A stretch of 64,000 bases of DNA, from NCBI GenBank assembly GCA_026418275.1, contig JAOABQ010000071.1:62001-126000 (forward strand), written 5' to 3'. Position numbers and translations under genes: made by a program. Each line of letters opens with the position of its first letter. Position 1 is the stretch's first letter. Under the pieces are notes generated by a model that did not search any database, was not told where the DNA came from, and saw nothing but the letters and a program-made list of their open reading frames with translations. This document shows positions 1 to 64,000 of this stretch, piece by piece. This DNA is from Clostridia bacterium. Lineage in GTDB: Bacteria; Bacillota; Clostridia; Acetivibrionales; DSM-2933.

Positions 1-969
1 CGTCTGCTCTGCGATATCGGTAATTACTTGTACGATTTGGGATATGGCCGATGATTTTTCTCTAAGCTTGTTGATACTATCGATACTGCTTTTGGAGGTT
101 TTTTCAATGATTCGCATTTCAACAATCGCATTATTTATTTTTTCACGGCTCTCTTTCGTTAGCAGGGATATTTCTGCATGGATTTGGGATACCTTTTGAC
201 TCTTATCCCATATCTCGGCATAATTCTCGTAGATATTTCCAATACTATCGGTGGCATCATTTAATTCCTTAGAAGTTACATTTGCGTTTTCCACAAGATG
301 TGAAGCATTTTGGGCTACTTGCTCGTTCGCTTTGGTAGCACCATCGGAGGTTTTCGCAATCTGCTCGGTGGAATCCTGAAGGATGCCGGAAATCTGAGAG
401 GCCGAGGAGAATATCTTCATAAGCTTTTGATTGGTTTGTTCATGCTCAATATGAAGGGCCCCCTGCTCTTTAAGCAATTTACTTGTTTTTACGGCTACCA
501 TATATAAGAAAAAGCCTATGACCATGGAATCAATTAAATGTTTGACCACACCGAATTTATGAAGAACCACCGAATCATAGATGCTATAGGATACTGTAAG
601 AAATAGCAGGCTTCCCAGCACTGCTTTTTTATCATAATAAATACATGCTACAATGACACAAAGGTATCCCCAATAATTTGCTGCTCCCTTGCCTTGAATA
701 TAAAATACCAGGTTAATCAAACAAAAAAACGATACAATAAAGTACTTGACCCAAGGTTTTTCAATCTTAATGAAAATGACCAGGACGGCAGGTGTAAGAA
801 ATAGCGCCGCAGCAATGAAAACGTCTAAAACGGAATTTGTGCTCGGTAGAATTCCTGTCAAAAGCAAAACTCCTACTATAAGCAAAAGAATTCCAACACT
901 AAAACAAACCCATGCTACCAACCGATTGCTCTGGTATTCGGATTTCACAACAATCTCTTTTAAAGTCAT
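1..969 (-). CDS. Methyl-accepting chemotaxis-type receptor, 3' end cut by window edge
   Basis: Reading from an ATG at 969 (ribosome site GGAGG at 975-980) the frame stays open to base 1, giving 323 residues with no stop. Roughly the first 170 residues are hydrophobic and hold about six membrane helices. After them comes an Ala/Ser/Gln-rich helical region with the heptad pattern of a chemoreceptor signalling domain, ending at the edge in TDIAEQT, which is typical of the run-up to the conserved receptor tip. No extracellular ligand domain and no clear HAMP segment are visible, so it probably senses through its membrane part. The ligand is unknown, and the tip that contacts CheA/CheW lies outside the window. 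Confidence 0.85.
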   Translation of the reverse strand, partial: MTLKEIVVKSEYQSNRLVAWVCFSVGILLLIVGVLLLTGILPSTNSVLDVFIAAALFLTPAVLVIFIKIEKPWVKYFIVSFFCLINLVFYIQGKGAANYWGYLCVIVACIYYDKKAVLGSLLFLTVSYSIYDSVVLHKFGVVKHLIDSMVIGFFLYMVAVKTSKLLKEQGALHIEHEQTNQKLMKIFSSASQISGILQDSTEQIAKTSDGATKANEQVAQNASHLVENANVTSKELNDATDSIGNIYENYAEIWDKSQKVSQIHAEISLLTKESREKINNAIVEMRIIEKTSKSSIDSINKLREKSSAISQIVQVITDIAEQT

Positions 970-1140
970 GTGAATTCCTCCTCAAATTAAAGTTTATACT
1001 TTATTATCGGGGTATACTCCAAGATACTTGATATACTATTAAAAGGTAAATTTTGTTTCGCACCACAGAGGTGTTTTTGATTTTCGCCAATGCCTGCAGA
1101 GGGCTTTTAACCTGGTTTTATTCCTTAACAGATAAAAGAA

Positions 1141-1171
1141 GCCCGCAGCTTAAAATCTTAAAGCTGCAGGC
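1141..1171 (-). terminator. Rho-independent terminator of the 1290-residue protein gene
   Basis: Inverted arms GCCCGCAGCTT and AAGCTGCAGGC with one mismatch lie 25 bases after the stop at 1196. On the minus strand they are followed by TTCTTTTATC. Confidence 0.8.
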
Positions 1172-1195
1172 TATCATTATACTATTACTGTTATC

Positions 1196-4100
1196 TTAAT
1201 TTGGCGTCACATATACTTCATCTGTCGCAATAGACTCTTTTCCTGATGCATCATATGTTTTTACCGTATATGCGTATTGCTTTCCTGCTGTCAATCCAGT
1301 ATCGGTAAAAGTTGTTCCTGTCACTTGCTTAATCAATACTCCATCCCGGTATACCTTCGTTCCAACTGCCCCTGAATTTTGAGGGACCGTCCAGGTAAGT
1401 GAAACGGATGAAGCTGTTTTAGATGCCACCTTGAGCTTTAATGCAGGTGCAACCGGGAATCCTGTCACTTCATACGTGATCGGGTCACCATTAAAACGGT
1501 TGATGTCCATAATATAAGGCCACCAGTTATTCAAAATTCCTTTGTGTACCCTTTGCGTACCGATATCTGTAGCATCATGGAGTCCCGGGTTTCTCGGGAT
1601 ATGGTCAAACCACCAGTACTGGTAGGTATTACCTTCCCAATCGCCGTTCCACTCGTTGAAATCCAATGTTCTTGGTGCACCCGTTAAGTTCGGGTAATTA
1701 TACCACGTATCTGCATATGTTTTTACACTGGCATTCACATAAACGTTATCGAAATATGCTTCGGTTGAATTTGCACCCAATCCTACAGCCCCTGCATTTT
1801 GGAATACGGTATCATTTACATTGATTTTTGCAACATTCATATCTCCCACATATACCTTAATATTCGTACCATCTGCTATAACCTTCATGCGGTAAGTAGT
1901 ACCCGGCTGGATAGCCATACTGTAAGAGTCGATCTGTGTAAAGCTGTTATCAATCCTTGCGAGAACAACTTTATCATTGGAGGCATCCAATGCCGCATAG
2001 TAACCTTTGAAAGCATTCACACCTTCACCGATATTTGTTGCTCTGAAAATCAAGCCTGTATTGGAAGATGCTGCACCGTTTCCGGGCGTAATATCCAATT
2101 CAAAAGTGCCATCTTTTAATTTTATCGGCTTGTCCCATACGGAGGAGGATGCATACAGGAATGTCTTAGCTCCAGCCAAAGAGCTTACCTTATACTTTCC
2201 TCCTTCACAAGCCCAAGTACCACCGGAGCTCCTCCAGTTATCTGCGTTCCAGTCAAAATTTTCCTCCCTGAATCTCCAGTGGTAATCTCCTGTCCCATTA
2301 GCCGGATAGTGCATGGTTCCAACCTGGGAGAACCCTGGAGCGACACGGTCCGGATCATAGTTGTAGTATTCTGTTAATTCAAACTTTTCATAATCATTTT
2401 TGAGCGCTGGAGTTGTTGCCTGGTTGTTAAGGTCAAAGGATTTTAACACATTCATGTTCCAAGTTTTTGGAAGCTTTGAAAATATTATATCGCGTATTCC
2501 GCAGTCAATCATATGACCAAAACACTCAGTACTTCCACCAATAAGGGACACAAATTTTCTTGAAGACACGATATCCCGTGGTGTGCCATTGGTGTTGAAA
2601 GCACCGTTTCCAGCCATGGTTGCTTCCATCGCTCCGGTACTCGGATTAGCTGCAAAAATCCACACCATATCTACAGTTCCATCCTCTACCATTTGGAGTA
2701 CATTATTATCTCTAAATGCTTTATGATAGTTATATCCACTATGATGGAAAACATCGTAATCCTTTTTTCTATGATCTTCGTATTTTTGTGTATTGGGATT
2801 CCAAACACTCTTCAGTTCCATGAATTCAATCAAGATGTTATTATTCATCCACTCAGGAGAGTTTGCCGGCGGCACATAGTTCATTTCCTTGGTTTCAACA
2901 ATTTTAAAGTTTACCGAACCACCGCTCACCTTCTTCATGTTATCTTTAAACCAATCTACAAGAGTAAGGGGCGCATAATCCGAACCATAAAGCTGTGAAA
3001 ATTTAGTATCACTTGCTACCGTTCTTGTAGAAGTCTTATTGAACACGGGATCAAAATAGCTGTAAGTTCCTGCTTTGATAATCGGATCATAACGAAGCAC
3101 CAATACGTTATACTCTGTCTTAATATCCATCGTGTTGTTTGTTGAAGCAGTAGCCTCATTGCTGACGGATGACCTGTTGCCCGTGCCGTCTATAGCATAT
3201 ACATAATAAGTGTATGTAGTATTGGGCTCCAGTAATGTATCTGTATATTTAGTACCTGTAGTCATACCCAAATAGCATCCATTTCTAAATACTACATAGC
3301 CTGAAATATCATTATCCAGTGTTGAGCCGGTCCAGCTTAATTGGACAGTTCTTGCATCTTTACCTTGAGCAGTAAGATTTTTAGGTGCAGAGGGTGCTTT
3401 TACATCGTCACACCAGAGCTCGAATTCCGGTAAGTTTGTTTCCAGATTTCCAGAAGTATTCCTTACATTGAATCTCCAGAACTTCTTAGAAATAGGGCTA
3501 GTGAGCTTCTTACTCACCCATTGAGCCGTAGCTATATCATTGCTTTCAGGAATAACCATCTGATATGATCCTGTTTTATTTTTAAGATCTTCCTCTGTAT
3601 CTGCAGCTTCTACCGACCATCTCTGGTTTTGCCCTACACCCAAATAACCCTTGATCTCCGTTACGTTTTTTGGTGTGGAAAAATCCAATCCTATATAAAC
3701 CGGATTATTTCCGTCCTGTCTGATTTCGCTATACTTATCAACACTGCCGTCAAAGCAGTCTTTCACATGATCATTGTTATTTGTCCAACCACCCTTGCCA
3801 TCACCCGCATAATTGTCCGTATTTGTAATGATGACTTTCAATGTTTTGTATTCGTTGAGTACGTCAATCTTTTTCGTTACCCCTCCGAAAATAACTTCAT
3901 TGCTTCGAACGGAGGTATTTCCCAGCGCATCATGAGCACTTACTACATAAGTATATTGACCGCCGGATACAAGACCTGTGTCCTGGTAGCTTGTTGTATT
4001 TACATCTGCAATTCTTATGTTGTTTCTATATACATAATACCCTGTTACAGAGGTCTCAGCAGATGCATTCCAGCTTAATGCAGCAGTACTTCCCGAAACT

Positions 4101-5068
4101 GTACCTACCAGGTCGGAAGGCGGCATTGGACACTTAGTCCCCCAAAGTTCCAATTCTATCATTTGTACATTGTTATCGATGTGATCGAAGTAATCCTTTG
4201 TAGCACTAAATCTCCATATCTTTTTGGATACTGCAGTTGAAAGGGAAAACTCATCCCAAACTCCTCCACCAATACCAGCCTTCGTATCAACAATCTTTTG
4301 ATAGGTACCGGTTTTATTATCAAGGTCCTGCTGTGAATCTGCAGCTTCAACCCACCAACTGTTTGTTAAATTAGCATAGCCCTTTTCGCCTAATAAAACG
4401 CGAAGCTTTGAAACTGTCTTCTTTTCGGGATATTGGACTTGGACATAAGCAGGTTCTATATTTTGAGAGCAGTATACCGTGTTTTCATTGCTGTCGAAAC
4501 AGTTTTCCGCACTGCCATACAAAATAGCAGATGAAGTGATAACCGCATCAGTTACATTTAGCTTCACTTCTTTAGAAACAGCCGTTGGAGATGGCGAATT
4601 TCCTGTCGTGGTCGGCGTAGGTGTATTTACTGGCGTGTTTGTTGGTGTAGCTGAAGGTGTAGGCGTATTGCTGCCTCCTACTGTTACATTTACAGTTACA
4701 TCACTGCTTTCAGAGTATCCGAAGGAATTGGTCAAACGGCCTCTATAAATGTAAGACCCTCTTGCTCTTCCGCTGATATCTGTTGCAACGGTTTGGCTAT
4801 TTGGCGTGTTATCTGTTAGATTTGTTGTGCTAATCAGATTACCGTTTTCAAATAGTTCAAACTTGGTACCGTTATTTCCCCACCACATATTCATGGTTAT
4901 TTTGTAATTTCCGTCACCGTCCCAGTTGTCATGATTTAAGCTTGGCGCTGCGGGCACACCGGCAGCTGCCGCAAATGTATCAAGTGTTGACATGGGTGTA
5001 AACATAGATGTGGCTAAAAATGCAAAAGCTAGAATAATTACATTAATTGAATTCTTTAATCTTTTCAT
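1196..5068 (-). CDS. Secreted multidomain protein with fibronectin III, discoidin-like and nested lectin-like domains; function unknown
   Basis: The product has 1290 residues and a signal peptide (about 1-35). Residues 38-130 resemble the N-terminal beta domain of chitinase A-type enzymes (MWWGNNG, ELFENG). A Thr/Pro linker (133-163) follows. Two discoidin (F5/8C)-like domains (165-312, 402-553) alternate with fibronectin III domains (316-396, 558-642). Residues 647-936 and 1117-1193 look like one unrecognised, possibly catalytic, domain rich in Trp, His and Asp (VFHHSGYNY, TECFGHMID, WWFDHIPRN). It is split by a concanavalin-like sugar-binding jelly roll at about 937-1116. A third fibronectin III domain (1200-1290) ends the protein. 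There is no dockerin, SLH or sorting signal, so it is probably released. Two TGAC-N4-GTCA sites lie upstream, between it and the divergent kinase gene. An enzyme acting on polysaccharide or glycoprotein is a guess from the architecture. Confidence 0.8.
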   Translation of the reverse strand: MKRLKNSINVIILAFAFLATSMFTPMSTLDTFAAAAGVPAAPSLNHDNWDGDGNYKITMNMWWGNNGTKFELFENGNLISTTNLTDNTPNSQTVATDISGRARGSYIYRGRLTNSFGYSESSDVTVNVTVGGSNTPTPSATPTNTPVNTPTPTTTGNSPSPTAVSKEVKLNVTDAVITSSAILYGSAENCFDSNENTVYCSQNIEPAYVQVQYPEKKTVSKLRVLLGEKGYANLTNSWWVEAADSQQDLDNKTGTYQKIVDTKAGIGGGVWDEFSLSTAVSKKIWRFSATKDYFDHIDNNVQMIELELWGTKCPMPPSDLVGTVSGSTAALSWNASAETSVTGYYVYRNNIRIADVNTTSYQDTGLVSGGQYTYVVSAHDALGNTSVRSNEVIFGGVTKKIDVLNEYKTLKVIITNTDNYAGDGKGGWTNNNDHVKDCFDGSVDKYSEIRQDGNNPVYIGLDFSTPKNVTEIKGYLGVGQNQRWSVEAADTEEDLKNKTGSYQMVIPESNDIATAQWVSKKLTSPISKKFWRFNVRNTSGNLETNLPEFELWCDDVKAPSAPKNLTAQGKDARTVQLSWTGSTLDNDISGYVVFRNGCYLGMTTGTKYTDTLLEPNTTYTYYVYAIDGTGNRSSVSNEATASTNNTMDIKTEYNVLVLRYDPIIKAGTYSYFDPVFNKTSTRTVASDTKFSQLYGSDYAPLTLVDWFKDNMKKVSGGSVNFKIVETKEMNYVPPANSPEWMNNNILIEFMELKSVWNPNTQKYEDHRKKDYDVFHHSGYNYHKAFRDNNVLQMVEDGTVDMVWIFAANPSTGAMEATMAGNGAFNTNGTPRDIVSSRKFVSLIGGSTECFGHMIDCGIRDIIFSKLPKTWNMNVLKSFDLNNQATTPALKNDYEKFELTEYYNYDPDRVAPGFSQVGTMHYPANGTGDYHWRFREENFDWNADNWRSSGGTWACEGGKYKVSSLAGAKTFLYASSSVWDKPIKLKDGTFELDITPGNGAASSNTGLIFRATNIGEGVNAFKGYYAALDASNDKVVLARIDNSFTQIDSYSMAIQPGTTYRMKVIADGTNIKVYVGDMNVAKINVNDTVFQNAGAVGLGANSTEAYFDNVYVNASVKTYADTWYNYPNLTGAPRTLDFNEWNGDWEGNTYQYWWFDHIPRNPGLHDATDIGTQRVHKGILNNWWPYIMDINRFNGDPITYEVTGFPVAPALKLKVASKTASSVSLTWTVPQNSGAVGTKVYRDGVLIKQVTGTTFTDTGLTAGKQYAYTVKTYDASGKESIATDEVYVTPN

Positions 5069-5170
5069 TCTTTTTGTTTCCTCCTTTTCAAAGTAGATAT
5101 GTTTTCAGGCTGTGTGGGAAGGTTTTGCCTGTGGTCATTATTTTACCTTCAACACTTTGCTCCTCACAAG

Positions 5171-5184
5171 ATAACTGGAGTCAT
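5171..5184. promoter_or_regulatory. Candidate response-regulator site, weak copy
   Basis: ATAACTGGAGTCAT is an imperfect copy of the ATGAC-N4-GTCAT palindrome found at 5217, 7263, 7287 and 36607. It lies between the divergent 1290-residue protein gene and the histidine kinase gene, 46 bases centre to centre from the better copy. Confidence 0.45.
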
Positions 5185-5216
5185 AAAAAAGGTCACGTTT
5201 TTTTCATTACTTTCAT

Positions 5217-5230
5217 ATGACAGGAGTCAT
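5217..5230. promoter_or_regulatory. Candidate response-regulator operator ATGAC-N4-GTCAT
   Basis: ATGACAGGAGTCAT is a palindrome with a 4-base centre in the divergent promoter region. Its left flank, TTTCAT, is identical to the flank of the site at 36607. I infer it is bound by the NarL-type regulator encoded at 6548. Confidence 0.55.
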
Positions 5231-5355
5231 GCACTTAACATAATTAATGAAAATCTAATTAATATTTAGTAGATATAAAGCTTTAAATATTGTAAAATAG
5301 TAATAAATCCAAACCGCCATAAGTTACATTTGTTTACATTTTAAGGAGAATGTTT

Positions 5356-6531
5356 TTGAACTATCGTATTAAAGATAAAATCATCTATATTTTTTATATT
5401 GCTTTTGCTATCACGCTTACTTTTTTAGTAATAGAAAATATTACGGATCCCTGGCTGATGTTCTTTTTGTCAGCACTCCTGATCGCTTCATATACTTTCA
5501 GGAACTTTTTCATCTACAACCGGGACACTTTACCAATTTCTTCAATCCTCTTTGTTGCTCCTGATTATATATTCCTGTTTTTAATCGGTATATTGGATTC
5601 CGGCTCAAGTTCTATCGTTTTTTTCTATCTTGTTATCGCAGATATTATTTTGAATTATTCATTTAAAATCAGCCTTTTAGGAACACTTTGCACTTTTTTA
5701 ATTTATTCAATCCATTTGTACTTCAAATTGGCTTCTCCCGAGTTAATTGTTATTGTTCCTCAAGCTATATTGAGTTCGATCGGTTTTATTGCAATTAATT
5801 TAATTATGCATGTAATAAAATATGTACTCAAACAAAATGAAACCATACAAAAAACCCTTCATATGCTCATGTTGAAAACCTCCGAGCAGGAAAACACTTA
5901 TAATGAATTAATGCAAGCATACAGCAAACTTGAAGAAATGACCATCCTAAAGGAAAGAAACCGGATTGCCAGGGAAATTCATGATACTCTGGGGCACACC
6001 ATTACAACCATTTTAGTTGAGATGGAAGCCTGCAGAAAATTGATCCGTAAAGATATGGATGCAGGAATGGCTAAATTTGGGAATGCACAGGAACAAATGA
6101 GAAAAGGACTTTCAGATTTGAGAAGTTCCGTGAGGCTTCTCTCGGAAGGACATGAGTTGGTGGACTTCTCCTCTTCCATTCAATCGTTGATCGAAGATAC
6201 CAAAAATCATACAAGTGTAATCATACGCGCAGAAATTTCAAATCTTCCCGACTTAAGCGAGTCCCTAAAGAAAACCCTTTACAGGGCTCTGCAGGAAGGC
6301 CTCACCAATGGAATCAAGCATGGAAACAGCTCGGCTTTCATATTTAAACTCTTAAATAAAGACCAACGTATACATTTTTTTCTTCAAGATAATGGTAAGG
6401 GCTGCAGTTCGATTATCCCCGGTTTTGGCCTTAAAGCAATGTCTGAACGGGTTAAAGAACAAGGCGGCAGTCTGGAATACTACTCTGAACCGGATGAAGG
6501 ATTTACACTAAAAATCAACATCCCTGTTTAG
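5356..6531 (+). CDS. Membrane sensor histidine kinase, NarX/DesK type
   Basis: Residues 1 to about 165 form six membrane helices, with no large outside domain. A coiled segment leads to a HisKA_3 dimerisation domain with the phospho-acceptor motif REIHDTLGHT. The C-terminal HATPase domain has the N box (EGLTNGIKHG) and G boxes (DNGKG, GFGLKAM). Kinases of this type phosphorylate a LuxR/NarL regulator, here the next gene 16 bases downstream. An in-frame ATG at 5350 overlaps the ribosome site AAGGAG (5343-5348), so the TTG at 5356, seven bases after it, is the better start. The sensed signal is probably at or in the membrane, as in kinases that guard against envelope-active compounds; that is inferred from the adjacent exporter. 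Confidence 0.9.
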   Translation: MNYRIKDKIIYIFYIAFAITLTFLVIENITDPWLMFFLSALLIASYTFRNFFIYNRDTLPISSILFVAPDYIFLFLIGILDSGSSSIVFFYLVIADIILNYSFKISLLGTLCTFLIYSIHLYFKLASPELIVIVPQAILSSIGFIAINLIMHVIKYVLKQNETIQKTLHMLMLKTSEQENTYNELMQAYSKLEEMTILKERNRIAREIHDTLGHTITTILVEMEACRKLIRKDMDAGMAKFGNAQEQMRKGLSDLRSSVRLLSEGHELVDFSSSIQSLIEDTKNHTSVIIRAEISNLPDLSESLKKTLYRALQEGLTNGIKHGNSSAFIFKLLNKDQRIHFFLQDNGKGCSSIIPGFGLKAMSERVKEQGGSLEYYSEPDEGFTLKINIPV

Positions 6532-6547
6532 CATAAGGAGGATATAC

Positions 6548-7258
6548 ATGGAAAAAATTAAAGTTTTAATTGTAGATGACCAAGTAATCTTACGGGATGG
6601 ACTTAAAACGATTCTTGAAACAGAAGAAGATATTCATGCTGTGGGAACGGCAGGAAACGGTTTGGAAGCGTTGGAATTTCTGCAAAGCACGCAGTCGGAT
6701 ATTGTTCTTCTGGATATCCGCATGCCCCAAATGAATGGGGTCGAATGTACTAAAGCCATTAAAGAAAAGTATCCTCATATCATTGTATTAATGCTGACAA
6801 CTTTTGATGATGAAGAGTATATTATAAACGCACTAAACTTTGGAGCAAGCGGATATTTGCTAAAAGACATTAACGCGGATAAGCTTGTCCAATTTATCCG
6901 GGATGCTATCTCCGGCGGTCTGGTTATGCCGTCCAAAATTGCTGTTAAATTGGCACAGAAAGTTTATCAAATCAATCATCCGAAAAAAAGTGAAGATAGG
7001 GAAATATCTCCTTTAAAAACCCTTCCTGTCAAAGAACAAGAACCGGGGAGGGAGCTTAAAGAAAAATACCATTTATCAGACCGGGAGTTGGAAGTGGCAG
7101 CAATGCTCATACAAGGGTTTACCAACAGCCAGATTGCGGAAGCACTCTACGTTTCAGTCGGAACCATCCGCAATTATGTCAGTTCTATTTACAATAAGAT
7201 CGGTATCTATGACCGTACCAATGCAGTTATCTTTTTAAAGGATCATGGATTAATATAG
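6548..7258 (+). CDS. Response regulator, NarL/LuxR family
   Basis: The product has 236 residues. The receiver domain (1-120) shows the acidic pair VDDQ, the phosphorylation site in LLDIRMP and the conserved Lys in LLKD. After a linker of about 45 residues, longer than usual, comes a LuxR-type helix-turn-helix (LSDRELEVAAMLIQGFTNSQIAEAL, shown in parts: LSDRELEVA, TNSQIAEAL). It follows the kinase gene with its own AAGGAGG site. Perfect and near-perfect TGAC-N4-GTCA palindromes begin five bases after its stop codon, ahead of the exporter operon, which makes that operon its likely target. Confidence 0.92.
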   Translation: MEKIKVLIVDDQVILRDGLKTILETEEDIHAVGTAGNGLEALEFLQSTQSDIVLLDIRMPQMNGVECTKAIKEKYPHIIVLMLTTFDDEEYIINALNFGASGYLLKDINADKLVQFIRDAISGGLVMPSKIAVKLAQKVYQINHPKKSEDREISPLKTLPVKEQEPGRELKEKYHLSDRELEVAAMLIQGFTNSQIAEALYVSVGTIRNYVSSIYNKIGIYDRTNAVIFLKDHGLI

Positions 7259-7262
7259 TGAT

Positions 7263-7300
7263 ATGACTTAAGTCATATCCTATTTTATGACTCAAGTCAC
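7263..7300. promoter_or_regulatory. Pair of response-regulator operators before the FtsX-type exporter operon
   Basis: The first site lies inside the perfect 18-bp palindrome ATATGACTTAAGTCATAT (7261-7278). The second is ATGACTCAAGTCAC (7287-7300). Their centres are 24 bases apart, about two helical turns, so two dimers could bind the same face. They sit 30-70 bases upstream of the putative -35 box, which fits activation. Confidence 0.6.
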
Positions 7301-7332
7301 TATGCTTTTAACGCATTTAATGATAGAATAGT

Positions 7333-7360
7333 TTGGCTTAACACATTTCCCGGATATAAT
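7333..7360 (+). promoter_or_regulatory. Sigma-A type promoter of the exporter operon
   Basis: TTGGCT (7333-7338) is followed after 16 bases by a perfect TATAAT (7355-7360). The coding start at 7382 has GGAG at 7370-7373. The weak -35 next to upstream palindromes is what an activated promoter looks like. Confidence 0.6.
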
Positions 7361-7381
7361 GTAATTTGTGGAGTTTAAGGA

Positions 7382-8557
7382 ATGAAGGGCTTTAAATGCA
7401 ACCGTAGACCGTTATCAATATTTAATAGCTTACGCCGGAACAAGCGGAAGGTATTCTCACTTTCCGTTTCAATCTGTGTCAGCATAACTTTAATATATCT
7501 TTTACAGGTTATTATAGATTCTATGGTCTATTCTTTTGACTTATCCTATTATAACCCTTCAAAAGCCTTTTCCAGGATCATTCCCGCATCGCCGGACCAG
7601 TGTATCCCCCAAGAAACCATTCGACAAATTGAAGGCCATGAATCGACAGAAAGAGTGCTTCCTGCGAGAGTAAAGCGTACTACATTCAGTATGATACTCG
7701 GTTATACCGAACCCCCAATTTATTTTTTAAAACATGAAGATATAAATTATATTATAAAAAAGCTGGATATTAAGCTTATCTCAGGCAGACTTCCCAGTAT
7801 GTATTCCAACGATATTATCATAGACAGCCGCTTCGCAAAGAATAAAAAACTGAAAATCGGAAGTAAAATCTCCCACTTTTCCCACTATGCGACCAAAGCA
7901 GATAGTGAATATTCCAGTGAAGAATATACGGTTGTGGGTATTTTAGAAAGCAATTCTATTATTTGCATAGCCCGTGGAAATGAATTTCTTCCATCCAATG
8001 CACTTTTGGAGAAAGGAATGCTTATATTCCATAAACCCGATAAATTAAGCCAGTCCAACCAGCTTCTTAGTAAATTCCGAAATGATGCACTGGAAATATC
8101 AACCTATGCATTGGAAAAAGAAAGTCACGAAAACCAAATTATCGGCCCCCGTTTATTCTTGAATGTGGTTGCGTTTTTCCTTATAACCGTACTTACAATC
8201 TCACTGGTTAGTATTATCACCGTTCTAATGTTCCAAAAGCAAGAAGAATTTATCTTACTCCATGCGATAGGGTATAATAAAATAGAAATTATGAAAAGGG
8301 CTTTCCTGGAAGTATCTCTCATTGTAGTCACAGGCCTAATATTAAGTATTCTTTTACTATCCGTTCTATTGCTGCTTTTGTTTACTTTTTATTGTAAGCC
8401 TGATGCAAGACCCTTTGTATTTCTCTCTTACACAGGTACTCTCCAGGCACTGTCCATCCCCCTTTTTGTTTTACTGTTTAGCATTATACCCATTGGCAGA
8501 ATGATCAACCGGATTGATTCACAACAAAGTACGATTGAAGGAAGTGAATTATTATGA
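7382..8557 (+). CDS. ABC exporter permease, FtsX/MacB-like
   Basis: The protein has 391 residues. One membrane helix near residues 22-45 is followed by a large outside domain of about 210 residues, then three helices at the C terminus (about 255-375). This is the FtsX/MacB layout. It shares blocks with the permease encoded at 9231 (KLISGRLP here, KVAKGRLP there; KLKIGSKI and NLKIGDTI), so the two are paralogues that probably form a heterodimer. The stop overlaps the next start as ATGA. MacB-type exporters move peptides or lipophilic compounds or pass mechanical signals; the substrate cannot be read from the sequence. Confidence 0.85.
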   Translation: MKGFKCNRRPLSIFNSLRRNKRKVFSLSVSICVSITLIYLLQVIIDSMVYSFDLSYYNPSKAFSRIIPASPDQCIPQETIRQIEGHESTERVLPARVKRTTFSMILGYTEPPIYFLKHEDINYIIKKLDIKLISGRLPSMYSNDIIIDSRFAKNKKLKIGSKISHFSHYATKADSEYSSEEYTVVGILESNSIICIARGNEFLPSNALLEKGMLIFHKPDKLSQSNQLLSKFRNDALEISTYALEKESHENQIIGPRLFLNVVAFFLITVLTISLVSIITVLMFQKQEEFILLHAIGYNKIEIMKRAFLEVSLIVVTGLILSILLLSVLLLLLFTFYCKPDARPFVFLSYTGTLQALSIPLFVLLFSIIPIGRMINRIDSQQSTIEGSELL

Positions 8558-9234
8558 TCTTTGAATGTAAAAATGTTAGCCTAATTTATGATGAAGCGAA
8601 AGAAGAAAAAACATTTGCACTTAAAAATATAAATCTTGCACTCGATAAAAACAGATTTATCGGTATCTTGGGCCCATCCGGGAGTGGTAAAAGTTCCCTT
8701 CTTTATGCATTGGCAGGGCTTAAGAATCCAACCTCGGGATATATCAAGTATAACGGAAAAGACCTTCATGGGCTGCCACAAACAGAAAAGGCTGCTATGC
8801 GTAAAAAGGATTTTGGTTTTATTTTTCAGAGGAACTTCCTCATAGAATACTTAAACGTATTAGATAATGTACTTATAAGTATAAACGACAACTCCGGATT
8901 CTACATCAATAAAGCCATCGAGCTCTTAGACAAATTCGATATCAAAAACCTGGCACATAAATTCCCCTATGCACTCTCAGGGGGCCAAAGGCAGAAGGTT
9001 TCCATCGCAAGGGCCCTGCTCCACAATCCAAAGGTTATTTTTGCTGATGAACTTACTTCCGCCCTGGATCAATACAGTGCCTTGAGCGTTATGCAGCTTT
9101 TAAACGAATATAAAAAAAATGCGCTTATTTTGGTGGTAACCCACGATTCTTCCATCTTAGAAAATGCAGACGAAATAATATATATGCGGGATGGGGCCAT
9201 CAATAAAATAAAAACGGAGAAGGGTGAAATATGA
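8554..9234 (+). CDS. ABC exporter ATPase, LolD/MacB type
   Basis: The product has 226 residues with Walker A GPSGSGKSS, Q loop (FIFQ), signature LSGGQ, Walker B VIFADE and the switch His in VVTHD. The aspartate after Walker B is replaced by glutamate followed by LTSALD, which is the normal D loop. It overlaps both permease genes by four bases (ATGA at each junction), so the three proteins are translationally coupled and form one complex. Confidence 0.93.
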   Translation: MIFECKNVSLIYDEAKEEKTFALKNINLALDKNRFIGILGPSGSGKSSLLYALAGLKNPTSGYIKYNGKDLHGLPQTEKAAMRKKDFGFIFQRNFLIEYLNVLDNVLISINDNSGFYINKAIELLDKFDIKNLAHKFPYALSGGQRQKVSIARALLHNPKVIFADELTSALDQYSALSVMQLLNEYKKNALILVVTHDSSILENADEIIYMRDGAINKIKTEKGEI

Positions 9235-10358
9235 AACCGCTATCAGCAGTAAACTACATAAAAAATAATCTATCCGGTATCATGCCCTCCTTTGTATCGG
9301 TTCTCCTTTCGGTCATTTTGGTTTACTCTATCACCGCTGTCATACAACAATTTATTACTTATGCTAACTGTTCCTATATTAATCCATTCAAAAACTTCAC
9401 ATATGCTGCACCAGCACGTTCATCCGGTTTATCCGATAACGTCATTGCACTGATTCTAAAGAATGACTCAGTTGGCAGAATATATCCAACCCAGTGTGCC
9501 TGGATAAACATTTGGCATATTTTAACAAAAGAGGAGGCAAAAATATACTCTTTAAGGGAGGAATCTATCTCCAGCATGATGGAGTTGTTAGACCTTAAGG
9601 TAGCCAAAGGCAGGCTTCCTTCTGATGGAAGAAATGAAATCATTCTACACTGGCGGATTGCTGCAAACAATAATCTAAAAATCGGAGATACCATAAAAAA
9701 AAGTGATATATCCAATTCCCAAGCCCTTGTCGGTTATACGGTGGTTGGAACCTTTGATGGTGAACACTATACAGGTTTTTATACCTTAAGAGACTTCAAA
9801 CTTCCTGATAGTAAGCTATATAAAAACGGCCTTCTTTTGGTTCCCAAAAAGGGTGAGCTTTCACGATTAAATGAGTTCCTATACTCTATTGCCCCTAGCG
9901 AAATACAGCTTGACTCCATTGATATAGGAATTGACGGAACTTCATTTTTTATTTGTTTTGCAAATATGATCATTATCATGGTACTGTCCACCATCCTTAT
10001 CGTACTATGCATACTTTTAGCAAATATCAATTACATTCAGTATTATAAAAGGAGAAAAGAGTTTTCACTTTTATATGCGATAGGTTATTCAAGAAAAGAA
10101 ATTCTTTTAAGATATTTACGTGAAAATGTTTTAATCTGTTCCGGGGGTTATATTACGGGAGTCCTCTTCAGCCTCTTTGGAATTCAAATTTTTAATATCA
10201 TTGTCTGGCTCCCTCTGGGTTTGGATCTTCCTTTGTGGAGCACTTTCCACTTTTCATTGACCATACTCATACCTATTGCCGTTACCATAGCCAGCATAAT
10301 ACCGGCAGTAAAGATGTTAAAAAAAATTGAGGCTATCTCTATATTAGAAGGAAAATAG
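9231..10358 (+). CDS. ABC exporter permease, FtsX/MacB-like (second subunit)
   Basis: The product has 375 residues with one N-terminal helix (about 14-40), a periplasm-like outside domain and three C-terminal helices. It is a paralogue of the permease at 7382. It is the last gene of the operon; a terminator begins at its stop codon. Having two unlike permeases with one ATPase suggests an asymmetric transporter. Confidence 0.85.
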   Translation: MKPLSAVNYIKNNLSGIMPSFVSVLLSVILVYSITAVIQQFITYANCSYINPFKNFTYAAPARSSGLSDNVIALILKNDSVGRIYPTQCAWINIWHILTKEEAKIYSLREESISSMMELLDLKVAKGRLPSDGRNEIILHWRIAANNNLKIGDTIKKSDISNSQALVGYTVVGTFDGEHYTGFYTLRDFKLPDSKLYKNGLLLVPKKGELSRLNEFLYSIAPSEIQLDSIDIGIDGTSFFICFANMIIIMVLSTILIVLCILLANINYIQYYKRRKEFSLLYAIGYSRKEILLRYLRENVLICSGGYITGVLFSLFGIQIFNIIVWLPLGLDLPLWSTFHFSLTILIPIAVTIASIIPAVKMLKKIEAISILEGK

Positions 10359-10388
10359 CTTCCCGGTTTCAAACAGGAAGCTATTTTA
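10352..10388. terminator. Bidirectional terminator between exporter operon and proS
   Basis: Perfect 12-bp arms (AAAATAGCTTCC and GGAAGCTATTTT) enclose a 13-base loop. The left arm overlaps the end of the permease gene. The AAAA/TTTT ends serve both converging genes. Confidence 0.8.
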
Positions 10389-10396
10389 TTAAAATT

Positions 10397-12103
10397 TTAT
10401 TTTAATCCTTCTTGAACTTCTTTTATTGCTTCGTCAATTGCCTCATCGATCTTAAGATCTTTAAATTCCTTATTCTTTCTAAGTTTATACTCTACAATAC
10501 CGTCGCCAATCTTCTTTCCAACAGTGATTCTTACCGGAATACCGATCAAGTCCGCGTCTTTGAACTTAACCCCCGGCCTTTCGTCTCTATCATCCAGCAT
10601 GACCTCTACACCGGCTGCCTTTAATCCGTTATAAATCTTTTCTGCCGCTTCCATTTGTGTTTTGTCGGTAGTATTTACCGGTATGACAATCACATGATAC
10701 GGCGCAACCGAAATAGGCCATATAATACCGTTTTCATCATTGTTTTGCTCAATAACGGCAGCCATGGTTCTATTGACACCAATACCGTAACAGCCCATAA
10801 CCATGGGAACTTCCTTGCCTGTTTCATCCAGGTAAATACAGTTTAATGCCTTACTGTATTTTGTTCCCAGCTTGAATATATGCCCTACTTCAATACCGTG
10901 AGCAACCTTAATGGGCGCTTGGCATTTCGGGCATTGATCCCCTTCAACGATGTTTCTTATATCCTTGACAACACTTGCTTTAAAATCCCTGTCTATATTT
11001 ACATTTTTAAGATGATATCCTGTTTCATTGGCACCGATAACAAAGTTCTTCATAGCCGCAACCTCAGGGTCCACAATGATTTCCGCCTTAAGTCCCACCG
11101 GACCTGCAAACCCTACGTCCGCGCCCGTAATTTTGCTTACTGTCTCCGGATCCGCCATTTCAAGCTCAATGCATTTCAAATGATTTTGAAGCTTGGTTTC
11201 ATTGAGTTCCCGGTCTCCTCTGATCATTGCCGCAACAACTTTATCATCTGCTTTGTAAATGAGTGTTTTTGCAAATTTCTTCTGTGAGAAATTAAAGAAC
11301 TTCATCAAGTCCTCAATGGTTTTTACATTGGGTGTCTCTACCTTTTCAAGGGATAATTCCTCTGTGCAGTCGCAGCAGGCATCGGGCACACACTCTGCTT
11401 TTTCAACATTGGCCGCGTACCCGCAAGCCTCACAAAAGGCAATCTCCGCTTCACCAATCTCCGACTTTACCATAAATTCCTGTGATCCGGACCCACCCAT
11501 TGCACCTGTATCCGCATCCACCACAATATAATCCAAGCCACACCGGTCAAATGCTTTGCAGTACGCTTCATACATTTTTTTATAGGAAACATCAAGGCCT
11601 GCTTCATCCCTGTCAAAGCTGTATGCATCTTTCATTACAAACTCCCTTGACCGCATGACACCAAAGCGGGGGCGTCTTTCATCCCTATACTTGGTTTGGA
11701 TTTGGTATAGGGTAAGGGGCAGTGAACGGTAAGACCGGGTTTCATGTTTTACTGTCTCAGTAAAAATCTCCTCATGTGTAGGACCCAAACAAAAGTCTCT
11801 CCCACTGCGGTCCTTCAATCTGAACATTTCGGGTCCAAACACGTCCCACCGTCCCGATTCCTGGTAAAACTCCGCAGGCAAAAGCGCGGACATAATAAGC
11901 TCCTGGGCGCCTGCCCGATCCATCTCTTCCCGGATGATCTGTTCAACCTTTCTAAAAGTCTTGTACCCTAAAGGTAAAAATGAGTAAACACCTGAAGCGA
12001 GTTTTCTCATCAGGCCTGCACGCAGCATCAGCTTATGGCTGGCAATTTCGGCCTCTGCCGGCACCTCTCTCAAGGTCGGTATAAACATTTGCGAAACTCT
12101 CAT
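10397..12103 (-). CDS. proS: Prolyl-tRNA synthetase
   Basis: The product has 568 residues and charges tRNA-Pro with proline. It is the bacterial form: class II core with motif 2 region ([24 protein letters not shown]), a YbaK-like editing insertion in the middle (about 230-390) and a C-terminal anticodon-binding domain. Motif 3 is seen near [15 protein letters not shown] at 12118 is in frame, but GGAGG directly before the ATG at 12103 makes that the start. Expression is set by the T-box leader at 12353-12570, whose specifier reads CCC. A structured insert lies between the T-box terminator and the coding start. Confidence 0.97.
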
Positions 12104-12120
12104 AAAATTTTCCTCCAATC

Positions 12121-12351
12121 AATTACCCACCAATTTTCCTTAACATGAACAAAATGCTAACGCATTTATGTTCTTCGCTAGGTGGAATTACTTCCCCCTT
12201 CGACGGATGCAAGCATCCTGAGCACCCCCTCTAAATCAGCAAAGGGTATCCCCTTTGCAATCCCCATGTTAAGGAAATATAAGTAAATTCTACTCTCCTA
12301 CCCAATATTACTACTTTTCAAATTTAATTACCCACCAATTTTCCTTAACAT
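12121..12351. repeat. Structured insert bounded by 26-bp direct repeats in the proS leader
   Basis: The 26-base sequence starting AATTACCCACC and ending CCTTAACAT occurs exactly at 12121-12146 and 12326-12351. The DNA between them contains the inverse of its end (CATGTTAAGGAAA, 12266-12278) and several hairpins: GAACAAAATGC with GCATTTATGTTC, GGATGC-AA-GCATCC, and CAAAGGG-TATC-CCCTTTG. It has no open frame of note. It looks like a small non-autonomous element or a duplication with an acquired insert; which one cannot be told from one copy. Confidence 0.65.
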
Positions 12352-12352
12352 T

Positions 12353-12570
12353 AAAAAAATCCGCCCTCTAAGCAAGGGACGGATTTATATTCCGCGGTAC
12401 CACCCAAATTGGTATAACCACTTTTATGCTTTTATCGGAGCTTATCCGGCCAACCTCATCGGCAGCATCTTAAGGGTGGGTTCAAGAAGTTTAACTTAGA
12501 AACCTCACAGCTAACGGTTTCATTCTCTGAAAGCCTCTCTTCTCTAGATCCCTATCATTGAATTCCAACT
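12353..12570 (-). promoter_or_regulatory. T-box riboswitch of proS (specifier CCC, proline)
   Basis: On the minus strand the T-box core GGGTGGTACCGCGG lies at 12405-12392. The terminator AATCCGTCCCT...AGGGCGGATT followed by T7 lies at 12387-12353. In stem I the 3' side shows CTTCTTGAA followed by CCC (12480-12478) and a purine, as expected for a specifier loop; CCC is a proline codon. Uncharged tRNA-Pro would stabilise the antiterminator and switch proS on. Confidence 0.93.
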
Positions 12571-12584
12571 ATAATATTATAATA

Positions 12585-12613
12585 AATATAATATACCGCC
12601 CTAATAATGTCAA
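12585..12613 (-). promoter_or_regulatory. Promoter of the proS T-box transcript
   Basis: On the minus strand TTGACA (12613-12608) is followed after exactly 17 bases by TATATT (12590-12585). Transcription would start a few bases before the T-box stem I. Confidence 0.7.
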
Positions 12614-12618
12614 TATAC

Positions 12619-12647
12619 TTGTTTACAATAAATATATACTATATAAT
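12619..12647 (+). promoter_or_regulatory. Probable promoter of ispF
   Basis: TTGTTT (12619-12624), 17 bases, then TATAAT (12642-12647), with the coding start at 12672. It diverges from the proS promoter and its -35 box lies within 10 bases of that promoter's. Confidence 0.5.
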
Positions 12648-12671
12648 AAACCCAAAAAAGGATGTGTATGT

Positions 12672-13142
12672 ATGAAAGTAGGTATCGGCCAGGACAGTCA
12701 TCGTTTTGACTTTGAAGATAAAAATAAAAAGCTCGTTTTAGGTGGTGTTGTATTTCATGATCATCCGCCCCTTTCGGGCAACAGTGACGCGGATGTGATA
12801 CTCCACTCCATAACCAATGCTGTTTCAGGAATTACCTGTGTCAACATTTTAGGAAAAATCAGTGATGATTTGTGTTTAAAGCAAGGAATAACCGACAGTA
12901 AGGTCTATCTTCTGGAAGCACTCAAATATCTCGGTGAAAGTAAAATCGTTCACCTCTCCATCTCTGTAGAATGCCTTACGCCTAAAATAACCCCTAAAAT
13001 TCCTGAAATAAGAAAGAGTCTGTCAAACCTTCTTGAAATACCCGAGAATTGCATCGGAATTACCGCTACAACCGGGGAAGGTCTTACCGAATTTGGGAAA
13101 GGAAATGGGATTCAAGTGCTAAGTATTGTAACCGTTGTTTAA
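12672..13142 (+). CDS. ispF: Divergent 2-C-methyl-D-erythritol 2,4-cyclodiphosphate synthase
   Basis: The product has 156 residues, the normal length. The enzyme closes CDP-ME-2-phosphate to the cyclic diphosphate in the MEP isoprenoid pathway. The metal ligands are present (D8, H10 in QDSHRF, H45 in SDADVILHS), as is the C-terminal TTGEGLTEFGKGNGI region. The family's GDIGxxFPDTDP loop, however, is replaced by NILGKISDDLCLKQ. I therefore call the fold with confidence and the activity with less. The frame is open from 12558, but AAGGA before the ATG at 12672 and the family N terminus fix the start. It lies on the strand opposite to ispD and proS, unlike the usual clostridial order. Confidence 0.82.
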   Translation: MKVGIGQDSHRFDFEDKNKKLVLGGVVFHDHPPLSGNSDADVILHSITNAVSGITCVNILGKISDDLCLKQGITDSKVYLLEALKYLGESKIVHLSISVECLTPKITPKIPEIRKSLSNLLEIPENCIGITATTGEGLTEFGKGNGIQVLSIVTVV

Positions 13143-13170
13143 TACTATAATCATGTAATACTCTGATATT

Positions 13171-13209
13171 AAAGCATCCCTCCGGTACTTTACTCCGAAG
13201 GGATGCTTT
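13171..13209. terminator. Terminator between ispF and the NatB-like gene
   Basis: The arms AAAGCATCCCTCCGG and CCGAAGGGATGCTTT form a strong near-perfect stem between converging genes. The plus strand continues with T. Confidence 0.82.
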
Positions 13210-13255
13210 TCATATTCCTAATGCTTATAAATCCATTTTAAATATTAAGTTATTA

Positions 13256-14470
13256 TTAACTTCTGAATAATACTTTTTCATTTTTAAACATGGCCGTTGC
13301 AATCGCTGTTGAGATAATAACAAAAATAATGGATGATCCGATGGCTGCCCCGAGGTACATATAATTGATAGTTCCCCCCAGCACCATCTTGAGTGATGAA
13401 ATGGCATTTAATACAGGAACCAAAAAGGATACCAAACCTAAATCACTTGGCTGTGTAAACATATTGGAATATGCCAGCAGCATAGCTGCGATAATTAAGA
13501 ACGAGAGATAGGTCTGCGCTTCCTTGAAGGATTTCGCATAGGTACTTAACGCAATTTGAATGCCGGAAAAGGTTGCGCCGAGAAGAAGCGTAATCAAAAT
13601 AGATAAAATAAACGCCAAAGGATCAACCGAAAACCCGCTGATTTCCTGCCCGGACCCCATGCTTAAGGAATTTGGGTTTATTAAGTAGCCGATAATAATC
13701 CCGGTCAATGTAGCCAAAACTGTTATAAATGAAAACAGGGTAACTGTTAGATATTTCCCTGCCAGGATGGAGGATCTGGCAGGCTGTGTTGTCAATAGAG
13801 GTTCAAAGGTGTTCCTTTCTTTTTCCCCTGCCACAAGGTCGGTGGCAGCCTGGATTCCTCCACTGGCAATCAAAATAACAACTAGAAAAGGTAGGAACAT
13901 CGCAAGCATGCTCGTACTGGTTTTGGACTCATCCGCAATGTTGTTTTCCTCCAGCTTGGATGGCTGAATGAATTCCTCCGTCAATCTCATTTCAGTAATC
14001 CTATCTGTTAAAATTCTGTTATTAAACCCTGCAATGACTTTTTTTATTTCATCCAAGCCTCCGTCAGATTTTGCTTTGGATTTGTCATAGGTCACTTTAA
14101 TGGTAAAGGGCTTTTTATTCTTCAGCTTTTTATCAAAATCCTTTTCAATATCCAATAATAGCCTTACCTTTTCTTCCTTTAATGCCTCCATTGGTTTATC
14201 CACATCAATAAGTTTAATATTTTTGATGTCCTTTATTATTTCATTTTCTACCAGCGCTTTTATTTCAGGGGTATTGGATTTTTCCCCCAGCGCGATTGTC
14301 ACATTTTCTTTGATATCCTTTTGCAGCTTCTCAATGCCGCCTCCAATAAAAATATTGATTACAGGAATTAAAAGCATAGGAACAATAATACTTGCTATTA
14401 GTGTCTTTTTATCCCGTATAATATCTTTGGCTTCTTTTTTAAATACAGCCCATACATGTCTAAGCTTCAT
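13256..14470 (-). CDS. natB: ABC-2 type permease, NatB-like
   Basis: The product has 404 residues with one N-terminal membrane helix (about 25-45), a soluble outside domain of about 140 residues and five or six C-terminal helices. DLVAGEKERNTFEPLLTTQ is the conserved ABC-2/NatB loop, given here in part as AGEKERNTFEPLL. In Bacillus NatAB exports sodium; other members export drugs. A GTG at 14479 is in frame, but AGGTGG lies six bases before the ATG at 14470. The start overlaps the natA-like stop by 11 bases, so the two are coupled. Confidence 0.85.
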   Translation of the reverse strand: MKLRHVWAVFKKEAKDIIRDKKTLIASIIVPMLLIPVINIFIGGGIEKLQKDIKENVTIALGEKSNTPEIKALVENEIIKDIKNIKLIDVDKPMEALKEEKVRLLLDIEKDFDKKLKNKKPFTIKVTYDKSKAKSDGGLDEIKKVIAGFNNRILTDRITEMRLTEEFIQPSKLEENNIADESKTSTSMLAMFLPFLVVILIASGGIQAATDLVAGEKERNTFEPLLTTQPARSSILAGKYLTVTLFSFITVLATLTGIIIGYLINPNSLSMGSGQEISGFSVDPLAFILSILITLLLGATFSGIQIALSTYAKSFKEAQTYLSFLIIAAMLLAYSNMFTQPSDLGLVSFLVPVLNAISSLKMVLGGTINYMYLGAAIGSSIIFVIISTAIATAMFKNEKVLFRS

Positions 14471-15191
14471 TTTTTCCACCTACCAATCTTACAAATATTT
14501 CCTCCAGGTCATCATCACCATGCTTTTTCTTAAGATCGTCAATGGTTGCGATATCTATTAATTTCCCCTTATGAATAATACAAACCCTGTCACAAAGTTT
14601 TTCTACTTCACTCATGGTATGGCTTGAAAAGATTACTGTCTTGCCTTGATTCTTACAGTTCAATATAAAATCATGGACATCCCGGATTGCACTTACATCA
14701 AGCCCGGAGGTAGGCTCATCCAGCAGCATTAAATCCGGATTGTGTATAATAGATCTGGCAAATGCTACCTTTTGTTTCATCCCCTTAGAAAACTTTCCGG
14801 CTCTTCTGTCGATATACTCCTCCATACCGAACGTTTTTGCCAAAAACTTGACTCTTTCGTTTATTTCATCCTTACCCATGTCGTTTAGCTCGCCAAAATA
14901 AGCGATGTTTTCAGCAGCTGTCAGCCGGTCGTAAAGACCTGCTTCACCACCAAAAAGAATCCCAATATGAAGCCTTACTTTTTCAGGGTTTTTAACAACA
15001 TCAAACCCAAGAATCTCTGCTGTTCCCGAAGTAGGCTTCAGCATGGTGGCCAGAATCCGGAGGGTTGTGGTTTTTCCTGCACCGTTTTCGCCTAAAAGCC
15101 CAAATATCTCTCCTTTTTTAACTTCAAAGCTTACATTGTCTACTGCTATTACTTTTCCAAAATCTTTTGTTAAGTTTTGCACCTTTAGCAT
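14460..15191 (-). CDS. natA: ABC transporter ATPase, NatA-like
   Basis: The product has 243 residues with Walker A GENGAGKTT, signature FSKGMKQK (a non-standard LSGGQ, common in this group), Walker B LMLLDEPTSGLD and switch SSHTMSE. It is the energy subunit for the permease encoded immediately downstream. The pair sits between ispD and ispF, which are adjacent in many related genomes, so it looks like an insertion into that block. Confidence 0.88.
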   Translation of the reverse strand: MLKVQNLTKDFGKVIAVDNVSFEVKKGEIFGLLGENGAGKTTTLRILATMLKPTSGTAEILGFDVVKNPEKVRLHIGILFGGEAGLYDRLTAAENIAYFGELNDMGKDEINERVKFLAKTFGMEEYIDRRAGKFSKGMKQKVAFARSIIHNPDLMLLDEPTSGLDVSAIRDVHDFILNCKNQGKTVIFSSHTMSEVEKLCDRVCIIHKGKLIDIATIDDLKKKHGDDDLEEIFVRLVGGKNEA

Positions 15192-15220
15192 TGAATCACT
15201 CCTTTTCTATTAAAATTTGA

Positions 15221-15931
15221 CTATAAACCATCCTGTTTGCATATTAATTCGGCAAGCAGCAAATCTTCTTTTGTTGTAATTTTTATATTGTTATAACTAC
15301 CTTCGGCAATTTTTAAGCGGTATCCTAAACGTTCCACCAACATGGCATCATCCGTCCCCAAAAAGCTGTCCTCTATCGCTTTTTTATGCGCTTCTATAAT
15401 CACTTCATATTTGAAGGCTTGCGGGGTCTGTATAGCCCATAAGCGGCTTCGATCTACCGTCGCCTTAACAAAACCCTTATCATCCGACATCTTGATGGTA
15501 TCCTTCACTTTAACGGCAACACACGAAGCCCCAAATTCCTGTGCCATTTGTATGCTTTCTTCCACACTTCGCTTGTCAACAAAAGGACGGGCACCATCGT
15601 GAATCAGCACAATATCACAGCTTTTTTTTACCTCCATTAAACCGTTATAAACCGAATTCTGGCGCTCACTGCCTCCGGCAACAATATTCGTTACTTTATT
15701 CAAATCATAAAGCTCAACAATATCTTTGCTGCAGTAGATAATATCCTGGGTATTGACTACAAGAATAATCTCATCGATACATTCTAATTCTTCGAATACT
15801 TTAATTGTCCTGGCAAGAACAGGTATCCCTTGGACCTCTATATATTGCTTGTTTATATCCATGTTCATCCGGGTCCCTTTGCCTGCCGCTACGATAACAA
15901 CACTTACTGACAGCTCCGTTTTTTTCCTCAC
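15221..15931 (-). CDS. ispD: 2-C-methyl-D-erythritol 4-phosphate cytidylyltransferase
   Basis: The product has 236 residues, as in E. coli IspD. It transfers CMP to MEP in the isoprenoid pathway. The nucleotide-binding motif is VIVAAGKGTRM. Other family motifs are LIHDGARPFV, VKDTIK and TPQAFKY. An ATG at 15958 lacks a ribosome site; AGGAG before the GTG at 15931 suggests the real start, though a TTG nine bases earlier is possible. It is downstream of the PIN/TRAM gene on the same strand, but a terminator separates them. Confidence 0.93.
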   Translation of the reverse strand: MRKKTELSVSVVIVAAGKGTRMNMDINKQYIEVQGIPVLARTIKVFEELECIDEIILVVNTQDIIYCSKDIVELYDLNKVTNIVAGGSERQNSVYNGLMEVKKSCDIVLIHDGARPFVDKRSVEESIQMAQEFGASCVAVKVKDTIKMSDDKGFVKATVDRSRLWAIQTPQAFKYEVIIEAHKKAIEDSFLGTDDAMLVERLGYRLKIAEGSYNNIKITTKEDLLLAELICKQDGL

Positions 15932-16023
15932 TTGCAACAACTCCTGACGTTCCTCCATCCAATTGAAGAATATAATTTTATAATATTATAACATAAATAT
16001 AAGGAAATCGAAAAATTCTCAAA

Positions 16024-16057
16024 AAAATTAGACTGCCTGGTTTTAGCAGCCTAATTT
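16024..16057 (-). terminator. Terminator of the PIN/TRAM gene
   Basis: On the minus strand AAATTAGGCTGC pairs with GCAGTCTAATTT and is followed by T7. It lies 35 bases after the stop at 16092. Confidence 0.8.
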
Positions 16058-16091
16058 TATCTGTTGATCAAGATTTAATTTATAATTTGTC

Positions 16092-17138
16092 CTAAACAAC
16101 TCTTTCGATATTGCACCTTGGTTTTGCAAAAATCATTCTTCCGGCGGCAGTCTGCAAAACACTGGTGACCATAACACTAATAGTCTCACCCATATGTTTT
16201 CTGCCTCCATCAACAACAATCATGGTTCCATCATCCATATAACCTATTCCCTGTCCGTTTTCCTTACCATCCTTCACTACCTGTATAACCATTTCTTCTC
16301 CCGGAAGCGCTATCGGTTTCACTGCATTAGCCAATTCATTGATATTTAGTACAGAAATTCCTTGGAAATCGGCAACTTTGATGAGATTAAAATCAACGGT
16401 AATAATCCGTGCACCTATTTTTTTTGCCACTTTAAGCAGCTTGTCATCTACTTCTCCACCTTCTTCAACCTCAATATTCTCAATCTTAACCGGGTATTCC
16501 ATATCCTTTTGAAGTATATTCAGTATATCCAAACCTCTCCGCCCCCGGTTTCTCTTAAGAATATCCGATGAATCTGCAATATGCCTTAACTCTTCCAGCA
16601 CAAAACCCGGAACAACCAATTCACCATGCAAAAAGCCTGTTTTGCATATATCTGCAATCCGGCCGTCAATAATCACACTGGTATCGATAATGTTTTTAAA
16701 CGGTTCACCTTTCTTGGCTGTCCCCTGAAATAAAGCTTCACTTTTTTTGCCAAGTGCAATGGCAATACCCAAAAAACCGAAAAATATATTGATTATTACA
16801 GAAAGCGGAACACCAATCACATCAATTTTATTAATCGGTATGGCAATAAGATTTGCAACGATTAATCCCGCAATAAGCCCGATAGAACTCACAGTAAGCT
16901 CATATAAGGTCATTTTCTGTATGGAAAGTTCAAGTTTGTCCAAACCGCTTACAAGCGCATCAATAATTTTACTTGCAATAAAGTAAAACAGAGCCGCTGT
17001 TAAAACAGACGCAACACCATAGGTAAAAACCTTGATAGAAGCATTATAGCTGTAGGACTTAGTAAAAACATATACGAAGGTAAACCCTGTAACAGCGCCG
17101 ATTAATGAGAAGGCAACCTTTATAATTCTATTTAGCAT
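16092..17138 (-). CDS. yacL: Membrane PIN/TRAM domain protein, YacL family
   Basis: The product has 348 residues. Four membrane helices occupy about 1-130. A PIN nuclease fold follows (about 145-260) with the acidic residues in NIIDTSVIIDGRI, ELRHIADSSD and TVDFNLIKV. A C-terminal TRAM RNA-binding domain spans about 285-345 (EGQ... not seen; GQGIGYMDDGTMIVV seen). YacL-type proteins are near-universal in Firmicutes next to ispD and carD; their target is not well defined. The ATG at 17138 has AAGGGAG eight bases before it. Confidence 0.88.
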   Translation of the reverse strand: MLNRIIKVAFSLIGAVTGFTFVYVFTKSYSYNASIKVFTYGVASVLTAALFYFIASKIIDALVSGLDKLELSIQKMTLYELTVSSIGLIAGLIVANLIAIPINKIDVIGVPLSVIINIFFGFLGIAIALGKKSEALFQGTAKKGEPFKNIIDTSVIIDGRIADICKTGFLHGELVVPGFVLEELRHIADSSDILKRNRGRRGLDILNILQKDMEYPVKIENIEVEEGGEVDDKLLKVAKKIGARIITVDFNLIKVADFQGISVLNINELANAVKPIALPGEEMVIQVVKDGKENGQGIGYMDDGTMIVVDGGRKHMGETISVMVTSVLQTAAGRMIFAKPRCNIERVV

Positions 17139-17277
17139 AACTAGCTCCCTTATGAATACTATTTACAACCAAATTACCTAGAAAAATGTAAGCACTGAAT
17201 CGCTCTAAATAATTTGTTCTCCCCATTTTAAAGGAGTAGCATTGGTTTTGTTTTACTCTCTATTTTAATACAATCCG

Positions 17278-17757
17278 TTAAAGGTTTAAACAGTCATTAA
17301 TAATATCCTCAATCTGATACTGTTCCACACCTTTAGCTAAGACCAGCTCACTAACCAGAATCTGCTTGGCACTATTTAGCATTTTCCTTTCCCCGGTTGA
17401 TAAACCTTTTTCCTTCTCCCTGAGCATAAGGGATTTAACTACATTCGCAACCTCAAATATGTTACCGCTTTTAATCTTAGTCATATTTTCCCTATATCGT
17501 TTATTCCAGTTCAATGTCTCATCACAACTCTGATCTCCCAACACAGCAAATACCTTGTCCACTTCCTGAGTACTTATGACTTCTCTAATTCCAATATCAC
17601 CTACATTATGGGTTGGAATCATCACTTTCATATCACCAACAGGTATTTTTAAAACATAATAGCTGTGTTTTTCCCCTAAAATCTCCCTCTCCTCAATGGA
17701 TTCAATAACTCCGGCTCCATGCATAGGGTATACTACTCTGTCTCCAATATTAAACAT
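17278..17757 (-). CDS. carD: CarD/CdnL-type transcription regulator
   Basis: The product has 159 residues. The N-terminal Tudor-like RNA polymerase interaction domain begins MFNIGDRVVYPMHGAGVIE. The C-terminal helical domain runs from about residue 65 (RYRENMTKIKSG, SLMLREKEKGLS, RKMLNSAKQIL). Proteins of this family bind the beta subunit and stabilise open complexes, often at rRNA promoters. The frame extends upstream to 17808, but GGAGGAGG just before the ATG at 17757 decides the start. Confidence 0.92.
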   Translation of the reverse strand: MFNIGDRVVYPMHGAGVIESIEEREILGEKHSYYVLKIPVGDMKVMIPTHNVGDIGIREVISTQEVDKVFAVLGDQSCDETLNWNKRYRENMTKIKSGNIFEVANVVKSLMLREKEKGLSTGERKMLNSAKQILVSELVLAKGVEQYQIEDIINDCLNL

Positions 17758-18346
17758 ACTACCTCCTCCAAAAAAGCAACAAACTTCGGATAAATGCCAA
17801 ACCCACAAATTAGTGAATTATGCAACACCATTATCCTATTTCCCGGTAATTTTTACCGGAATTCTCTATCAATAAACACTGTATATTAATTACTTTTGTA
17901 ATTTTAAAGGTTCATTTGTAAAAGTAGTAGACCATCCATTGCTGTCCATTGGTACCTTACGCAAAAGTGACTTTCTCAATCAGATCAACGCTGTAGCGCT
18001 TTAAAAGCATTCAAAAGTCAACTTATTTAATCCTTTGCAGCCATTATCATTAAAAGCAAAAACATTTGATGTTCCAAATGGCGACTTGCCTACAGTGCAA
18101 TTCGCATTATGTGTTTGAGCAGTACTTTAATGCCATTATGTATTAAGTATACTACAAAGAAATTTTCATGTCAAAATATTTTATTGTAACATTAGACTGA
18201 ATGAGTGTCAATAATTTATTTTTTCTAAGGATGGTTTTCATTGTTACCTTCTTTTAATACCGGGCTTCCATACTTTGTAAATTTGTAGTCTCTTCCCAAT
18301 AAATTCACTGAAAAGTTTTACAAAAACTTTTTTTTACAAAAAAAAG
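17758..18346. other. Intergenic region without a gene
   Basis: About 600 bases upstream of carD with no open frame having a ribosome site. It holds AT-rich sequence, a short hairpin CCGGTAATTTTTACCGG near 17843, and an imperfect inverted pair (AAAGTGACTTT near 17970, AAAAGTCAACTT near 18014) around an AGCGC hairpin. The carD promoter should be here, but I cannot pick one with confidence. Confidence 0.5.
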
Positions 18347-18365
18347 CGGGTTGTAATAACCCGGC
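18346..18365 (-). terminator. Terminator downstream of the thioesterase gene
   Basis: CGGGTT and AACCCG with a 5-base loop; on the minus strand GCCGGGTT...AACCCGC is followed by T8. It lies about 105 bases after the thioesterase stop. Confidence 0.85.
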
Positions 18366-18472
18366 ATAATCTCTATTGCATATGGAAATATAAGTCTATC
18401 TTAAGCACCGAAAAGTGTTTGCTGCACGCTCTCCAAGATGTAAAATATGACCCACATCCAAATATGACGATA

Positions 18473-18874
18473 TTAAAGTTTACTTTTTTCCTTTGCCTTT
18501 TTTTGGAACTTCTCCACGTTAATTATAAATCTTTCATGATAGCCTTCCCCTATTTTGTCCACCTCATCAAAAGCCTCAACCTTAAAGCCAAGAAGCCGTT
18601 CCTCCAGCTTCACAAGCTCCGCTACTGCACGGACCTTCATTCCCACCGGAGTTGCTGCCAAATGTTTTACATCAATTAAAGTGCCGACAGTGGCAAACCC
18701 TTCAGGCAGATGATGTTCAACAGATGATGCTGCGACTTTTTCCATTAAACAGATCATTATAGGTGTAGCATAGACATCTACACTCCCACTTCCTACTTCG
18801 GCAGCAGTGTCTTTCTTAGTTACCGTTGTTTCAATGGAGGCTGTTAGGCCAAGTTGTAAGTTTAAATTACTCAT
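18473..18874 (-). CDS. Hotdog-fold thioesterase, FlK-like
   Basis: The product has 133 residues. It matches the single hotdog domain of fluoroacetyl-CoA thioesterase-like proteins: SGSVDVYATPIMICLMEKVA (in part SVDVYATP, MICLMEKVA) with the central helix, then GTLIDVKHLAATPVGMKV. The family hydrolyses small acyl-CoA thioesters; the defence role of true FlK against fluoroacetate is special to its host, so here a general acyl-CoA housekeeping role is likelier. It is transcribed after ftsH but separated from it by a hairpin. Confidence 0.8.
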   Translation of the reverse strand: MSNLNLQLGLTASIETTVTKKDTAAEVGSGSVDVYATPIMICLMEKVAASSVEHHLPEGFATVGTLIDVKHLAATPVGMKVRAVAELVKLEERLLGFKVEAFDEVDKIGEGYHERFIINVEKFQKKAKEKSKL

Positions 18875-18911
18875 TCTATTCTATTGCTCCTCTATGTTTT
18901 ATTTATAAACT

Positions 18912-18943
18912 ATGAAGGAGACAGCGGCTGCTGTCTCCTTCAT
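18912..18943 (-). terminator. Terminator of ftsH
   Basis: A 14-bp stem, ATGAAGGAGACAGC with GCTGTCTCCTTCAT, lies directly at the ftsH stop. The T run after it is weak, so some read-through into the thioesterase gene is possible. Confidence 0.65.
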
Positions 18944-18944
18944 T

Positions 18945-20750
18945 TTATGCATTTGCAAATATCTCTTCAAATTCAGGCCCTTCCAGCTTTTCCTTTTCCA
19001 TAAGAATCTCAGCAACCTTTGTTAACTTACTTATATTTTCTTTCAAAAGGTTAATGGTCTTTTGGTAAGCGCTATCTATGATATGCTTTACTTCCCGGTC
19101 AATCTCTGCAGCTAATTCTTCACTATAATTTCTATTCTGCACGAAATCTCTTCCAATGAAAACTTCGTCATTTTCGTTTCCAAAGATAAGATTCCCAAGC
19201 TTTTCGCTCATTCCATATTTTGTAACCATATTTCTTGCAACACCATTCGCATGTTTCAAATCGCTGTAAGCACCTGTACTGATTTCACCCAAAATAATTT
19301 CTTCCGCAGCCCTTCCACCAAGTGCAATAACGATGGACTCCACAAGTTGAGATTTTGTATGATATCTTTTATCCTCATCCGGTTTATGCAATACATAACC
19401 GCCAGCCATTCCGGAAGGGATTATGGAAATCCGGTCGACTTTATCGGTGGTTGAAATTACTTTCACCGCAATTGCGTGACCAGCCTCGTGGTAAGCCGTA
19501 AGCTTCTTTTCTTTTTCACTCATTACCCTGCTTTTCTTTTCAGGCCCTAAGACTACTTTATATGTGGCTTCCTTTACATCTTCCATTCGTATTTGTTTTC
19601 TATTTTTCCTTGCAGCAAGCAGTGCCGCTTCATTTAATAGATTTTCAAGATCTGCACCTGTAAAGCCTGGTGTTGTTTTAGCTAGATCGTCTAACTGAAC
19701 ATCGGACCCTAGAGGCTTTCCTCTTGCATGGACCTTGAGTATTTCTTCACGGCCCTTGATATCCGGCAATCCAACAACAACCCTTCTGTCAAATCTTCCC
19801 GGTCTTAAGAGAGCCGGGTCCAATATATCCGGTCTATTGGTTGCAGCCAGGATAATGACACCTTCATTAAGACCAAATCCGTCCATCTCAACCAAGAGCT
19901 GGTTCAACGTCTGTTCACGCTCATCGTGTCCGCCGCCTAAACCTGCACCTCTATGTCGTCCTACTGCATCAATTTCATCGATAAATACGATACATGGTGC
20001 ATTCTTTTTCGCCTGGTCAAACAAATCTCTTACCCTGGAAGCACCCACACCTACAAACATTTCCACAAAGTCAGATCCACTGATACTGAAGAAGGGTACT
20101 CCCGCTTCACCGGATACTGCTTTTGCAAGAAGCGTTTTTCCTGTACCTGGAGGTCCCACCAAGAGCACCCCTTTTGGAATTCTTGCACCAAGTTCTTCAA
20201 ATTTTTTCGGACTCTTCAAAAACTCAACAATTTCCTTTAACTCTTCCTTTTCTTCATCTGCACCGGCTACATTTTCAAATGTAATTTTCTTTTTATCCTC
20301 GGTAGTCATTTTAGCCCTGCTCTTCCCGAAGGACATCACCCGGTTTCCGCCGCCCCCTTGCGATTGCTGAAGGAAGAAGACCCAGAAAAGAATAAATATC
20401 ACGATTAATCCGATGGTAGGGAGAATCGATAACCACCATGGTGGGGCTTTTGGAGGCTCTACATCAAAGCTTGCTATCTTTTTTGCTTTATATGCATCCT
20501 CAACCAATTTGGTAAAGGTATCCACTGAGGCAATATTAACGGTTCTTTTTTCTCCTTTTGGCTTTTTCATCTCAACCGTTGCTTTATCCCCTTGCAGCAG
20601 GATACTTTGAACTTCTTCATTATCAATTTTGGATAAGAGTTCCGAATACTTCATATCGGAGGCACTTTCTGTCCGGTTCAGCAAAGCAAGCATCGCCAAT
20701 ATGATAACAAAAAGTACTATATAAAAACTTATACCCTTAAAATACTTCAA
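18945..20750 (-). CDS. ftsH: ATP-dependent zinc metalloprotease FtsH
   Basis: The product has 601 residues and degrades membrane and regulatory proteins as a hexamer. Two N-terminal helices (about 5-25 and 106-126) flank an outside domain. The AAA domain has Walker A GPPGTGKT (about 202), Walker B IVFIDEID, the pore loop FVEMFVG and the second region of homology ([21 protein letters not shown], in part). The zinc site is HEAGH (about 425). The ribosome site AAGGAG overlaps the in-frame GTG at 20759; the TTG at 20750, nine bases after it, is the better start. The order tilS-hpt-ftsH is conserved in Firmicutes. Confidence 0.96.
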
Positions 20751-20936
20751 ACAGCTCACTCCTTATATCATAAATGTTGAAAAATAACAAACTTTTTTAA
20801 TACAGTATGCCTAATATATCATGTTAATTTTCAATATATTATATTAACATAAATGCTCCTAAAACACAACAAATCTTCTATGAAAAATCCAATTGTTATT
20901 AACTTATGTAGCCTTTATCAATAAGATGTTCAAATT

Positions 20937-21458
20937 TCAGGCATTTAAAATACAAACATCCGGTAAATTCCGGTATTTTCCTGCATAATCAAGACCGTAT
21001 CCAACTACAAACTCATCGGGTATGATAATTCCCTCGTACTCAACTTCAATTTCAACTTTCCTTCTGGAAGGCTTGTCAAGAGCAGTACAAACCTTAACAC
21101 TTGCGGGCTCCCTGGTATAAAACAATTCCTTTAAATGGTTAAGTGTAAGTCCGGTGTCTACAAGATCTTCAACGATCAGTACATGTTTGCCTGAAACGTT
21201 CACATCAATATCTTTAATAATTCTTACAACACCTGAAGAGGATTTTGAATTTCCATAGCTTGAGACCGATATAAAATCCATATCAACCGGAATGGTTATT
21301 TCCCGCATCAAATCCGCAAGAAAAATAAATCCTCCTTTTAATACACCTACCAAAACAAGATCTTTTCCTTCATAATCCGAAGAGATTTTTCTTCCGAGCT
21401 CTATCACTTTTTCCCTGATTGCATCCCTGCTGACAAGTACCTCCCTTATTTCATTCAT
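20937..21458 (-). CDS. hpt: Hypoxanthine phosphoribosyltransferase
   Basis: The product has 173 residues and salvages hypoxanthine and guanine with PRPP. The PRPP loop is VLIVEDLVDTGLTL, the flexible loop region SVSSYGNSKSSSG and the purine-contact region DEFVVGYGLDYAGKYRNLP (in part). The ATG at 21458 has AGGAGG upstream. It lies between tilS and ftsH as in Bacillus. Confidence 0.95.
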   Translation of the reverse strand: MNEIREVLVSRDAIREKVIELGRKISSDYEGKDLVLVGVLKGGFIFLADLMREITIPVDMDFISVSSYGNSKSSSGVVRIIKDIDVNVSGKHVLIVEDLVDTGLTLNHLKELFYTREPASVKVCTALDKPSRRKVEIEVEYEGIIIPDEFVVGYGLDYAGKYRNLPDVCILNA

Positions 21459-21594
21459 CCCTATTGCCTCCTGTTAATAAGTTTATGTTATAGTTCCTTC
21501 AAAAAATCATTTTTATTTGGTAATATTGTTATTTATTATATTTAAATACCATTTTGTCACCTTGCCTTTAAAAAACCCATTCATTTAGAGGCCT

Positions 21595-23013
21595 TTAGGT
21601 GGCATTGGTTATATTTCCATCCTTATATTTTAACTTTAATACTCTTTTAGTATTTTCACTTACTTTAAATTTATCACTTGTTTTATATCCAATGATCCAA
21701 AGAATTTCATTTCCATATGCAACCAAAGGAATTGTATCCCGCTTTTCACGGGGAATTTTGCAGTCGATAAAATATTCTTTTAATTTTTTTGTTCCGTTGG
21801 ATTTAATTGGCTTGAAAATATCACCCGTGGCCCTGTTTCTAATATTTATTCCCGATTTTAATTTTTCATAATCAAAAAACTGTAGAAGCGCGCAATCCGC
21901 CGCTTTGTTTTCACTACTGCGATAGGCTGCATCTTCAACCTCAGCTTCGATGGATGCGTCCAAACACTCTAAATATGTAATTCCGGGTATATTTACCTTT
22001 ATATTAAAATGAATTGAATTTTTATTTACATTTTCCCTATATACTTTTAATTGATCGTAGGACTTAGAGACTCTTATTTGATTCGGCAGGTGTATTAGTG
22101 AACCTGTCTTGCCATATGAAGCCAACTGAACCGCACTTTCTATATGGTGATTTTCAATCCCGTTCAGGTCTCCCTTAACATGCTTGATGGCATACCGTAT
22201 GATTCTTTTTTTGATGGCTTCATGGAAAGTGCCGAGTTCCGAAGCCTTTAATACAACTTCCTTCTTCTCCCTTTTTAGCAAACACCGGTTGTAAAAAACA
22301 TTTGCATTTTCTTCGATGAAGTAGTTGTCTTCCCTGAGAAGTCCTGCCATACGCCATAGATTTTCAACCATGTTCACCCCAAACTCCCTATTAAGGTAAG
22401 GAATGACATCCAGACGGATCTTGTTTCTGGTATAAATATTGGTTAGATTGGAGCTATCGGTCCTGGGCTCCAATAAGTTTTCCTTACAATATCCCTCAAT
22501 CTCGGATCTTTCCACCTCAAGCAGCGGCCGGATGATTTTTCCCCGTTTAAAATCAATCCCCTTCAGGCCCTCTAAACCTGTTCCCCGGATCATCCGCATC
22601 AAAACAGTCTCTGCAAGATCATTTTTATTATGGGCAACAGCTATTTTTTGAGCCTCAATTTCACTTGCAATTCTCTCAAATTCCTCATACCGGACCATCC
22701 GCCCGGCTTCCTCTAAGGAAACTTTATTCTCACGGGAAACCTTGTTTACGTCCACGGATTTCTTAAATAAAACGGTGCCTAACCTTTCGCAAAGTCCTGT
22801 TACATACACTTCATCCAAATCCGATTCTTTGCCCCTTAAGAGGTGGTTGATGTGCACCGCATAAACGGTAAGGCCAAAATCATTTTTAAGCATATTTAAA
22901 ACATGGAGAAGGCAAACAGAATCAGGACCGCCGGATATGCCCACCAGAACACGGTCTCCTTCACTTAGCAGCATATGTTTTTGAATGGTTCCCAAAACTT
23001 TATCTACTACCAT
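21595..23013 (-). CDS. tilS: tRNA(Ile)-lysidine synthetase
   Basis: The product has 472 residues and makes lysidine at the wobble base of tRNA-Ile(CAU). The PP-loop ATPase motif is VGISGGPDSVCLLHVL. HNKNDLAETVLMRMIRGTGLEGL (in part NDLAETVLMR) follows. The C-terminal TilS domain carries FKPIKSNGTKKLKEYFID-like substrate-binding residues. The frame extends back into dnaB, but the ATG at 23013, 17 bases after the dnaB stop, gives the family's N terminus. Confidence 0.94.
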   Translation of the reverse strand: MVVDKVLGTIQKHMLLSEGDRVLVGISGGPDSVCLLHVLNMLKNDFGLTVYAVHINHLLRGKESDLDEVYVTGLCERLGTVLFKKSVDVNKVSRENKVSLEEAGRMVRYEEFERIASEIEAQKIAVAHNKNDLAETVLMRMIRGTGLEGLKGIDFKRGKIIRPLLEVERSEIEGYCKENLLEPRTDSSNLTNIYTRNKIRLDVIPYLNREFGVNMVENLWRMAGLLREDNYFIEENANVFYNRCLLKREKKEVVLKASELGTFHEAIKKRIIRYAIKHVKGDLNGIENHHIESAVQLASYGKTGSLIHLPNQIRVSKSYDQLKVYRENVNKNSIHFNIKVNIPGITYLECLDASIEAEVEDAAYRSSENKAADCALLQFFDYEKLKSGINIRNRATGDIFKPIKSNGTKKLKEYFIDCKIPREKRDTIPLVAYGNEILWIIGYKTSDKFKVSENTKRVLKLKYKDGNITNAT

Positions 23014-23029
23014 ACAAATAATCCAAAAC

Positions 23030-24367
23030 CTACCCTCTAAACTTTTCCAGATTGGCAAACTTGGTATATTGACCAAGCCAAGCCAGTTCCACCGTCCCGG
23101 TGGCCCCATGCCTGTTCTTTGCCATAATCACTTCTGCAACATTCTTTTTATCTGTTTCCGGATTATAATAGTCATCCCGGTATAAAAACATAACGATATC
23201 CGCATCCTGCTCAATAGCACCTGACTCTCTCAAGTCACTCAGCATGGGACGATGGTCCGCTCTTGCTTCAGGTCCACGGCTAAGCTGGGATAGTGTCAAT
23301 ACAGGAACCTGCAATTCCTTTGCCAATATTTTAAGGGACCTGGAAATCTCCGATACTTCCTGTTGTCTGCTTTCTGTCTTTCCTCTTCCCTGCATCAACT
23401 GAAGATAATCGATTACGATCATCCCAAGGTTTTTTTCAAGCTTGAGCCTTCTACACTTCGCCCGGATTTCGGTAATGGACGTCCCCGGTGTATCGTCTAT
23501 AAAAATGGGTGCCTCAGAGAGGGGTCCCAAGGACCTTGCAATTTTTTGCCAGTCGTCATCCTCCAGCTTACCCGTTCTCATTCTCTGGCTGTCCACCATG
23601 GCCTCACCGCAAAGAATTCTGTTTACCAACTGATCCTTCGACATTTCAAGGCTGAAGATGGCTACCGGAACATGGGCATGCACTGCAGCATACTGGGCGA
23701 TATTCAGTACAAATGAAGTTTTACCCATGGCAGGACGTGCCGCAATCAGGATCAAATCGGAATTTTGAAGCCCTGAGGTCTTAAAATCAAGATCGATAAA
23801 ACCGGTAGGTATTCCCGTAACATGTCCATTGCTGTTATACAGTTCTTCCAGTTTGTTAAACGTCTCAACCAGGACTTCCTTAATGGGTGAAAACCCTTGT
23901 GTATTCCTTTTTTGAAGGATATCAAAAATGTTTTTCTCCGCCCGGTCCAAAACAAACGCTACTTCTTCCGAAGCCTCATATCCCATGTTGACAATATCCG
24001 AGGAGGCTTTGATAAGCCTTCGAAGCAGTGCCTTTTCCTCAACAATTTTTGCATAATGTCTTGCATTGGCTGTGGTGGGTACCGCAGATGCTATATTTGT
24101 AAGATACTCCAATCCCCCCACATTATCCAGACTGCCTCTTAACTTAAGCTGCTCGGAAACGGTTATCAAATCAATAGGTTCTGCCCTGTCAAAAAGATCC
24201 ATGACTGCTTCGAATATTTCTTTGTGGTCGTCTCTATAAAAGTCTTCACTTTTTAAGATTTCGGTTATTGTAGGAATCACTTCCTTGTCCAAAAGCATGG
24301 AACCTAAAACCGATTGTTCCGCTTCAATACTTTGGGGCGGTATCCTACCTAATGAATTGATATCCAT
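23030..24367 (-). CDS. dnaB: Replicative DNA helicase
   Basis: The product has 445 residues. The N-terminal DnaB domain (about 1-110) starts RIPPQSIEAEQSVLGSMLLD. The RecA-like core has Walker A ARPAMGKTS (about 207), Walker B MIVIDYLQLM and LSQLSRGPEARADHRPMLSDLR (in part). It unwinds DNA at the fork as a hexamer. No intein is present. It follows rplI by 22 bases, an arrangement common in Firmicutes. Confidence 0.97.
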   Translation of the reverse strand: MDINSLGRIPPQSIEAEQSVLGSMLLDKEVIPTITEILKSEDFYRDDHKEIFEAVMDLFDRAEPIDLITVSEQLKLRGSLDNVGGLEYLTNIASAVPTTANARHYAKIVEEKALLRRLIKASSDIVNMGYEASEEVAFVLDRAEKNIFDILQKRNTQGFSPIKEVLVETFNKLEELYNSNGHVTGIPTGFIDLDFKTSGLQNSDLILIAARPAMGKTSFVLNIAQYAAVHAHVPVAIFSLEMSKDQLVNRILCGEAMVDSQRMRTGKLEDDDWQKIARSLGPLSEAPIFIDDTPGTSITEIRAKCRRLKLEKNLGMIVIDYLQLMQGRGKTESRQQEVSEISRSLKILAKELQVPVLTLSQLSRGPEARADHRPMLSDLRESGAIEQDADIVMFLYRDDYYNPETDKKNVAEVIMAKNRHGATGTVELAWLGQYTKFANLEKFRG

Positions 24368-24389
24368 GATTCATACTCCTTAAATGATA

Positions 24390-24836
24390 CTACTCCTGCT
24401 CTATCTTTACATTTAACTTGGCGCTGACTTCCGGATACAATTTAATCTCGATTTCAAATGTTCCCAAAGATTTAATGGCGTCGGAAAGATTGATTTTTTT
24501 CTTATCCACATCAATATTTAAATTGGTTTTGAGCTTTTCTGCGATATCCTTGCTGGTGATGGCACCAAAAAGCTTGCCGTTGTCACCGGCTCTGGCTTTT
24601 AACACAAGGTTTGTAGCCTTAAGCTTTTCTGCAAGTGCCTTTGCTTGTGCCAATTCTCTTTCCTTTCTGGACTTTTCCGCTTCCTTTTTTGTATTCATTA
24701 CGTTAATATTGGATGCGCTCGCTTCTACTGCAAGTCCCTTTGGGAAAAGGAAATTTCTTGCGTAGCCGTCACTTACTTCAACCATACTTTCTTTTTTGCC
24801 GAGTCCTTTTACATCCTGCTTTAAAATTACTTTCAT
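24390..24836 (-). CDS. rplI: 50S ribosomal protein L9
   Basis: The product has 148 residues. The N-terminal rRNA-binding domain begins MKVILKQDVKGLGKKE and contains VSDGYARNFLFPKGLA. A long connecting helix and a C-terminal domain (GKLFGAITSKDIAE) follow. It is in the gdpP-rplI-dnaB operon. Confidence 0.98.
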   Translation of the reverse strand: MKVILKQDVKGLGKKESMVEVSDGYARNFLFPKGLAVEASASNINVMNTKKEAEKSRKERELAQAKALAEKLKATNLVLKARAGDNGKLFGAITSKDIAEKLKTNLNIDVDKKKINLSDAIKSLGTFEIEIKLYPEVSAKLNVKIEQE

Positions 24837-24850
24837 AAAAAACCTCCATA

Positions 24851-26860
24851 CTATTTTTGTTCTTTATTTACACTATCCAAATATTCGACAATTGCCTCTT
24901 TCAATCTATCTTTCGCTTCTTCGATGGTAATACCCTGCAGCTGTGCACCGGCACCTGTCATGTGTCCTCCGCCTCCGAGTTTCTCCAAAATCATTTGGAC
25001 ATTTACATCACCAAGGGACCTGCCGCTTATGGCTACTTCGTTGCTTCCATAACTTAAAACAAATGCCGCAACCAAGCCTGACAGGTTTAAAAGCTGGTCC
25101 GCAGCTTGAGCTGCTATCAATTGAACATTCTTTATATTCTGAGGACATACGGATATGGCAATATTGTCATTAATAATTTCAGCAAACCTTACAACATTGG
25201 ATATATTAATATAGGTATCCAGGTCATTCTGGAACAAATATTTTACCGAAACCGTATCCACACCCTGCCTTCGTAAGAATGAAGCTGCCTCAAATGTCCG
25301 GACTCCGGTTTTGAAGGTAAAGTTCTTTGTATCGATCACAATACCCGCATACAACGCTTCTGCTTCGATGGCATTCAGCTTGATTTTTTCCTCTACATAC
25401 TGCAAAATTTCGGTAACCAACTCACAAGTGGATGAAGCATAGGTTTCCTGGTAAGTTAATACTGCATCCTGTATAAAGTCTGCCCCCCTGCGGTGATGGT
25501 CTATGACTACAACCTGATTTGTATACTTTAATAACTCGGGGCATTCGGTGAAGCTTGGCCTGTGCGTGTCTACCACAATAAGCAGCGTCCGGGCGTTAAT
25601 CCGGTCAAGGGCCTCACTTCTGGATAAAAACATGCCTTCATATTCCTGGCTTTTTTCAATCTTCGCCACTAGATTATCAATGGTCGGATTAGAGTTATTG
25701 AGAACAATAAACGCTTCCTTTTCCCGGTTTTTAACAATCCTATACAGTCCAAGAGCTGCACCCAGTGAGTCGATATCCCCGTTTTCGTGCCCCATGATCA
25801 TGACAACAGGTGACTGGTCAATTAGCTCCCTCAACGCATACGCAATCACTCTTGCCTTAACCCTTGTCCGCTTTTCAAGCTCCCTGGTCTTGCCGCCATA
25901 GAAATTAAACTTGTCTCCATCTTTGATGACAACATGGTCGCCGCCCCTGCCTAATGCGATATCAATCGAAGCACCGGCATATGAAAAGTTTTCAGCCAGC
26001 GTCCTGCCGTTAATTCCAAAGCCAAGGCTCAGGGTAACCGGAATTTTATTCCCAATGTTGATTTCCTTGACATTGTCTAAAATTTCAAACTTCTTTTCCT
26101 CAAATTCTTTCAGGTATTTAACTTCGCAAGCAAAGATGTACCGGTCTCTCTCATATTTTTTAATAATCCCGTTGGAAAAACTCATCCAACTAATAATTTT
26201 CCTATCAATTTCCGCAAGCATTTGAGGACGCCGGAAATCTTCCATACTTTGCATCAGGTCGTCATAGTTGTCTATAACAAGAATCCCTACGGCCGTTTTT
26301 TCTTCCACATATCTTTTTTTGATTTCTGCCAGCTCCGTATTGTCGATCAAATAAATCATCAAGATATACTTGCGGTTGTCTATCTTTTCATCTACTTTTA
26401 CAAAGTTACCCAAAGCAATATAACTTCTGCCGTTGATTTCTATATCCTTGTAAATCCGCTCTACACCTTTAACAAGGTTGCCCGGATGCAAGTCTTCAAC
26501 AAAGTTATTGATGGTATTTTCCAATAAGTTTTCTCCGTCAAAAATTTCTCTAAAAAAAGAATTATACCAGATAATAGTTCCATCAAGTTCGACTACAACA
26601 AGGGGCAGGGGAAAATTTATCAGGGTATCCTTTGTTGCCGAGTCAATATTAAATGTGAGGTTTTCAATATATTTCGTCAGTTCCTTCTGTCTTATATAAC
26701 TGGATCTAAAGTTATGATATATCAAAAAAATCAAAAGAACATATCCCGGAATTGCTATAAACCAGTTGTATACGGTAATTATAATGACCAGGACAAGTAT
26801 AATCCATAGATAAAACCTAGCTCTGGGTAATAATAGCCCAAAAAAATTACTGTTATCCAT
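24851..26860 (-). CDS. gdpP: Cyclic-di-AMP phosphodiesterase, GdpP/YybT family
   Basis: The product has 669 residues. Two membrane helices (about 12-55), a PAS-like domain (about 75-150), a degenerate GGDEF domain (about 170-300, with no GGDEF motif) and a DHH-DHHA1 phosphodiesterase (about 335-660) follow in order. Catalytic motifs are GHENGDIDSLGAALG, VVDTH, VIDHHRRG and the DHHA1 loop GGGGHMTGAGAQL. It hydrolyses c-di-AMP and so affects potassium and cell wall balance. The start has AAGGAG; the gene is first in an operon with rplI and dnaB. Confidence 0.95.
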   Translation of the reverse strand: MDNSNFFGLLLPRARFYLWIILVLVIIITVYNWFIAIPGYVLLIFLIYHNFRSSYIRQKELTKYIENLTFNIDSATKDTLINFPLPLVVVELDGTIIWYNSFFREIFDGENLLENTINNFVEDLHPGNLVKGVERIYKDIEINGRSYIALGNFVKVDEKIDNRKYILMIYLIDNTELAEIKKRYVEEKTAVGILVIDNYDDLMQSMEDFRRPQMLAEIDRKIISWMSFSNGIIKKYERDRYIFACEVKYLKEFEEKKFEILDNVKEINIGNKIPVTLSLGFGINGRTLAENFSYAGASIDIALGRGGDHVVIKDGDKFNFYGGKTRELEKRTRVKARVIAYALRELIDQSPVVMIMGHENGDIDSLGAALGLYRIVKNREKEAFIVLNNSNPTIDNLVAKIEKSQEYEGMFLSRSEALDRINARTLLIVVDTHRPSFTECPELLKYTNQVVVIDHHRRGADFIQDAVLTYQETYASSTCELVTEILQYVEEKIKLNAIEAEALYAGIVIDTKNFTFKTGVRTFEAASFLRRQGVDTVSVKYLFQNDLDTYINISNVVRFAEIINDNIAISVCPQNIKNVQLIAAQAADQLLNLSGLVAAFVLSYGSNEVAISGRSLGDVNVQMILEKLGGGGHMTGAGAQLQGITIEEAKDRLKEAIVEYLDSVNKEQK

Positions 26861-26941
26861 TTTATACTCCTTAAATCATCTCCATCCGAAATTTTATATC
26901 ACACTGAAAATATACAAATCAAATAATCTCCTAAGGAAATT

Positions 26942-27277
26942 TTATTTTCTTGCTCTTGAAGAATTCATATGCCTGGCCAACTCAGATAAGTCGCCGTAAT
27001 ATTTTTCCACATCATGATTTTCTACAAGACCCAGTTTAATTTTATTTTCTATTTTCATTTCGACGGAATTGTAGCTAAGTCCCAAACGCCGGCCCAATAA
27101 GTAAGATATCAGTATAATATTTGCCAGTGTATCTGAAATAGATTCATGAACCTCTTCCTTCATACCGTTAACCAATGCCTTGAATAGACTGGCAATATCA
27201 GTAAGGAGCTCACTTTTTAGCCATTCAATAATTTTAATATTCCTTGTAATATCAATTTCTTTGTCAAATATACCCAT
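26942..27277 (-). CDS. MazG-like small protein
   Basis: The product has 111 residues. The pattern resembles the short clostridial MazG-like family: EWLKSELLTDIASLFKALVNG, then the acidic helix ESISDTLANIILISYLLGRRLGLSY (in part). MazG proteins hydrolyse nucleoside triphosphates, but the full EExxE metal motif is not evident here, so catalytic activity is uncertain. It lies just upstream of gdpP on the same strand, 81 bases away. Confidence 0.7.
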   Translation of the reverse strand: MGIFDKEIDITRNIKIIEWLKSELLTDIASLFKALVNGMKEEVHESISDTLANIILISYLLGRRLGLSYNSVEMKIENKIKLGLVENHDVEKYYGDLSELARHMNSSRARK

Positions 27278-27374
27278 AACATCACTCCAATATAAGTCTC
27301 AGTATTTCATTATACCATTAAAATACCTCTGCCTTTATAAATTTCCCAAAAAAATTCGGAGTACATGCTTTAGG

Positions 27375-28208
27375 TTACGATTCTTTATATTCCGGATAGG
27401 AGCCTAAAAACTTATAAAAGGAAGATTTTCTTTTTACCATTGTCAGTGCATCTCTCACATCTTCATCATCCTGATGGCCTTTAATATCTACAAAAAATAT
27501 ATATCTTCCCAATTTCCTTTTGGCAGGTCTGGATTCAATCCGTGTCATGTTGATATCCCATAAGTTGAAAATGTCCAGAATTCTATAAAGGCTTCCCGGT
27601 TTATTCTCTGTGGAAAATACAATGGAAGTCTTATCATCCCCAGTACGGGCACAAATCCCTTTGGATAGGATAACAAACCTTGTAAAATTGTTGTCTTTAT
27701 CCTGAATACCCCGTGCCAATACATTGAGACCATAAACTTCGGCTGCTGTCTCGGATCCGATTGCAGCCAACTCATTCCCGCCCGCAGCAACCTCCTCTGC
27801 CGCACCTGCGGTGCTATAGGTCACTCTCACCTGAGCCCCCGGAAGTTTATTGTTTAGAAATTTTCTACACTGTCCTATGGGTTGAGGATGGGATAAGACA
27901 TATCGAATATTGCTTAACTCTGCCCCTTCTTTCGCCAAAAGGTTTTGTTGAACAGGAATCACTAGCTCACCTGTAATGGTTAGATCAACCTCTGTGGCAA
28001 TCATGTCCATGGTGGCATTAATGGCCCCTTCAATTGAATTTTCCATGGGAACCACCGCCTCGTGGATTTCATCATTTTGTACCGCCAAAAGGATATCTTC
28101 GATGGTACTATAATCAATGGCAGAGAAGCATTCCATATTTTTAGTATACTTCAATACTGCTTCATAGGAAAAAGTCCCTTTGGGACCTAAATAACCGACT
28201 TTAAGCAT
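27375..28208 (-). CDS. pheA: Prephenate dehydratase
   Basis: The product has 277 residues and converts prephenate to phenylpyruvate in phenylalanine synthesis. The catalytic domain (1-180) begins VGYLGPKGTFSYEA and has MENSIEGAI and the conserved TRF motif (NNFTRFVIL). A C-terminal ACT domain (about 195-275) contains KPGSLYRIL and ESRPAK, the phenylalanine-binding regulatory site. The frame runs back to 28232, but AAGGGGG before the ATG at 28208 decides the start, 16 bases after the corrinoid gene's stop. Confidence 0.95.
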   Translation of the reverse strand: MLKVGYLGPKGTFSYEAVLKYTKNMECFSAIDYSTIEDILLAVQNDEIHEAVVPMENSIEGAINATMDMIATEVDLTITGELVIPVQQNLLAKEGAELSNIRYVLSHPQPIGQCRKFLNNKLPGAQVRVTYSTAGAAEEVAAGGNELAAIGSETAAEVYGLNVLARGIQDKDNNFTRFVILSKGICARTGDDKTSIVFSTENKPGSLYRILDIFNLWDINMTRIESRPAKRKLGRYIFFVDIKGHQDDEDVRDALTMVKRKSSFYKFLGSYPEYKES

Positions 28209-28224
28209 AGTGCCCCCTTGATTT

Positions 28225-28863
28225 TCAGGCATTTAAAGCAAACTCTCTGGCTTTTTCCGCAGCAGAAGCCGCATCCTGGGTATAGGCATCCGCACCGATT
28301 TCTTTCGCAAATGCCTCGGTAACAGGAGCTCCTCCCACCATGACCTTTACCTTGTCCCGAAGTCCTGCATCAATAAGTGCTTCAATGACCTTTTTCTGTT
28401 CCGGCATGGTTGTCGTAAGCAACGCGGAAAGGCCTACAACATTCGGTTTATGTTCAATAACTGCACTGACAAATCTCTCTGCTGCTACATCCTTCCCTAA
28501 ATCAATCACATCAAGGCCCGCACCTACCATCATCATTCCAACAAGGTTTTTGCCGATATCATGAAGATCGCCTTTTACAGTGCCTATTACCACTTTACCC
28601 AGGGGTTTTACACCCGTTTCCTCCAGTTTAGGCTTTAATACATTGAGGCCAGCCTGCATCGCCCTGGCAGCAATCATGACTTCGGGGACATAGATTTCGT
28701 CATTTTTAAATTTTACACCGATCACATTCATCCCCGCAATAAGTCCCTGGACTAAAATCTGGTTGGGCTCCAATCCCTGGTTAATTGCCTCATTGGTCTT
28801 CTCGGTTACCGCTTTTGCGTTTCCCTTTTGTAAAGCCTCAGAAATACCCGCTAAAATTGACAT
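28225..28863 (-). CDS. Corrinoid (B12-binding) protein of a methyltransferase system
   Basis: The product has 212 residues. The N-terminal helical cap domain (about 1-85) and the Rossmann-type B12 domain (about 90-210) have the layout of MtaC/MtbC/MttC proteins. The cobalt-ligating motif is DLHDIGKN; GLSALLTTTM and VMVGGAPVT complete the B12 site. Such proteins carry a methyl group between a substrate-specific methyltransferase and a second enzyme. Neither partner gene is in the window; the next gene is pheA. The leader upstream contains three stem-loops. Confidence 0.92.
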   Translation of the reverse strand: MSILAGISEALQKGNAKAVTEKTNEAINQGLEPNQILVQGLIAGMNVIGVKFKNDEIYVPEVMIAARAMQAGLNVLKPKLEETGVKPLGKVVIGTVKGDLHDIGKNLVGMMMVGAGLDVIDLGKDVAAERFVSAVIEHKPNVVGLSALLTTTMPEQKKVIEALIDAGLRDKVKVMVGGAPVTEAFAKEIGADAYTQDAASAAEKAREFALNA

Positions 28864-28950
28864 CTAAAAAACCTCCTGATATATGTAAATTTATTCATTT
28901 CGGTTTGTTATAATTTTTCCTCGCAATTAGTTCTTTAATTTTTATATATA

Positions 28951-29132
28951 GTGCCTCGTAACGTAATTCTTTTCTAGGGTATGCGAGGCACAAACAGAGG
29001 AAGCGCATTTTTAACACTTTGAAAAACTAGAAATTTGTTGTGTTAAAAAGCACTAGATTGCATTAAAAACTTTACATTTGGCAGAGCATTCAGCGAACGA
29101 TTTCAACGATGATTGCGATAGACAAATGTAAA
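28951..29132. other. Three consecutive perfect stem-loops in the leader of the corrinoid gene
   Basis: The 372-base gap between the response regulator end and the corrinoid gene start contains three inverted repeats with exact arms: GTGCCTCG/CGAGGCAC (28951-28958, 28984-28991), TTTTTAACAC/GTGTTAAAAA (29008-29017, 29040-29049) and TTTACATTTG/CAAATGTAAA (29071-29080, 29123-29132). I do not see a cobalamin riboswitch B12 box. It may be a structured leader or a cluster of repeat elements; the third loop resembles a structure at 51635. Confidence 0.55.
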
Positions 29133-29235
29133 ATGTTTTTGCACCATCTATAAGAAAGTTTAGCCAAAACAACTACGATATATATAATACCATTAACTTA
29201 ACAGTTTTCCAACTAAGAAAATGGCAGTAGAGCCC

Positions 29236-29859
29236 TTAAAAATTCTTAACATAAAAAATGGCAAGCTGCGTCCGGTCTCTTAAATTCAGTTTTTCTAAAA
29301 GCCCGGTAACATAATTCCGAATGGTTCCCTCGCCTAAAAATAGCTGATCGGCAATCTCCTTATTGGATAGTCCTTCCCCTACAAGCTTTAAAATTTCAAG
29401 TTCCCGGGATGTGATATCCAGATGACTCAAATCTATCTTTTTCGCATCCCTCAGCATGGTTGAAATGGTACCGGCCACTTCCTTTTCAAAAACAATATTC
29501 CCTTTACCCACCGTCCGCAGGCTTTCTATTATACTGTCCGAGGACTGGTTTTTCAATATATAGCCTTCTGCACCGCTTTTCACTGCTTCCTTAATATATT
29601 CATCATCTTTAAAAGTAGTAAGAATAACAACTTTAATATCTTTGAAATGGTCCTTTATAAGCTTTGTTCCTAAAACCCCATCCATCACCGGCATCCGAAT
29701 ATCCATCAAAACAATATCCGGTTTGCTGTCCTTGCACATTTGAAAGGCTTCCTGTCCATTGCACGCAGTCCCAACCACCTCAAAATCATCTTCGATCTCC
29801 AGGAGTATCTTCAGGCTGTCCCGGATTAAAGCATCATCGTCAACAATTAGTACCTTCAA
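29236..29859 (-). CDS. Response regulator, NarL/LuxR family (second system)
   Basis: The product has 207 residues. The receiver domain has VDDD, the phosphorylation site in IVLMDIRMP and the Lys in ILKNQ. The LuxR helix-turn-helix reads TSRELEILKLVGEGLSNKEIADQL (in part). The start is TTG at 29859 with AAGGAGG upstream, inside the end of the kinase gene (20-base overlap), so translation is coupled. Its target is not obvious; the TGAC-N4-GTCA motif is absent from its own surroundings. Confidence 0.92.
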   Translation of the reverse strand: MKVLIVDDDALIRDSLKILLEIEDDFEVVGTACNGQEAFQMCKDSKPDIVLMDIRMPVMDGVLGTKLIKDHFKDIKVVILTTFKDDEYIKEAVKSGAEGYILKNQSSDSIIESLRTVGKGNIVFEKEVAGTISTMLRDAKKIDLSHLDITSRELEILKLVGEGLSNKEIADQLFLGEGTIRNYVTGLLEKLNLRDRTQLAIFYVKNF

Positions 29860-30943
29860 AAATTCCGCCTCCTTCTACCCGTTCCATGGGTATTACACAT
29901 ACAATAAGAAATCCATCTTGCGAAGACAGGGAGATGCTGCCTCCCAGGTTCTTCACCCGTTCCTTCATACCGCTGAGGCCAAGACCTTCCTTCATCTTGC
30001 TGCAGCCTATGCCGTTATCTTTGATATAAATCCTGACAAAGTTTTCATTAATGTCAACCGAAATATCCATTTTGGTTGCTTTCGAATGCTTTGAGGCATT
30101 GGTAAGGGCTTCTTTTATGTTTGAAGTTATCATCTCAACATGTCCGGCAGGCAATAAGCTTAAATCTCCGCTATATCTAAAATCAACAGGGCAAAAGCTA
30201 AAGTTCTCTATAACCCCTCTAATATATTCCACTCCCAGTCTTTCGTTTGGTTTAATGTTATGAACGGTGTCACGCAATAATTCCAACGACTTGGAAAGTT
30301 CTGAAATAGATTTTTCCACCAGTCCCAATGCTTTTGCCTCGTCCTTTTTAAATAGCTTGTACGATGCTTGAAGCTGAAGCAAAATACCTGCAATCGTATG
30401 CCCTACATTGTCGTGAATTTCCCGGGCGATCCTATTTCGTTCCTTTACTTCTGCAATATAGGCTATCTCCTTGGAGGAATTCAAAAGTTTTGCCTTGGAC
30501 TGCTCCAGTTCATAACGATAGCGTCTTTCCTTATCATATACTTCCTTAAATAAAGCATCTTTGCTGACAAACTTTGAATATCCATATGCATAGAAACCGC
30601 ACATACCCGTAACAACGAAGTAAATAAGGATTTGCTGCAGCTGAAGCAAATAAACTCCAGCCCAAACAGCAGGAATAACTCCCCAATACTGCTTCTTACA
30701 AATGAAATCAAAGGTAGTCACAGCCCCTAAAAATATAAAATTAACGTCTATTTTAAAGGCACCATAGACTATGATTAAAAACTCTAAGGCAATAAGAATG
30801 ATTGAATTAATGTATTTTTCCCGGTATATATGGGACGCTAAAATCATTAAAACAATAAAAACACTGCTTAAGGTGGCGTTACCGTTTATAGAAAGTTCTG
30901 TTATGATAAAAATAAGAAACATTACCTTAAAAAGATATTTCAT
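29840..30943 (-). CDS. Sensor histidine kinase, NarX/DesK type (second system)
   Basis: The product has 367 residues. Five or six membrane helices fill about 1-140. A HisKA_3 domain carries REIHDNVGHT and the ATPase domain has NIKEALTNASKHS and DNGIGC. The GTG at 30946 is in frame, but the ATG at 30943 is better spaced from GAGGTG. A palindromic repeat (30992-31079) lies just upstream, in the likely promoter region. Confidence 0.9.
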   Translation of the reverse strand: MKYLFKVMFLIFIITELSINGNATLSSVFIVLMILASHIYREKYINSIILIALEFLIIVYGAFKIDVNFIFLGAVTTFDFICKKQYWGVIPAVWAGVYLLQLQQILIYFVVTGMCGFYAYGYSKFVSKDALFKEVYDKERRYRYELEQSKAKLLNSSKEIAYIAEVKERNRIAREIHDNVGHTIAGILLQLQASYKLFKKDEAKALGLVEKSISELSKSLELLRDTVHNIKPNERLGVEYIRGVIENFSFCPVDFRYSGDLSLLPAGHVEMITSNIKEALTNASKHSKATKMDISVDINENFVRIYIKDNGIGCSKMKEGLGLSGMKERVKNLGGSISLSSQDGFLIVCVIPMERVEGGGIFEGTNC

Positions 30944-30991
30944 CACAACACCTCAAATTATTCTTATTCGTTTTTACCTGATCCTCTACTC

Positions 30992-31079
30992 GATAACGAA
31001 CTGTAAAAGTAAAATTTCGATTTCTCACACCTAAGTAAACCAAGTATTTCATCTCTCCAATTTACTATGTTTACACTTC
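30992..31079. repeat. Palindromic dispersed repeat, copy A
   Basis: An imperfect inverted repeat of about 85 bases. The left arm contains GAACTGTAAAAGTAAAATTT and the right arm ends TTTACTATGTTTACAC. A second copy lies at 50450-50528 with about 24 of 26 bases shared in the left arm. Both copies stand just upstream of a gene. Confidence 0.6.
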
Positions 31080-31257
31080 GTAATTTTTTATATTACTTCG
31101 ATCATCATGAATAAAACAAGGGGGTAGAACAATGTTTGCCTGCTCCCTCTTCCAAGCACTATTCAATTATACCTTTTATAGATGCGTTCAATCAAGTGCC
31201 GGCGGTAATCCTGAATACCTAATATTTTTTCAGCTTTTTGCTATTTTTTTGTACTAT

Positions 31258-31284
31258 AAAAGGGCCGCCTTCCGGCAGCCCTTT
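31258..31284 (-). terminator. Terminator of the chitinase gene
   Basis: AAAGGGC-C-GCC-TTCC-GGC-A-GCCCTTT is a strong stem 20 bases after the chitinase stop, followed by TTATAG on the minus strand. Confidence 0.8.
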
Positions 31285-31303
31285 CAATCACATCAAATAT
31301 TCT

Positions 31304-32908
31304 TTAAAACTTCCTCCACATTATAGCCACAACATCCGGGGACCATGCTACATTTGAATTGTGTGCAAAGGTACATTCGTAGTTGCTTCCCTTATAGCTC
31401 ACCTTAGCCCCAACGGCATAATATTTATTATTGGAATCCCACGCTGAATATCCCGTTGTGTTGGTATTTGTATTGGTGTTGGTATTTGTATTGGTGTTCG
31501 TATTCGTGTTGGTGTTAGTATTTGTATTGGTGGCTGCACCAATCTTCGACCAAACCCCTGCAATACCTGGTTCTTCACCCTGTGTCCACCATCTTGATTC
31601 CCAAACGTTTCCGTTATGCGCTACACGGGTCCCGCCGCCATATGTACCGGTTCGGCTCCATGCTAAATAGGTTGTTCCATCGTTATTGTTTGTCTGAACC
31701 GGAGTTGGGGTCGGCGTTGCTGTCGGTGCAGGTGTCGGATTATTATTTGAAGTACCGGAATTAAATTTATTATATATGACATCAGTTAAAACACCATTAT
31801 CCTGGCTAAGTTCCCACATCATTACGCCGCCGTATCCGTTTGCCGTGATATAATCACACTTATTTCCGATCGACCATTCATCATCATAGGTGTAAAAATT
31901 ATTATTATATATAAGATACGGCACTTTTCCCGGCTGACTGCTTGCCGGATATTTGGTACCAAGCTTCTCCCATTGTTTTATTACACTGAAAGGCTGCCCG
32001 CCCGGGCTTCCCGTATAGCTGGAATAAATGCTGCTTGCTCCGCCGAAGCCATGCGCATAATAGGGAACCCCCATGATGAGCTTGTGTTTATTCCCAGCTC
32101 CCACCAAGGTAGTAAGGTAATTCATAACATAATCTGCATTATACTGTGTTTTTGCCGTATAGCCATTTTTATCTGCAGGGTCAGAATACAATGCAGAATG
32201 GTTTGCCGCATAAGGGTCTCCAGGCCATGGACCATGGAAATCATAAGTCATTACATTTACCAAATCAACATAGTTGATATATTGTCCCGGAGAAGTTAAA
32301 TTGATTCTATCCACCGCTGCTGATATTCCAATCGCAACAGTTTTTGTTCCTACCTTATTCTTTAATGCCTGCAGTAAATATGTGAAATTTGTCTTATCTT
32401 CGGGTCCCGCAGGGTTTCCCCGGTCATTACCGTCAGGCGCTCTGTACACTCCCGGAAATTCCCAGTCTATATCCACACCACCCAGTTCATATTGTGTTAT
32501 CCATTGGTAACAGTTATTTGCGAAGGTGATCCTTTTATTATAGTCTGCAGCGATTTCATGAAATTTTTCCGAACGGGTCCATCCCCCAACCGATATCAAC
32601 ACTTTATGTTTTGCACCGGCTACCGCTGCCGCATTTACAAAGTTTGTAAAATTGGTCATCCCTTCATTGGGTATGATATTATAATCGGAAGTGACCTCAA
32701 AGAATGCATATATGACATGGGAAAGCTTTGACCAGGGAATATTGCTTGGGGATAGATTACTCCAAGCGGTGTAGTAACCGACAGCATTTTTGGAAAGTGC
32801 AGCTTGCGTTGTCGGTGCAGACTCAATAAAAACAAAGGCAGAAATAAATACAAAGCAAAGCACAATTGCAAAAGCTCTTACAACTGTTTTCCTTTTGGAT
32901 AATGACAT
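31304..32908 (-). CDS. Secreted chitinase, GH18, with two C-terminal chitin-binding modules
   Basis: The product has about 534 residues. A signal peptide ends near AAL (residue 38). The GH18 barrel (about 40-385) has the catalytic motif GGVDIDWEFPG, with the Glu as proton donor, plus VLISVGGW, VMTYDFHG and MMWELSQD. A Thr/Pro linker leads to a CBM5/12-type module (TYLAWSRTGTYGGGTRVAHNG region). A run of about 13 Asn-Thr pairs and a second CBM5/12-like module (YSAWDSNNKYYAVGAKVSYKG region, in part) follow. Three ATG codons in a row (32914, 32911, 32908) follow AAAGGAGAGG; the second or third is best spaced. It is controlled by the c-di-GMP riboswitch and terminator upstream. There is no dockerin, so it is a free or surface-bound enzyme. 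Confidence 0.95.
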   Translation of the reverse strand: MSLSKRKTVVRAFAIVLCFVFISAFVFIESAPTTQAALSKNAVGYYTAWSNLSPSNIPWSKLSHVIYAFFEVTSDYNIIPNEGMTNFTNFVNAAAVAGAKHKVLISVGGWTRSEKFHEIAADYNKRITFANNCYQWITQYELGGVDIDWEFPGVYRAPDGNDRGNPAGPEDKTNFTYLLQALKNKVGTKTVAIGISAAVDRINLTSPGQYINYVDLVNVMTYDFHGPWPGDPYAANHSALYSDPADKNGYTAKTQYNADYVMNYLTTLVGAGNKHKLIMGVPYYAHGFGGASSIYSSYTGSPGGQPFSVIKQWEKLGTKYPASSQPGKVPYLIYNNNFYTYDDEWSIGNKCDYITANGYGGVMMWELSQDNGVLTDVIYNKFNSGTSNNNPTPAPTATPTPTPVQTNNNDGTTYLAWSRTGTYGGGTRVAHNGNVWESRWWTQGEEPGIAGVWSKIGAATNTNTNTNTNTNTNTNTNTNTNTNTTGYSAWDSNNKYYAVGAKVSYKGSNYECTFAHNSNVAWSPDVVAIMWRKF

Positions 32909-33023
32909 CATCATCCTCTCCTTTCACATAAAAAACAAATTACAGCATTTTATCTTTATGACTTTTATTTCTGTAAACCTTGCAGGCATTTTATGTAATC
33001 GGAGAAGGATTTAAAATAAAAAA

Positions 33024-33049
33024 CTCTGTTTTAGATTACCAAAACAGAG
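33024..33049 (-). terminator. Expression-platform terminator of the c-di-GMP riboswitch
   Basis: On the minus strand CTCTGTTTT pairs with AAAACAGAG around the loop GGTAATCT and is followed by T6ATTTT. It lies about 20 bases after the aptamer and 110 bases before the chitinase start. The loop GGTAA is complementary to the last bases of the aptamer (TTACC), so the two may compete. Confidence 0.85.
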
Positions 33050-33069
33050 CTGATGCGTCCTCTCATCTT

Positions 33070-33165
33070 ACACATTTGGTAACCCGGCTGTCATAGTCAT
33101 CGTTGACCTTAGACCCGTCGTTTTGCGCCCTTACCTTTCAGCAAGTTTGCCTTTTCATTGTGCAA
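33070..33165 (-). promoter_or_regulatory. Cyclic-di-GMP-I (GEMM-I) riboswitch
   Basis: The minus strand shows the aptamer order of GEMM-I: GGCAAAC, a hairpin CTTGCT-GAAA-GGTAAG with the GAAA tetraloop, GGGCGCAAA, then the second hairpin with GGTCTAAGG and AGCCGGGTTACC. These match the conserved core of the family (AAACC...GAAA...GGGACGCAAAGCC...GGGUUACC). The only gene downstream before a promoter could intervene is the GH18 chitinase. Whether c-di-GMP turns it on or off cannot be decided by eye. Confidence 0.88.
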
Positions 33166-33321
33166 TCATTCAGTTGTATTTGTGAGGTAGTGCTATAGTC
33201 ACATAGGGTATAAGACTTTCAGCCTGCCTCACTCTATAATTTTACAATAAATACCCATTGTTTGCAAAACAGAATTTTACAGTTATATACTTGTTATAGT
33301 CCTATTTTTAGTGGTTTTTTT

Positions 33322-34428
33322 CTACTTTGCAATATCGGTTTTACGCCATGTTCCCAGCAGGAAGAAAATAAGCGTAAATAGAAGGATTACAAGAATTTCA
33401 TTGGCTACTGTAACAATGGTCCCGCCGTATAGGAGTTTTTCCATGCCCTTTAAGACCCAGGTGGTAGGTACAAAATTTGATATCTTTTGGAGTACCTGAG
33501 GCATTATATCTCTTGGCCAAAAGCATCCCCCCAGCATACAAACCGGTGTACTTATCAAGGTCCCGATCGCACTGGCCTGACGTATATCCTTGGATATGCT
33601 GCTAATGGCAATCCCCAGCGAAACACAAGCCAGAGAGAATATGACAAGGATTAAAAACATATTGAGCACATTAGGTCCGAAATAAGTATTAAAACCGAAA
33701 ATCATAATTGCCATGATCAATGCCACCTGAATTAACGATAACACCAGTAAGCTTAATATGGTCTGCAGCATATAACTTCGAAGGGTTACAGGGCTTGAAA
33801 ACATTCTATAAAAGGTCCTGTTCTGTTTATCTTCCAGAATGATAAGGGGTGCAAAAGTTGAAAGGTAAATCATTCCCATAATGAGGAAACCCATTCCTGA
33901 AGCAGTTTTTGAAGCTTTTGTGGATTCCTCGTTTACCGCAGCTACCTTTGATGAAGCATTTCCTTCCTTGTATAGCTTAATCCCTTCATAAAACCTCTCA
34001 ATATTTCCATTAACTGTTTTTGAAATCAATTTCGCATTATTCACATAGCTTTCCATGCTATATTTTATATGACCCGATAAATTGGCCTCATTTAAGCGAA
34101 AGCCCTTTAATTTTACATCCTTACCCTTTAGTATATCCTGCGTAAAACCTTTTTCTATCACGATGGCATAGTCAATGGACATATCCAGAAGCAGCCTTTG
34201 TATATCCGCTTCCTTTACATGGGCTATTTTCGCTTTTCCCTCCAGCCCTTTTACCATATCCTGCGTAAACTTGCTACTGTCATGATCAACAATGCCTACT
34301 GATATTTGTCCTTCACCCCCTGAAATGTATGTGATAAACGCAATCATAATCACGGGAAATACAATCATAAACAGGACATTTGCCTTTTTCTTTAAGAGCC
34401 TTTTTAATGTATTTGAAAAGATAATCAA
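33322..34428 (-). CDS. ABC-2 type permease, second subunit
   Basis: The product has 368 residues with one N-terminal helix (about 18-38), an outside domain of about 140 residues and five or six helices in the C-terminal half, the ABC-2 exporter layout. The open frame reaches 34503, but GGAGGAG precedes the TTG at 34428, which overlaps the stop of the preceding gene as TTGA. The protein thus starts MIIFSNTLKRLL. It pairs with the permease at 34425. Substrate unknown; such exporters often give resistance to peptide antibiotics or drugs. Confidence 0.85.
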   Translation of the reverse strand: MIIFSNTLKRLLKKKANVLFMIVFPVIMIAFITYISGGEGQISVGIVDHDSSKFTQDMVKGLEGKAKIAHVKEADIQRLLLDMSIDYAIVIEKGFTQDILKGKDVKLKGFRLNEANLSGHIKYSMESYVNNAKLISKTVNGNIERFYEGIKLYKEGNASSKVAAVNEESTKASKTASGMGFLIMGMIYLSTFAPLIILEDKQNRTFYRMFSSPVTLRSYMLQTILSLLVLSLIQVALIMAIMIFGFNTYFGPNVLNMFLILVIFSLACVSLGIAISSISKDIRQASAIGTLISTPVCMLGGCFWPRDIMPQVLQKISNFVPTTWVLKGMEKLLYGGTIVTVANEILVILLFTLIFFLLGTWRKTDIAK

Positions 34429-35564
34429 ATTAATCTCCTCCTTCCTGCACTTGAAGCTGCAATAAACATCACTGCAATCATCACCCACATAATGGCCAAA
34501 CAAAGATAAACCTGTGACATAGATCCCTCATAGATGGTATTGAACATGGATGTTTGTGCAAGATGGTTGGGAAAAATATATCTAATTGTATTAAACACTT
34601 CATTATCCGTACTGAACTTTGCATATCCGCCTGATAATAAAGTGGAGATAGGTATGATGACATTTAAAATCCCTGTTGCAGTCATTCCGTTTTTTGTTAT
34701 GGCACAGAGCATGATTCCAAGAGCAACACTTAAAATGGAAAGGGTAAGCGCAATGGCTAAAACCATTGGAATATTACTTCCCCAGTTTGCTTGGTACACG
34801 TACTTGGTAAAAAGAACCAATACAACCATCTGACAAAATATAGTAAGTACCATTCCCAGGGTTTTACCGATCAAATGTTTGTACATTCTAACCGGTGTTC
34901 CTTTAAGCCGTCCTCCCATAGCCCCAAAAAAATCCTCTGCCAATCCATGGGTTCCATAGTTAGCACCATAAAGAGCAATGAGAACCAACATGGTTACAGC
35001 ATAATAGTCCATCGCCCGGGGCATTTTACCTTCGGCTGTTATAGGACTTTCCTCCAAACTCTTTAATCCACTGGGATCTCCCCCCTGTCCCCCAAGCTTC
35101 ATAATAGCAACATTTACGTTTATTCCGTCTGTTATTCCGCCTGCAATACTCTTCACAATGGTTGGCCTTAGCTCATTTACATTATCCGTTAATATTTCAA
35201 CATCAGCCTTTGTCCCATTTTTGATTTTCTCCGAAAAACCTTTTTCAATTTTAATCAAAGCAGAAACCTTTTTGTCTTCTACCAGTTTTAATCCTTCTTC
35301 GTAGGTTGATACCTTCTTTAGTTCTAGATAATCCTTTATACCGTTACCTTGCAATTTTGCATCAACAATTTCGGATATCTGTCCTTCATCCTGATTAAGG
35401 TACGCAACCTCCGTTTTTCCTATGATTTGCGGTTCATACAAGCTGCTTAAAGCCGTACCCAGGATAAGTATCAAAACAATCGGGAATAAAATCATATTGG
35501 TCATCGCTTTGATATCCCTTAAATTTCTAATAAACGTATAATAGGCAATATTCAATATCGTCAT
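34425..35564 (-). CDS. ABC-2 type permease, first subunit
   Basis: The product has 379 residues. It has one helix near residues 20-42, a soluble outside part (about 45-185) and a C-terminal membrane domain of five or six helices. It is homologous in layout to the product of the next gene and is translationally coupled to it. It lies 17 bases after the ATPase gene. Confidence 0.85.
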   Translation of the reverse strand: MTILNIAYYTFIRNLRDIKAMTNMILFPIVLILILGTALSSLYEPQIIGKTEVAYLNQDEGQISEIVDAKLQGNGIKDYLELKKVSTYEEGLKLVEDKKVSALIKIEKGFSEKIKNGTKADVEILTDNVNELRPTIVKSIAGGITDGINVNVAIMKLGGQGGDPSGLKSLEESPITAEGKMPRAMDYYAVTMLVLIALYGANYGTHGLAEDFFGAMGGRLKGTPVRMYKHLIGKTLGMVLTIFCQMVVLVLFTKYVYQANWGSNIPMVLAIALTLSILSVALGIMLCAITKNGMTATGILNVIIPISTLLSGGYAKFSTDNEVFNTIRYIFPNHLAQTSMFNTIYEGSMSQVYLCLAIMWVMIAVMFIAASSAGRRRLI

Positions 35565-35581
35565 GATCTTCCCCCGCTTCC

Positions 35582-36514
35582 TTAATCCCTTAAGGTTCTT
35601 CCCGTCAGTGTAAGGAAGACCCCTTCCAGGGTTGGCTTATCGACGTTGAGTGATAAAATTTCTGCATCGGTGCCGGTAATGGCATCAATAATCTTTCCGA
35701 GGTTTTTGCTGTTTTTCTTGGAAATAACACTCACTTTATTTTCATGAATCACACATTCCTTGACATCAGGGATCTTTTTAATACTGTCCACGATTGTAAA
35801 GTTTAACGCGGACAATTCTATATGCACCTTTTCCTCAAAAGCAATCAAAGCTTTTAACTCCTCCTTATTTCCCTGGGCAATCACACGGCCGTGGTCCATG
35901 ATGGTAATATTTGTACAAATCTCTTCAACTTCTTCCATGTAGTGGGATGTATAAATAATGGTCGAACCCATTTTGTTAAGTTCTCTCACCGACTGAAGAA
36001 TGTGATTTCTTGATTGAGGGTCAATTCCCACTGTCGGCTCATCCATAATAATCAGTTTTGGGTGGTGCGCAATGGCACATGCGATGTTTAACCGACGTTT
36101 CATCCCACCTGAATACTTTTTGGGATACTCTTTTCTGCGGTCCCAGAGGCCTGTGAAGTTTAAGGCTTCTTCCACTCTCACCTTTAAAAGCCTGTCTTTC
36201 AAGCCATACAGTTTTCCGAAAAAAGTTACGTTTTCATAAGCTGTCAGATCTTCAAACACAGCTATATCCTGGGGTACAACACCTATATCCTTTTTAATTT
36301 CCTGCTCATGGTCTTTAAAGTTTTTTCCGAAAATCCTGATTTCTCCACCATCCATCCCGGTAAGCCCGGTAATGGTATTGATGGTGGTAGACTTGCCTGC
36401 CCCATTGGGCCCCAAAAGGCCAAAAATTTCGCCTTCTTTAATGCTTATATTTACATTGTCGACTGCTAAAAACTCATTGTATCTTTTAACAAGATTTTTA
36501 ATTTCCACAATCAT
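35582..36514 (-). CDS. ABC transporter ATPase, drug-exporter (DrrA-like) type
   Basis: The product has 310 residues: Walker A GPNGAGKSTT, Q loop VVPQD, signature YSGGMKRR, Walker B LIIMDEPTVGIDP and switch YTSHYMEE, followed by a C-terminal regulatory extension of about 85 residues as in DrrA-type ATPases. The open frame runs to 36613, but AGGAGG precedes the ATG at 36514. A TGAC-N4-GTCA site stands about 93 bases upstream of the start. Confidence 0.92.
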   Translation of the reverse strand: MIVEIKNLVKRYNEFLAVDNVNISIKEGEIFGLLGPNGAGKSTTINTITGLTGMDGGEIRIFGKNFKDHEQEIKKDIGVVPQDIAVFEDLTAYENVTFFGKLYGLKDRLLKVRVEEALNFTGLWDRRKEYPKKYSGGMKRRLNIACAIAHHPKLIIMDEPTVGIDPQSRNHILQSVRELNKMGSTIIYTSHYMEEVEEICTNITIMDHGRVIAQGNKEELKALIAFEEKVHIELSALNFTIVDSIKKIPDVKECVIHENKVSVISKKNSKNLGKIIDAITGTDAEILSLNVDKPTLEGVFLTLTGRTLRD

Positions 36515-36606
36515 GATTAATTCCTCCTGTCTTGAATTTTCATCTGATGGTACCATCATACGATAAATCTTACTGTGAAAATAGTGACATGAAGAATAAT
36601 TTTCAT

Positions 36607-36620
36607 ATGACAAATGTCAT
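36607..36620. promoter_or_regulatory. Response-regulator operator before the ABC-2 exporter operon
   Basis: ATGACAAATGTCAT with the same left flank TTTCAT as the site at 5217. It lies between the exporter operon (minus) and the CYTH gene (plus) and could serve either. No response regulator gene is adjacent, so it would be acted on from elsewhere. Confidence 0.55.
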
Positions 36621-36719
36621 ATTATATTATGAAAATCCAAAGGGATGGAGGAATTCTTAAAGGTATTGTGGAATTAAGTATAAAGAATTGGTTGAATTAT
36701 GCACACAAAGGAGCTTTCT

Positions 36720-37193
36720 ATGGGAAAGGAAATCGAAAGGAAATTTAGAGTAGTAAGTGACAGCTATAAAAATAATGCCCAAGGTATTCTCTATAAACAG
36801 GGTTATCTCAGCAATGCATCCGAAAGAGTTGTCCGTATCCGTGTTTATAACAATAAAGGCTATCTCACTGTTAAGGCCGCTGCTGTTGGCGCTGTACGCC
36901 AGGAGTTTGAGTATGAAATTCCATATCATGATGCAGAAGAAATGTTAAATCACCTGTGTCAAAAACCGATCATTGAAAAGCATAGATATAAAATCGATTA
37001 TTGCGGTTTCACTTGGGAAGTAGATGAATTTCATGGTGAAAATGAAGGGCTTGTGGTTGCAGAAATAGAACTGCAGGATGAAAATCAGCCGTTTCCCCAT
37101 CCCAGTTGGTTGGGTGAAGAAGTAACCCATGATTATCGTTATCAAAACTCCAATTTAATTACAAACCCATATACAAAATGGTCTCGCCCTTAG
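36720..37193 (+). CDS. CYTH domain protein (triphosphate-binding)
   Basis: The product has 157 residues. The signature ExExK is in GKEIERKFRV, and the tunnel strands carry the expected basic and acidic residues (ERVVRIRVYNNKGYLTVK in part, EFEYEI, WEVDEFHGEN, VAEIEL). The family includes inorganic and thiamine triphosphatases and class IV adenylate cyclases. The bacterial short form is most often a triphosphatase of inorganic triphosphate, but the substrate cannot be fixed here. AAAGGAG before the ATG at 36720 decides the start over 36699. Confidence 0.88.
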   Translation: MGKEIERKFRVVSDSYKNNAQGILYKQGYLSNASERVVRIRVYNNKGYLTVKAAAVGAVRQEFEYEIPYHDAEEMLNHLCQKPIIEKHRYKIDYCGFTWEVDEFHGENEGLVVAEIELQDENQPFPHPSWLGEEVTHDYRYQNSNLITNPYTKWSRP

Positions 37194-37301
37194 TACAGTT
37201 TTAATAATACAGGTATCTTTATATCATGCAATTTTTCTTATATTGTTAACCGGCTGCTTTTTTGATAAAATATATTTATACGCTTTAGTGGGGGAATATC
37301 T

Positions 37302-37571
37302 ATGTATAAAGGGGTTGTCCTTAGAAGCGAATCACTTGACCCGTCTTATAAGGTAAAATTCAATTTTGAAAATGAAAAATATTGTATCCGTGATGGTGGA
37401 GCTACTTTCGTCCGCCAAGCACCTACCCCGGTCGTTATGTTTGATGATTACACGGATTACATCCTTGAAAGGCTTGAGGTAGATACTGTAACGATTCAGA
37501 ACCTAAAGCTTGAGATTGGGAAAACCGTCTGTGACTATATTTTTAGTACTATGGATTTAAAAAATATGTAA
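37302..37571 (+). CDS. Hypothetical protein, 89 residues
   Basis: I do not recognise it. It has a plain ATG with GTGGGGG upstream, no signal peptide and no membrane helix. It is a mixed alpha/beta composition (KVKFNFENEKYCIRDGG, TIQNLKLEIG). A hairpin terminator directly follows its stop. The spacing of 109 bases after the CYTH gene suggests its own promoter. Confidence 0.65.
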   Translation: MYKGVVLRSESLDPSYKVKFNFENEKYCIRDGGATFVRQAPTPVVMFDDYTDYILERLEVDTVTIQNLKLEIGKTVCDYIFSTMDLKNM

Positions 37572-37591
37572 AGTCTGCTTTAGGCAGACTT
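37571..37591 (+). terminator. Hairpin at the end of the 89-residue gene
   Basis: AAGTCTGC-TTTAG-GCAGACTT is a perfect stem overlapping the stop codon. The T run after it is short. Confidence 0.6.
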
Positions 37592-37786
37592 TACGCAAAA
37601 AATATTTCTAATAAATGCTTATTCATCAATATAGAATAAGATCATACCGACCATTCGGCTAAGCATGTAATGCATGTTTTACCGCTTTAACGGTACATAA
37701 ATAGTCGAACGTTATTTAGATTCATTGCAATTTCTACAGCAGTTTATATTTTCCGAAAGCAATAGAGAACCCGGTGTTTTTAACCC

Positions 37787-38128
37787 TTACCCTATAGCTG
37801 CCGGCCCTTCCTCACCTGTTCTAATACGGTAAACTTGTTCTACCGGCAGTACAAATATTTTTCCATCCCCGATTTTACCCGTTTTTGCTGCGTCCATGAT
37901 TGCATCTATTGTAGGCTGAACGTATTCTTCATTCACTACAATCTCAAAACGAACTTTATTCAGAAGATTTACATTAACAATTGTTCCCCTATAATTTTCC
38001 GTATATCCTTTTTGCTGACCACAGCCCTTTACCTGACTCACAGTCATTTTAAAAATTTCAGCCTTATATAGAGCTTCCTTTACAAGCTCCATCGCTTCAG
38101 GCCTAACAACTGCTACAACCATTTTCAT
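37787..38128 (-). CDS. PII family signal protein
   Basis: The product has 113 residues, the PII length. The T-loop QQKGYTENYRGT carries the Tyr that can be uridylylated in some bacteria, and the C-terminal block GKIGDGKIFVLPVEQVYRIRTGEEG is the ATP-binding PII signature (in part). No amtB, glnA or nif gene is next to it, so its partner is unknown. An AAGGAG site precedes the ATG. Confidence 0.92.
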   Translation of the reverse strand: MKMVVAVVRPEAMELVKEALYKAEIFKMTVSQVKGCGQQKGYTENYRGTIVNVNLLNKVRFEIVVNEEYVQPTIDAIMDAAKTGKIGDGKIFVLPVEQVYRIRTGEEGPAAIG

Positions 38129-38636
38129 GCAAACGCACTCCTTTACATCAGATTATGATACCCAACCAAAAAGTGATTTCCAGCTTACAAACTAATACTT
38201 ACCACACTAAATTTCATATTGATCACCTTTAGCAGTATAAACAAAGCTCCTGATGATATTATTTGTTCATATTATACTATACATTCCCCTAAATACGCTA
38301 AAACAAATTTAAGTATTACATATTTATCCAAAACAATTGGGAAAATATCTTAGCTATGTTATAATAAAGAATATACAATAACAATACCTTTGGTAAAATG
38401 ATTACTGCTCCGCTCAAAATAGGAATTCATGGTTCTCCGTTAATTGTTGTGCCCCGCTTTAAAGAGCGCATTCTCTATGTCTACTTGTTTGGTATTTTGA
38501 TAAATACCCGCTTTTTAATAATACAAGTTCCTTATTCCCTTTTAATTTCTGGATGAATTAATCAATAGATATTTCTCTTTCAGTGTGATAAAATACCCGA
38601 TGGCTTTCACCATCAAAAATAAGGGAGGTAAAAAAT
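38129..38636. other. Intergenic region before the FAD oxidoreductase gene
   Basis: About 500 bases, AT-rich and without a gene. A small hairpin (GATGGCTTTCACCATC, 38599-38614) stands just before the ribosome site GGGAGG of the next gene. Nothing else is recognised. Confidence 0.5.
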
Positions 38637-40040
38637 ATGGGGAAAACAAATTTTAATTATGACGTAATCATTATAGGTGGTGGAACTTCAGGGATTTTCG
38701 CCGGTTTCGAACTTACAAAACACAGGCCGGATTTAAAGGTCTTAATGATAGAACAGGGCAACGACATTCACAGCCGGGAGTGCCCTATGATTCACAGTAA
38801 AACGGGAGATTGTATCAAATGTAAGTCCTGCAGCATCATGCGCGGCTTTGGTGGCGCGGGTGCTTTTTCAGACGGAAAATTCAATTTTACTACTCAATTT
38901 GGCGGCTGGCTTAATGAATACCTTTCGGATAAACAGGTAATGGATCTTATACATTATGTAGATAGTGTGAATGTGGATTTCGGTGCTACGGAGGAAGTTT
39001 ACTCCACCTTTAGCGAGCAGGCAAAACTCTTGGAGCGCAAGGCCCTGCAAAGTGACCTTCACCTTTTGCAAGCCTCGGTAAAGCATTTAGGCACCGAAAA
39101 TAACCTGGACATTTTGAAAAAGCTTTACAACCACCTTAAAAACAAGATGGAAATTTGGTGCAACACGTATGTAAGCCAAATTACACTCCTTGAGGATGGT
39201 TACCGTTTAGCTTTAGGCAACGGCAGCTTTGCAGAATGCAGCTATTTAATCGCTGCTCCCGGCCGTTCAGGAGCCGAGTGGTTTGTACAGCAGTGCAGGT
39301 TCCTTGGTTTAAACCTCATCAATAATCAGGTTGATATCGGAGTCCGTGTTGAACTTCCTGCACAGGTTTTCGAACATATTACCGACGTAGTTTACGAATC
39401 CAAGCTGCTTTACAGAACAAAGCAGTACGGTGATATTGTAAGAACCTTCTGTATGAATCCATACGGACATGTTGTTGCCGAAAACGTGGACGGAATTATC
39501 ACAGTAAACGGACACAGCTATACCGACGACAGCCTGCGAAGTGAAAATACCAATTTTGCCTTGCTTGTCAGCAACCGTTTTACAAAACCCTTTAATGAGC
39601 CTTATCAATATGGCAAACGGATCGCTTCCTTATCCAATATGTTAGGCGGAGGCGTATTGGTGCAAAGGTTTGGTGATCTTGTTAAAGGAGTCAGAACCAA
39701 CGAGCATAGGTTAAATCAGAGCTTTACCAAGCCAACGCTAAAAGCTACTCCGGGAGATTTAAGCCTTGTCCTTACCAAACGTCACCTGGATAATATTATT
39801 GAAATGATTCATGCACTGGACAAAATAGCCCCAGGTACAGCAAATTGCGATACACTGCTTTATGGCGTAGAAGTAAAATTTTACAGTGCACGGTTGGAGC
39901 TTACAAACGAGCTTGAAACCAAGCTACACAACATGTTCGCCATTGGGGACGGCGCAGGTGTTACAAGAGGGCTTTCCCAGGCGGGTGCCAGCGGCGTGCA
40001 TGTGGCAAGGGTGATATTAAACCGGCTGGATGGAAATTAA
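38637..40040 (+). CDS. FAD-dependent dehydrogenase of unknown substrate
   Basis: The product has 467 residues. The N-terminal dinucleotide-binding motif is VIIIGGGTSGIFAG, the C-terminal FAD contact is MFAIGDGAGVTRGLSQAGASG (in part). The family is the uncharacterised FAD-dependent dehydrogenases related to COG2509. Residues 48-65 have four cysteines (ECPMIHSKTGDCIKCKSCS, spacing C-x10-C-x2-C-x2-C) followed by a glycine-rich GGAGAFSDGKFNF block. A terminator with 16-base arms follows the gene. Confidence 0.85.
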   Translation: MGKTNFNYDVIIIGGGTSGIFAGFELTKHRPDLKVLMIEQGNDIHSRECPMIHSKTGDCIKCKSCSIMRGFGGAGAFSDGKFNFTTQFGGWLNEYLSDKQVMDLIHYVDSVNVDFGATEEVYSTFSEQAKLLERKALQSDLHLLQASVKHLGTENNLDILKKLYNHLKNKMEIWCNTYVSQITLLEDGYRLALGNGSFAECSYLIAAPGRSGAEWFVQQCRFLGLNLINNQVDIGVRVELPAQVFEHITDVVYESKLLYRTKQYGDIVRTFCMNPYGHVVAENVDGIITVNGHSYTDDSLRSENTNFALLVSNRFTKPFNEPYQYGKRIASLSNMLGGGVLVQRFGDLVKGVRTNEHRLNQSFTKPTLKATPGDLSLVLTKRHLDNIIEMIHALDKIAPGTANCDTLLYGVEVKFYSARLELTNELETKLHNMFAIGDGAGVTRGLSQAGASGVHVARVILNRLDGN

Positions 40041-40077
40041 GGTTTCCATATTGACACTAGCAATCAGGTATAAATAA

Positions 40078-40130
40078 AAAGTCATATATCCTTTTGAACT
40101 TATGCTTTAATGGGATATATGACTTTTTTG
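40078..40130 (+). terminator. Terminator of the FAD oxidoreductase gene
   Basis: AAAGTCATATATCC pairs with GGGATATATGACTTT across a 20-base loop and is followed by TTTTT. Confidence 0.85.
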
Positions 40131-40193
40131 CAAGCTCATAGGCTTAAGGATCATTCCTTTCAAAAGAAATCTCTATCTGTCATGACATACATA

Positions 40194-40484
40194 CTACCTA
40201 TTAAAAACGCCTAAAATAAAGTTGTATACTAAAATGCTCACTATTAACGTTGTAAAAGTTTTAGCGGCTATTTCGAAAAATGCCTTTAAGGATACGAGAA
40301 ACATTTCCGTATAAGGCTGGATTTCAGATTTATTATCCCCGATCATTATTTGCGGTGGATTGAATATCAAGTCATCATAGTACATGTTGATATACAAAGC
40401 ATAGGAAATTCCTGCGAGAATACTGACTCCAATGATGTATTTTAAAGCTTTTTTTATATCTATTTTTCTAAATTGAATACTCAC
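40194..40484 (-). CDS. Small two-helix membrane protein, unknown
   Basis: The product has 96 residues from a GTG at 40484, chosen because AAGGGGAG lies eight bases before it; the open frame runs up to 40544. A positive N terminus (FRKIDIKKALKY) precedes one membrane helix (about 17-37), an outside segment of about 40 residues and a second helix (about 74-93). I do not recognise it. Confidence 0.6.
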   Translation of the reverse strand: MSIQFRKIDIKKALKYIIGVSILAGISYALYINMYYDDLIFNPPQIMIGDNKSEIQPYTEMFLVSLKAFFEIAAKTFTTLIVSILVYNFILGVFNR

Positions 40485-40624
40485 TAACAACACTCCCCTT
40501 AAATCCATTTTTCGAAACATATCCGTCAATCCGAAGGCTTGCATAATAGGTTTATAAATGGTAAAAGCAGCAGTGTTTATCTGCCGCTTTTAACCTATTT
40601 ATACTTAACGATAAAATTTCATTA

Positions 40625-43600
40625 TCAATCCTTTTTCTTTATGTTGAGGCATTTATAAATTAAAGTAATTGCCTCCGCTCTGGATATGAGCTTATCGGGC
40701 TTTAACGTATTATCGCCGTAACCTTTTACAATTGCCATTTCAATAGCCTTAACAATATACTTACGTGCCCATGGAGCAATTCTTTCCGCATCTGCAAAAC
40801 TTAGAGGCTTATCCGATTGTCCAAAACCAAAGGCCCTCATAAGCATTACAATAACTTCTTGCCTGGAGCACTTATTGGACGCCCCGAATGTAACATCCTC
40901 AAATCCCGAAACAATTCCTTTATCTACAGCCACTTGAAGATATCCCTTAACCCAGTCGGGTATTCCGGCATTGTCTTTAAAGTTTAACTTCGGGTTCTTT
41001 TCCGGTGTATAACCTAAAGCTGTAACAATCATTTTTACTATTTCGGCCCGGGTAACTTCCGCATCCGGTCTTACCGTACCATCTGTATATCCGCTTACGA
41101 TCCCCCTCTTAATGAGATCCAGTATACTTTGTTCCGCCCAATGTCCTGTAACATCCTTAAGTCCTCCTCCCCCGGGAATTTCCGAAGTTGGTTCTTCTAC
41201 AGGCACAGGTGTGCTTGTAGCCGCTGTGGTTGAGGTTGCCGTCGGTGTTGGTGTTTGTGTTGGAACTGCTGTAGCCGTCGGCGTTGGTGAAGAGGTCGGA
41301 ACCATTGTCGGGGTAGCCGTTGCTGCTGGAGGATTTATTACAGGGTTACTGTTTCCGTTTGTATTCTGGTTTGCTGGCGGAGGTGGCGTTGCTGTTGTTG
41401 GAGTCGGTGTTGGAACCGTAGTTTTGCTTTCAAGGGCTGTAAATTGAATCCCCGAAACATCTCCCTTGCTCAGGTCAATCACAGTCCCCTGGAAAGGATC
41501 GCTGACAGTTCCCGAAGTATTATAAGTGCCACTAATTTCAGTTGGCCCCTTACTTTCAACATACTGAAGAACGTAATTTTTCACATCTTCACTTGCTTCT
41601 ACCGGTATTCTAAATACGCAGGAATTTGAACCCTTTTCCATATAAACATTGTTATATAAAAGCGAGGTGTCCATATAGGTGTAATTACTTCCCTCAAGTT
41701 TAACCGGCTTGGCCAATACTCCAAATACAAATCCGCTTTCTGGAGCAACCTTACCATCCGGTAGGCAGATTTTCCCTTCCAAAACATTTCCCTCTATAAT
41801 CTTTAGGTTGACTTCACACGCATCACCGTTTTGAAGATTCACAGAGACTGCTTTTGATTTATTTGTTGTCATACTGCTTCCATTGTAATAACCTCCACGT
41901 ACATATCGGGTTGTGTAATTGTTATGATTTAATATATAATAGGATACTTTATATTTTAAGCTGCCATCCAAAACCGGAGCAGCCAATGAGTATGTAGTTG
42001 AATCTTTACCCTGAGGTATAAAAACGTTATACATCCCTCTCGAATGTTCACCGGTAAGTTTGCCATTTTCATCAACAGCTTCTGCCTTAATAGAAACTAC
42101 TACCTCTTCCATAGGCGCAACTTGATTATTGGGAAGAGAAATTGTTCCGGAAATTTCCTTTCCTTCTATAATGGTAAATTCTATACCCTTTATATCTCCT
42201 TGAGATACATCAATCTTCAAAGCTTTTTCCTTTATGGTTGTAGATTTGTTCCCGCCATAGTAACCTTCCGCAACAATTCGATTTGTATTATATGAAGAAT
42301 AGTAACTTAATACATATCCATCATTAGGCTCGTTCTTAGGTACTACAATTTCAAACACTGCTGAACCGCTCGAGTCAAGCAAAGCCGTTCCCCATCCACT
42401 ATACTTCGTATTGCTGCAATAAATCGATATATATCTTCCTCCGGATTGTAGAGTTATTCCATCGGGTAAAGATAACTTCCCAGAGATCCTTTTTCCCTTC
42501 ATAACTTGTAAATCAATTCCGCTTACATCTCCACTCTTTACAGATATTTGGCTCGCCTCAGTCCGGTCTGCAGTCATCCCTTCTTCACTATAATAACCAC
42601 CTCTGAAATAGCAATTTAAAGGATCCGAAGAATACAAGTTATACCCTATAGAATATGTATTTTCCTGCACATCGGGCACTGCTACTGTATATTCTGCATA
42701 ATGGTTACCTGGCAAAATAATTGCAGAATTACTTATCGATTCAATTTTATTTCTTTCTTGAACTTCTATTCTAACCCATATACCTTGTGAAGGTGCTATA
42801 TTTTCATCCGGCAACGATATTTTTCCTGATATAACCTTTCCTTTTATTAACTGTAGATTGATGTTTGCAATATCTCCATCAGTTGCAGTTATCCTTGATG
42901 CCAAACTGGAATATGCCACAGTTCCATTGGCAGCATAATACCCTAAACGCACATACTTATTCGTCTGTGGATCATTAGATGTAATCCTATAACATATAGA
43001 ATATTTGTCCTCATCCTCTCCTGGCACTGCTAGGAGATATTCTACCGAATCACTACCTGCTGGAATAATAATTTTACTTGATAACTCATCTATCACTAGA
43101 CCTCTTACATTATTTATAAATACATCTACCTTAATACCTTCTTCAGGCGCTTTCTCACCTGCCGGTAATGAAACTGTTCCTGAGATTAGTTTTCCCTTTA
43201 TAACCTGCATATTTATATCACTTAAAACAGATTTTTCCGTAAGGTACGTCGCCTTATCCATGTAGGCAGTCATGCCTCCATCCTTAAAATACCCGTTTTT
43301 AATATACTTGCTATTTACTCTGCTGTTTGAATCTATAGAATATCCCACAGCATATTCATATCCTTCCTCACTGGCTATTTTTACTGAATACTCCAGATCA
43401 CGTTGACCTTCTGGAATAGTTAATACACTTGTATAACTAATAGCGTGCGAAATATCTTTTTTCCCAACTACTATTAATTTTATACTTATCCCTCCAACAG
43501 GGGCAATATCCTGATCCGGTAATGCTATCTTCCCTGTTATAAGCTTTCCTTTTATAATGCGCAGGTTAATCCCTGCTGCACCGCTAGACACCGGTTTTGC

Positions 43601-43966
43601 ATTATAATAGTCTGAACTCGTTCCTCCATGATTGTAAAAACCCTGAACGACATACTGGGATTGGCTGCTGGAAGGAATAAAGTATTCTATTGTATAGCTG
43701 TCATTTTCCGGCACACTTATGGAATAATCCTTTGTACTGGTCCCGGAAGAAATAGTCACCCACGATGAATATGTTTGCTTATTAGAAGTACTGGTGGCTT
43801 GGATACCAACTTGAACACCCTCTAAAGGTGCAGTTTCACCATCAGGAAGTGCTATTGTTCCAGATATGGAAGCATTTAAATTGCTTTCCTCAGCGAAAGA
43901 AATGTTAAAGGAACCTTGTGAAAATAAAAGACAAAGTACAAGGACGAGTGAAAGAATTTTTTTCAA
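40625..43966 (-). CDS. S-layer-anchored surface protein with seven tandem repeats
   Basis: The product has 1113 residues. After a signal peptide (1-25) come seven repeats of 109-124 residues, each opening with the pattern KGKxISGxISLPDxxxAPxxG (starts near 33, 142, 260, 378, 493, 604 and 728) and closing with a GDxxGIxLQ strand. A Thr/Pro linker (848-930) leads to three SLH domains (about 936-1110; FKDNAGIPDWVKGYLQ in part) that bind the cell wall polymer. The repeats look like beta-sandwich carboxypeptidase-regulatory-like modules but I do not recognise the family. It is monocistronic, with a terminator region on each side. Confidence 0.88.
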   Translation of the reverse strand: MKKILSLVLVLCLLFSQGSFNISFAEESNLNASISGTIALPDGETAPLEGVQVGIQATSTSNKQTYSSWVTISSGTSTKDYSISVPENDSYTIEYFIPSSSQSQYVVQGFYNHGGTSSDYYNAKPVSSGAAGINLRIIKGKLITGKIALPDQDIAPVGGISIKLIVVGKKDISHAISYTSVLTIPEGQRDLEYSVKIASEEGYEYAVGYSIDSNSRVNSKYIKNGYFKDGGMTAYMDKATYLTEKSVLSDINMQVIKGKLISGTVSLPAGEKAPEEGIKVDVFINNVRGLVIDELSSKIIIPAGSDSVEYLLAVPGEDEDKYSICYRITSNDPQTNKYVRLGYYAANGTVAYSSLASRITATDGDIANINLQLIKGKVISGKISLPDENIAPSQGIWVRIEVQERNKIESISNSAIILPGNHYAEYTVAVPDVQENTYSIGYNLYSSDPLNCYFRGGYYSEEGMTADRTEASQISVKSGDVSGIDLQVMKGKRISGKLSLPDGITLQSGGRYISIYCSNTKYSGWGTALLDSSGSAVFEIVVPKNEPNDGYVLSYYSSYNTNRIVAEGYYGGNKSTTIKEKALKIDVSQGDIKGIEFTIIEGKEISGTISLPNNQVAPMEEVVVSIKAEAVDENGKLTGEHSRGMYNVFIPQGKDSTTYSLAAPVLDGSLKYKVSYYILNHNNYTTRYVRGGYYNGSSMTTNKSKAVSVNLQNGDACEVNLKIIEGNVLEGKICLPDGKVAPESGFVFGVLAKPVKLEGSNYTYMDTSLLYNNVYMEKGSNSCVFRIPVEASEDVKNYVLQYVESKGPTEISGTYNTSGTVSDPFQGTVIDLSKGDVSGIQFTALESKTTVPTPTPTTATPPPPANQNTNGNSNPVINPPAATATPTMVPTSSPTPTATAVPTQTPTPTATSTTAATSTPVPVEEPTSEIPGGGGLKDVTGHWAEQSILDLIKRGIVSGYTDGTVRPDAEVTRAEIVKMIVTALGYTPEKNPKLNFKDNAGIPDWVKGYLQVAVDKGIVSGFEDVTFGASNKCSRQEVIVMLMRAFGFGQSDKPLSFADAERIAPWARKYIVKAIEMAIVKGYGDNTLKPDKLISRAEAITLIYKCLNIKKKD

Positions 43967-44259
43967 TTGAACAACCCCCTAGATAAAATAATTCATCTCT
44001 CTGTGTAAACATTTAAGTATATAAATCTGTTTAAAAATACCTTTTCTCTACAGAATCTTCTTCCCCGGTAAGATTCCTTAATATATACAAATTTATATTT
44101 ATTTACATAAGACACTTAGTTATATATATTATAACATTCAACTTTAAAGTTTTCAAATATTTTCTACATTATCACAATATCACCTAATTTTAATCCACTT
44201 CCTTTTGTATCCGTACCTCCATTTAACTATGCAGCACCTTTCATATTCCATACAAAAAA
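43967..44259. other. Intergenic region upstream of the S-layer protein gene
   Basis: About 290 AT-rich bases; the promoter of the surface protein must lie here. No riboswitch, repeat or open frame is recognised. Confidence 0.45.
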
Positions 44260-44260
44260 C

Positions 44261-44306
44261 AAAACCCGTTCAACTTAAGGTGTTTTTGAAGTCGAATCGG
44301 GTTTTT
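44261..44306 (-). terminator. Terminator of the YkuK-like gene
   Basis: AAAACCCG-TTCAACTT and AAGTCGAA-TCGGGTTTT form a 16-bp stem. On the minus strand it is followed by TTGTTTTTTG. Confidence 0.85.
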
Positions 44307-44334
44307 AATTCTATTATTTATATAGTATTCTATT

Positions 44335-44877
44335 TTAAATCGCCTTAGTAAAACGGTCTGCAAAGCTGCTGGCACAAAAGCTGTCCGGTTTTATTTTGGG
44401 AACAAAACTGAGCCCTTTGACCATTCCCACCATTTCGCTAATCAGTCCTTTGGTCTGCCCCTTGGTTCCTACATCAATATGAAATTCAAAATCTACAGCT
44501 TTTGACCTTTCATTCTTTCCTACGATATTACAAATACGTTTAATCCTGTCGTCATCAAAAAGATATGCCAACTGCAGACTTGCACAAGTTTCCAGATAGA
44601 TTTTCTCTCTTAAGTTCCTAATCGGCCTTTTCACTTCGCTTTTATGGAGAAATCCTATGGCCCCTTTTCCAATCCGGTGTACATGGATACATGTGACAAA
44701 AACGCTGCTGGTTGAAACCTGGGAGTCGGTCCCGACAGATATTTTATACGAACTTTCAGTATCCGCTTTCATAAAATCAAGAATCGCTTCAAAAACGCCT
44801 TCAAAAGAAAAAGTTTCATTTTTTAAGTTTCTAAAAGTGGTATTTTCGTCAAAACAAAGCGTATTTCCAAGAACCAT
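44335..44877 (-). CDS. RNase H-like YkuK family protein (DUF458)
   Basis: The product has 180 residues. It matches the YkuK family: KISVGTDSQVSTSSVFVTCIHVH (in part VGTDSQV) with an Asp as in RNase H folds, EVKRPIRNLREKIYLET and DFEFHIDVGTKGQTKGLI (in part). The start at 44877 follows GGAGGGGTGG; the frame extends upstream to 45021 without a ribosome site. The role is unknown in general. Confidence 0.8.
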   Translation of the reverse strand: MVLGNTLCFDENTTFRNLKNETFSFEGVFEAILDFMKADTESSYKISVGTDSQVSTSSVFVTCIHVHRIGKGAIGFLHKSEVKRPIRNLREKIYLETCASLQLAYLFDDDRIKRICNIVGKNERSKAVDFEFHIDVGTKGQTKGLISEMVGMVKGLSFVPKIKPDSFCASSFADRFTKAI

Positions 44878-45025
44878 GCTTCCACCCCTCCAACCTGTTA
44901 ATATGATATTAAAATTATTTTTTGCCCAAACAGCATAAGTAATCCATGTAACATTGCCCATAGATGTCTTAAAATTTCTATACATCCATTCCGCTTTGGT
45001 GCATTGGAGTTCATAAAACATAAAA

Positions 45026-45047
45026 AACCCTGTGAAATCACAGGGTT
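45026..45047 (-). terminator. Terminator, probably of the thiol-redox operon
   Basis: AACCCTGTGA-TT-TCACAGGGTT is a perfect stem; on the minus strand it is followed by TTTTTATG. It lies about 220 bases after the last gene of the redox operon; nothing else is recognised in that gap (45048-45264). Confidence 0.85.
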
Positions 45048-45264
45048 AAACGCAATAGAGTATAGTTGATAAAAAGGGACATGTCTAGAGTACGTTTAAA
45101 AAGTAATCTTCGCCGAAAATGCGCACGCATAGACAGTACCTCCGTTAAAAACATATTAACATTATACTAACATAAACAAACGCTCAAATCAATCATATGT
45201 CTTTTACAAACATGTTAAATCTTTGTTATTCTTCAATTCTATTTTAACATCGAAGTATCGTTTC

Positions 45265-45492
45265 TCAGTCCAGCAAGGTATCAATCCGGTCCTTATCAAA
45301 ACCTACGATAATATTGCCATTGATATCAATAACCGGTACGCCTCTTTGACCTGACTTATTGACCATTTCCGTTGCTGCGTCTCTATTTGCAGATACATCT
45401 ACATCCTCAAACCGGATCTGCTTTGAACTCAAATAGTCTTTTGCTGTCTTACACCATGGACATGTAGGTGTTGAATAAACTTTTACCGCCAT
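45265..45492 (-). CDS. Glutaredoxin-like protein, CPWC type
   Basis: The product has 75 residues with active site TPTCPWC, the cis-Pro motif GVPVI and the C-terminal VGFDKDRID. It is like the 9-kDa glutaredoxin-like protein (Cp9) of Clostridium pasteurianum, which works with a TrxR-like flavoprotein (Cp34). The same two genes are adjacent here, 17 bases apart, so the pair is probably a dedicated disulfide relay, for example to a peroxidase. It is the last gene of the redox operon. Confidence 0.92.
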   Translation of the reverse strand: MAVKVYSTPTCPWCKTAKDYLSSKQIRFEDVDVSANRDAATEMVNKSGQRGVPVIDINGNIIVGFDKDRIDTLLD

Positions 45493-45509
45493 ATAGATTC
45501 CTCCTAATA

Positions 45510-46385
45510 TTATTTTGTTTTTTTCACATATTCTATAATCCCTCTGCCCGCCAGCGCTCCCTGCCCAACGGCTACAGAAATCTGTTTAAATCCACCGGTA
45601 CAATCACCGGCTGCAAATAATCCTTCCAGGTTGGTCTGCATGTTTTTATCCACAACAACGGAATTTTCATCAACAATAATCCCCAGCTTCCGTGCAAAAT
45701 CCACACTGGATGCACTTTCGTAAGCAATAAATAAACCATCCAGCATTTCAAAGGTACCATCCTCAAAATAAATGCTTTCCAGGAATTCCTTCCCTTCCAG
45801 CTCCAAAATCGGCTTTCTATTTACTCTAAACATTCTGGAGTCTTCAATGTATTTTTCACTTAATTTTAACTCCTTACCGTTTGTAAAAATGGTTATATCT
45901 TTTGTGTAGGTAAGAAGCTCCAATGCTTCATGCACTGCATAATCTTTAAAGCCCAGGACTCCTACTTTCATACTTCGGTAGAAAAATCCGTCACAGGTAG
46001 AACAATAGCTGACCCCATTGCCCTCAAACTTGTTTAGATTGCCCACCCGCAGCTTCTTTTGGGGTTGGCCGGTTGCCAGAAGAACAGCTTTGGACAAAAA
46101 CTTTTGTGTTGATGTGGCTACTTCAAAAAAATCCATTTTATCAATCGAAATAACTTCGTCATCTATTAACTCTACACCAAGTCTTAATGCCTGCTTTTCT
46201 CCTTCATGCAAAAGCATGTCTCCCTTAATGGTATCGGCAAATCCGTAATAGTTTTCGATTTTTTCCGCTTTTTTGAGAACACTGTCATTTTTCCCGATAA
46301 CAAGGGTTTTTAAATTCGCTCTTACTGTGTAAAGGGAGGCTGATATTCCTGCCGGCCCTTTACCAATTATTATTACATCGTACAT
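45510..46385 (-). CDS. Thioredoxin reductase-like flavoprotein lacking the usual NADPH motif
   Basis: The product has 291 residues. FAD motifs are IIGKGPAGISASLY and GLFAAGDCTGG. The redox pair is CSTC. The second nucleotide-binding site reads VGVLGFKDYAVHEAL instead of GGGxSA, and no HRRxxxR follows. Loss of these is a known mark of ferredoxin-dependent flavin thioredoxin reductases of clostridia and of the Cp34 group. The electron donor is therefore probably not NADPH. The adjacent glutaredoxin-like protein is the likely acceptor. Confidence 0.85.
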   Translation of the reverse strand: MYDVIIIGKGPAGISASLYTVRANLKTLVIGKNDSVLKKAEKIENYYGFADTIKGDMLLHEGEKQALRLGVELIDDEVISIDKMDFFEVATSTQKFLSKAVLLATGQPQKKLRVGNLNKFEGNGVSYCSTCDGFFYRSMKVGVLGFKDYAVHEALELLTYTKDITIFTNGKELKLSEKYIEDSRMFRVNRKPILELEGKEFLESIYFEDGTFEMLDGLFIAYESASSVDFARKLGIIVDENSVVVDKNMQTNLEGLFAAGDCTGGFKQISVAVGQGALAGRGIIEYVKKTK

Positions 46386-46499
46386 TGATAATATACCTCA
46401 CTTTTGCATTCTTTTTTTAGATATTCAAGGTAAACTTGTAAATGCCGGCAATCATAAGAAAGTCCTGCTTCATTCCATACCTTTTACAAAACCACCGCT

Positions 46500-47777
46500 T
46501 TATTTTCCGTTAATAAAACGTTCTACCATAATGCCCGCAATAGTCCCATCTCCTGACGCCGTAGATATCTGTCTAATTTTCTTGTCCCTCACATCTCCTG
46601 CTGCAAATACGCCGGGTATATTTGTTCTCATATCCTCGTCTGTCGGAATATACCCATATTCATTCAAACGGATCTGGTTTTTAAAAAGATCGGTTTTAGG
46701 CTGCATGCCAATATATACAAAAAGTCCCTCCGTCTCGATTTCGCTTGTTTCCTTTGTCTTTATATTTTCAACGGTTACACCCTTAACAAAGCTTTCCCCG
46801 TAGACCTTTCTTACTTCCGAGTTCCATATTACATTGATGTTTGGGTTCTTCAACGCTTCGTCCTGCGCTGCTTTAGATGCCTGGAAGTGGTCAAACTGGT
46901 GTACAATGGTTACCTGCTTTGCATACCTGGTAAGAAATACAGCCTCTTCAACAGCAGAATTGCCTCCGCCAACAACCAGGACATTAGCATCCTGGTAGAG
47001 GGCACCGTCGCAGGTAGCACAATAGTGAATCCCTCTGCCTCTAAACTCACGCTCGCCTTCTGCCGGTAGTTTTCTCGGTTCGGCCCCTGTAGCAATAATT
47101 ACGCTCTTGGCATAATAATCCGCATCTTCTGTCTGTACAAATTTTTCCTCACCGGCAAGGTTTACTGCGGTTATTTCTTTTAAATCATCAATTTGTGCGC
47201 CAAAGTCCAGCGCTTGCTTCTTCATATTTTCAACCAGGTCCAGCCCTCTTATTACCCCATTGGTTCCAGGGTAATTTGCCACATGATATGTCGTCGAAAC
47301 CTGGCCCCCGGGAAGCCCCTCATCAATCAGCACCGTAAACAGCTTGGCTCTTGCAGCATAAATTGCTGCAGACAAGCCTGCAGGTCCTGCCCCCAGAATT
47401 AATACATCACAGTAAACTTTTTGCCGTTCCTTTAAAATACAGGACCCGCCTATAACACCTTCAATCACTTTTCTAAGTTCGGGCTTATTAATATATCCGT
47501 TCAGTCTGGAGCATACTTCCTCTCCCTGATTGAAAAACAGTAGGGTCGGACTGCTTTTAACATTATATTTTTCAGCCAGCTGCCTGTTTTGCTGGCGAAA
47601 GATCCTTACAAACTTCATTTGTTCCCCATATATTTCAGCCATACGTTCAAAAATAGGGGCTAATGCCATACAGGGTGCACAATCCTCAGAATAAAAGTCT
47701 ACCACCACCGGTTTTTCATGTTGCAAGACATCCTTTTCAAAGGTTTCCATATTTGAGTAGATCATTTTGCCGCTCAT
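46500..47777 (-). CDS. Thioredoxin-thioredoxin reductase fusion
   Basis: The product has 425 residues. The N-terminal thioredoxin domain (about 1-105) has the active site SEDCAPCMALAP and cis-Pro SSPTLLFF. The C-terminal reductase (about 120-425) has FAD motif ILGAGPAGLSAAIYAARA, redox pair CATC and NAD(P) motif VVGGGNSAVEEA. The usual HRRxxxR that holds the NADPH phosphate is replaced by HQFDHFQAS, so NADH or another donor is possible. In the known fusion of Mycobacterium leprae the thioredoxin is at the C terminus; here it is at the N terminus. CGGAGG precedes the ATG at 47777, which is chosen over 47795. Confidence 0.92.
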   Translation of the reverse strand: MSGKMIYSNMETFEKDVLQHEKPVVVDFYSEDCAPCMALAPIFERMAEIYGEQMKFVRIFRQQNRQLAEKYNVKSSPTLLFFNQGEEVCSRLNGYINKPELRKVIEGVIGGSCILKERQKVYCDVLILGAGPAGLSAAIYAARAKLFTVLIDEGLPGGQVSTTYHVANYPGTNGVIRGLDLVENMKKQALDFGAQIDDLKEITAVNLAGEEKFVQTEDADYYAKSVIIATGAEPRKLPAEGEREFRGRGIHYCATCDGALYQDANVLVVGGGNSAVEEAVFLTRYAKQVTIVHQFDHFQASKAAQDEALKNPNINVIWNSEVRKVYGESFVKGVTVENIKTKETSEIETEGLFVYIGMQPKTDLFKNQIRLNEYGYIPTDEDMRTNIPGVFAAGDVRDKKIRQISTASGDGTIAGIMVERFINGK

Positions 47778-47808
47778 ACAAACACCTCCGTGCATGTGTA
47801 GTGTTAAA

Positions 47809-48465
47809 TTATTTGAGTTTGTCTATATAGTCATATATTTCCTCTTCGGAGATCGGCCCTATCATCTGGTCAAAAAGTGTTCCTTCCTTATCAATAATAT
47901 ACGTAGTCGGAATAGAGCTTATGTTATAGGTCTCAGCTACATTTCCTTTTGTATCCAGCAAAACCTTCATGGTGTATCCATTCTGTTCGATAAATCCCTT
48001 CGCCGTACCTTCACTCTCTCTTCCAAGGGTTAGGTTTACTGTAAGAATAACCGCATCCTTTCCCTTTTCCAGTTCCTTATGTACTTTTTCCAGATCAGGC
48101 ATTTCTTCTCTGCATGGCGGACACCAAGAGGCCCAAAAATTCAGAAAGACCACTTTTCCCTTGAAATCCGTAAGACTCACTTCATTCCCCGCTGTATCCC
48201 GCAGTGTAAAATCCGGTGCCATCAGCTTATCCGAATCCGGTTCTTCGGTTTCCTTAAAGCTATCATTCCTTTCAGGTGTGGCCACTACATCCGGTTCTTT
48301 GGTTTCAACAGTTTTTTCAGTTGGATTTGCTTCTGCGTTTTGGGAGGATGGGCTTTTTGGCTCTTCCTTGAGATTACTGTTTTGCTTGCTGTTAACTACA
48401 TAAGCCGCTACAAAAAGAAGTACAGTTGCAGTAACCCAAATTATAATCGTGCTGGCTTTTTTCAT
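47809..48465 (-). CDS. TlpA-family membrane-anchored thiol oxidoreductase
   Basis: The product has 218 residues. One membrane helix (about 8-25) is followed by a low-complexity acidic linker and a TlpA/ResA thioredoxin domain (about 80-218) with WASWCPPCREEMPDLE and a cis-Pro in SSIPTTYIID. It would work outside the membrane and receive electrons from the CcdA protein encoded just upstream. In ResA-type systems this keeps cytochrome c or other extracellular cysteines reduced; here no cytochrome gene is near, so extracytoplasmic disulfide reduction in general is more likely. Confidence 0.92.
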   Translation of the reverse strand: MKKASTIIIWVTATVLLFVAAYVVNSKQNSNLKEEPKSPSSQNAEANPTEKTVETKEPDVVATPERNDSFKETEEPDSDKLMAPDFTLRDTAGNEVSLTDFKGKVVFLNFWASWCPPCREEMPDLEKVHKELEKGKDAVILTVNLTLGRESEGTAKGFIEQNGYTMKVLLDTKGNVAETYNISSIPTTYIIDKEGTLFDQMIGPISEEEIYDYIDKLK

Positions 48466-48490
48466 AAATTCATCTTCCTCTTTTATGATT

Positions 48491-49174
48491 TTATAATAAG
48501 TATATATTAAAAGTTTCCAGTATAAAAAGAATTCCTGCAGCTATTAATACAATTCCCGAAATAACATTTATTATTCTGCTGTATTTTTGTATTTGTTTCA
48601 GCATATTTTTAACCTGGTCAAACAATATAGCTGTCAATATAAAAGGTACCCCCAAACCCAGTGAATAAACAAAAAGTTTCATCATACCCTGAAAGACAGT
48701 GCTGCTGGTGGCAGCATCCGCTAAAGCAGCCCCTAGAAACCTGCTTGCGCAAGGTGTCCATGCAAATGCAAAAACCATGCCGAAAAGGATTGAAGTATAG
48801 AATTTTAAATCCTTGAATTTATAATCTATCCTCTTTTCAAAATCTAAAAATTTAAGCTTAATAACCCCTGCAAAATTCAGGCCAAGGAGGATCATCACCG
48901 CACCGCTTACCCTCTTTAAGAGATCCGGGTGGCTTTTAAGAAATGTTCCAAGGGAAGTGGCAGTTGCCCCTAGTGCTACAAACACCAGCGTAAACCCTAA
49001 AACAAACCCGATTGAATTTAAAATAAGCCTGTTTCTTCTTATTAGGGATGTACCGGCCGTATCCGCCGACACTCCCGCCAGATAAAAGAAATATATAGGA
49101 ATCATAGGTAAAATGCAAGGTGACAAAAATGTCAAAACCCCTTCAGTAAACCCAAATAGATAGTTATCAAGCAC
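48491..49174 (-). CDS. ccdA: CcdA-type thiol-disulfide transporter
   Basis: The product has 227 residues with six membrane helices. Conserved motifs are FLSPCILPMIPIY (first Cys, with the two prolines) and FAWTPCASRFLGA (second Cys), which pass reducing equivalents across the membrane. The start is GTG at 49174 with AAGGAAGG eight bases before. It is the first gene of a five-gene operon behind the promoter at 49352-49380. Confidence 0.93.
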   Translation of the reverse strand: MLDNYLFGFTEGVLTFLSPCILPMIPIYFFYLAGVSADTAGTSLIRRNRLILNSIGFVLGFTLVFVALGATATSLGTFLKSHPDLLKRVSGAVMILLGLNFAGVIKLKFLDFEKRIDYKFKDLKFYTSILFGMVFAFAWTPCASRFLGAALADAATSSTVFQGMMKLFVYSLGLGVPFILTAILFDQVKNMLKQIQKYSRIINVISGIVLIAAGILFILETFNIYLL

Positions 49175-49336
49175 TCTATATACCTTCCTTTCTTAATGTA
49201 ATAAAACAACTTCTTCTCTAATTTATATCATAATCCAAACTAACCTCTGTCTCAAGCTTCCTTTAAGCTTCTCCTATTATCTGCCGAACTATTGATATGA
49301 ATCCTTTTTTTCCATAGGGATTTAGATACAAATATC

Positions 49337-49380
49337 ATACCCCCTATGGGTATTATACCCCTTCCTTTTAGCAATGTCAA
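49337..49380 (-). promoter_or_regulatory. Promoter of the redox operon overlapped by a CsoR/CstR-type operator
   Basis: On the minus strand TTGACA (49380-49375), exactly 17 bases, then TATAAT (49357-49352). The palindrome ATACCC-CCTAT-GGGTAT (49337-49353) overlaps the end of the -10 box and the expected start point. A second small palindrome, GGGTATAATACCC, contains the -10 box itself. TACCC-N-GGGTA is the operator form of CsoR/RcnR/CstR repressors (copper, nickel, persulfide sensors). No such repressor gene is in the window. Confidence 0.75.
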
Positions 49381-49562
49381 TGAAACTGCACTTCATCTTT
49401 AAATATTTTGTAACTTTTTCTATTTAATTGAATATTATGTCAATATGAAAATAGTTATCATCGCCCCCTTATCATTTTAATACATTTTTATAATGCATAG
49501 CGTCTTTACAGCATATTTTATTATTTAGGGGATAAAATTCACTATCATTGAGTGAGGTATTT

Positions 49563-49742
49563 ATGGATAAGGTTCAAAAAAAATCCAATGACAGTCTGCT
49601 GTTTTTTATTCTGGTTTTTCTTCTGCTGTTCTACGACAACAGCGCTATAAAAAGATCCACTCAGTACGTTTTAAAGCCCACTGAAAAAAATAATTCCATT
49701 TTATATTTTATACTAGTGTATCTCCTTTTATTTTACAAATGA
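49563..49742 (+). CDS. Small protein with two copies of a hydrophobic ILVFLLLF motif
   Basis: The product has 59 residues from the ATG at 49563 (GTGAGGT upstream; a TTG at 49548 is in frame). It contains SLLFFILVFLLLFYDN near residues 12-27 and SILYFILVYLLLFYK at the C terminus. The same motif occurs in the products at 51387 (minus) and 51001. It is part of a cluster ending in sleB, so a spore or forespore membrane role is an inference. Confidence 0.75.
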   Translation: MDKVQKKSNDSLLFFILVFLLLFYDNSAIKRSTQYVLKPTEKNNSILYFILVYLLLFYK

Positions 49743-49769
49743 CGGTAAATATATATAAAGCCTCTAACA

Positions 49770-49826
49770 GGGAATATGCCCGAAACTGGCGCTGCTAAAG
49801 ACTCCGGTGTTTTCGGCATGATTCCT
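49770..49826 (+). terminator. Long stem-loop after the 59-residue gene
   Basis: GGAATATGCC pairs with GGCATGATTCC; the stem continues with CGAAA/TTTTCG and CTGG/CCGG. It is larger than a usual terminator and the following T run is short (CCTTTAAAAAG), so it could be a structured RNA instead. Confidence 0.5.
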
Positions 49827-49997
49827 TTAAAAAGTTGTCACATTTCTTTTTCATGCTCCATATTATATAAAGTAAATCTACATCCGGAGGTAAGCCTGTT
49901 TATTTATTAATCTGACTGTATATCTCTGCAAGTCGTTGATTCGGCTGCCGTTAACCTGACTGTCATTGACTCAATAACAATTGAAAGGAATGATAAT

Positions 49998-50318
49998 ATG
50001 AACAATCCTTTAAACAAAAAATTGGCTGAAATGTTATCTAAAATGGATGAAAAGGTACTTAAAGCAAGACTTAATGCAGCGATTGACATGCTTAAAAATG
50101 GAAATACTGAGGAATTGGCAAACAAATTGAACAAGTTGGACAAAAATGAACTTCTTACTAAAATCAATGAAGTAGACGCATCAAAATTAGATGAATTAAA
50201 TATCAATAAATCCGAATTAAAACAGCAAATCAGCAATGCGGATCTTCAAAAATTATCCCAGCTTATTGGCGAAAATGGTGATGAAATTATAAATAAAATT
50301 AAAGACATTATTAAATAA
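49998..50318 (+). CDS. Helical charged protein of the sporulation-like cluster
   Basis: The product has 106 residues, Lys/Asn/Leu-rich and predicted fully helical (LNKKLAEMLSKMDEKVLK, ELANKLNKLDKNELL). No signal peptide or membrane helix. I do not recognise a named family. GAAAGGA precedes the ATG. Its neighbours are two other proteins without named function and sleB. Confidence 0.75.
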   Translation: MNNPLNKKLAEMLSKMDEKVLKARLNAAIDMLKNGNTEELANKLNKLDKNELLTKINEVDASKLDELNINKSELKQQISNADLQKLSQLIGENGDEIINKIKDIIK

Positions 50319-50449
50319 CCAAATACATATATTTATTATAAGTAGTTCCATTGATAAAAGGGGATCCATTCATCCCCTTATATTCATGATCTGAGGTTTT
50401 TATAGGTTGAATACGCTTTAAACAAAAGTTCCCGAACTTTCTGGCTAGA

Positions 50450-50528
50450 GATAAACGAACTGTAAAGGTACAAATTTCGATTTCTTAAAGACCTCATTTC
50501 AATTCTCGAATTTTACTTTGTTTACACC
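50450..50528. repeat. Palindromic dispersed repeat, copy B
   Basis: The left arm contains GAACTGTAAAGGTACAAATT and the right arm ends TTTTACTTTGTTTACAC. Copy A is at 30992-31079. It ends about 57 bases before the start of the next gene, a position like that of copy A. Confidence 0.6.
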
Positions 50529-50584
50529 TGTTATCAATAAATTGATGAATCTTTTTGCCAAACTCTTCCCAGGGAGGAAAAACC

Positions 50585-50983
50585 ATGAATGATGATATTA
50601 ATAAAAAAATAAATCAGATTGCAGAGCTTTTAGGTAAGGACACTGTGCCGGATAACGTAAAGGGGCTTATTTCCCTACTGGCAAACAGTGCATCAAGTGC
50701 ACCCGCAAAACCTGAACCCACCCCAGTTTATGAGGAACGACCGGTTCCTAAGGAAGAAAAGCTTGTAAAAAATGATCTGGATGAAAGCCTGGATATGTTT
50801 AGAAAGGTTAAAACCGTAATGGACCGGATCAATACAAATCATGACCCGAGAATTAATCTTTTAAGTGCAATTAAACCCTTTTTAAACAGCAACCGGCAAA
50901 AAAAGCTTTCAAATTGCATCAATATTCTTCGTATGTCCACCCTTGCAAGATACATGGATGAACAAGAGAAGAAAAATCCCTAG
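50585..50983 (+). CDS. Hypothetical protein of the sporulation-like cluster
   Basis: The product has 132 residues from the ATG at 50585 (GGGAGG upstream). An N-terminal helical part (about 1-35) is joined by a Pro-rich linker (about 40-62) to a C-terminal helical domain (LDESLDMFRKVKTVMDRIN, NLLSAIKPFLNSNRQKKL) that ends with RMSTLARYMDEQE. No membrane helix. It precedes the 101-residue gene by 17 bases and is probably cotranscribed with it. Confidence 0.78.
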   Translation: MNDDINKKINQIAELLGKDTVPDNVKGLISLLANSASSAPAKPEPTPVYEERPVPKEEKLVKNDLDESLDMFRKVKTVMDRINTNHDPRINLLSAIKPFLNSNRQKKLSNCINILRMSTLARYMDEQEKKNP

Positions 50984-51000
50984 AACAGGAGGTAACAAAG

Positions 51001-51306
51001 ATGCTCTACCGAAGAATGAACCAAAAGCCCAGAAAATTTTTACCCCCTAGTGATATTGACCCCATTTCCATACCCATTAAGGAAATTGAGAAAATCCCTC
51101 TTCCGACGGAGGATGAAAATACACACCTAAACCAATATGAAAAAAACAACCGGTTTGGCAAAAAATCAAACTCTATTTTAGAGGTTTTGAAAAACAGGAT
51201 ACACGTAGAGGAAATCATTCTTATAGGATTAATCTTTTTAATTCTAGACGAACGTATTGAGGATGAATTTTTACTGATAATCCTCGTATATCTCCTTTTG
51301 AATTAA
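51001..51306 (+). CDS. Small protein with C-terminal hydrophobic ILVYLLL motif
   Basis: The product has 101 residues. The first 70 are polar and Pro-rich; the end holds two short hydrophobic stretches (EEIILIGLIFLILDE and EFLLIILVYLLLN) separated by acidic residues. These repeat the motif of the 59-residue and 37-residue proteins. AGGAGG precedes the ATG and a terminator follows. Confidence 0.75.
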   Translation: MLYRRMNQKPRKFLPPSDIDPISIPIKEIEKIPLPTEDENTHLNQYEKNNRFGKKSNSILEVLKNRIHVEEIILIGLIFLILDERIEDEFLLIILVYLLLN

Positions 51307-51332
51307 ACCTCCATACCTTCTTTAGAAGATAA

Positions 51333-51358
51333 GAATAGAGACCTTTTAAGGTCTCTAT
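51333..51358. terminator. Bidirectional terminator between converging small genes
   Basis: AATAGAGACC-TTTTAA-GGTCTCTATT is a perfect 10-bp stem with U-rich DNA on both sides. It serves the 101-residue gene (plus) and the 37-residue gene (minus). Confidence 0.88.
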
Positions 51359-51386
51359 TTCTATTACATACGGGTTATCCTTCTCT

Positions 51387-51500
51387 TTATTCCACTCCAG
51401 AATATGTACGTCCGTCTATTCCGTCAAACAACAATAAAAATACAAGTATAAAGAACAGAATGGAGCAATTATTTTTACCTTTAAAACCTAATAATCCCAT
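51387..51500 (-). CDS. 37-residue hydrophobic peptide, same family as its neighbours
   Basis: An ATG at 51500 with AGGAGG eight bases before it opens a 37-codon frame ending with TAA at 51387. The peptide has a short N terminus (MGLLGFKGKNNC), the hydrophobic motif SILFFILVFLLLF and a polar end (DGIDGRTYSGVE). The motif matches that of the product encoded at 49563 almost residue for residue, so this is a real gene despite its size. Confidence 0.85.
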   Translation of the reverse strand: MGLLGFKGKNNCSILFFILVFLLLFDGIDGRTYSGVE

Positions 51501-51634
51501 TGTAATACCTCCTGAATTTGTGCAATTCAATTACATACTATATAGTATTCCTTCTGTTATTTTTTGTTACAAGGTTTTTTAAATGGACGTTTTGAAGACC
51601 AAAATTCTTTTCATTATATTGAACACGGTAAAGC

Positions 51635-51715
51635 TTTACATGCACTTCAGTTTCCTTGATACCTCATAGTGAAATTCAATTTGTTCATGTAAAACATTTT
51701 CACGATTATATAAAT
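51635..51715. repeat. Stem-loop element resembling the one at 29071
   Basis: Arms TTTACATG (51635-51642) and CATGTAAA (51686-51693) enclose 43 bases, close to the 42-base loop at 29071-29132. Both are followed by a similar tail (AACATTTTCACGATTATATAA here, in part; a related ATGTTTTTGCACCATCTATAA at 29133). A third tail-like match, ATTTTCACGATCTATTAAG, is at 52754-52772 without the left arm. The rest of 51501-51951 shows nothing recognisable. Confidence 0.45.
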
Positions 51716-51951
51716 ACTTTTGCAGGAAGCCTTGTTATGAATATTCTGAAATAAATTACAAAGAATATATATTACCGGAAATTACAATAACTAATTAACC
51801 CTTGCCCAAAGGTTTTAAAGAATCTTAACGAATGGTAACAATAGCCTTACAGCAATTAAAACGAAGGAAATTGAATCGCAAAAAATAAAAGAATTAAAAC
51901 ATTTTCGCGTTCAATAAATAAACGGAATGAATTTTGAAGGAGAGAATCTGT

Positions 51952-52665
51952 TTGAGTAAAAAGGGTATTTTTTTACTAATTACATCCATATTCTTATTAT
52001 GTTTGCTCATTTGCACATTTATTTTCCAGGATGATATTTCAGGTTATTACGGGTATACCAATAGTATTCAAGCACTTTCGTATTATGGCTCCAGAGGCCA
52101 GGAAGTAATTGATATTCAGGCAAAGCTATACCGCTGGGGCTATTATAAAGGGATTGTAGACGGAATCTATGGGTACAGTACCTATCAGGCGGTGCGTTCC
52201 TTTCAGGCAAAAAACGGACTTAGAGTTGACGGGGTTGCAGGTTCCCAGACTTTAGCCGCATTAGGACTGCCTACAGGGGTATCCAGAGGTACCACAAGAA
52301 CAAGCGTTTCTGGTAATAAGGATTTAAATCTCTTAGCCCACCTAATCCATGGAGAAGCCCGTGGCGAGCCCTATACCGGACAGGTAGCCGTTGCTGCGGT
52401 GATATTAAACAGGGTGGATGACTCAAGATTCCCTAAAACCATTGCCGGCGTAATCTATCAGCCGGGTGCATTTGATGCGGTTGAAGACGGACAAATTAAT
52501 TTAGAGCCGGACGCAAACGCTTATAAAGCAGCACGGGATGCATTAAACGGCTGGGATCCTTCCGGAGGCGCGGTCTATTATTTTAATCCCGCTACAGCAA
52601 CAAGCAAATGGATTTGGACAAGAACAATTATTACACAGATCGGTAAGCATATCTTCGCAAGATAA
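51952..52665 (+). CDS. sleB: Spore cortex-lytic enzyme, SleB type
   Basis: The product has 237 residues. One N-terminal hydrophobic segment (about 5-25) serves as signal or anchor. A peptidoglycan-binding domain (about 45-108) has GQEVIDIQAKLYRWGYYKG and DGIYGYSTYQAVRSFQ in part. The C-terminal hydrolase_2 domain (about 125-237) has HGEARGEPYTGQVAVAAVILNR (in part, catalytic Glu) and YFNP. It degrades muramic lactam-containing cortex on germination. The ribosome site AAGGAG at 51937-51942 fits the TTG at 51952; a TTG at 51934 lies upstream of it. The name rests on architecture; a paralogue such as CwlJ is excluded because that lacks the binding domain. Confidence 0.88.
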   Translation: MSKKGIFLLITSIFLLCLLICTFIFQDDISGYYGYTNSIQALSYYGSRGQEVIDIQAKLYRWGYYKGIVDGIYGYSTYQAVRSFQAKNGLRVDGVAGSQTLAALGLPTGVSRGTTRTSVSGNKDLNLLAHLIHGEARGEPYTGQVAVAAVILNRVDDSRFPKTIAGVIYQPGAFDAVEDGQINLEPDANAYKAARDALNGWDPSGGAVYYFNPATATSKWIWTRTIITQIGKHIFAR

Positions 52666-52682
52666 TTCAGACATGTGCAAGA

Positions 52683-52727
52683 AAAAGCGGGTAAATGATT
52701 TTTATACCATTCATTCACCCGCTTTTA
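52683..52727 (+). terminator. Terminator of sleB
   Basis: AAAAGCGGGT-A-AATGA and TCATT-C-ACCCGCTTTT form a 15-bp stem followed by AATTTATT. Confidence 0.85.
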
Positions 52728-52832
52728 ATTTATTCAATTTATCCATGCAAAATCATTTTCACGATCTATTAAGTTGCCAATGCTTTTGAGAATACATAGA
52801 AAGCAGAATAAATAGATTTCCAAGCTGAATAT

Positions 52833-53705
52833 CTAGGCACTTTCTTTTTCCGTATTCTTCAATTCATTATATTTATAAAACACGGTTGTTAAAAAGAGTG
52901 AGAAAAACAACGTTTTAAAAATCCAATCCCCAAGAAATACTCCCGCTTTGAAAGCAGTAATCCCTTCTTGTGCATTGGTTGCATACACCCCAATCATAAC
53001 GAGAATCTGGGGAATTATAAACAAAACATCAAAAAACAGGAACATTCTAAGAATTTTCCAAAATGCTTTGTCTGCTACCTTTTTCCCCTTTAAGAAAGCC
53101 CATTTCCGGCTATTCATGGTTGAAGGGTACCAAAACAGTATATATATCCTGTAAAACATAAAGCCAAAAAATAAAACCATCAATGTAAGAATATCAAAGA
53201 CTACGGATGCCGCCAAGAGAGAACTCCTCCCACCGTATACCGCTCTTGTCATAACAATAGCCGGAACGGTTGAAACCATCATAAACACGCCAAAAAGTAC
53301 GCTCGCCATCAATACTACAAAGGATTTTATAGAAAAGGTTAAAAAGTATTTTTTTATACCCTTTGAAATTTCGCGCTTTTCCTTAGGTTCCCGGTTTAAT
53401 AAACGGTTTAATATATTAGAGTATCCTGCTAAAACAATCCCGGCCAGTAATGCAACCAAAACCAATCCCCCCAATATAACGGGAACCAGAATGTGTGCTT
53501 TATGAATGATTGGGTTTACAATATGCTGTATAAAGGAGACAAAACTCTCCAACCCGTTTCCTGCATTAATGGAACCAAACATGGAAAAAAACATACTCAA
53601 AACCATATATTCGGCCAAACATATCCCAAATAAAACAAACCCCACCAACAATATGCCGGAGGGCCTGCGGAACATTAATTTCGCTGCTTCCTTTATTGTA
53701 CTCAT
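52833..53705 (-). CDS. Multi-pass membrane protein, unknown
   Basis: The product has 290 residues with about six membrane helices (near 18-42, 72-96, 125-150, 165-190, 220-243, 262-282). A positive N terminus is typical of inner loops. I do not recognise the family; the layout is like the general membrane proteins near GntR-regulated operons. The divergent GntR gene and its palindrome are 126 bases upstream. Confidence 0.7.
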   Translation of the reverse strand: MSTIKEAAKLMFRRPSGILLVGFVLFGICLAEYMVLSMFFSMFGSINAGNGLESFVSFIQHIVNPIIHKAHILVPVILGGLVLVALLAGIVLAGYSNILNRLLNREPKEKREISKGIKKYFLTFSIKSFVVLMASVLFGVFMMVSTVPAIVMTRAVYGGRSSLLAASVVFDILTLMVLFFGFMFYRIYILFWYPSTMNSRKWAFLKGKKVADKAFWKILRMFLFFDVLFIIPQILVMIGVYATNAQEGITAFKAGVFLGDWIFKTLFFSLFLTTVFYKYNELKNTEKESA

Positions 53706-53830
53706 AAGTAACCTTCTTTCCTATTCCAATCACAAACCGTGATAATTATAACATACTATCTAAAATGTGTAAACTATAGGCTGCAAAGCCTTTTCCAGCA
53801 TCTACCGGATAATTTGCGAAAAAATATTGA

Positions 53831-53879
53831 CTACATGCCATATCTGTTATATTATATATATAACAGATATGGCATGTAG
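53831..53879. promoter_or_regulatory. 49-bp perfect palindrome, probable operator of the GntR gene
   Basis: The 21-base arms starting CTACATGCCATATCTG are perfectly inverted around a 7-base AT centre. TTGACT (53828-53833) overlaps the left arm, and AT-rich -10 candidates lie in the centre, so binding would block the promoter of the GntR gene starting at 53891. Confidence 0.8.
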
Positions 53880-53890
53880 ATAAGGTGGTG

Positions 53891-54295
53891 ATGTTATTGT
53901 TGTTAAAGCTGGACTTTCAATCCGATACTCCAATATACCTTCAGCTAAAAACCCAGATTATTGAAGGTATAGCAACAGGGAAGCTGAGCCCGGGAGAATC
54001 GCTTCCATCGGTAAGACAGCTTGCATCCGACTTGGGTATTAACCTTCATACAGTAAATAAAACCTATACCCTTTTAAAGCAAGACGGCTTTTTAATCATT
54101 CACCGGCAGAAGGGCGTTGTAGTCAATCCGGATCAAAATGCTATGATTCATGACGAATATCTGTTTGAACTTCATGAAAGCTTAAAGCCACTTATTGCAG
54201 AAGCCTTTTGCAGAGGAATGAAAAAAGAGGAGTTCAACAAAATTTGTACTGAAGTCTTTTTAGAATTCGAAAAAAGTAGAGGTGAAAATAGATGA
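53891..54295 (+). CDS. GntR-family regulator, YtrA type
   Basis: The product has about 134 residues, with a winged-helix DNA-binding domain (about 5-75: QLKTQIIEGIATGKLSPGE, SVRQLASDLGINLHTVNKTYTLL in part) and a short helical C terminus, the YtrA form without a ligand domain. The exact start is open: GTG at 53885/53888, ATG at 53891 or TTG at 53897/53900 all sit near AAGGTGGTG. It overlaps the next gene by four bases (ATGA). It probably represses its own operon through the palindrome. Confidence 0.88.
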   Translation: MLLLLKLDFQSDTPIYLQLKTQIIEGIATGKLSPGESLPSVRQLASDLGINLHTVNKTYTLLKQDGFLIIHRQKGVVVNPDQNAMIHDEYLFELHESLKPLIAEAFCRGMKKEEFNKICTEVFLEFEKSRGENR

Positions 54296-55425
54296 AACTC
54301 ATTGTTATGATTACATTTTACTTTATTTGCTATATACCAACCCTGGTTCTTTGCACAATCATCCCTTATATAACAAGGAAAACAGAAAGCTTTGGCGTTA
54401 CCATCACCGAGGAGGCTTATCATACTCCGGAAGTAAGGAAACTGCGCACCTGGTATAGAAACCGTGTTTTGATTTTCGGCAGCATACCTGCCCTTGCCGC
54501 TCTCATTCCCATACTAACAATAAAAATGAGTGAGACACATTTCCTTTTTCTGGTATTAGGAACGTTTATCCAGATAGCTGTTGTTTATTTCTTCTATTTC
54601 ATTGCCCATAAAAGAATGAAGGTCTTAAAAGCAGAGAAGAATTGGGCTGCAGGTAAAACACAGATGGTTATTGCAGATACTTCCTTCAGGAAAAAGAAGG
54701 TTTTAGTCTCCCCCCTGTGGTTTATTATCTATTTACTGGTTATTCTTGCTACTGTTATCATTGAGCTGGCCTTTTATGATAAAATTCCGGACAGAATTCC
54801 CATGCACTACAATGTTCATGGAGAAATCGACCGCTGGGCGGTAAAATCCTATAAAACGCTTTTATGGCTTCCTCTTTTACAGCTTTTCATAACTTTTATT
54901 ATGGGTTTTGCTTACTGGACGATCGGAAAGTCCCGTCAGCTGATAGATCCTTCCTCGCCTGAAAAGTCGATTGAACAAAATAGAATCTTCAGGTATCGAT
55001 GGTCCGCCTTTATTGTATTTTCGGGCCTTGCCCTTATTATTATGTTTTCATTGATTCAATACATGATGATATTTGTAAAAAACTCCTGGCTTACCATTGC
55101 ACTTCCTCTTGTTTTAGGCCTTGGTATGGTAGCCGCCTCAATTATTTTATCGGCTACGACAGGACAAGGCGGAAGTAAAGCTGCCGTTTTAGTTAATAGC
55201 GGAACAAACGGAAAAGACCAGAAAGTAATCAGCCGGGATGAAGATAAGTATTGGAAATTAGGTATATTTTATTACAACCCGGAGGACCCTTCCCTGTTCG
55301 TAGAAAAGAGGTTTGGAATCGGTATGACAAATAACTGGGCAAGGCCCATGTCCTGGGTATTGATACTCGGAATTCTTGCCGCAATTATCGGATTTTCAGT
55401 ACTCAGCTACTTTTTAACAAAATAA
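54292..55425 (+). CDS. DUF1648/DUF5808 membrane protein
   Basis: The product has 377 residues with about eight membrane helices. The DUF1648 signature is DKIPDRIPMHYNVHGEIDRW. The C-terminal DUF5808 block reads DKYWKLGIFYYNPEDPSLFV and NWARPMSW. DUF1648 is found in SdpI-type immunity proteins; coupling to a YtrA-type GntR gene is common in Firmicutes and suggests a response to membrane stress or an antimicrobial peptide. The substrate or peptide is unknown. Confidence 0.85.
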   Translation: MKLIVMITFYFICYIPTLVLCTIIPYITRKTESFGVTITEEAYHTPEVRKLRTWYRNRVLIFGSIPALAALIPILTIKMSETHFLFLVLGTFIQIAVVYFFYFIAHKRMKVLKAEKNWAAGKTQMVIADTSFRKKKVLVSPLWFIIYLLVILATVIIELAFYDKIPDRIPMHYNVHGEIDRWAVKSYKTLLWLPLLQLFITFIMGFAYWTIGKSRQLIDPSSPEKSIEQNRIFRYRWSAFIVFSGLALIIMFSLIQYMMIFVKNSWLTIALPLVLGLGMVAASIILSATTGQGGSKAAVLVNSGTNGKDQKVISRDEDKYWKLGIFYYNPEDPSLFVEKRFGIGMTNNWARPMSWVLILGILAAIIGFSVLSYFLTK

Positions 55426-55609
55426 ATACGATGGCTTCAAAAGTATGGTCACGGTGTGAAGCTCTAAATCAAGCTTAAGCTAAAAAGTTTTACATTTAAT
55501 GTTATTTTAATCAGACTCTTTGCTTTCAAAACCGTATAACCTTCTGAGTGTAAAATCCTGCTCATACTTTTTTACACATTATCTCTCAAATGAAAGGACG
55601 GAAATTACT

Positions 55610-57391
55610 ATGTTAAAAAAACTTTCTACCCTACTTGCTTTATTTTGTTTGTGTCTTAGTTTGTCCATTGCAAGCGCAGCTGCATCCGGTACAGATATCA
55701 CAGTAAAAATTGACGGTAAAACCATTGTTTTTCCTGATGCTAAACCCTTTATCAATGAAAATTCCCGCACCCTGTGCCCCCTCCGTTTTATAACCGAGGA
55801 ACTAAGTGCGGAAGTTGAATGGCAAAAGGCATCACAAACAGTAAAAATCTTAAAGGACACGGATACAATCCTTCTTAAGATCGGTGAAACCAAAGCACTG
55901 GTAAATGGAAAGGAAGTTTTATTCGATACAAAGGCAATCGTAAAAAATAACCGGACATACGTGCCATTACGCTTTGTAAGCGAAGTTTTTGGGGAAAGAG
56001 TTGATTGGGATGGGAAATCAAAGACAGTTAGAATCTTAAAAACCGTATCCGGTAAAAGTGATTTCTATGATCCAAGCACTCTATCGGATGAGGAAAAGAA
56101 AATTTCAGCAAATCTTTCCGAATACTTCGATGCCGCTTCAAAATATAAGAATTTCTCCGGTACTGTACTTATTGCCAAAAACGGAAAGGTATTATTTGAA
56201 AAGGGTTATGGGTTGGCAGATTCCAGCCAGAAAATAAAAATAACGCCGAAGACTACCTTTGCTATCGGATCAGTAACAAAGCAGTTTACAGCTATGGCCA
56301 TCATGCAGTTGGAGGAAAAGGGACTTCTTCGTGTAGATGATAAATTATCGAAATATTTCCCTGATTTCCCAAGGGGTGATGATATCACAATCCATCACCT
56401 TCTGACACATACCTCCGGTATTTATAATTTCACGGATTTAGAAGATACAGTAAGTGAAAAATTAGAATCTATCTCCATTGATGATATTATCGATGTCCTT
56501 AAAACCTTAAAATTGGAGTTTGAACCTGGAGAAAAATGGGACTACAGCAACTCAGGCTACCTGCTCCTTGGCTACATTGTGGAAAAGGTAAGCGGCATTA
56601 GCTTTGGTGAATACCTTGAGCAAAATATCTTCGATCCGCTTCAAATGAATGATACTGGTGTATGCTACATAGGTGATGAAAAAATGTATCAGTCAACCGG
56701 GCATGTTGGTTTTAAAGAACTTACACCTGTAGATGATGAATTTTTGTTAAAAATCGCTCACGGAGCAGGCAACATGTACTCCACTATAGAGGATTTGTAT
56801 CGTTGGGACCGGGCCTTATATACTGAAAAGCTTGTAAAAAAGGAAACCCTGGAGAAGATTTTTGCTCCCCATGCCAAAACACCCGCATTGGGTGCCGATT
56901 ATGGGTATGGCTGGCTTGTTGCAGAAAAGGACGGGGTCAAGGTGGTCACCCACACAGGAGGAACCATTGGTTTTGCATCCGAAATTTTAAGAAATCTCTC
57001 CAAAGACATTACGGTTATTGCACTTTCCAACAATGCACAAACGGATTACGGGTCTATCAATACTGCTATTGACGGTATTCTCTCGGGTAAAAAGGTTGAC
57101 CTTCCGAAAGAGATAAAAATTATCCAGGTTGATCCCAAACTATATGACAGCTACACCGGTGAATTTGAGCTCGTGAAAGGCTTTACACTTACCATAACCA
57201 AGGAAAAGGATAAATTATTCCTTCAGGCAACAGGTCAGCCAAAACTTGAACTCTCTCCCCTCTCTGAGACTAAATATACACTGACGGTTGTCGATGCTGC
57301 CATTACTTTTATAAAAGATAGCAAAGGCAAGGTACAAGAGTTGGTCCTTCATCAAAACGGCCAGGAGTTAAAAGGGAAAAGAATAAAATAA
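55610..57391 (+). CDS. Secreted serine hydrolase (beta-lactamase class C fold) with copper-amine-oxidase-like N domain
   Basis: The product has 593 residues. A signal peptide (1-24) is followed by a copper-amine-oxidase-like N-terminal domain (about 28-140: VKIDGKTIVFPDAKPFI, NRTYVPLRFVSEVFG) and a class C beta-lactamase-type domain (about 165-500). The catalytic set is Ser-x-x-Lys in SVTKQFTAMA, Tyr-x-Asn in YSNSGYLLLG and HTGGTIGF. A small beta domain ends it (about 520-590). The start at 55610 is preceded by GAAAGGACGG; the frame opens at 55520. The enzyme could be an esterase, D-amino peptidase or penicillin-binding protein; beta-lactamase activity is not implied. Confidence 0.9.
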   Translation: MLKKLSTLLALFCLCLSLSIASAAASGTDITVKIDGKTIVFPDAKPFINENSRTLCPLRFITEELSAEVEWQKASQTVKILKDTDTILLKIGETKALVNGKEVLFDTKAIVKNNRTYVPLRFVSEVFGERVDWDGKSKTVRILKTVSGKSDFYDPSTLSDEEKKISANLSEYFDAASKYKNFSGTVLIAKNGKVLFEKGYGLADSSQKIKITPKTTFAIGSVTKQFTAMAIMQLEEKGLLRVDDKLSKYFPDFPRGDDITIHHLLTHTSGIYNFTDLEDTVSEKLESISIDDIIDVLKTLKLEFEPGEKWDYSNSGYLLLGYIVEKVSGISFGEYLEQNIFDPLQMNDTGVCYIGDEKMYQSTGHVGFKELTPVDDEFLLKIAHGAGNMYSTIEDLYRWDRALYTEKLVKKETLEKIFAPHAKTPALGADYGYGWLVAEKDGVKVVTHTGGTIGFASEILRNLSKDITVIALSNNAQTDYGSINTAIDGILSGKKVDLPKEIKIIQVDPKLYDSYTGEFELVKGFTLTITKEKDKLFLQATGQPKLELSPLSETKYTLTVVDAAITFIKDSKGKVQELVLHQNGQELKGKRIK

Positions 57392-57448
57392 GAACCCTAA
57401 ATTGTAAAGCTCACACCAAACCATACAACCTATAAATAAAATAACAAC

Positions 57449-57480
57449 CAATAAGACAGGAGGCGGCTCCTGTCTTATTG
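57449..57480. terminator. Terminator between the serine hydrolase and tex genes
   Basis: CAATAAGACAGGAG-GCGG-CTCCTGTCTTATTG is a perfect 14-bp stem between converging genes; the minus strand continues GTTGTTATTTTATTT. Confidence 0.88.
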
Positions 57481-57499
57481 ATAAGTACACAAATAAATA

Positions 57500-59653
57500 T
57501 TATATATCCCTCATGCTGAGTGAAATTCTTTTTCGTACCGCGTCCACTTCAAGAACCTTTACCTTGACAATATCCCCAACCGATACCACTTCCATGGGGT
57601 TTCTCACATATCGGTCGCACAGTTGGGATATATGCACAAGCCCATCCTGATGGACTCCGATATCTACAAATGCTCCGAAATCTGCCACGTTTCTGACTGT
57701 CCCTGTTAAAACCATTCCAGGCTTTAAATCCTCAATATGGAGCACATCGGTTAAAAGCATCGGCTTAGGCAGTTCGTCTCTGGGGTCCCTCCCCGGCTTT
57801 AAAAGCTCATTTACAATATCCCGTAAGGTGGGAATGCCGATTCCGATCTTGGCCGAAATATCCCCGATTCCCTTTTTCTCAAGCTCCTGCTTGAGTGATC
57901 CCAGCTTTCCCTTCTTCACATCCTCTAAAGAATATCCCGTGATTTCCAGCAATTTTTCCGCGGCATCATAAGATTCGGGGTGTACAGCCGTATTATCTAA
58001 AATATTTTTACCATCCGGGATTCTTAAGAAACCGGCACATTGTTCAAATGCCTTTTCTCCTAGCTTCTTGACCTTTTTTATTTCCGCTCTTTTCTTAAAC
58101 TTCCCGTTTGTTTCTCTATATTCCACAATATTTTTCGCAACAGTGGCATTAATGCCTGAAACATAGGAGAGCAGCGAAGGAGAGGCAGTATTTAAATCAA
58201 CCCCCACACTGTTAACCGCATCTTCTACCACTGCCCCAAGAGACTCTCCCAACCGCTTTTGATTCATATCATGCTGGTATTGGCCTACCCCTATAGACTT
58301 GGGATCAATTTTTACCAATTCTGCAAGAGGGTCCTGAAGTCTCCTGGCAATAGACACCGCACTCCTAAGTGCAACATCAAAATCCGGGAACTCTTCTGCT
58401 CCAAGCTTGGAGGCAGAATATACCGAAGCTCCGGACTCACTGACTACCATATAATATACTTTACGGTCCATATCCTTTAAAAGTTCTGCAATAAATATTT
58501 CAGATTCTTTGGATGCTGTACCGTTACCAATGGAAATGATATCCACCTTGTGCTTGCCAATCAAATTTTTAACAACCTTTTTAGCCTCTTCAACCTTATT
58601 TTGTGGCGGTGTAGGGTAGATCACCGTAGTCTCTAAAACTTTTCCCGTTTCATCAACGACTGCCAGTTTACACCCCGTCCTGTAAGCCGGATCAAGCCCC
58701 AATACCACACTGCCCTTTACAGGAGGCTGCAGCAGCAGATTTTTAAGGTTTTCAGCAAAAACCTTCATGGCTTGTTCCTCTGCAAGCTCTGTCAATTCAT
58801 TTCTTATCTCCCGTTCAACAGAAGAAAAAATAAGCCTTTCATAGGAATCGTGGGCGGCTCTTTCAACATATTCCGATGTAATAGACCGGGGGGCTTTTAC
58901 CGTTTTTGATTTCAAATAGCTGATCATTTGTTCGTCAGGCACACTGATCTTTACCTGCAAAAATTCTTCTTTTTCTCCCCGGTTTATAGCAAGTACTCTG
59001 TGTCTTGCTATTTTGGAGACAGGTTCCTTAAAGTCATAGTACATGCGGTATACCGAATCTTCTTCCTTTTTGCCCTGTGATATAACGGTTCCGGACCTTA
59101 TGAACATTTCTCTGACAGCTTTTCTAAACTCAGCGTTGTCCGAAATATCCTCTGCAATAATATCCATCGCTCCGCTTAGCGCATCTTCTATTGTATTTAC
59201 TTCTTTTTCCGGATTGATAAAAGGCATTACGATTTCCTCAATACGGGAATGTTTTGTTTCCTGCGCAAAAAGGATTTCTGCCAGCGGCTCCAAGCCCTTT
59301 TCTTTTGCAATGGTTGCTCTCGTCCTTCTCTTTGGCTTAAATGGCCTGTAAATATCCTCAATTTCCTGGAGGGTTACAGCTTTTTTCAGTGCTTGGGCAA
59401 TTTCATCGGTAAGTTTGCCTTGTTCGCCGATCAGCCGCTTTACATCCTCCCGCCTGGTCTCCAAATTTCTCAAATACAAAAGCCGTTCATATAATTCCCT
59501 GATGACCTGGTCATTCAGCTCGCCTGTCATTTCTTTTCTATATCTGGCTATAAAAGGTACTGTATTTCCATCGTCAATCAGCTTTACGGTATTCTCCACC
59601 TGAAAGGGTTTCAAGTTGAATTCCTTGATCAATTGATTTATAATATCCGCCAT
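57500..59653 (-). CDS. tex: RNA-binding transcription accessory protein Tex
   Basis: The product has 717 residues. The order is the Tex N-terminal helical domain (1 to about 190), YqgF-like RNase H fold (about 315-440: GLDPAYRTGCKLAVVDETG in part, ISIGNGTASKESE), helix-hairpin-helix domains (about 490-560: GVDLNTASPSLLSYVSGI in part) and a C-terminal S1 domain (about 640-715: GMVLTGTVRNVADFGAFVDIG in part). Tex binds RNA and affects transcription and ribosome-linked quality control. It is monocistronic. Confidence 0.95.
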   Translation of the reverse strand: MADIINQLIKEFNLKPFQVENTVKLIDDGNTVPFIARYRKEMTGELNDQVIRELYERLLYLRNLETRREDVKRLIGEQGKLTDEIAQALKKAVTLQEIEDIYRPFKPKRRTRATIAKEKGLEPLAEILFAQETKHSRIEEIVMPFINPEKEVNTIEDALSGAMDIIAEDISDNAEFRKAVREMFIRSGTVISQGKKEEDSVYRMYYDFKEPVSKIARHRVLAINRGEKEEFLQVKISVPDEQMISYLKSKTVKAPRSITSEYVERAAHDSYERLIFSSVEREIRNELTELAEEQAMKVFAENLKNLLLQPPVKGSVVLGLDPAYRTGCKLAVVDETGKVLETTVIYPTPPQNKVEEAKKVVKNLIGKHKVDIISIGNGTASKESEIFIAELLKDMDRKVYYMVVSESGASVYSASKLGAEEFPDFDVALRSAVSIARRLQDPLAELVKIDPKSIGVGQYQHDMNQKRLGESLGAVVEDAVNSVGVDLNTASPSLLSYVSGINATVAKNIVEYRETNGKFKKRAEIKKVKKLGEKAFEQCAGFLRIPDGKNILDNTAVHPESYDAAEKLLEITGYSLEDVKKGKLGSLKQELEKKGIGDISAKIGIGIPTLRDIVNELLKPGRDPRDELPKPMLLTDVLHIEDLKPGMVLTGTVRNVADFGAFVDIGVHQDGLVHISQLCDRYVRNPMEVVSVGDIVKVKVLEVDAVRKRISLSMRDI

Positions 59654-60072
59654 TTGCTAACCTCCAAGCGCAACACAGATTTTTAATATATCTTACCACG
59701 AATTGTATTTTTATATCAACAACCCTAGACCGGAATATAATCAGGGTTTATAAATAAGTTCAAAACCGGATGTCTTACAAAAAATGTTATTATAGTACAA
59801 ATAATAAGTAAAATATTTCTATTGTAGTCATCCCATTTTCCTATATAATTATAATAAAAATTGTATTTTTTTCAATTTAACCCCCTCAAAATGCATTACA
59901 ATTACGAATATCTATAATAATCATTGTATACTTCAACATTTCATATCATACTGCATAAAATGATATAACGCGATACCTCATATAAAATAGAGTAGCTATC
60001 AATGAAAAAAGGGTATATTATTATACATCATAAATATTTATTTTGTTTATTTATTACATAGGTGGGATTTAT
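59654..60072. other. Intergenic region, divergent promoters
   Basis: About 420 very AT-rich bases between tex and the diguanylate cyclase gene. It must hold promoters for both. I recognise no riboswitch, repeat or open frame with a ribosome site. Confidence 0.45.
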
Positions 60073-61119
60073 ATGTCGAACAGCAGAAGAAGTACCATAT
60101 TACTAATAGATTCGGATTATACCTTAACCGAAAAGCTTGCAAACAGGCTAAGCAGCGTAGGTTTTAATATACTTACCGCAAACACACCGGAGATGGCATC
60201 AAAGCTTGCACTCATCAGCAGGCCGGATATCATTCTCCTGGATATTCTTATGAAAAATAAAAAAGGCCAGGACATGCTTGTTGTTATAAAGTCTAACAAA
60301 GCAACATTCAATATACCGGTTATTGTCCTTACCTCTGCGGTGGATATTGAATCAAAAGTCTATGGATTCTTATCCGGTGCCAATGACTACATTATTAAAC
60401 CTTTTAGCTTCGAAGAGGTTTTGGCCCGAATAAATACACAACTCCGGATTCTCAGTATGCAGAAGGAATTGGAAGAAAAGAACCGTGAGCTAACTGAAAA
60501 AAACGAAATCCTTCAACAGATCGCTATAACAGACGGCTTAACAGGACTTTATAATAAATCCTACATTATAAGCAGGGCCAGCAATGAAATCCTTCGTGCT
60601 TCACGGTTTAAAGAAATGATCTCATTTATTATGATTGATATTGATCATTTTAAAAAGATAAACGATACTTACGGCCACTTAACCGGTGATTTGGTTTTAA
60701 AGGAAGTGTCCAAACAATTGAAAAACTCCGTCCGTGATATTGATATTTTAGCAAGGTACGGAGGGGAGGAATTCCTGGTTATTTGCCCGAACACCGATAC
60801 AAAAGGCGCAAAAGTTCTTGCCGAAAGGATTCGCAGGAACGTTGAGCGCATCAGCTTAAAACTTAACAGCGACTCTATCAACATTACAGCGAGTATCGGT
60901 GTCAAAAATGCGGTTCCCACGCAGCCTGCCAAACCGGAACAATTGGCTTTATGCTTCATTGGCGATGCGGATATAGCACTTTATGCCGCAAAAGCAAACG
61001 GTCGAAACAGAGTCGAATTTTATGATAATAGCGTTAGCCCGGTTCATGTATGCAACGAGACAACTGTTGCAGATATTACGGTTTCCGACCCCCAGGCAGG
61101 AGATAATTATACCCATTAG
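60073..61119 (+). CDS. Response-regulator diguanylate cyclase (REC-GGDEF)
   Basis: The product has 348 residues. A receiver domain (about 8-125) has LLIDSD, the phosphorylation site in IILLDILMK and the Lys in YIIKPF. A helical linker joins it to a GGDEF domain (about 160-325) with the active-site loop ARYGGEEF, and DGLTGLYNK and DIDHFKKIND for nucleotide binding. The inhibitory RxxD motif is not seen at the usual spot. It should make c-di-GMP when phosphorylated. No kinase gene is adjacent. The start at 60073 follows AGGTGGG; the frame opens at 60043. Confidence 0.93.
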   Translation: MSNSRRSTILLIDSDYTLTEKLANRLSSVGFNILTANTPEMASKLALISRPDIILLDILMKNKKGQDMLVVIKSNKATFNIPVIVLTSAVDIESKVYGFLSGANDYIIKPFSFEEVLARINTQLRILSMQKELEEKNRELTEKNEILQQIAITDGLTGLYNKSYIISRASNEILRASRFKEMISFIMIDIDHFKKINDTYGHLTGDLVLKEVSKQLKNSVRDIDILARYGGEEFLVICPNTDTKGAKVLAERIRRNVERISLKLNSDSINITASIGVKNAVPTQPAKPEQLALCFIGDADIALYAAKANGRNRVEFYDNSVSPVHVCNETTVADITVSDPQAGDNYTH

Positions 61120-61246
61120 GAATTTTAAGAATAATGCTTTCCATCATCTGATAAATCAAGCCGCTGACTAAAGTACTTTTTGAGGACCGTTCGCAGCACT
61201 TATGAATGAATGCGTATATATAATTTTCCAAATAGGAGTGGTCAAA

Positions 61247-61657
61247 ATGTCAGATAAATTAATTGAAAAGTTATTAAATAGCTACGCTCAACAAATTAGT
61301 GAAGGAAAGGCCCTGGATGAAGCAGAAAAATATATCTCCAGTTATTTTAGCAGACTGAGGGAATCCTTAAAAGATGCCATCAAATACTCCGAAGGGGAAA
61401 TAAAAATAGAGATCCAACAAGGAGAAAACATTGCGGTAATGTACCTTAAGGAAGATTATATCCTGTTTAAAAAGGGTCTTCACTGTATAAGAGTTTGTAT
61501 GTCCAAACCCCAAAATTTAAACACCGCTGCGCATGAAGAAGAATATGAAGTAGACCGGTTGGTCCCTAGTGATTATACCTGCAAATCAGTCAAGGAGAAT
61601 TTTATTTTAGACTATTATCTCCTGGATAAGTATATAGACCAGGCATTCAAACTTTAA
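61247..61657 (+). CDS. Hypothetical protein, 136 residues
   Basis: From the ATG at 61247 (AGGAGTGG upstream), the product is acidic and mixed alpha/beta, with no signal or membrane segment. A helical start (LIEKLLNSYAQQISEGK) is followed by strands (EIKIEIQQGENIAVMYLKED in part). I do not recognise it. It lies between the diguanylate cyclase gene and tyrS but has its own spacing of 127 bases upstream. Confidence 0.65.
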   Translation: MSDKLIEKLLNSYAQQISEGKALDEAEKYISSYFSRLRESLKDAIKYSEGEIKIEIQQGENIAVMYLKEDYILFKKGLHCIRVCMSKPQNLNTAAHEEEYEVDRLVPSDYTCKSVKENFILDYYLLDKYIDQAFKL

Positions 61658-61721
61658 GCCCCATACGCACATACATTTTTTGATTGCATAATTTGGTCTG
61701 GTTATGGTAAAATACTAAAAA

Positions 61722-61978
61722 AGCTATGAATGAGTCCAGTAGATATGCTATGGTTACATGAAGAGAGTTGCCCGGCCGGTGAAAGGGCTTCAGTACATAG
61801 ATTATCGAATTACCCTCAGGAGCTTCGCGTTGAAAATATAATTAGACGTTGACGGCCGCCAACCGTTATCATGGTGTTGAATGAGGTATATCTTGTCAAT
61901 GATGATATACGAATTAAGGTGGTACCACGAGCTTTCTCGTCCTTAAATTTTAAGGATGAAGAAAGCTTTTATTTTTAT
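61722..61978 (+). promoter_or_regulatory. T-box riboswitch of tyrS (specifier UAC, tyrosine)
   Basis: The T-box core AAGGTGGTACCACGAGC lies at 61915-61932 (approximate). Stem I shows AGTA-GATA on its 5' side and TATC-GAA on its 3' side, the loop E arrangement, directly before TAC at 61811-61813, a tyrosine codon. The terminator stem AAAGCTTTCT-type pair (AGCTTTCT and AGAAAGCT, 61930-61970) is followed by TTTATTTTTATA. Confidence 0.93.
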
Positions 61979-62033
61979 ATACCCATATATGTCCCGATAT
62001 TCATTAGGATAATCACTAGGAGGAGGTTACAAA

Positions 62034-63260
62034 ATGGCAAGTGTTTTTGAAACATTAAAAGAAAGAGGTTTTATTGCCCAATTAACCCATGAAGATGCGA
62101 TAAGGGAAATGCTCGAAAAGGAAAAAGTAACATTTTATATAGGGTTTGATCCGACGGCAGACAGTTTACATGTCGGCCACTTTCTTCAAATGATGGTAAT
62201 GGCGCATATGCAAAGGGCAGGTCACAGACCTATAGCCATCATAGGCGGGGGAACTGCCATGGTTGGAGACCCGACAGGAAAAACGGATATGCGCAAAATG
62301 ATGACACGGGAAGAAATCCAACACAATGCAAACAATTTTAAAAAGCAGTTGTCCAACTTTATTGACTTTAATGAAGGTAAAGCTTTGATGCTTGATAATG
62401 CCGAGTGGCTGCTGGACCTAAATTATGTTACATTTTTGCGTGAAATCGGAGTTCACTTTTCCGTCAACCGGATGCTTACCGCAGAATGCTTTAAATCCAG
62501 GTTGGAAAAAGGATTATCCTTTATCGAGTTTAACTACATGCTGATGCAAAGCTATGACTTTTTAAAGCTTTACCAAGATTACAAATGCAATCTTCAATTG
62601 GGCGGCGATGACCAATGGTCCAATATCCTGGGCGGCATCGACTTAATCCGGAGAGTTGAAAGTAAGGAATCCTACGGTATGACCTTTACCCTTCTTACAA
62701 CCAGTGAAGGCAAAAAAATGGGCAAAACCGAAAAAGGTGCTTTATGGCTTGATGCAACGAAGACATCCCCTTATGACTTCTACCAGTATTGGAGAAACAT
62801 CCACGATGCGGATGTCATTAAATGTCTCAAGCTTTTAACCTTCCTCCCACTCGAGGAAATAGAAAAACTTGCCCAACTGAAAGACAAGGAAATCAATGAA
62901 GCTAAAAAGATTCTGGCGTTTGAGGTTACCAAGCTCATTCACGGTGAGGAAGAAGCGGCAAAGGCAAAGCAAGCTGCAGAAGCACTTTTTGAACAAGGCG
63001 GTGATTTGGCAAACATGCCAAGTACAGAAATTTCATCCGGTGAACTTGGGGATGGACTCAATGTGCTGGATGTACTGGTAAAAACCGGCTTGGCGCCATC
63101 TAAAGGCGAAGGCAGACGCTTAGTCACCCAGGGAGGTATCCAAATCAATAATTACAAAGTAGAAAATATTAATCTTACAGTCACTAAGGGCGATTTTAAC
63201 AATAATGAACTGATAATCAAAAAAGGAAAGAAAGTTTACCATAGGTTGGTACTGAAATGA
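62034..63260 (+). CDS. tyrS: Tyrosyl-tRNA synthetase
   Basis: The product has 408 residues and charges tRNA-Tyr. The class I motifs are DSLHVGHF (HIGH type) and KMGKTEKG (KMSKS type). Tyr-binding residues are in [11 protein letters not shown]. An S4 RNA-binding domain ends the protein (about 340-405: [15 protein letters not shown]). AGGAGG precedes the ATG. It is under T-box control and followed by a strong terminator. Confidence 0.97.
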
Positions 63261-63262
63261 TT

Positions 63263-63302
63263 TAAAGGGTGCTGTTCTCAGATGTTAGGACAGCACCCTT
63301 TA
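63263..63302 (+). terminator. Terminator of tyrS
   Basis: AAAGGGTGCTGT-TC and GGACAGCACCCTTT form a stem of about 14 bases right after the stop. The end is AT-rich on both sides, so it may also serve the converging gene at 63320. Confidence 0.85.
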
Positions 63303-63319
63303 AAATATCCGGTTGTTTT

Positions 63320-63667
63320 CTAATCATTTTTCACTTTTTCCTGCAAAACCTCTTTCACAACTTCCGCATATAACTTTCCGTCTACCGAAATCAGCTTTTT
63401 AAATATATACCCAATCAGTTCATTGGGGTCTTGAAGCTTGTTTTTGAAGTCTAGCCGGTACTGCTCCAATGCATGGAACGCTTCTTCCCGGCTCTTATAA
63501 ATAAGCCTATTCACATCATCAGAAAATATGAATTTATTGGCGGATTGACCTTTTAACCGGATCCAAATTCCACCTTTATCACTTTGATCATATTCTAAAA
63601 ATTTCCCCTCCTGCAAAACCCCATCCGAAAGGTGTATGAAGTAGACCGATTCATTTTTGCTAAACAT
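63320..63667 (-). CDS. Hypothetical protein, 115 residues
   Basis: From the ATG at 63667 (AAAGGAGTAGGG upstream; frame open to 63706). An N-terminal strand-rich part (ESVYFIHLSDGVLQEGKFLEY) recalls a short OB or SH3-like fold, followed by helices (EEAFHALEQYRLDFKNK) and NELIGYIFKKLIS. I do not recognise it. Confidence 0.65.
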   Translation of the reverse strand: MFSKNESVYFIHLSDGVLQEGKFLEYDQSDKGGIWIRLKGQSANKFIFSDDVNRLIYKSREEAFHALEQYRLDFKNKLQDPNELIGYIFKKLISVDGKLYAEVVKEVLQEKVKND

Positions 63668-63844
63668 AACCCTACTCCTTTGCTTTATAACGGTAATACG
63701 CTTCACTCCAATTATAATCCATACTTCATAGGAATTATTCCAATTTAAAACAGTATATTGAATTCATTCATATAAGGAAGTATCATAGATATAAGGTTGT
63801 GGAAAATATCCTTACTATAAAACGAATTAAAGGAATGATTTAAA

Positions 63845-64000
63845 ATGAAAAAGTATACATATCTTATTTTATTGGTCTTTCTCTGTGCGTTTTTTTCATC
63901 CTCTTTTGCAGAAGCAGCGTCTGCCCCCATCTCAGTCCAGCTTGATGGAAAACTTGTGAAATTTGACGTACCGCCGCAAATTTTATATAACCGTACATTG
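63845..64000 (+). CDS. Secreted protein with copper-amine-oxidase-like domain, 5' part only
   Basis: An ATG at 63845 (AAGGA upstream) opens a frame that runs off the window. It starts with a signal peptide (MKKYTYLILLVFL, cleavage near AEAAS) and continues ISVQLDGKLVKFDVPPQILYN, the first strands of a copper-amine-oxidase-like N-terminal domain, as in the serine hydrolase at 55610. The rest is outside, so its function is open. Confidence 0.8.
   Translation, partial: MKKYTYLILLVFLCAFFSSSFAEAASAPISVQLDGKLVKFDVPPQILYNRTL

Follow-up and report, generated by a model that had tools for sequence, protein, structure and literature searches.

Five genes on the minus strand of the window (the whole 64,000-nucleotide stretch analysed here), running from position 49174 down to 45265 in the order ccdA-tlpA-trx/trxR-cp34-cp9, encode a set of thiol-redox proteins, which raises the question of which regulator acts at their promoter and which signal it senses. 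The first gene (48491..49174) encodes a CcdA-like membrane carrier of thiol reductant (DsbD_TM; PF02683 over its cut-off), and the second (47809..48465) an exported thiol-disulfide oxidoreductase of the TlpA/ResA/StoA type (PF00578) with a WCPPC motif, for which ResA/StoA is the best match, yet below the equivalog cut-off. They are followed by a thioredoxin-thioredoxin reductase fusion (46500..47795; PF00085 at residues 13-111, TIGR01292 over its cut-off at residues 130-428), a Cp34-like, thioredoxin-reductase-like flavoprotein (45510..46385; Pyr_redox_2 over its cut-off, TIGR01292 below) and a glutaredoxin of the Cp9/YruB family with a CPWC motif (45265..45492; TIGR02196, 104 bits for a cut-off of 88.55). 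No convincing terminator-like hairpin was found between these five genes, and one lies behind the operon, at 45047-45026 of the minus strand. The adjacent flavoprotein and glutaredoxin genes resemble those of the Cp34-Cp9-Cp20 peroxidase system of Clostridium pasteurianum, as described in PMC3720550. In contrast to that system, no peroxiredoxin gene follows the Cp9 glutaredoxin here, the next gene (44335-45021) being RNaseH-like (PF04308), and our literature search found no link between CsoR and the Cp34-Cp9-Cp20 system.

Divergently from ccdA, three short genes on the plus strand (49548-49742, 49998-50318 and 50555-50983) encode a small and hydrophobic protein in which a LLFFILVFLLLFYD-like motif recurs, plus two short ones that are uncharacterised; none of the three has a clear Pfam match. 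Genes resembling them adjoin ccdA elsewhere in the order (L144, L206, L266). Together with the StoA-like TlpA protein, they may hint at sporulation.

A pattern scan of the window recovered the promoter that the preliminary description of this DNA had reported, a sigma-A-type promoter of full consensus, TTGACA-N17-TATAAT, at 49380-49352 of the minus strand. With 12 of 12 consensus positions and a 17-base spacer, it is the sole TTGACA-N15-19-TATAAT of the window, where 0.03 are expected in shuffles. The overlapping ATACCC-N5-GGGTAT palindrome was equally found where it had been described, over the end of the -10 box and the start point: it is the sole ATACCC-N3-7-GGGTAT of the window (0.02 expected by chance) and forms a predicted 17-bp operator of the CsoR type, ATACCCATAGGGGGTAT, at 49353-49337 of the minus strand, as indicated by motif scanning, by the promoter of the genome's own csoR and by orthologous promoters. 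Across promoter and operator, the minus strand reads TTGACATTGCTAAAAGGAAGGGGTATAATACCCATAGGGGGTAT. As the operator takes in the final two bases of the -10 box and spans the likely start point, a bound protein would cover these parts of the promoter. The further palindrome noticed over the -10 box is also present: GGGTATTATACCC (GGGTATAATACCC on the minus strand), outward-facing, occupies 49348-49360 and contains the -10 box. It could be one half of a degenerate second operator unit. In a related genome (G005, locus L206, 1607-1641), two complete operator units stand in tandem, one base apart, before ccdA, and their junction, GGGGTATAATACC, is common to the window; the extra palindrome may thus, from its sequence, be the remnant of a second unit like that of this tandem. 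The leader upstream of ccdA is about 170 nt long; since an Rfam search of the region matched no known RNA family, the reading as an RNA switch was dropped.

When CsoR/CstR genes were searched for, as the preliminary description had proposed, the genome (5.8 Mb in 115 contigs) turned out to encode exactly one PF02583 protein, on a contig (C49) other than that of the window; the lack of any CsoR-family gene, which had been named as fatal to the proposal, is therefore not the case. The protein, L001, has 101 amino acids and scores 106 bits against PF02583 for a cut-off of 22.8, with trxA downstream of its gene on the same strand. The csoR promoter has the same kind of site at its -10 box, TATAAT being followed by ATACCTATATAGGGTAT, so that CsoR should repress itself. 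L001 has the cysteine, the His-x3-Cys and the preceding tyrosine of a copper site (Y42, C43, H68 and C72), matching the structurally characterised copper CsoRs. It also has the two conserved cysteines of CstR, which are invariant over its aligned branch, together with the histidine that is absent from the CstR type; with this complete Tyr-Cys...His-Cys set, it is not, by its residues, a CstR. Of the CsoR/CstR-type operator initially postulated on a thiol-redox promoter, the assignment to the CsoR family is thus retained at the level of sequence, with persulfide as a candidate signal.

The other targets of such a regulator were looked for in the same genome. The short motif TACCC-N5-7-GGGTA had 19 matches as against 25 in the reversed control, per strand, and, as it did no better than this control, the 17-bp unit was used instead. 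The unit that recurs genome-wide, ATACC-N7-GGTAT, has 19 matches, and 4 of the 15 that were inspected are intergenic, the others lying inside genes. In the 5.8 Mb, the strict motif ATACCYNNNDRGGGTAT has five matches, one within a gene and four at promoters: (i) that of the window operon, (ii) that of csoR-trxA, (iii) that of a lone Cp9-like glutaredoxin, 43 bp from the gene start, and (iv) that of an operon encoding an Fe-S membrane protein, a rhodanese lipoprotein and a rubrerythrin, where it comes after a TTGACA...TATAAT of its own. As the strict motif was picked after these sites were known, how many of them this genome has cannot serve as independent evidence, which comes from the relatives instead. 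Most of the seventeen one-mismatch sites with loci are intragenic, and none of those examined adds a credible target. Of the genes typical of CstR regulons, sulfide:quinone reductase, persulfide dioxygenase and TauE did not turn up among the strict-site genes, and the rhodanese lipoprotein operon does carry a strict site. The assembly has an estimated contamination of 5.8%, and the mixing of genomes is an unlikely cause of this picture, as the same one is seen in relatives. A near-identical intergenic element with inverted GCCTCG/CGAGGC arms, GTGCCTCGCATACCCTAGAAAAGTATTACNTTACGAGGCA, was also noticed in L123 and L126 around position 1501 (C28:133854 and C49:26507).

In four genomes of the same family, the strict motif precedes the Cp9-like glutaredoxin gene in all four. 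This site is divergent from the Trx-TrxR fusion gene in three of them, and a rhodanese gene lies behind the glutaredoxin in the fourth. Further targets in these genomes are ccdA-tlpA, the rhodanese lipoprotein, the Fe-S membrane protein, a C_GCAxxG_C_C redox protein and csoR, the remaining strict matches being intragenic. Over 54 genomes of the order, 47 target-gene sites were found in 26 of the 36 CsoR-bearing genomes, as against 1 of the 18 CsoR-less ones; tallied from the site tables, glutaredoxin is a target in 23 CsoR-bearing genomes and ccdA in 11. In three genomes, strict operators also precede methyltransferase-like genes (L255 1606, L269 1593, L274 1650) that have an SCNLSCGSN motif and are possible arsenite-methyltransferase-like members of the regulon. 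In several genomes, others lie near small ferredoxin-like proteins (CPxxxxCP...CIKCxxC; L223, L244, L253, L275), a possible further target family.

CsoR-less genomes often still have the target genes of the regulon. Five of their glutaredoxin promoters are 4-5 positions off the motif, which is the chance level (a sixth, L304, was left out of the count, having been measured from the wrong ORF). Most of their ccdA promoters have no intact site, a few of the ccdA starts being uncertain (e.g., L309, L310, L312), and near-intact ccdA sites survive in two CsoR-less genomes of one genus (G025 and G026). In named genomes, the ccdA relatives examined, with an identity of 50% or less, have no site near ccdA.

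To place L001, a tree was built from 48 CsoR proteins of the order and seven from the PDB. L001 falls in a group of 23 members with a support of 96/95, whose inner forks are poorly resolved because of the few alignment columns. A strict site precedes target genes in 21 of the 23 genomes with this branch, as against 6 of the 31 without it (Fisher p about 1e-7, with kinship ignored, the 54 genomes being related and their counts not independent). The recognised neighbours of branch members are trxA or ccdA/tlpA/grx, and never copA. Both cysteines are invariant across the branch, and the residue preceding the first one is Y, N, Q, D, G, S or P. The position of the copper-site histidine is occupied by His in 13 of the 23 members and by Tyr in 10, the complete set of four copper residues being kept in only 6, and the genomes of the Tyr type (e.g., G001, G003, G006, G007, G038) share the targets of those of the His type. 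Many branch members have a one-mismatch operator at their own promoter, e.g., ATACCCATACGGAGTAT. Outside the order, among the 23 nearest relatives fetched, trxA or glutaredoxin is downstream in 16 and an operator-like site is found at the own promoter in 12. In some Clostridia outside the order (L332, L334, L336, L341, L345), the gene order is csoR, a gene that reads as RseC-like, and trxA, which may point to a connection with membrane redox proteins of the RseC type.

Sequence comparison documents the promoter, the operator, the membership of the regulon, the autoregulatory site, their conservation and the joint loss of regulator and site, and these point to a conserved CsoR regulon for thiol reduction. 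The link exceeds what was initially proposed, as the predicted regulon is multi-operon, autoregulated and kept across the order, with the csoR-trxA linkage extending to the wider class. That CsoR binds and represses is inferred from the geometry of the site and from known CsoR-family repressors (PMC10318464, PMC4528141). In the whole explanation, to which we give a probability of roughly two in three, the operator at 49337-49353 would be bound by L001 as a thiol-responsive CsoR governing a thiol-redox regulon. When cell thiols are reduced, the repressor would sit across the -10 box and the start point and silence a very strong promoter. C43 and C72 would then react, most likely with persulfide or polysulfide or through an oxidation that bridges subunits by a disulfide or polysulfide, and the repressor would be released. 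This could turn on, in parallel, csoR-trxA, the window operon, the second Cp9-like glutaredoxin and the Fe-S/rhodanese/rubrerythrin operon, whose products would give reducing power to cytosolic and exported thiols and deal with sulfane sulfur. Since protein persulfides are reduced by thioredoxins in S. aureus (PMC6196236), a regulon of this kind would make a suitable response.

The signal is probably thiol-reactive, i.e., persulfide, polysulfide or disulfide stress, as suggested by the invariant cysteines, the drifting copper site, the redox-only regulon and the rhodanese. With CstR and its B. licheniformis relative YrkD (PMC9918477) as models, sulfane sulfur would be the first candidate. L001 shares with these repressors the PF02583 family and two conserved cysteines and, as predicted from sequence, an operator on the promoter, a rhodanese target and self-regulation. 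Unlike them, L001 would chiefly control trxA, Cp9-like glutaredoxin, Trx-TrxR and CcdA-TlpA, and it retains the copper His and Tyr. S. pneumoniae CstR (7mq3), which has Ala at the position of the copper His, falls outside the 23-member branch, on a long and unsure branch. TTHA1953 of Thermus thermophilus (PMC10318464) is likewise a CsoR-family repressor modulated through cysteine reactivity and controlling scattered sulfur genes, but its operator, TACNNTACNNNNGTANNGTA, lacks the G/C run and its targets are Sox and cytochrome genes rather than those of thioredoxin or glutaredoxin.

It is possible, if rather doubtful, that the branch senses another electrophile or oxidant (an O2-derived peroxide, an aldehyde or a quinone) through the same cysteines, persulfide being irrelevant. 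Peroxide defence does include rubrerythrin and systems of the Cp34/Cp9 type, and the formaldehyde sensor FrmR belongs to the family (PMC5016687). Nevertheless, rhodanese is a recurrent target and the invariance of both cysteines is that of CstR, which both speak against this reading.

A copper-sensing CsoR, in which Cu(I) on C43-H68-C72 would derepress thioredoxin and glutaredoxin genes because copper attacks thiols, appears unlikely, and copper may still act as a signal in this organism because L001 keeps the full copper site. L001 shares its fold family and its Tyr-Cys...His-Cys residues with the copper CsoRs of M. tuberculosis (2hh7), Geobacillus (4m1p) and S. lividans (4adz), and G/C-rich, pseudo-palindromic promoter operators are also used by copper CsoRs (PMC10318464). 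On the other hand, linkage to copA/copZ or an operator at such genes is missing: the neighbour of csoR is trxA, the two best copper-ATPase loci of the genome (on C28 and C32) have no operator, and no copA-like gene is found behind a strict site in the 54 genomes. The other three P1B ATPases adjoin ArsR- or MarR-like genes and were covered by the genome-wide motif search. Moreover, the copper residues are not conserved within the branch, where targets stay the same with Tyr in place of His, and the copA-adjacent, copper-type CsoRs form a separate group in the tree, of twelve proteins with Tyr-Cys-His-Cys; these, and several other proteins with Pro-Cys-His-Cys, mostly lie beside copper-ATPase-like genes.

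That a regulator other than CsoR binds the site is very improbable. Six genomes in which no branch member was detected do have a target gene behind a strict site, and one of them, G025, keeps it at ccdA with no detected CsoR at all; against this, the motif stands at the promoter of csoR itself and in class-wide csoR-trxA units, and the site is nearly always lost along with csoR. Finally, the palindrome can be drawn as a short hairpin, but its reading as a leader hairpin or a chance sequence with no protein partner is already contradicted by the comparative data, the site being kept at orthologous promoters and lost with csoR; its rarity in the window and the lack of an Rfam match also speak against it.

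The family, its fold and thiol sensing within it are already known. In our literature search, which covered mostly open-access papers, we found neither a report of CsoR control of Trx, Grx or CcdA nor a description of the trxA-linked branch, its operator or its thioredoxin/glutaredoxin/CcdA regulon, and CsoR goes unmentioned in a 2024 study of the thioredoxin systems of clostridia. The novelty initially claimed for the link is in agreement with this, the regulon comprising rhodanese as well as thioredoxin and glutaredoxin systems. Little is known of the way in which strict anaerobes detect thiol and sulfane-sulfur stress and adjust their several thioredoxin systems; our results provide a regulator together with its exact operator and a regulon that can be tested in many genomes. 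They suggest, from sequence, that in clostridia part of a family taken for copper sensors protects thiol and sulfur chemistry. We lean slightly towards the view that, across the class Clostridia, this CsoR branch has left copper sensing and now serves the thioredoxin, glutaredoxin and CcdA systems as their dedicated thiol/persulfide switch, the copper His decaying while the regulon stays unchanged. Since the CsoR-family genes of clostridia usually carry annotations as repressors that respond to copper or metals, the annotation of a whole branch may be wrong, and this branch would offer a natural series for a copper site turning into a thiol sensor.
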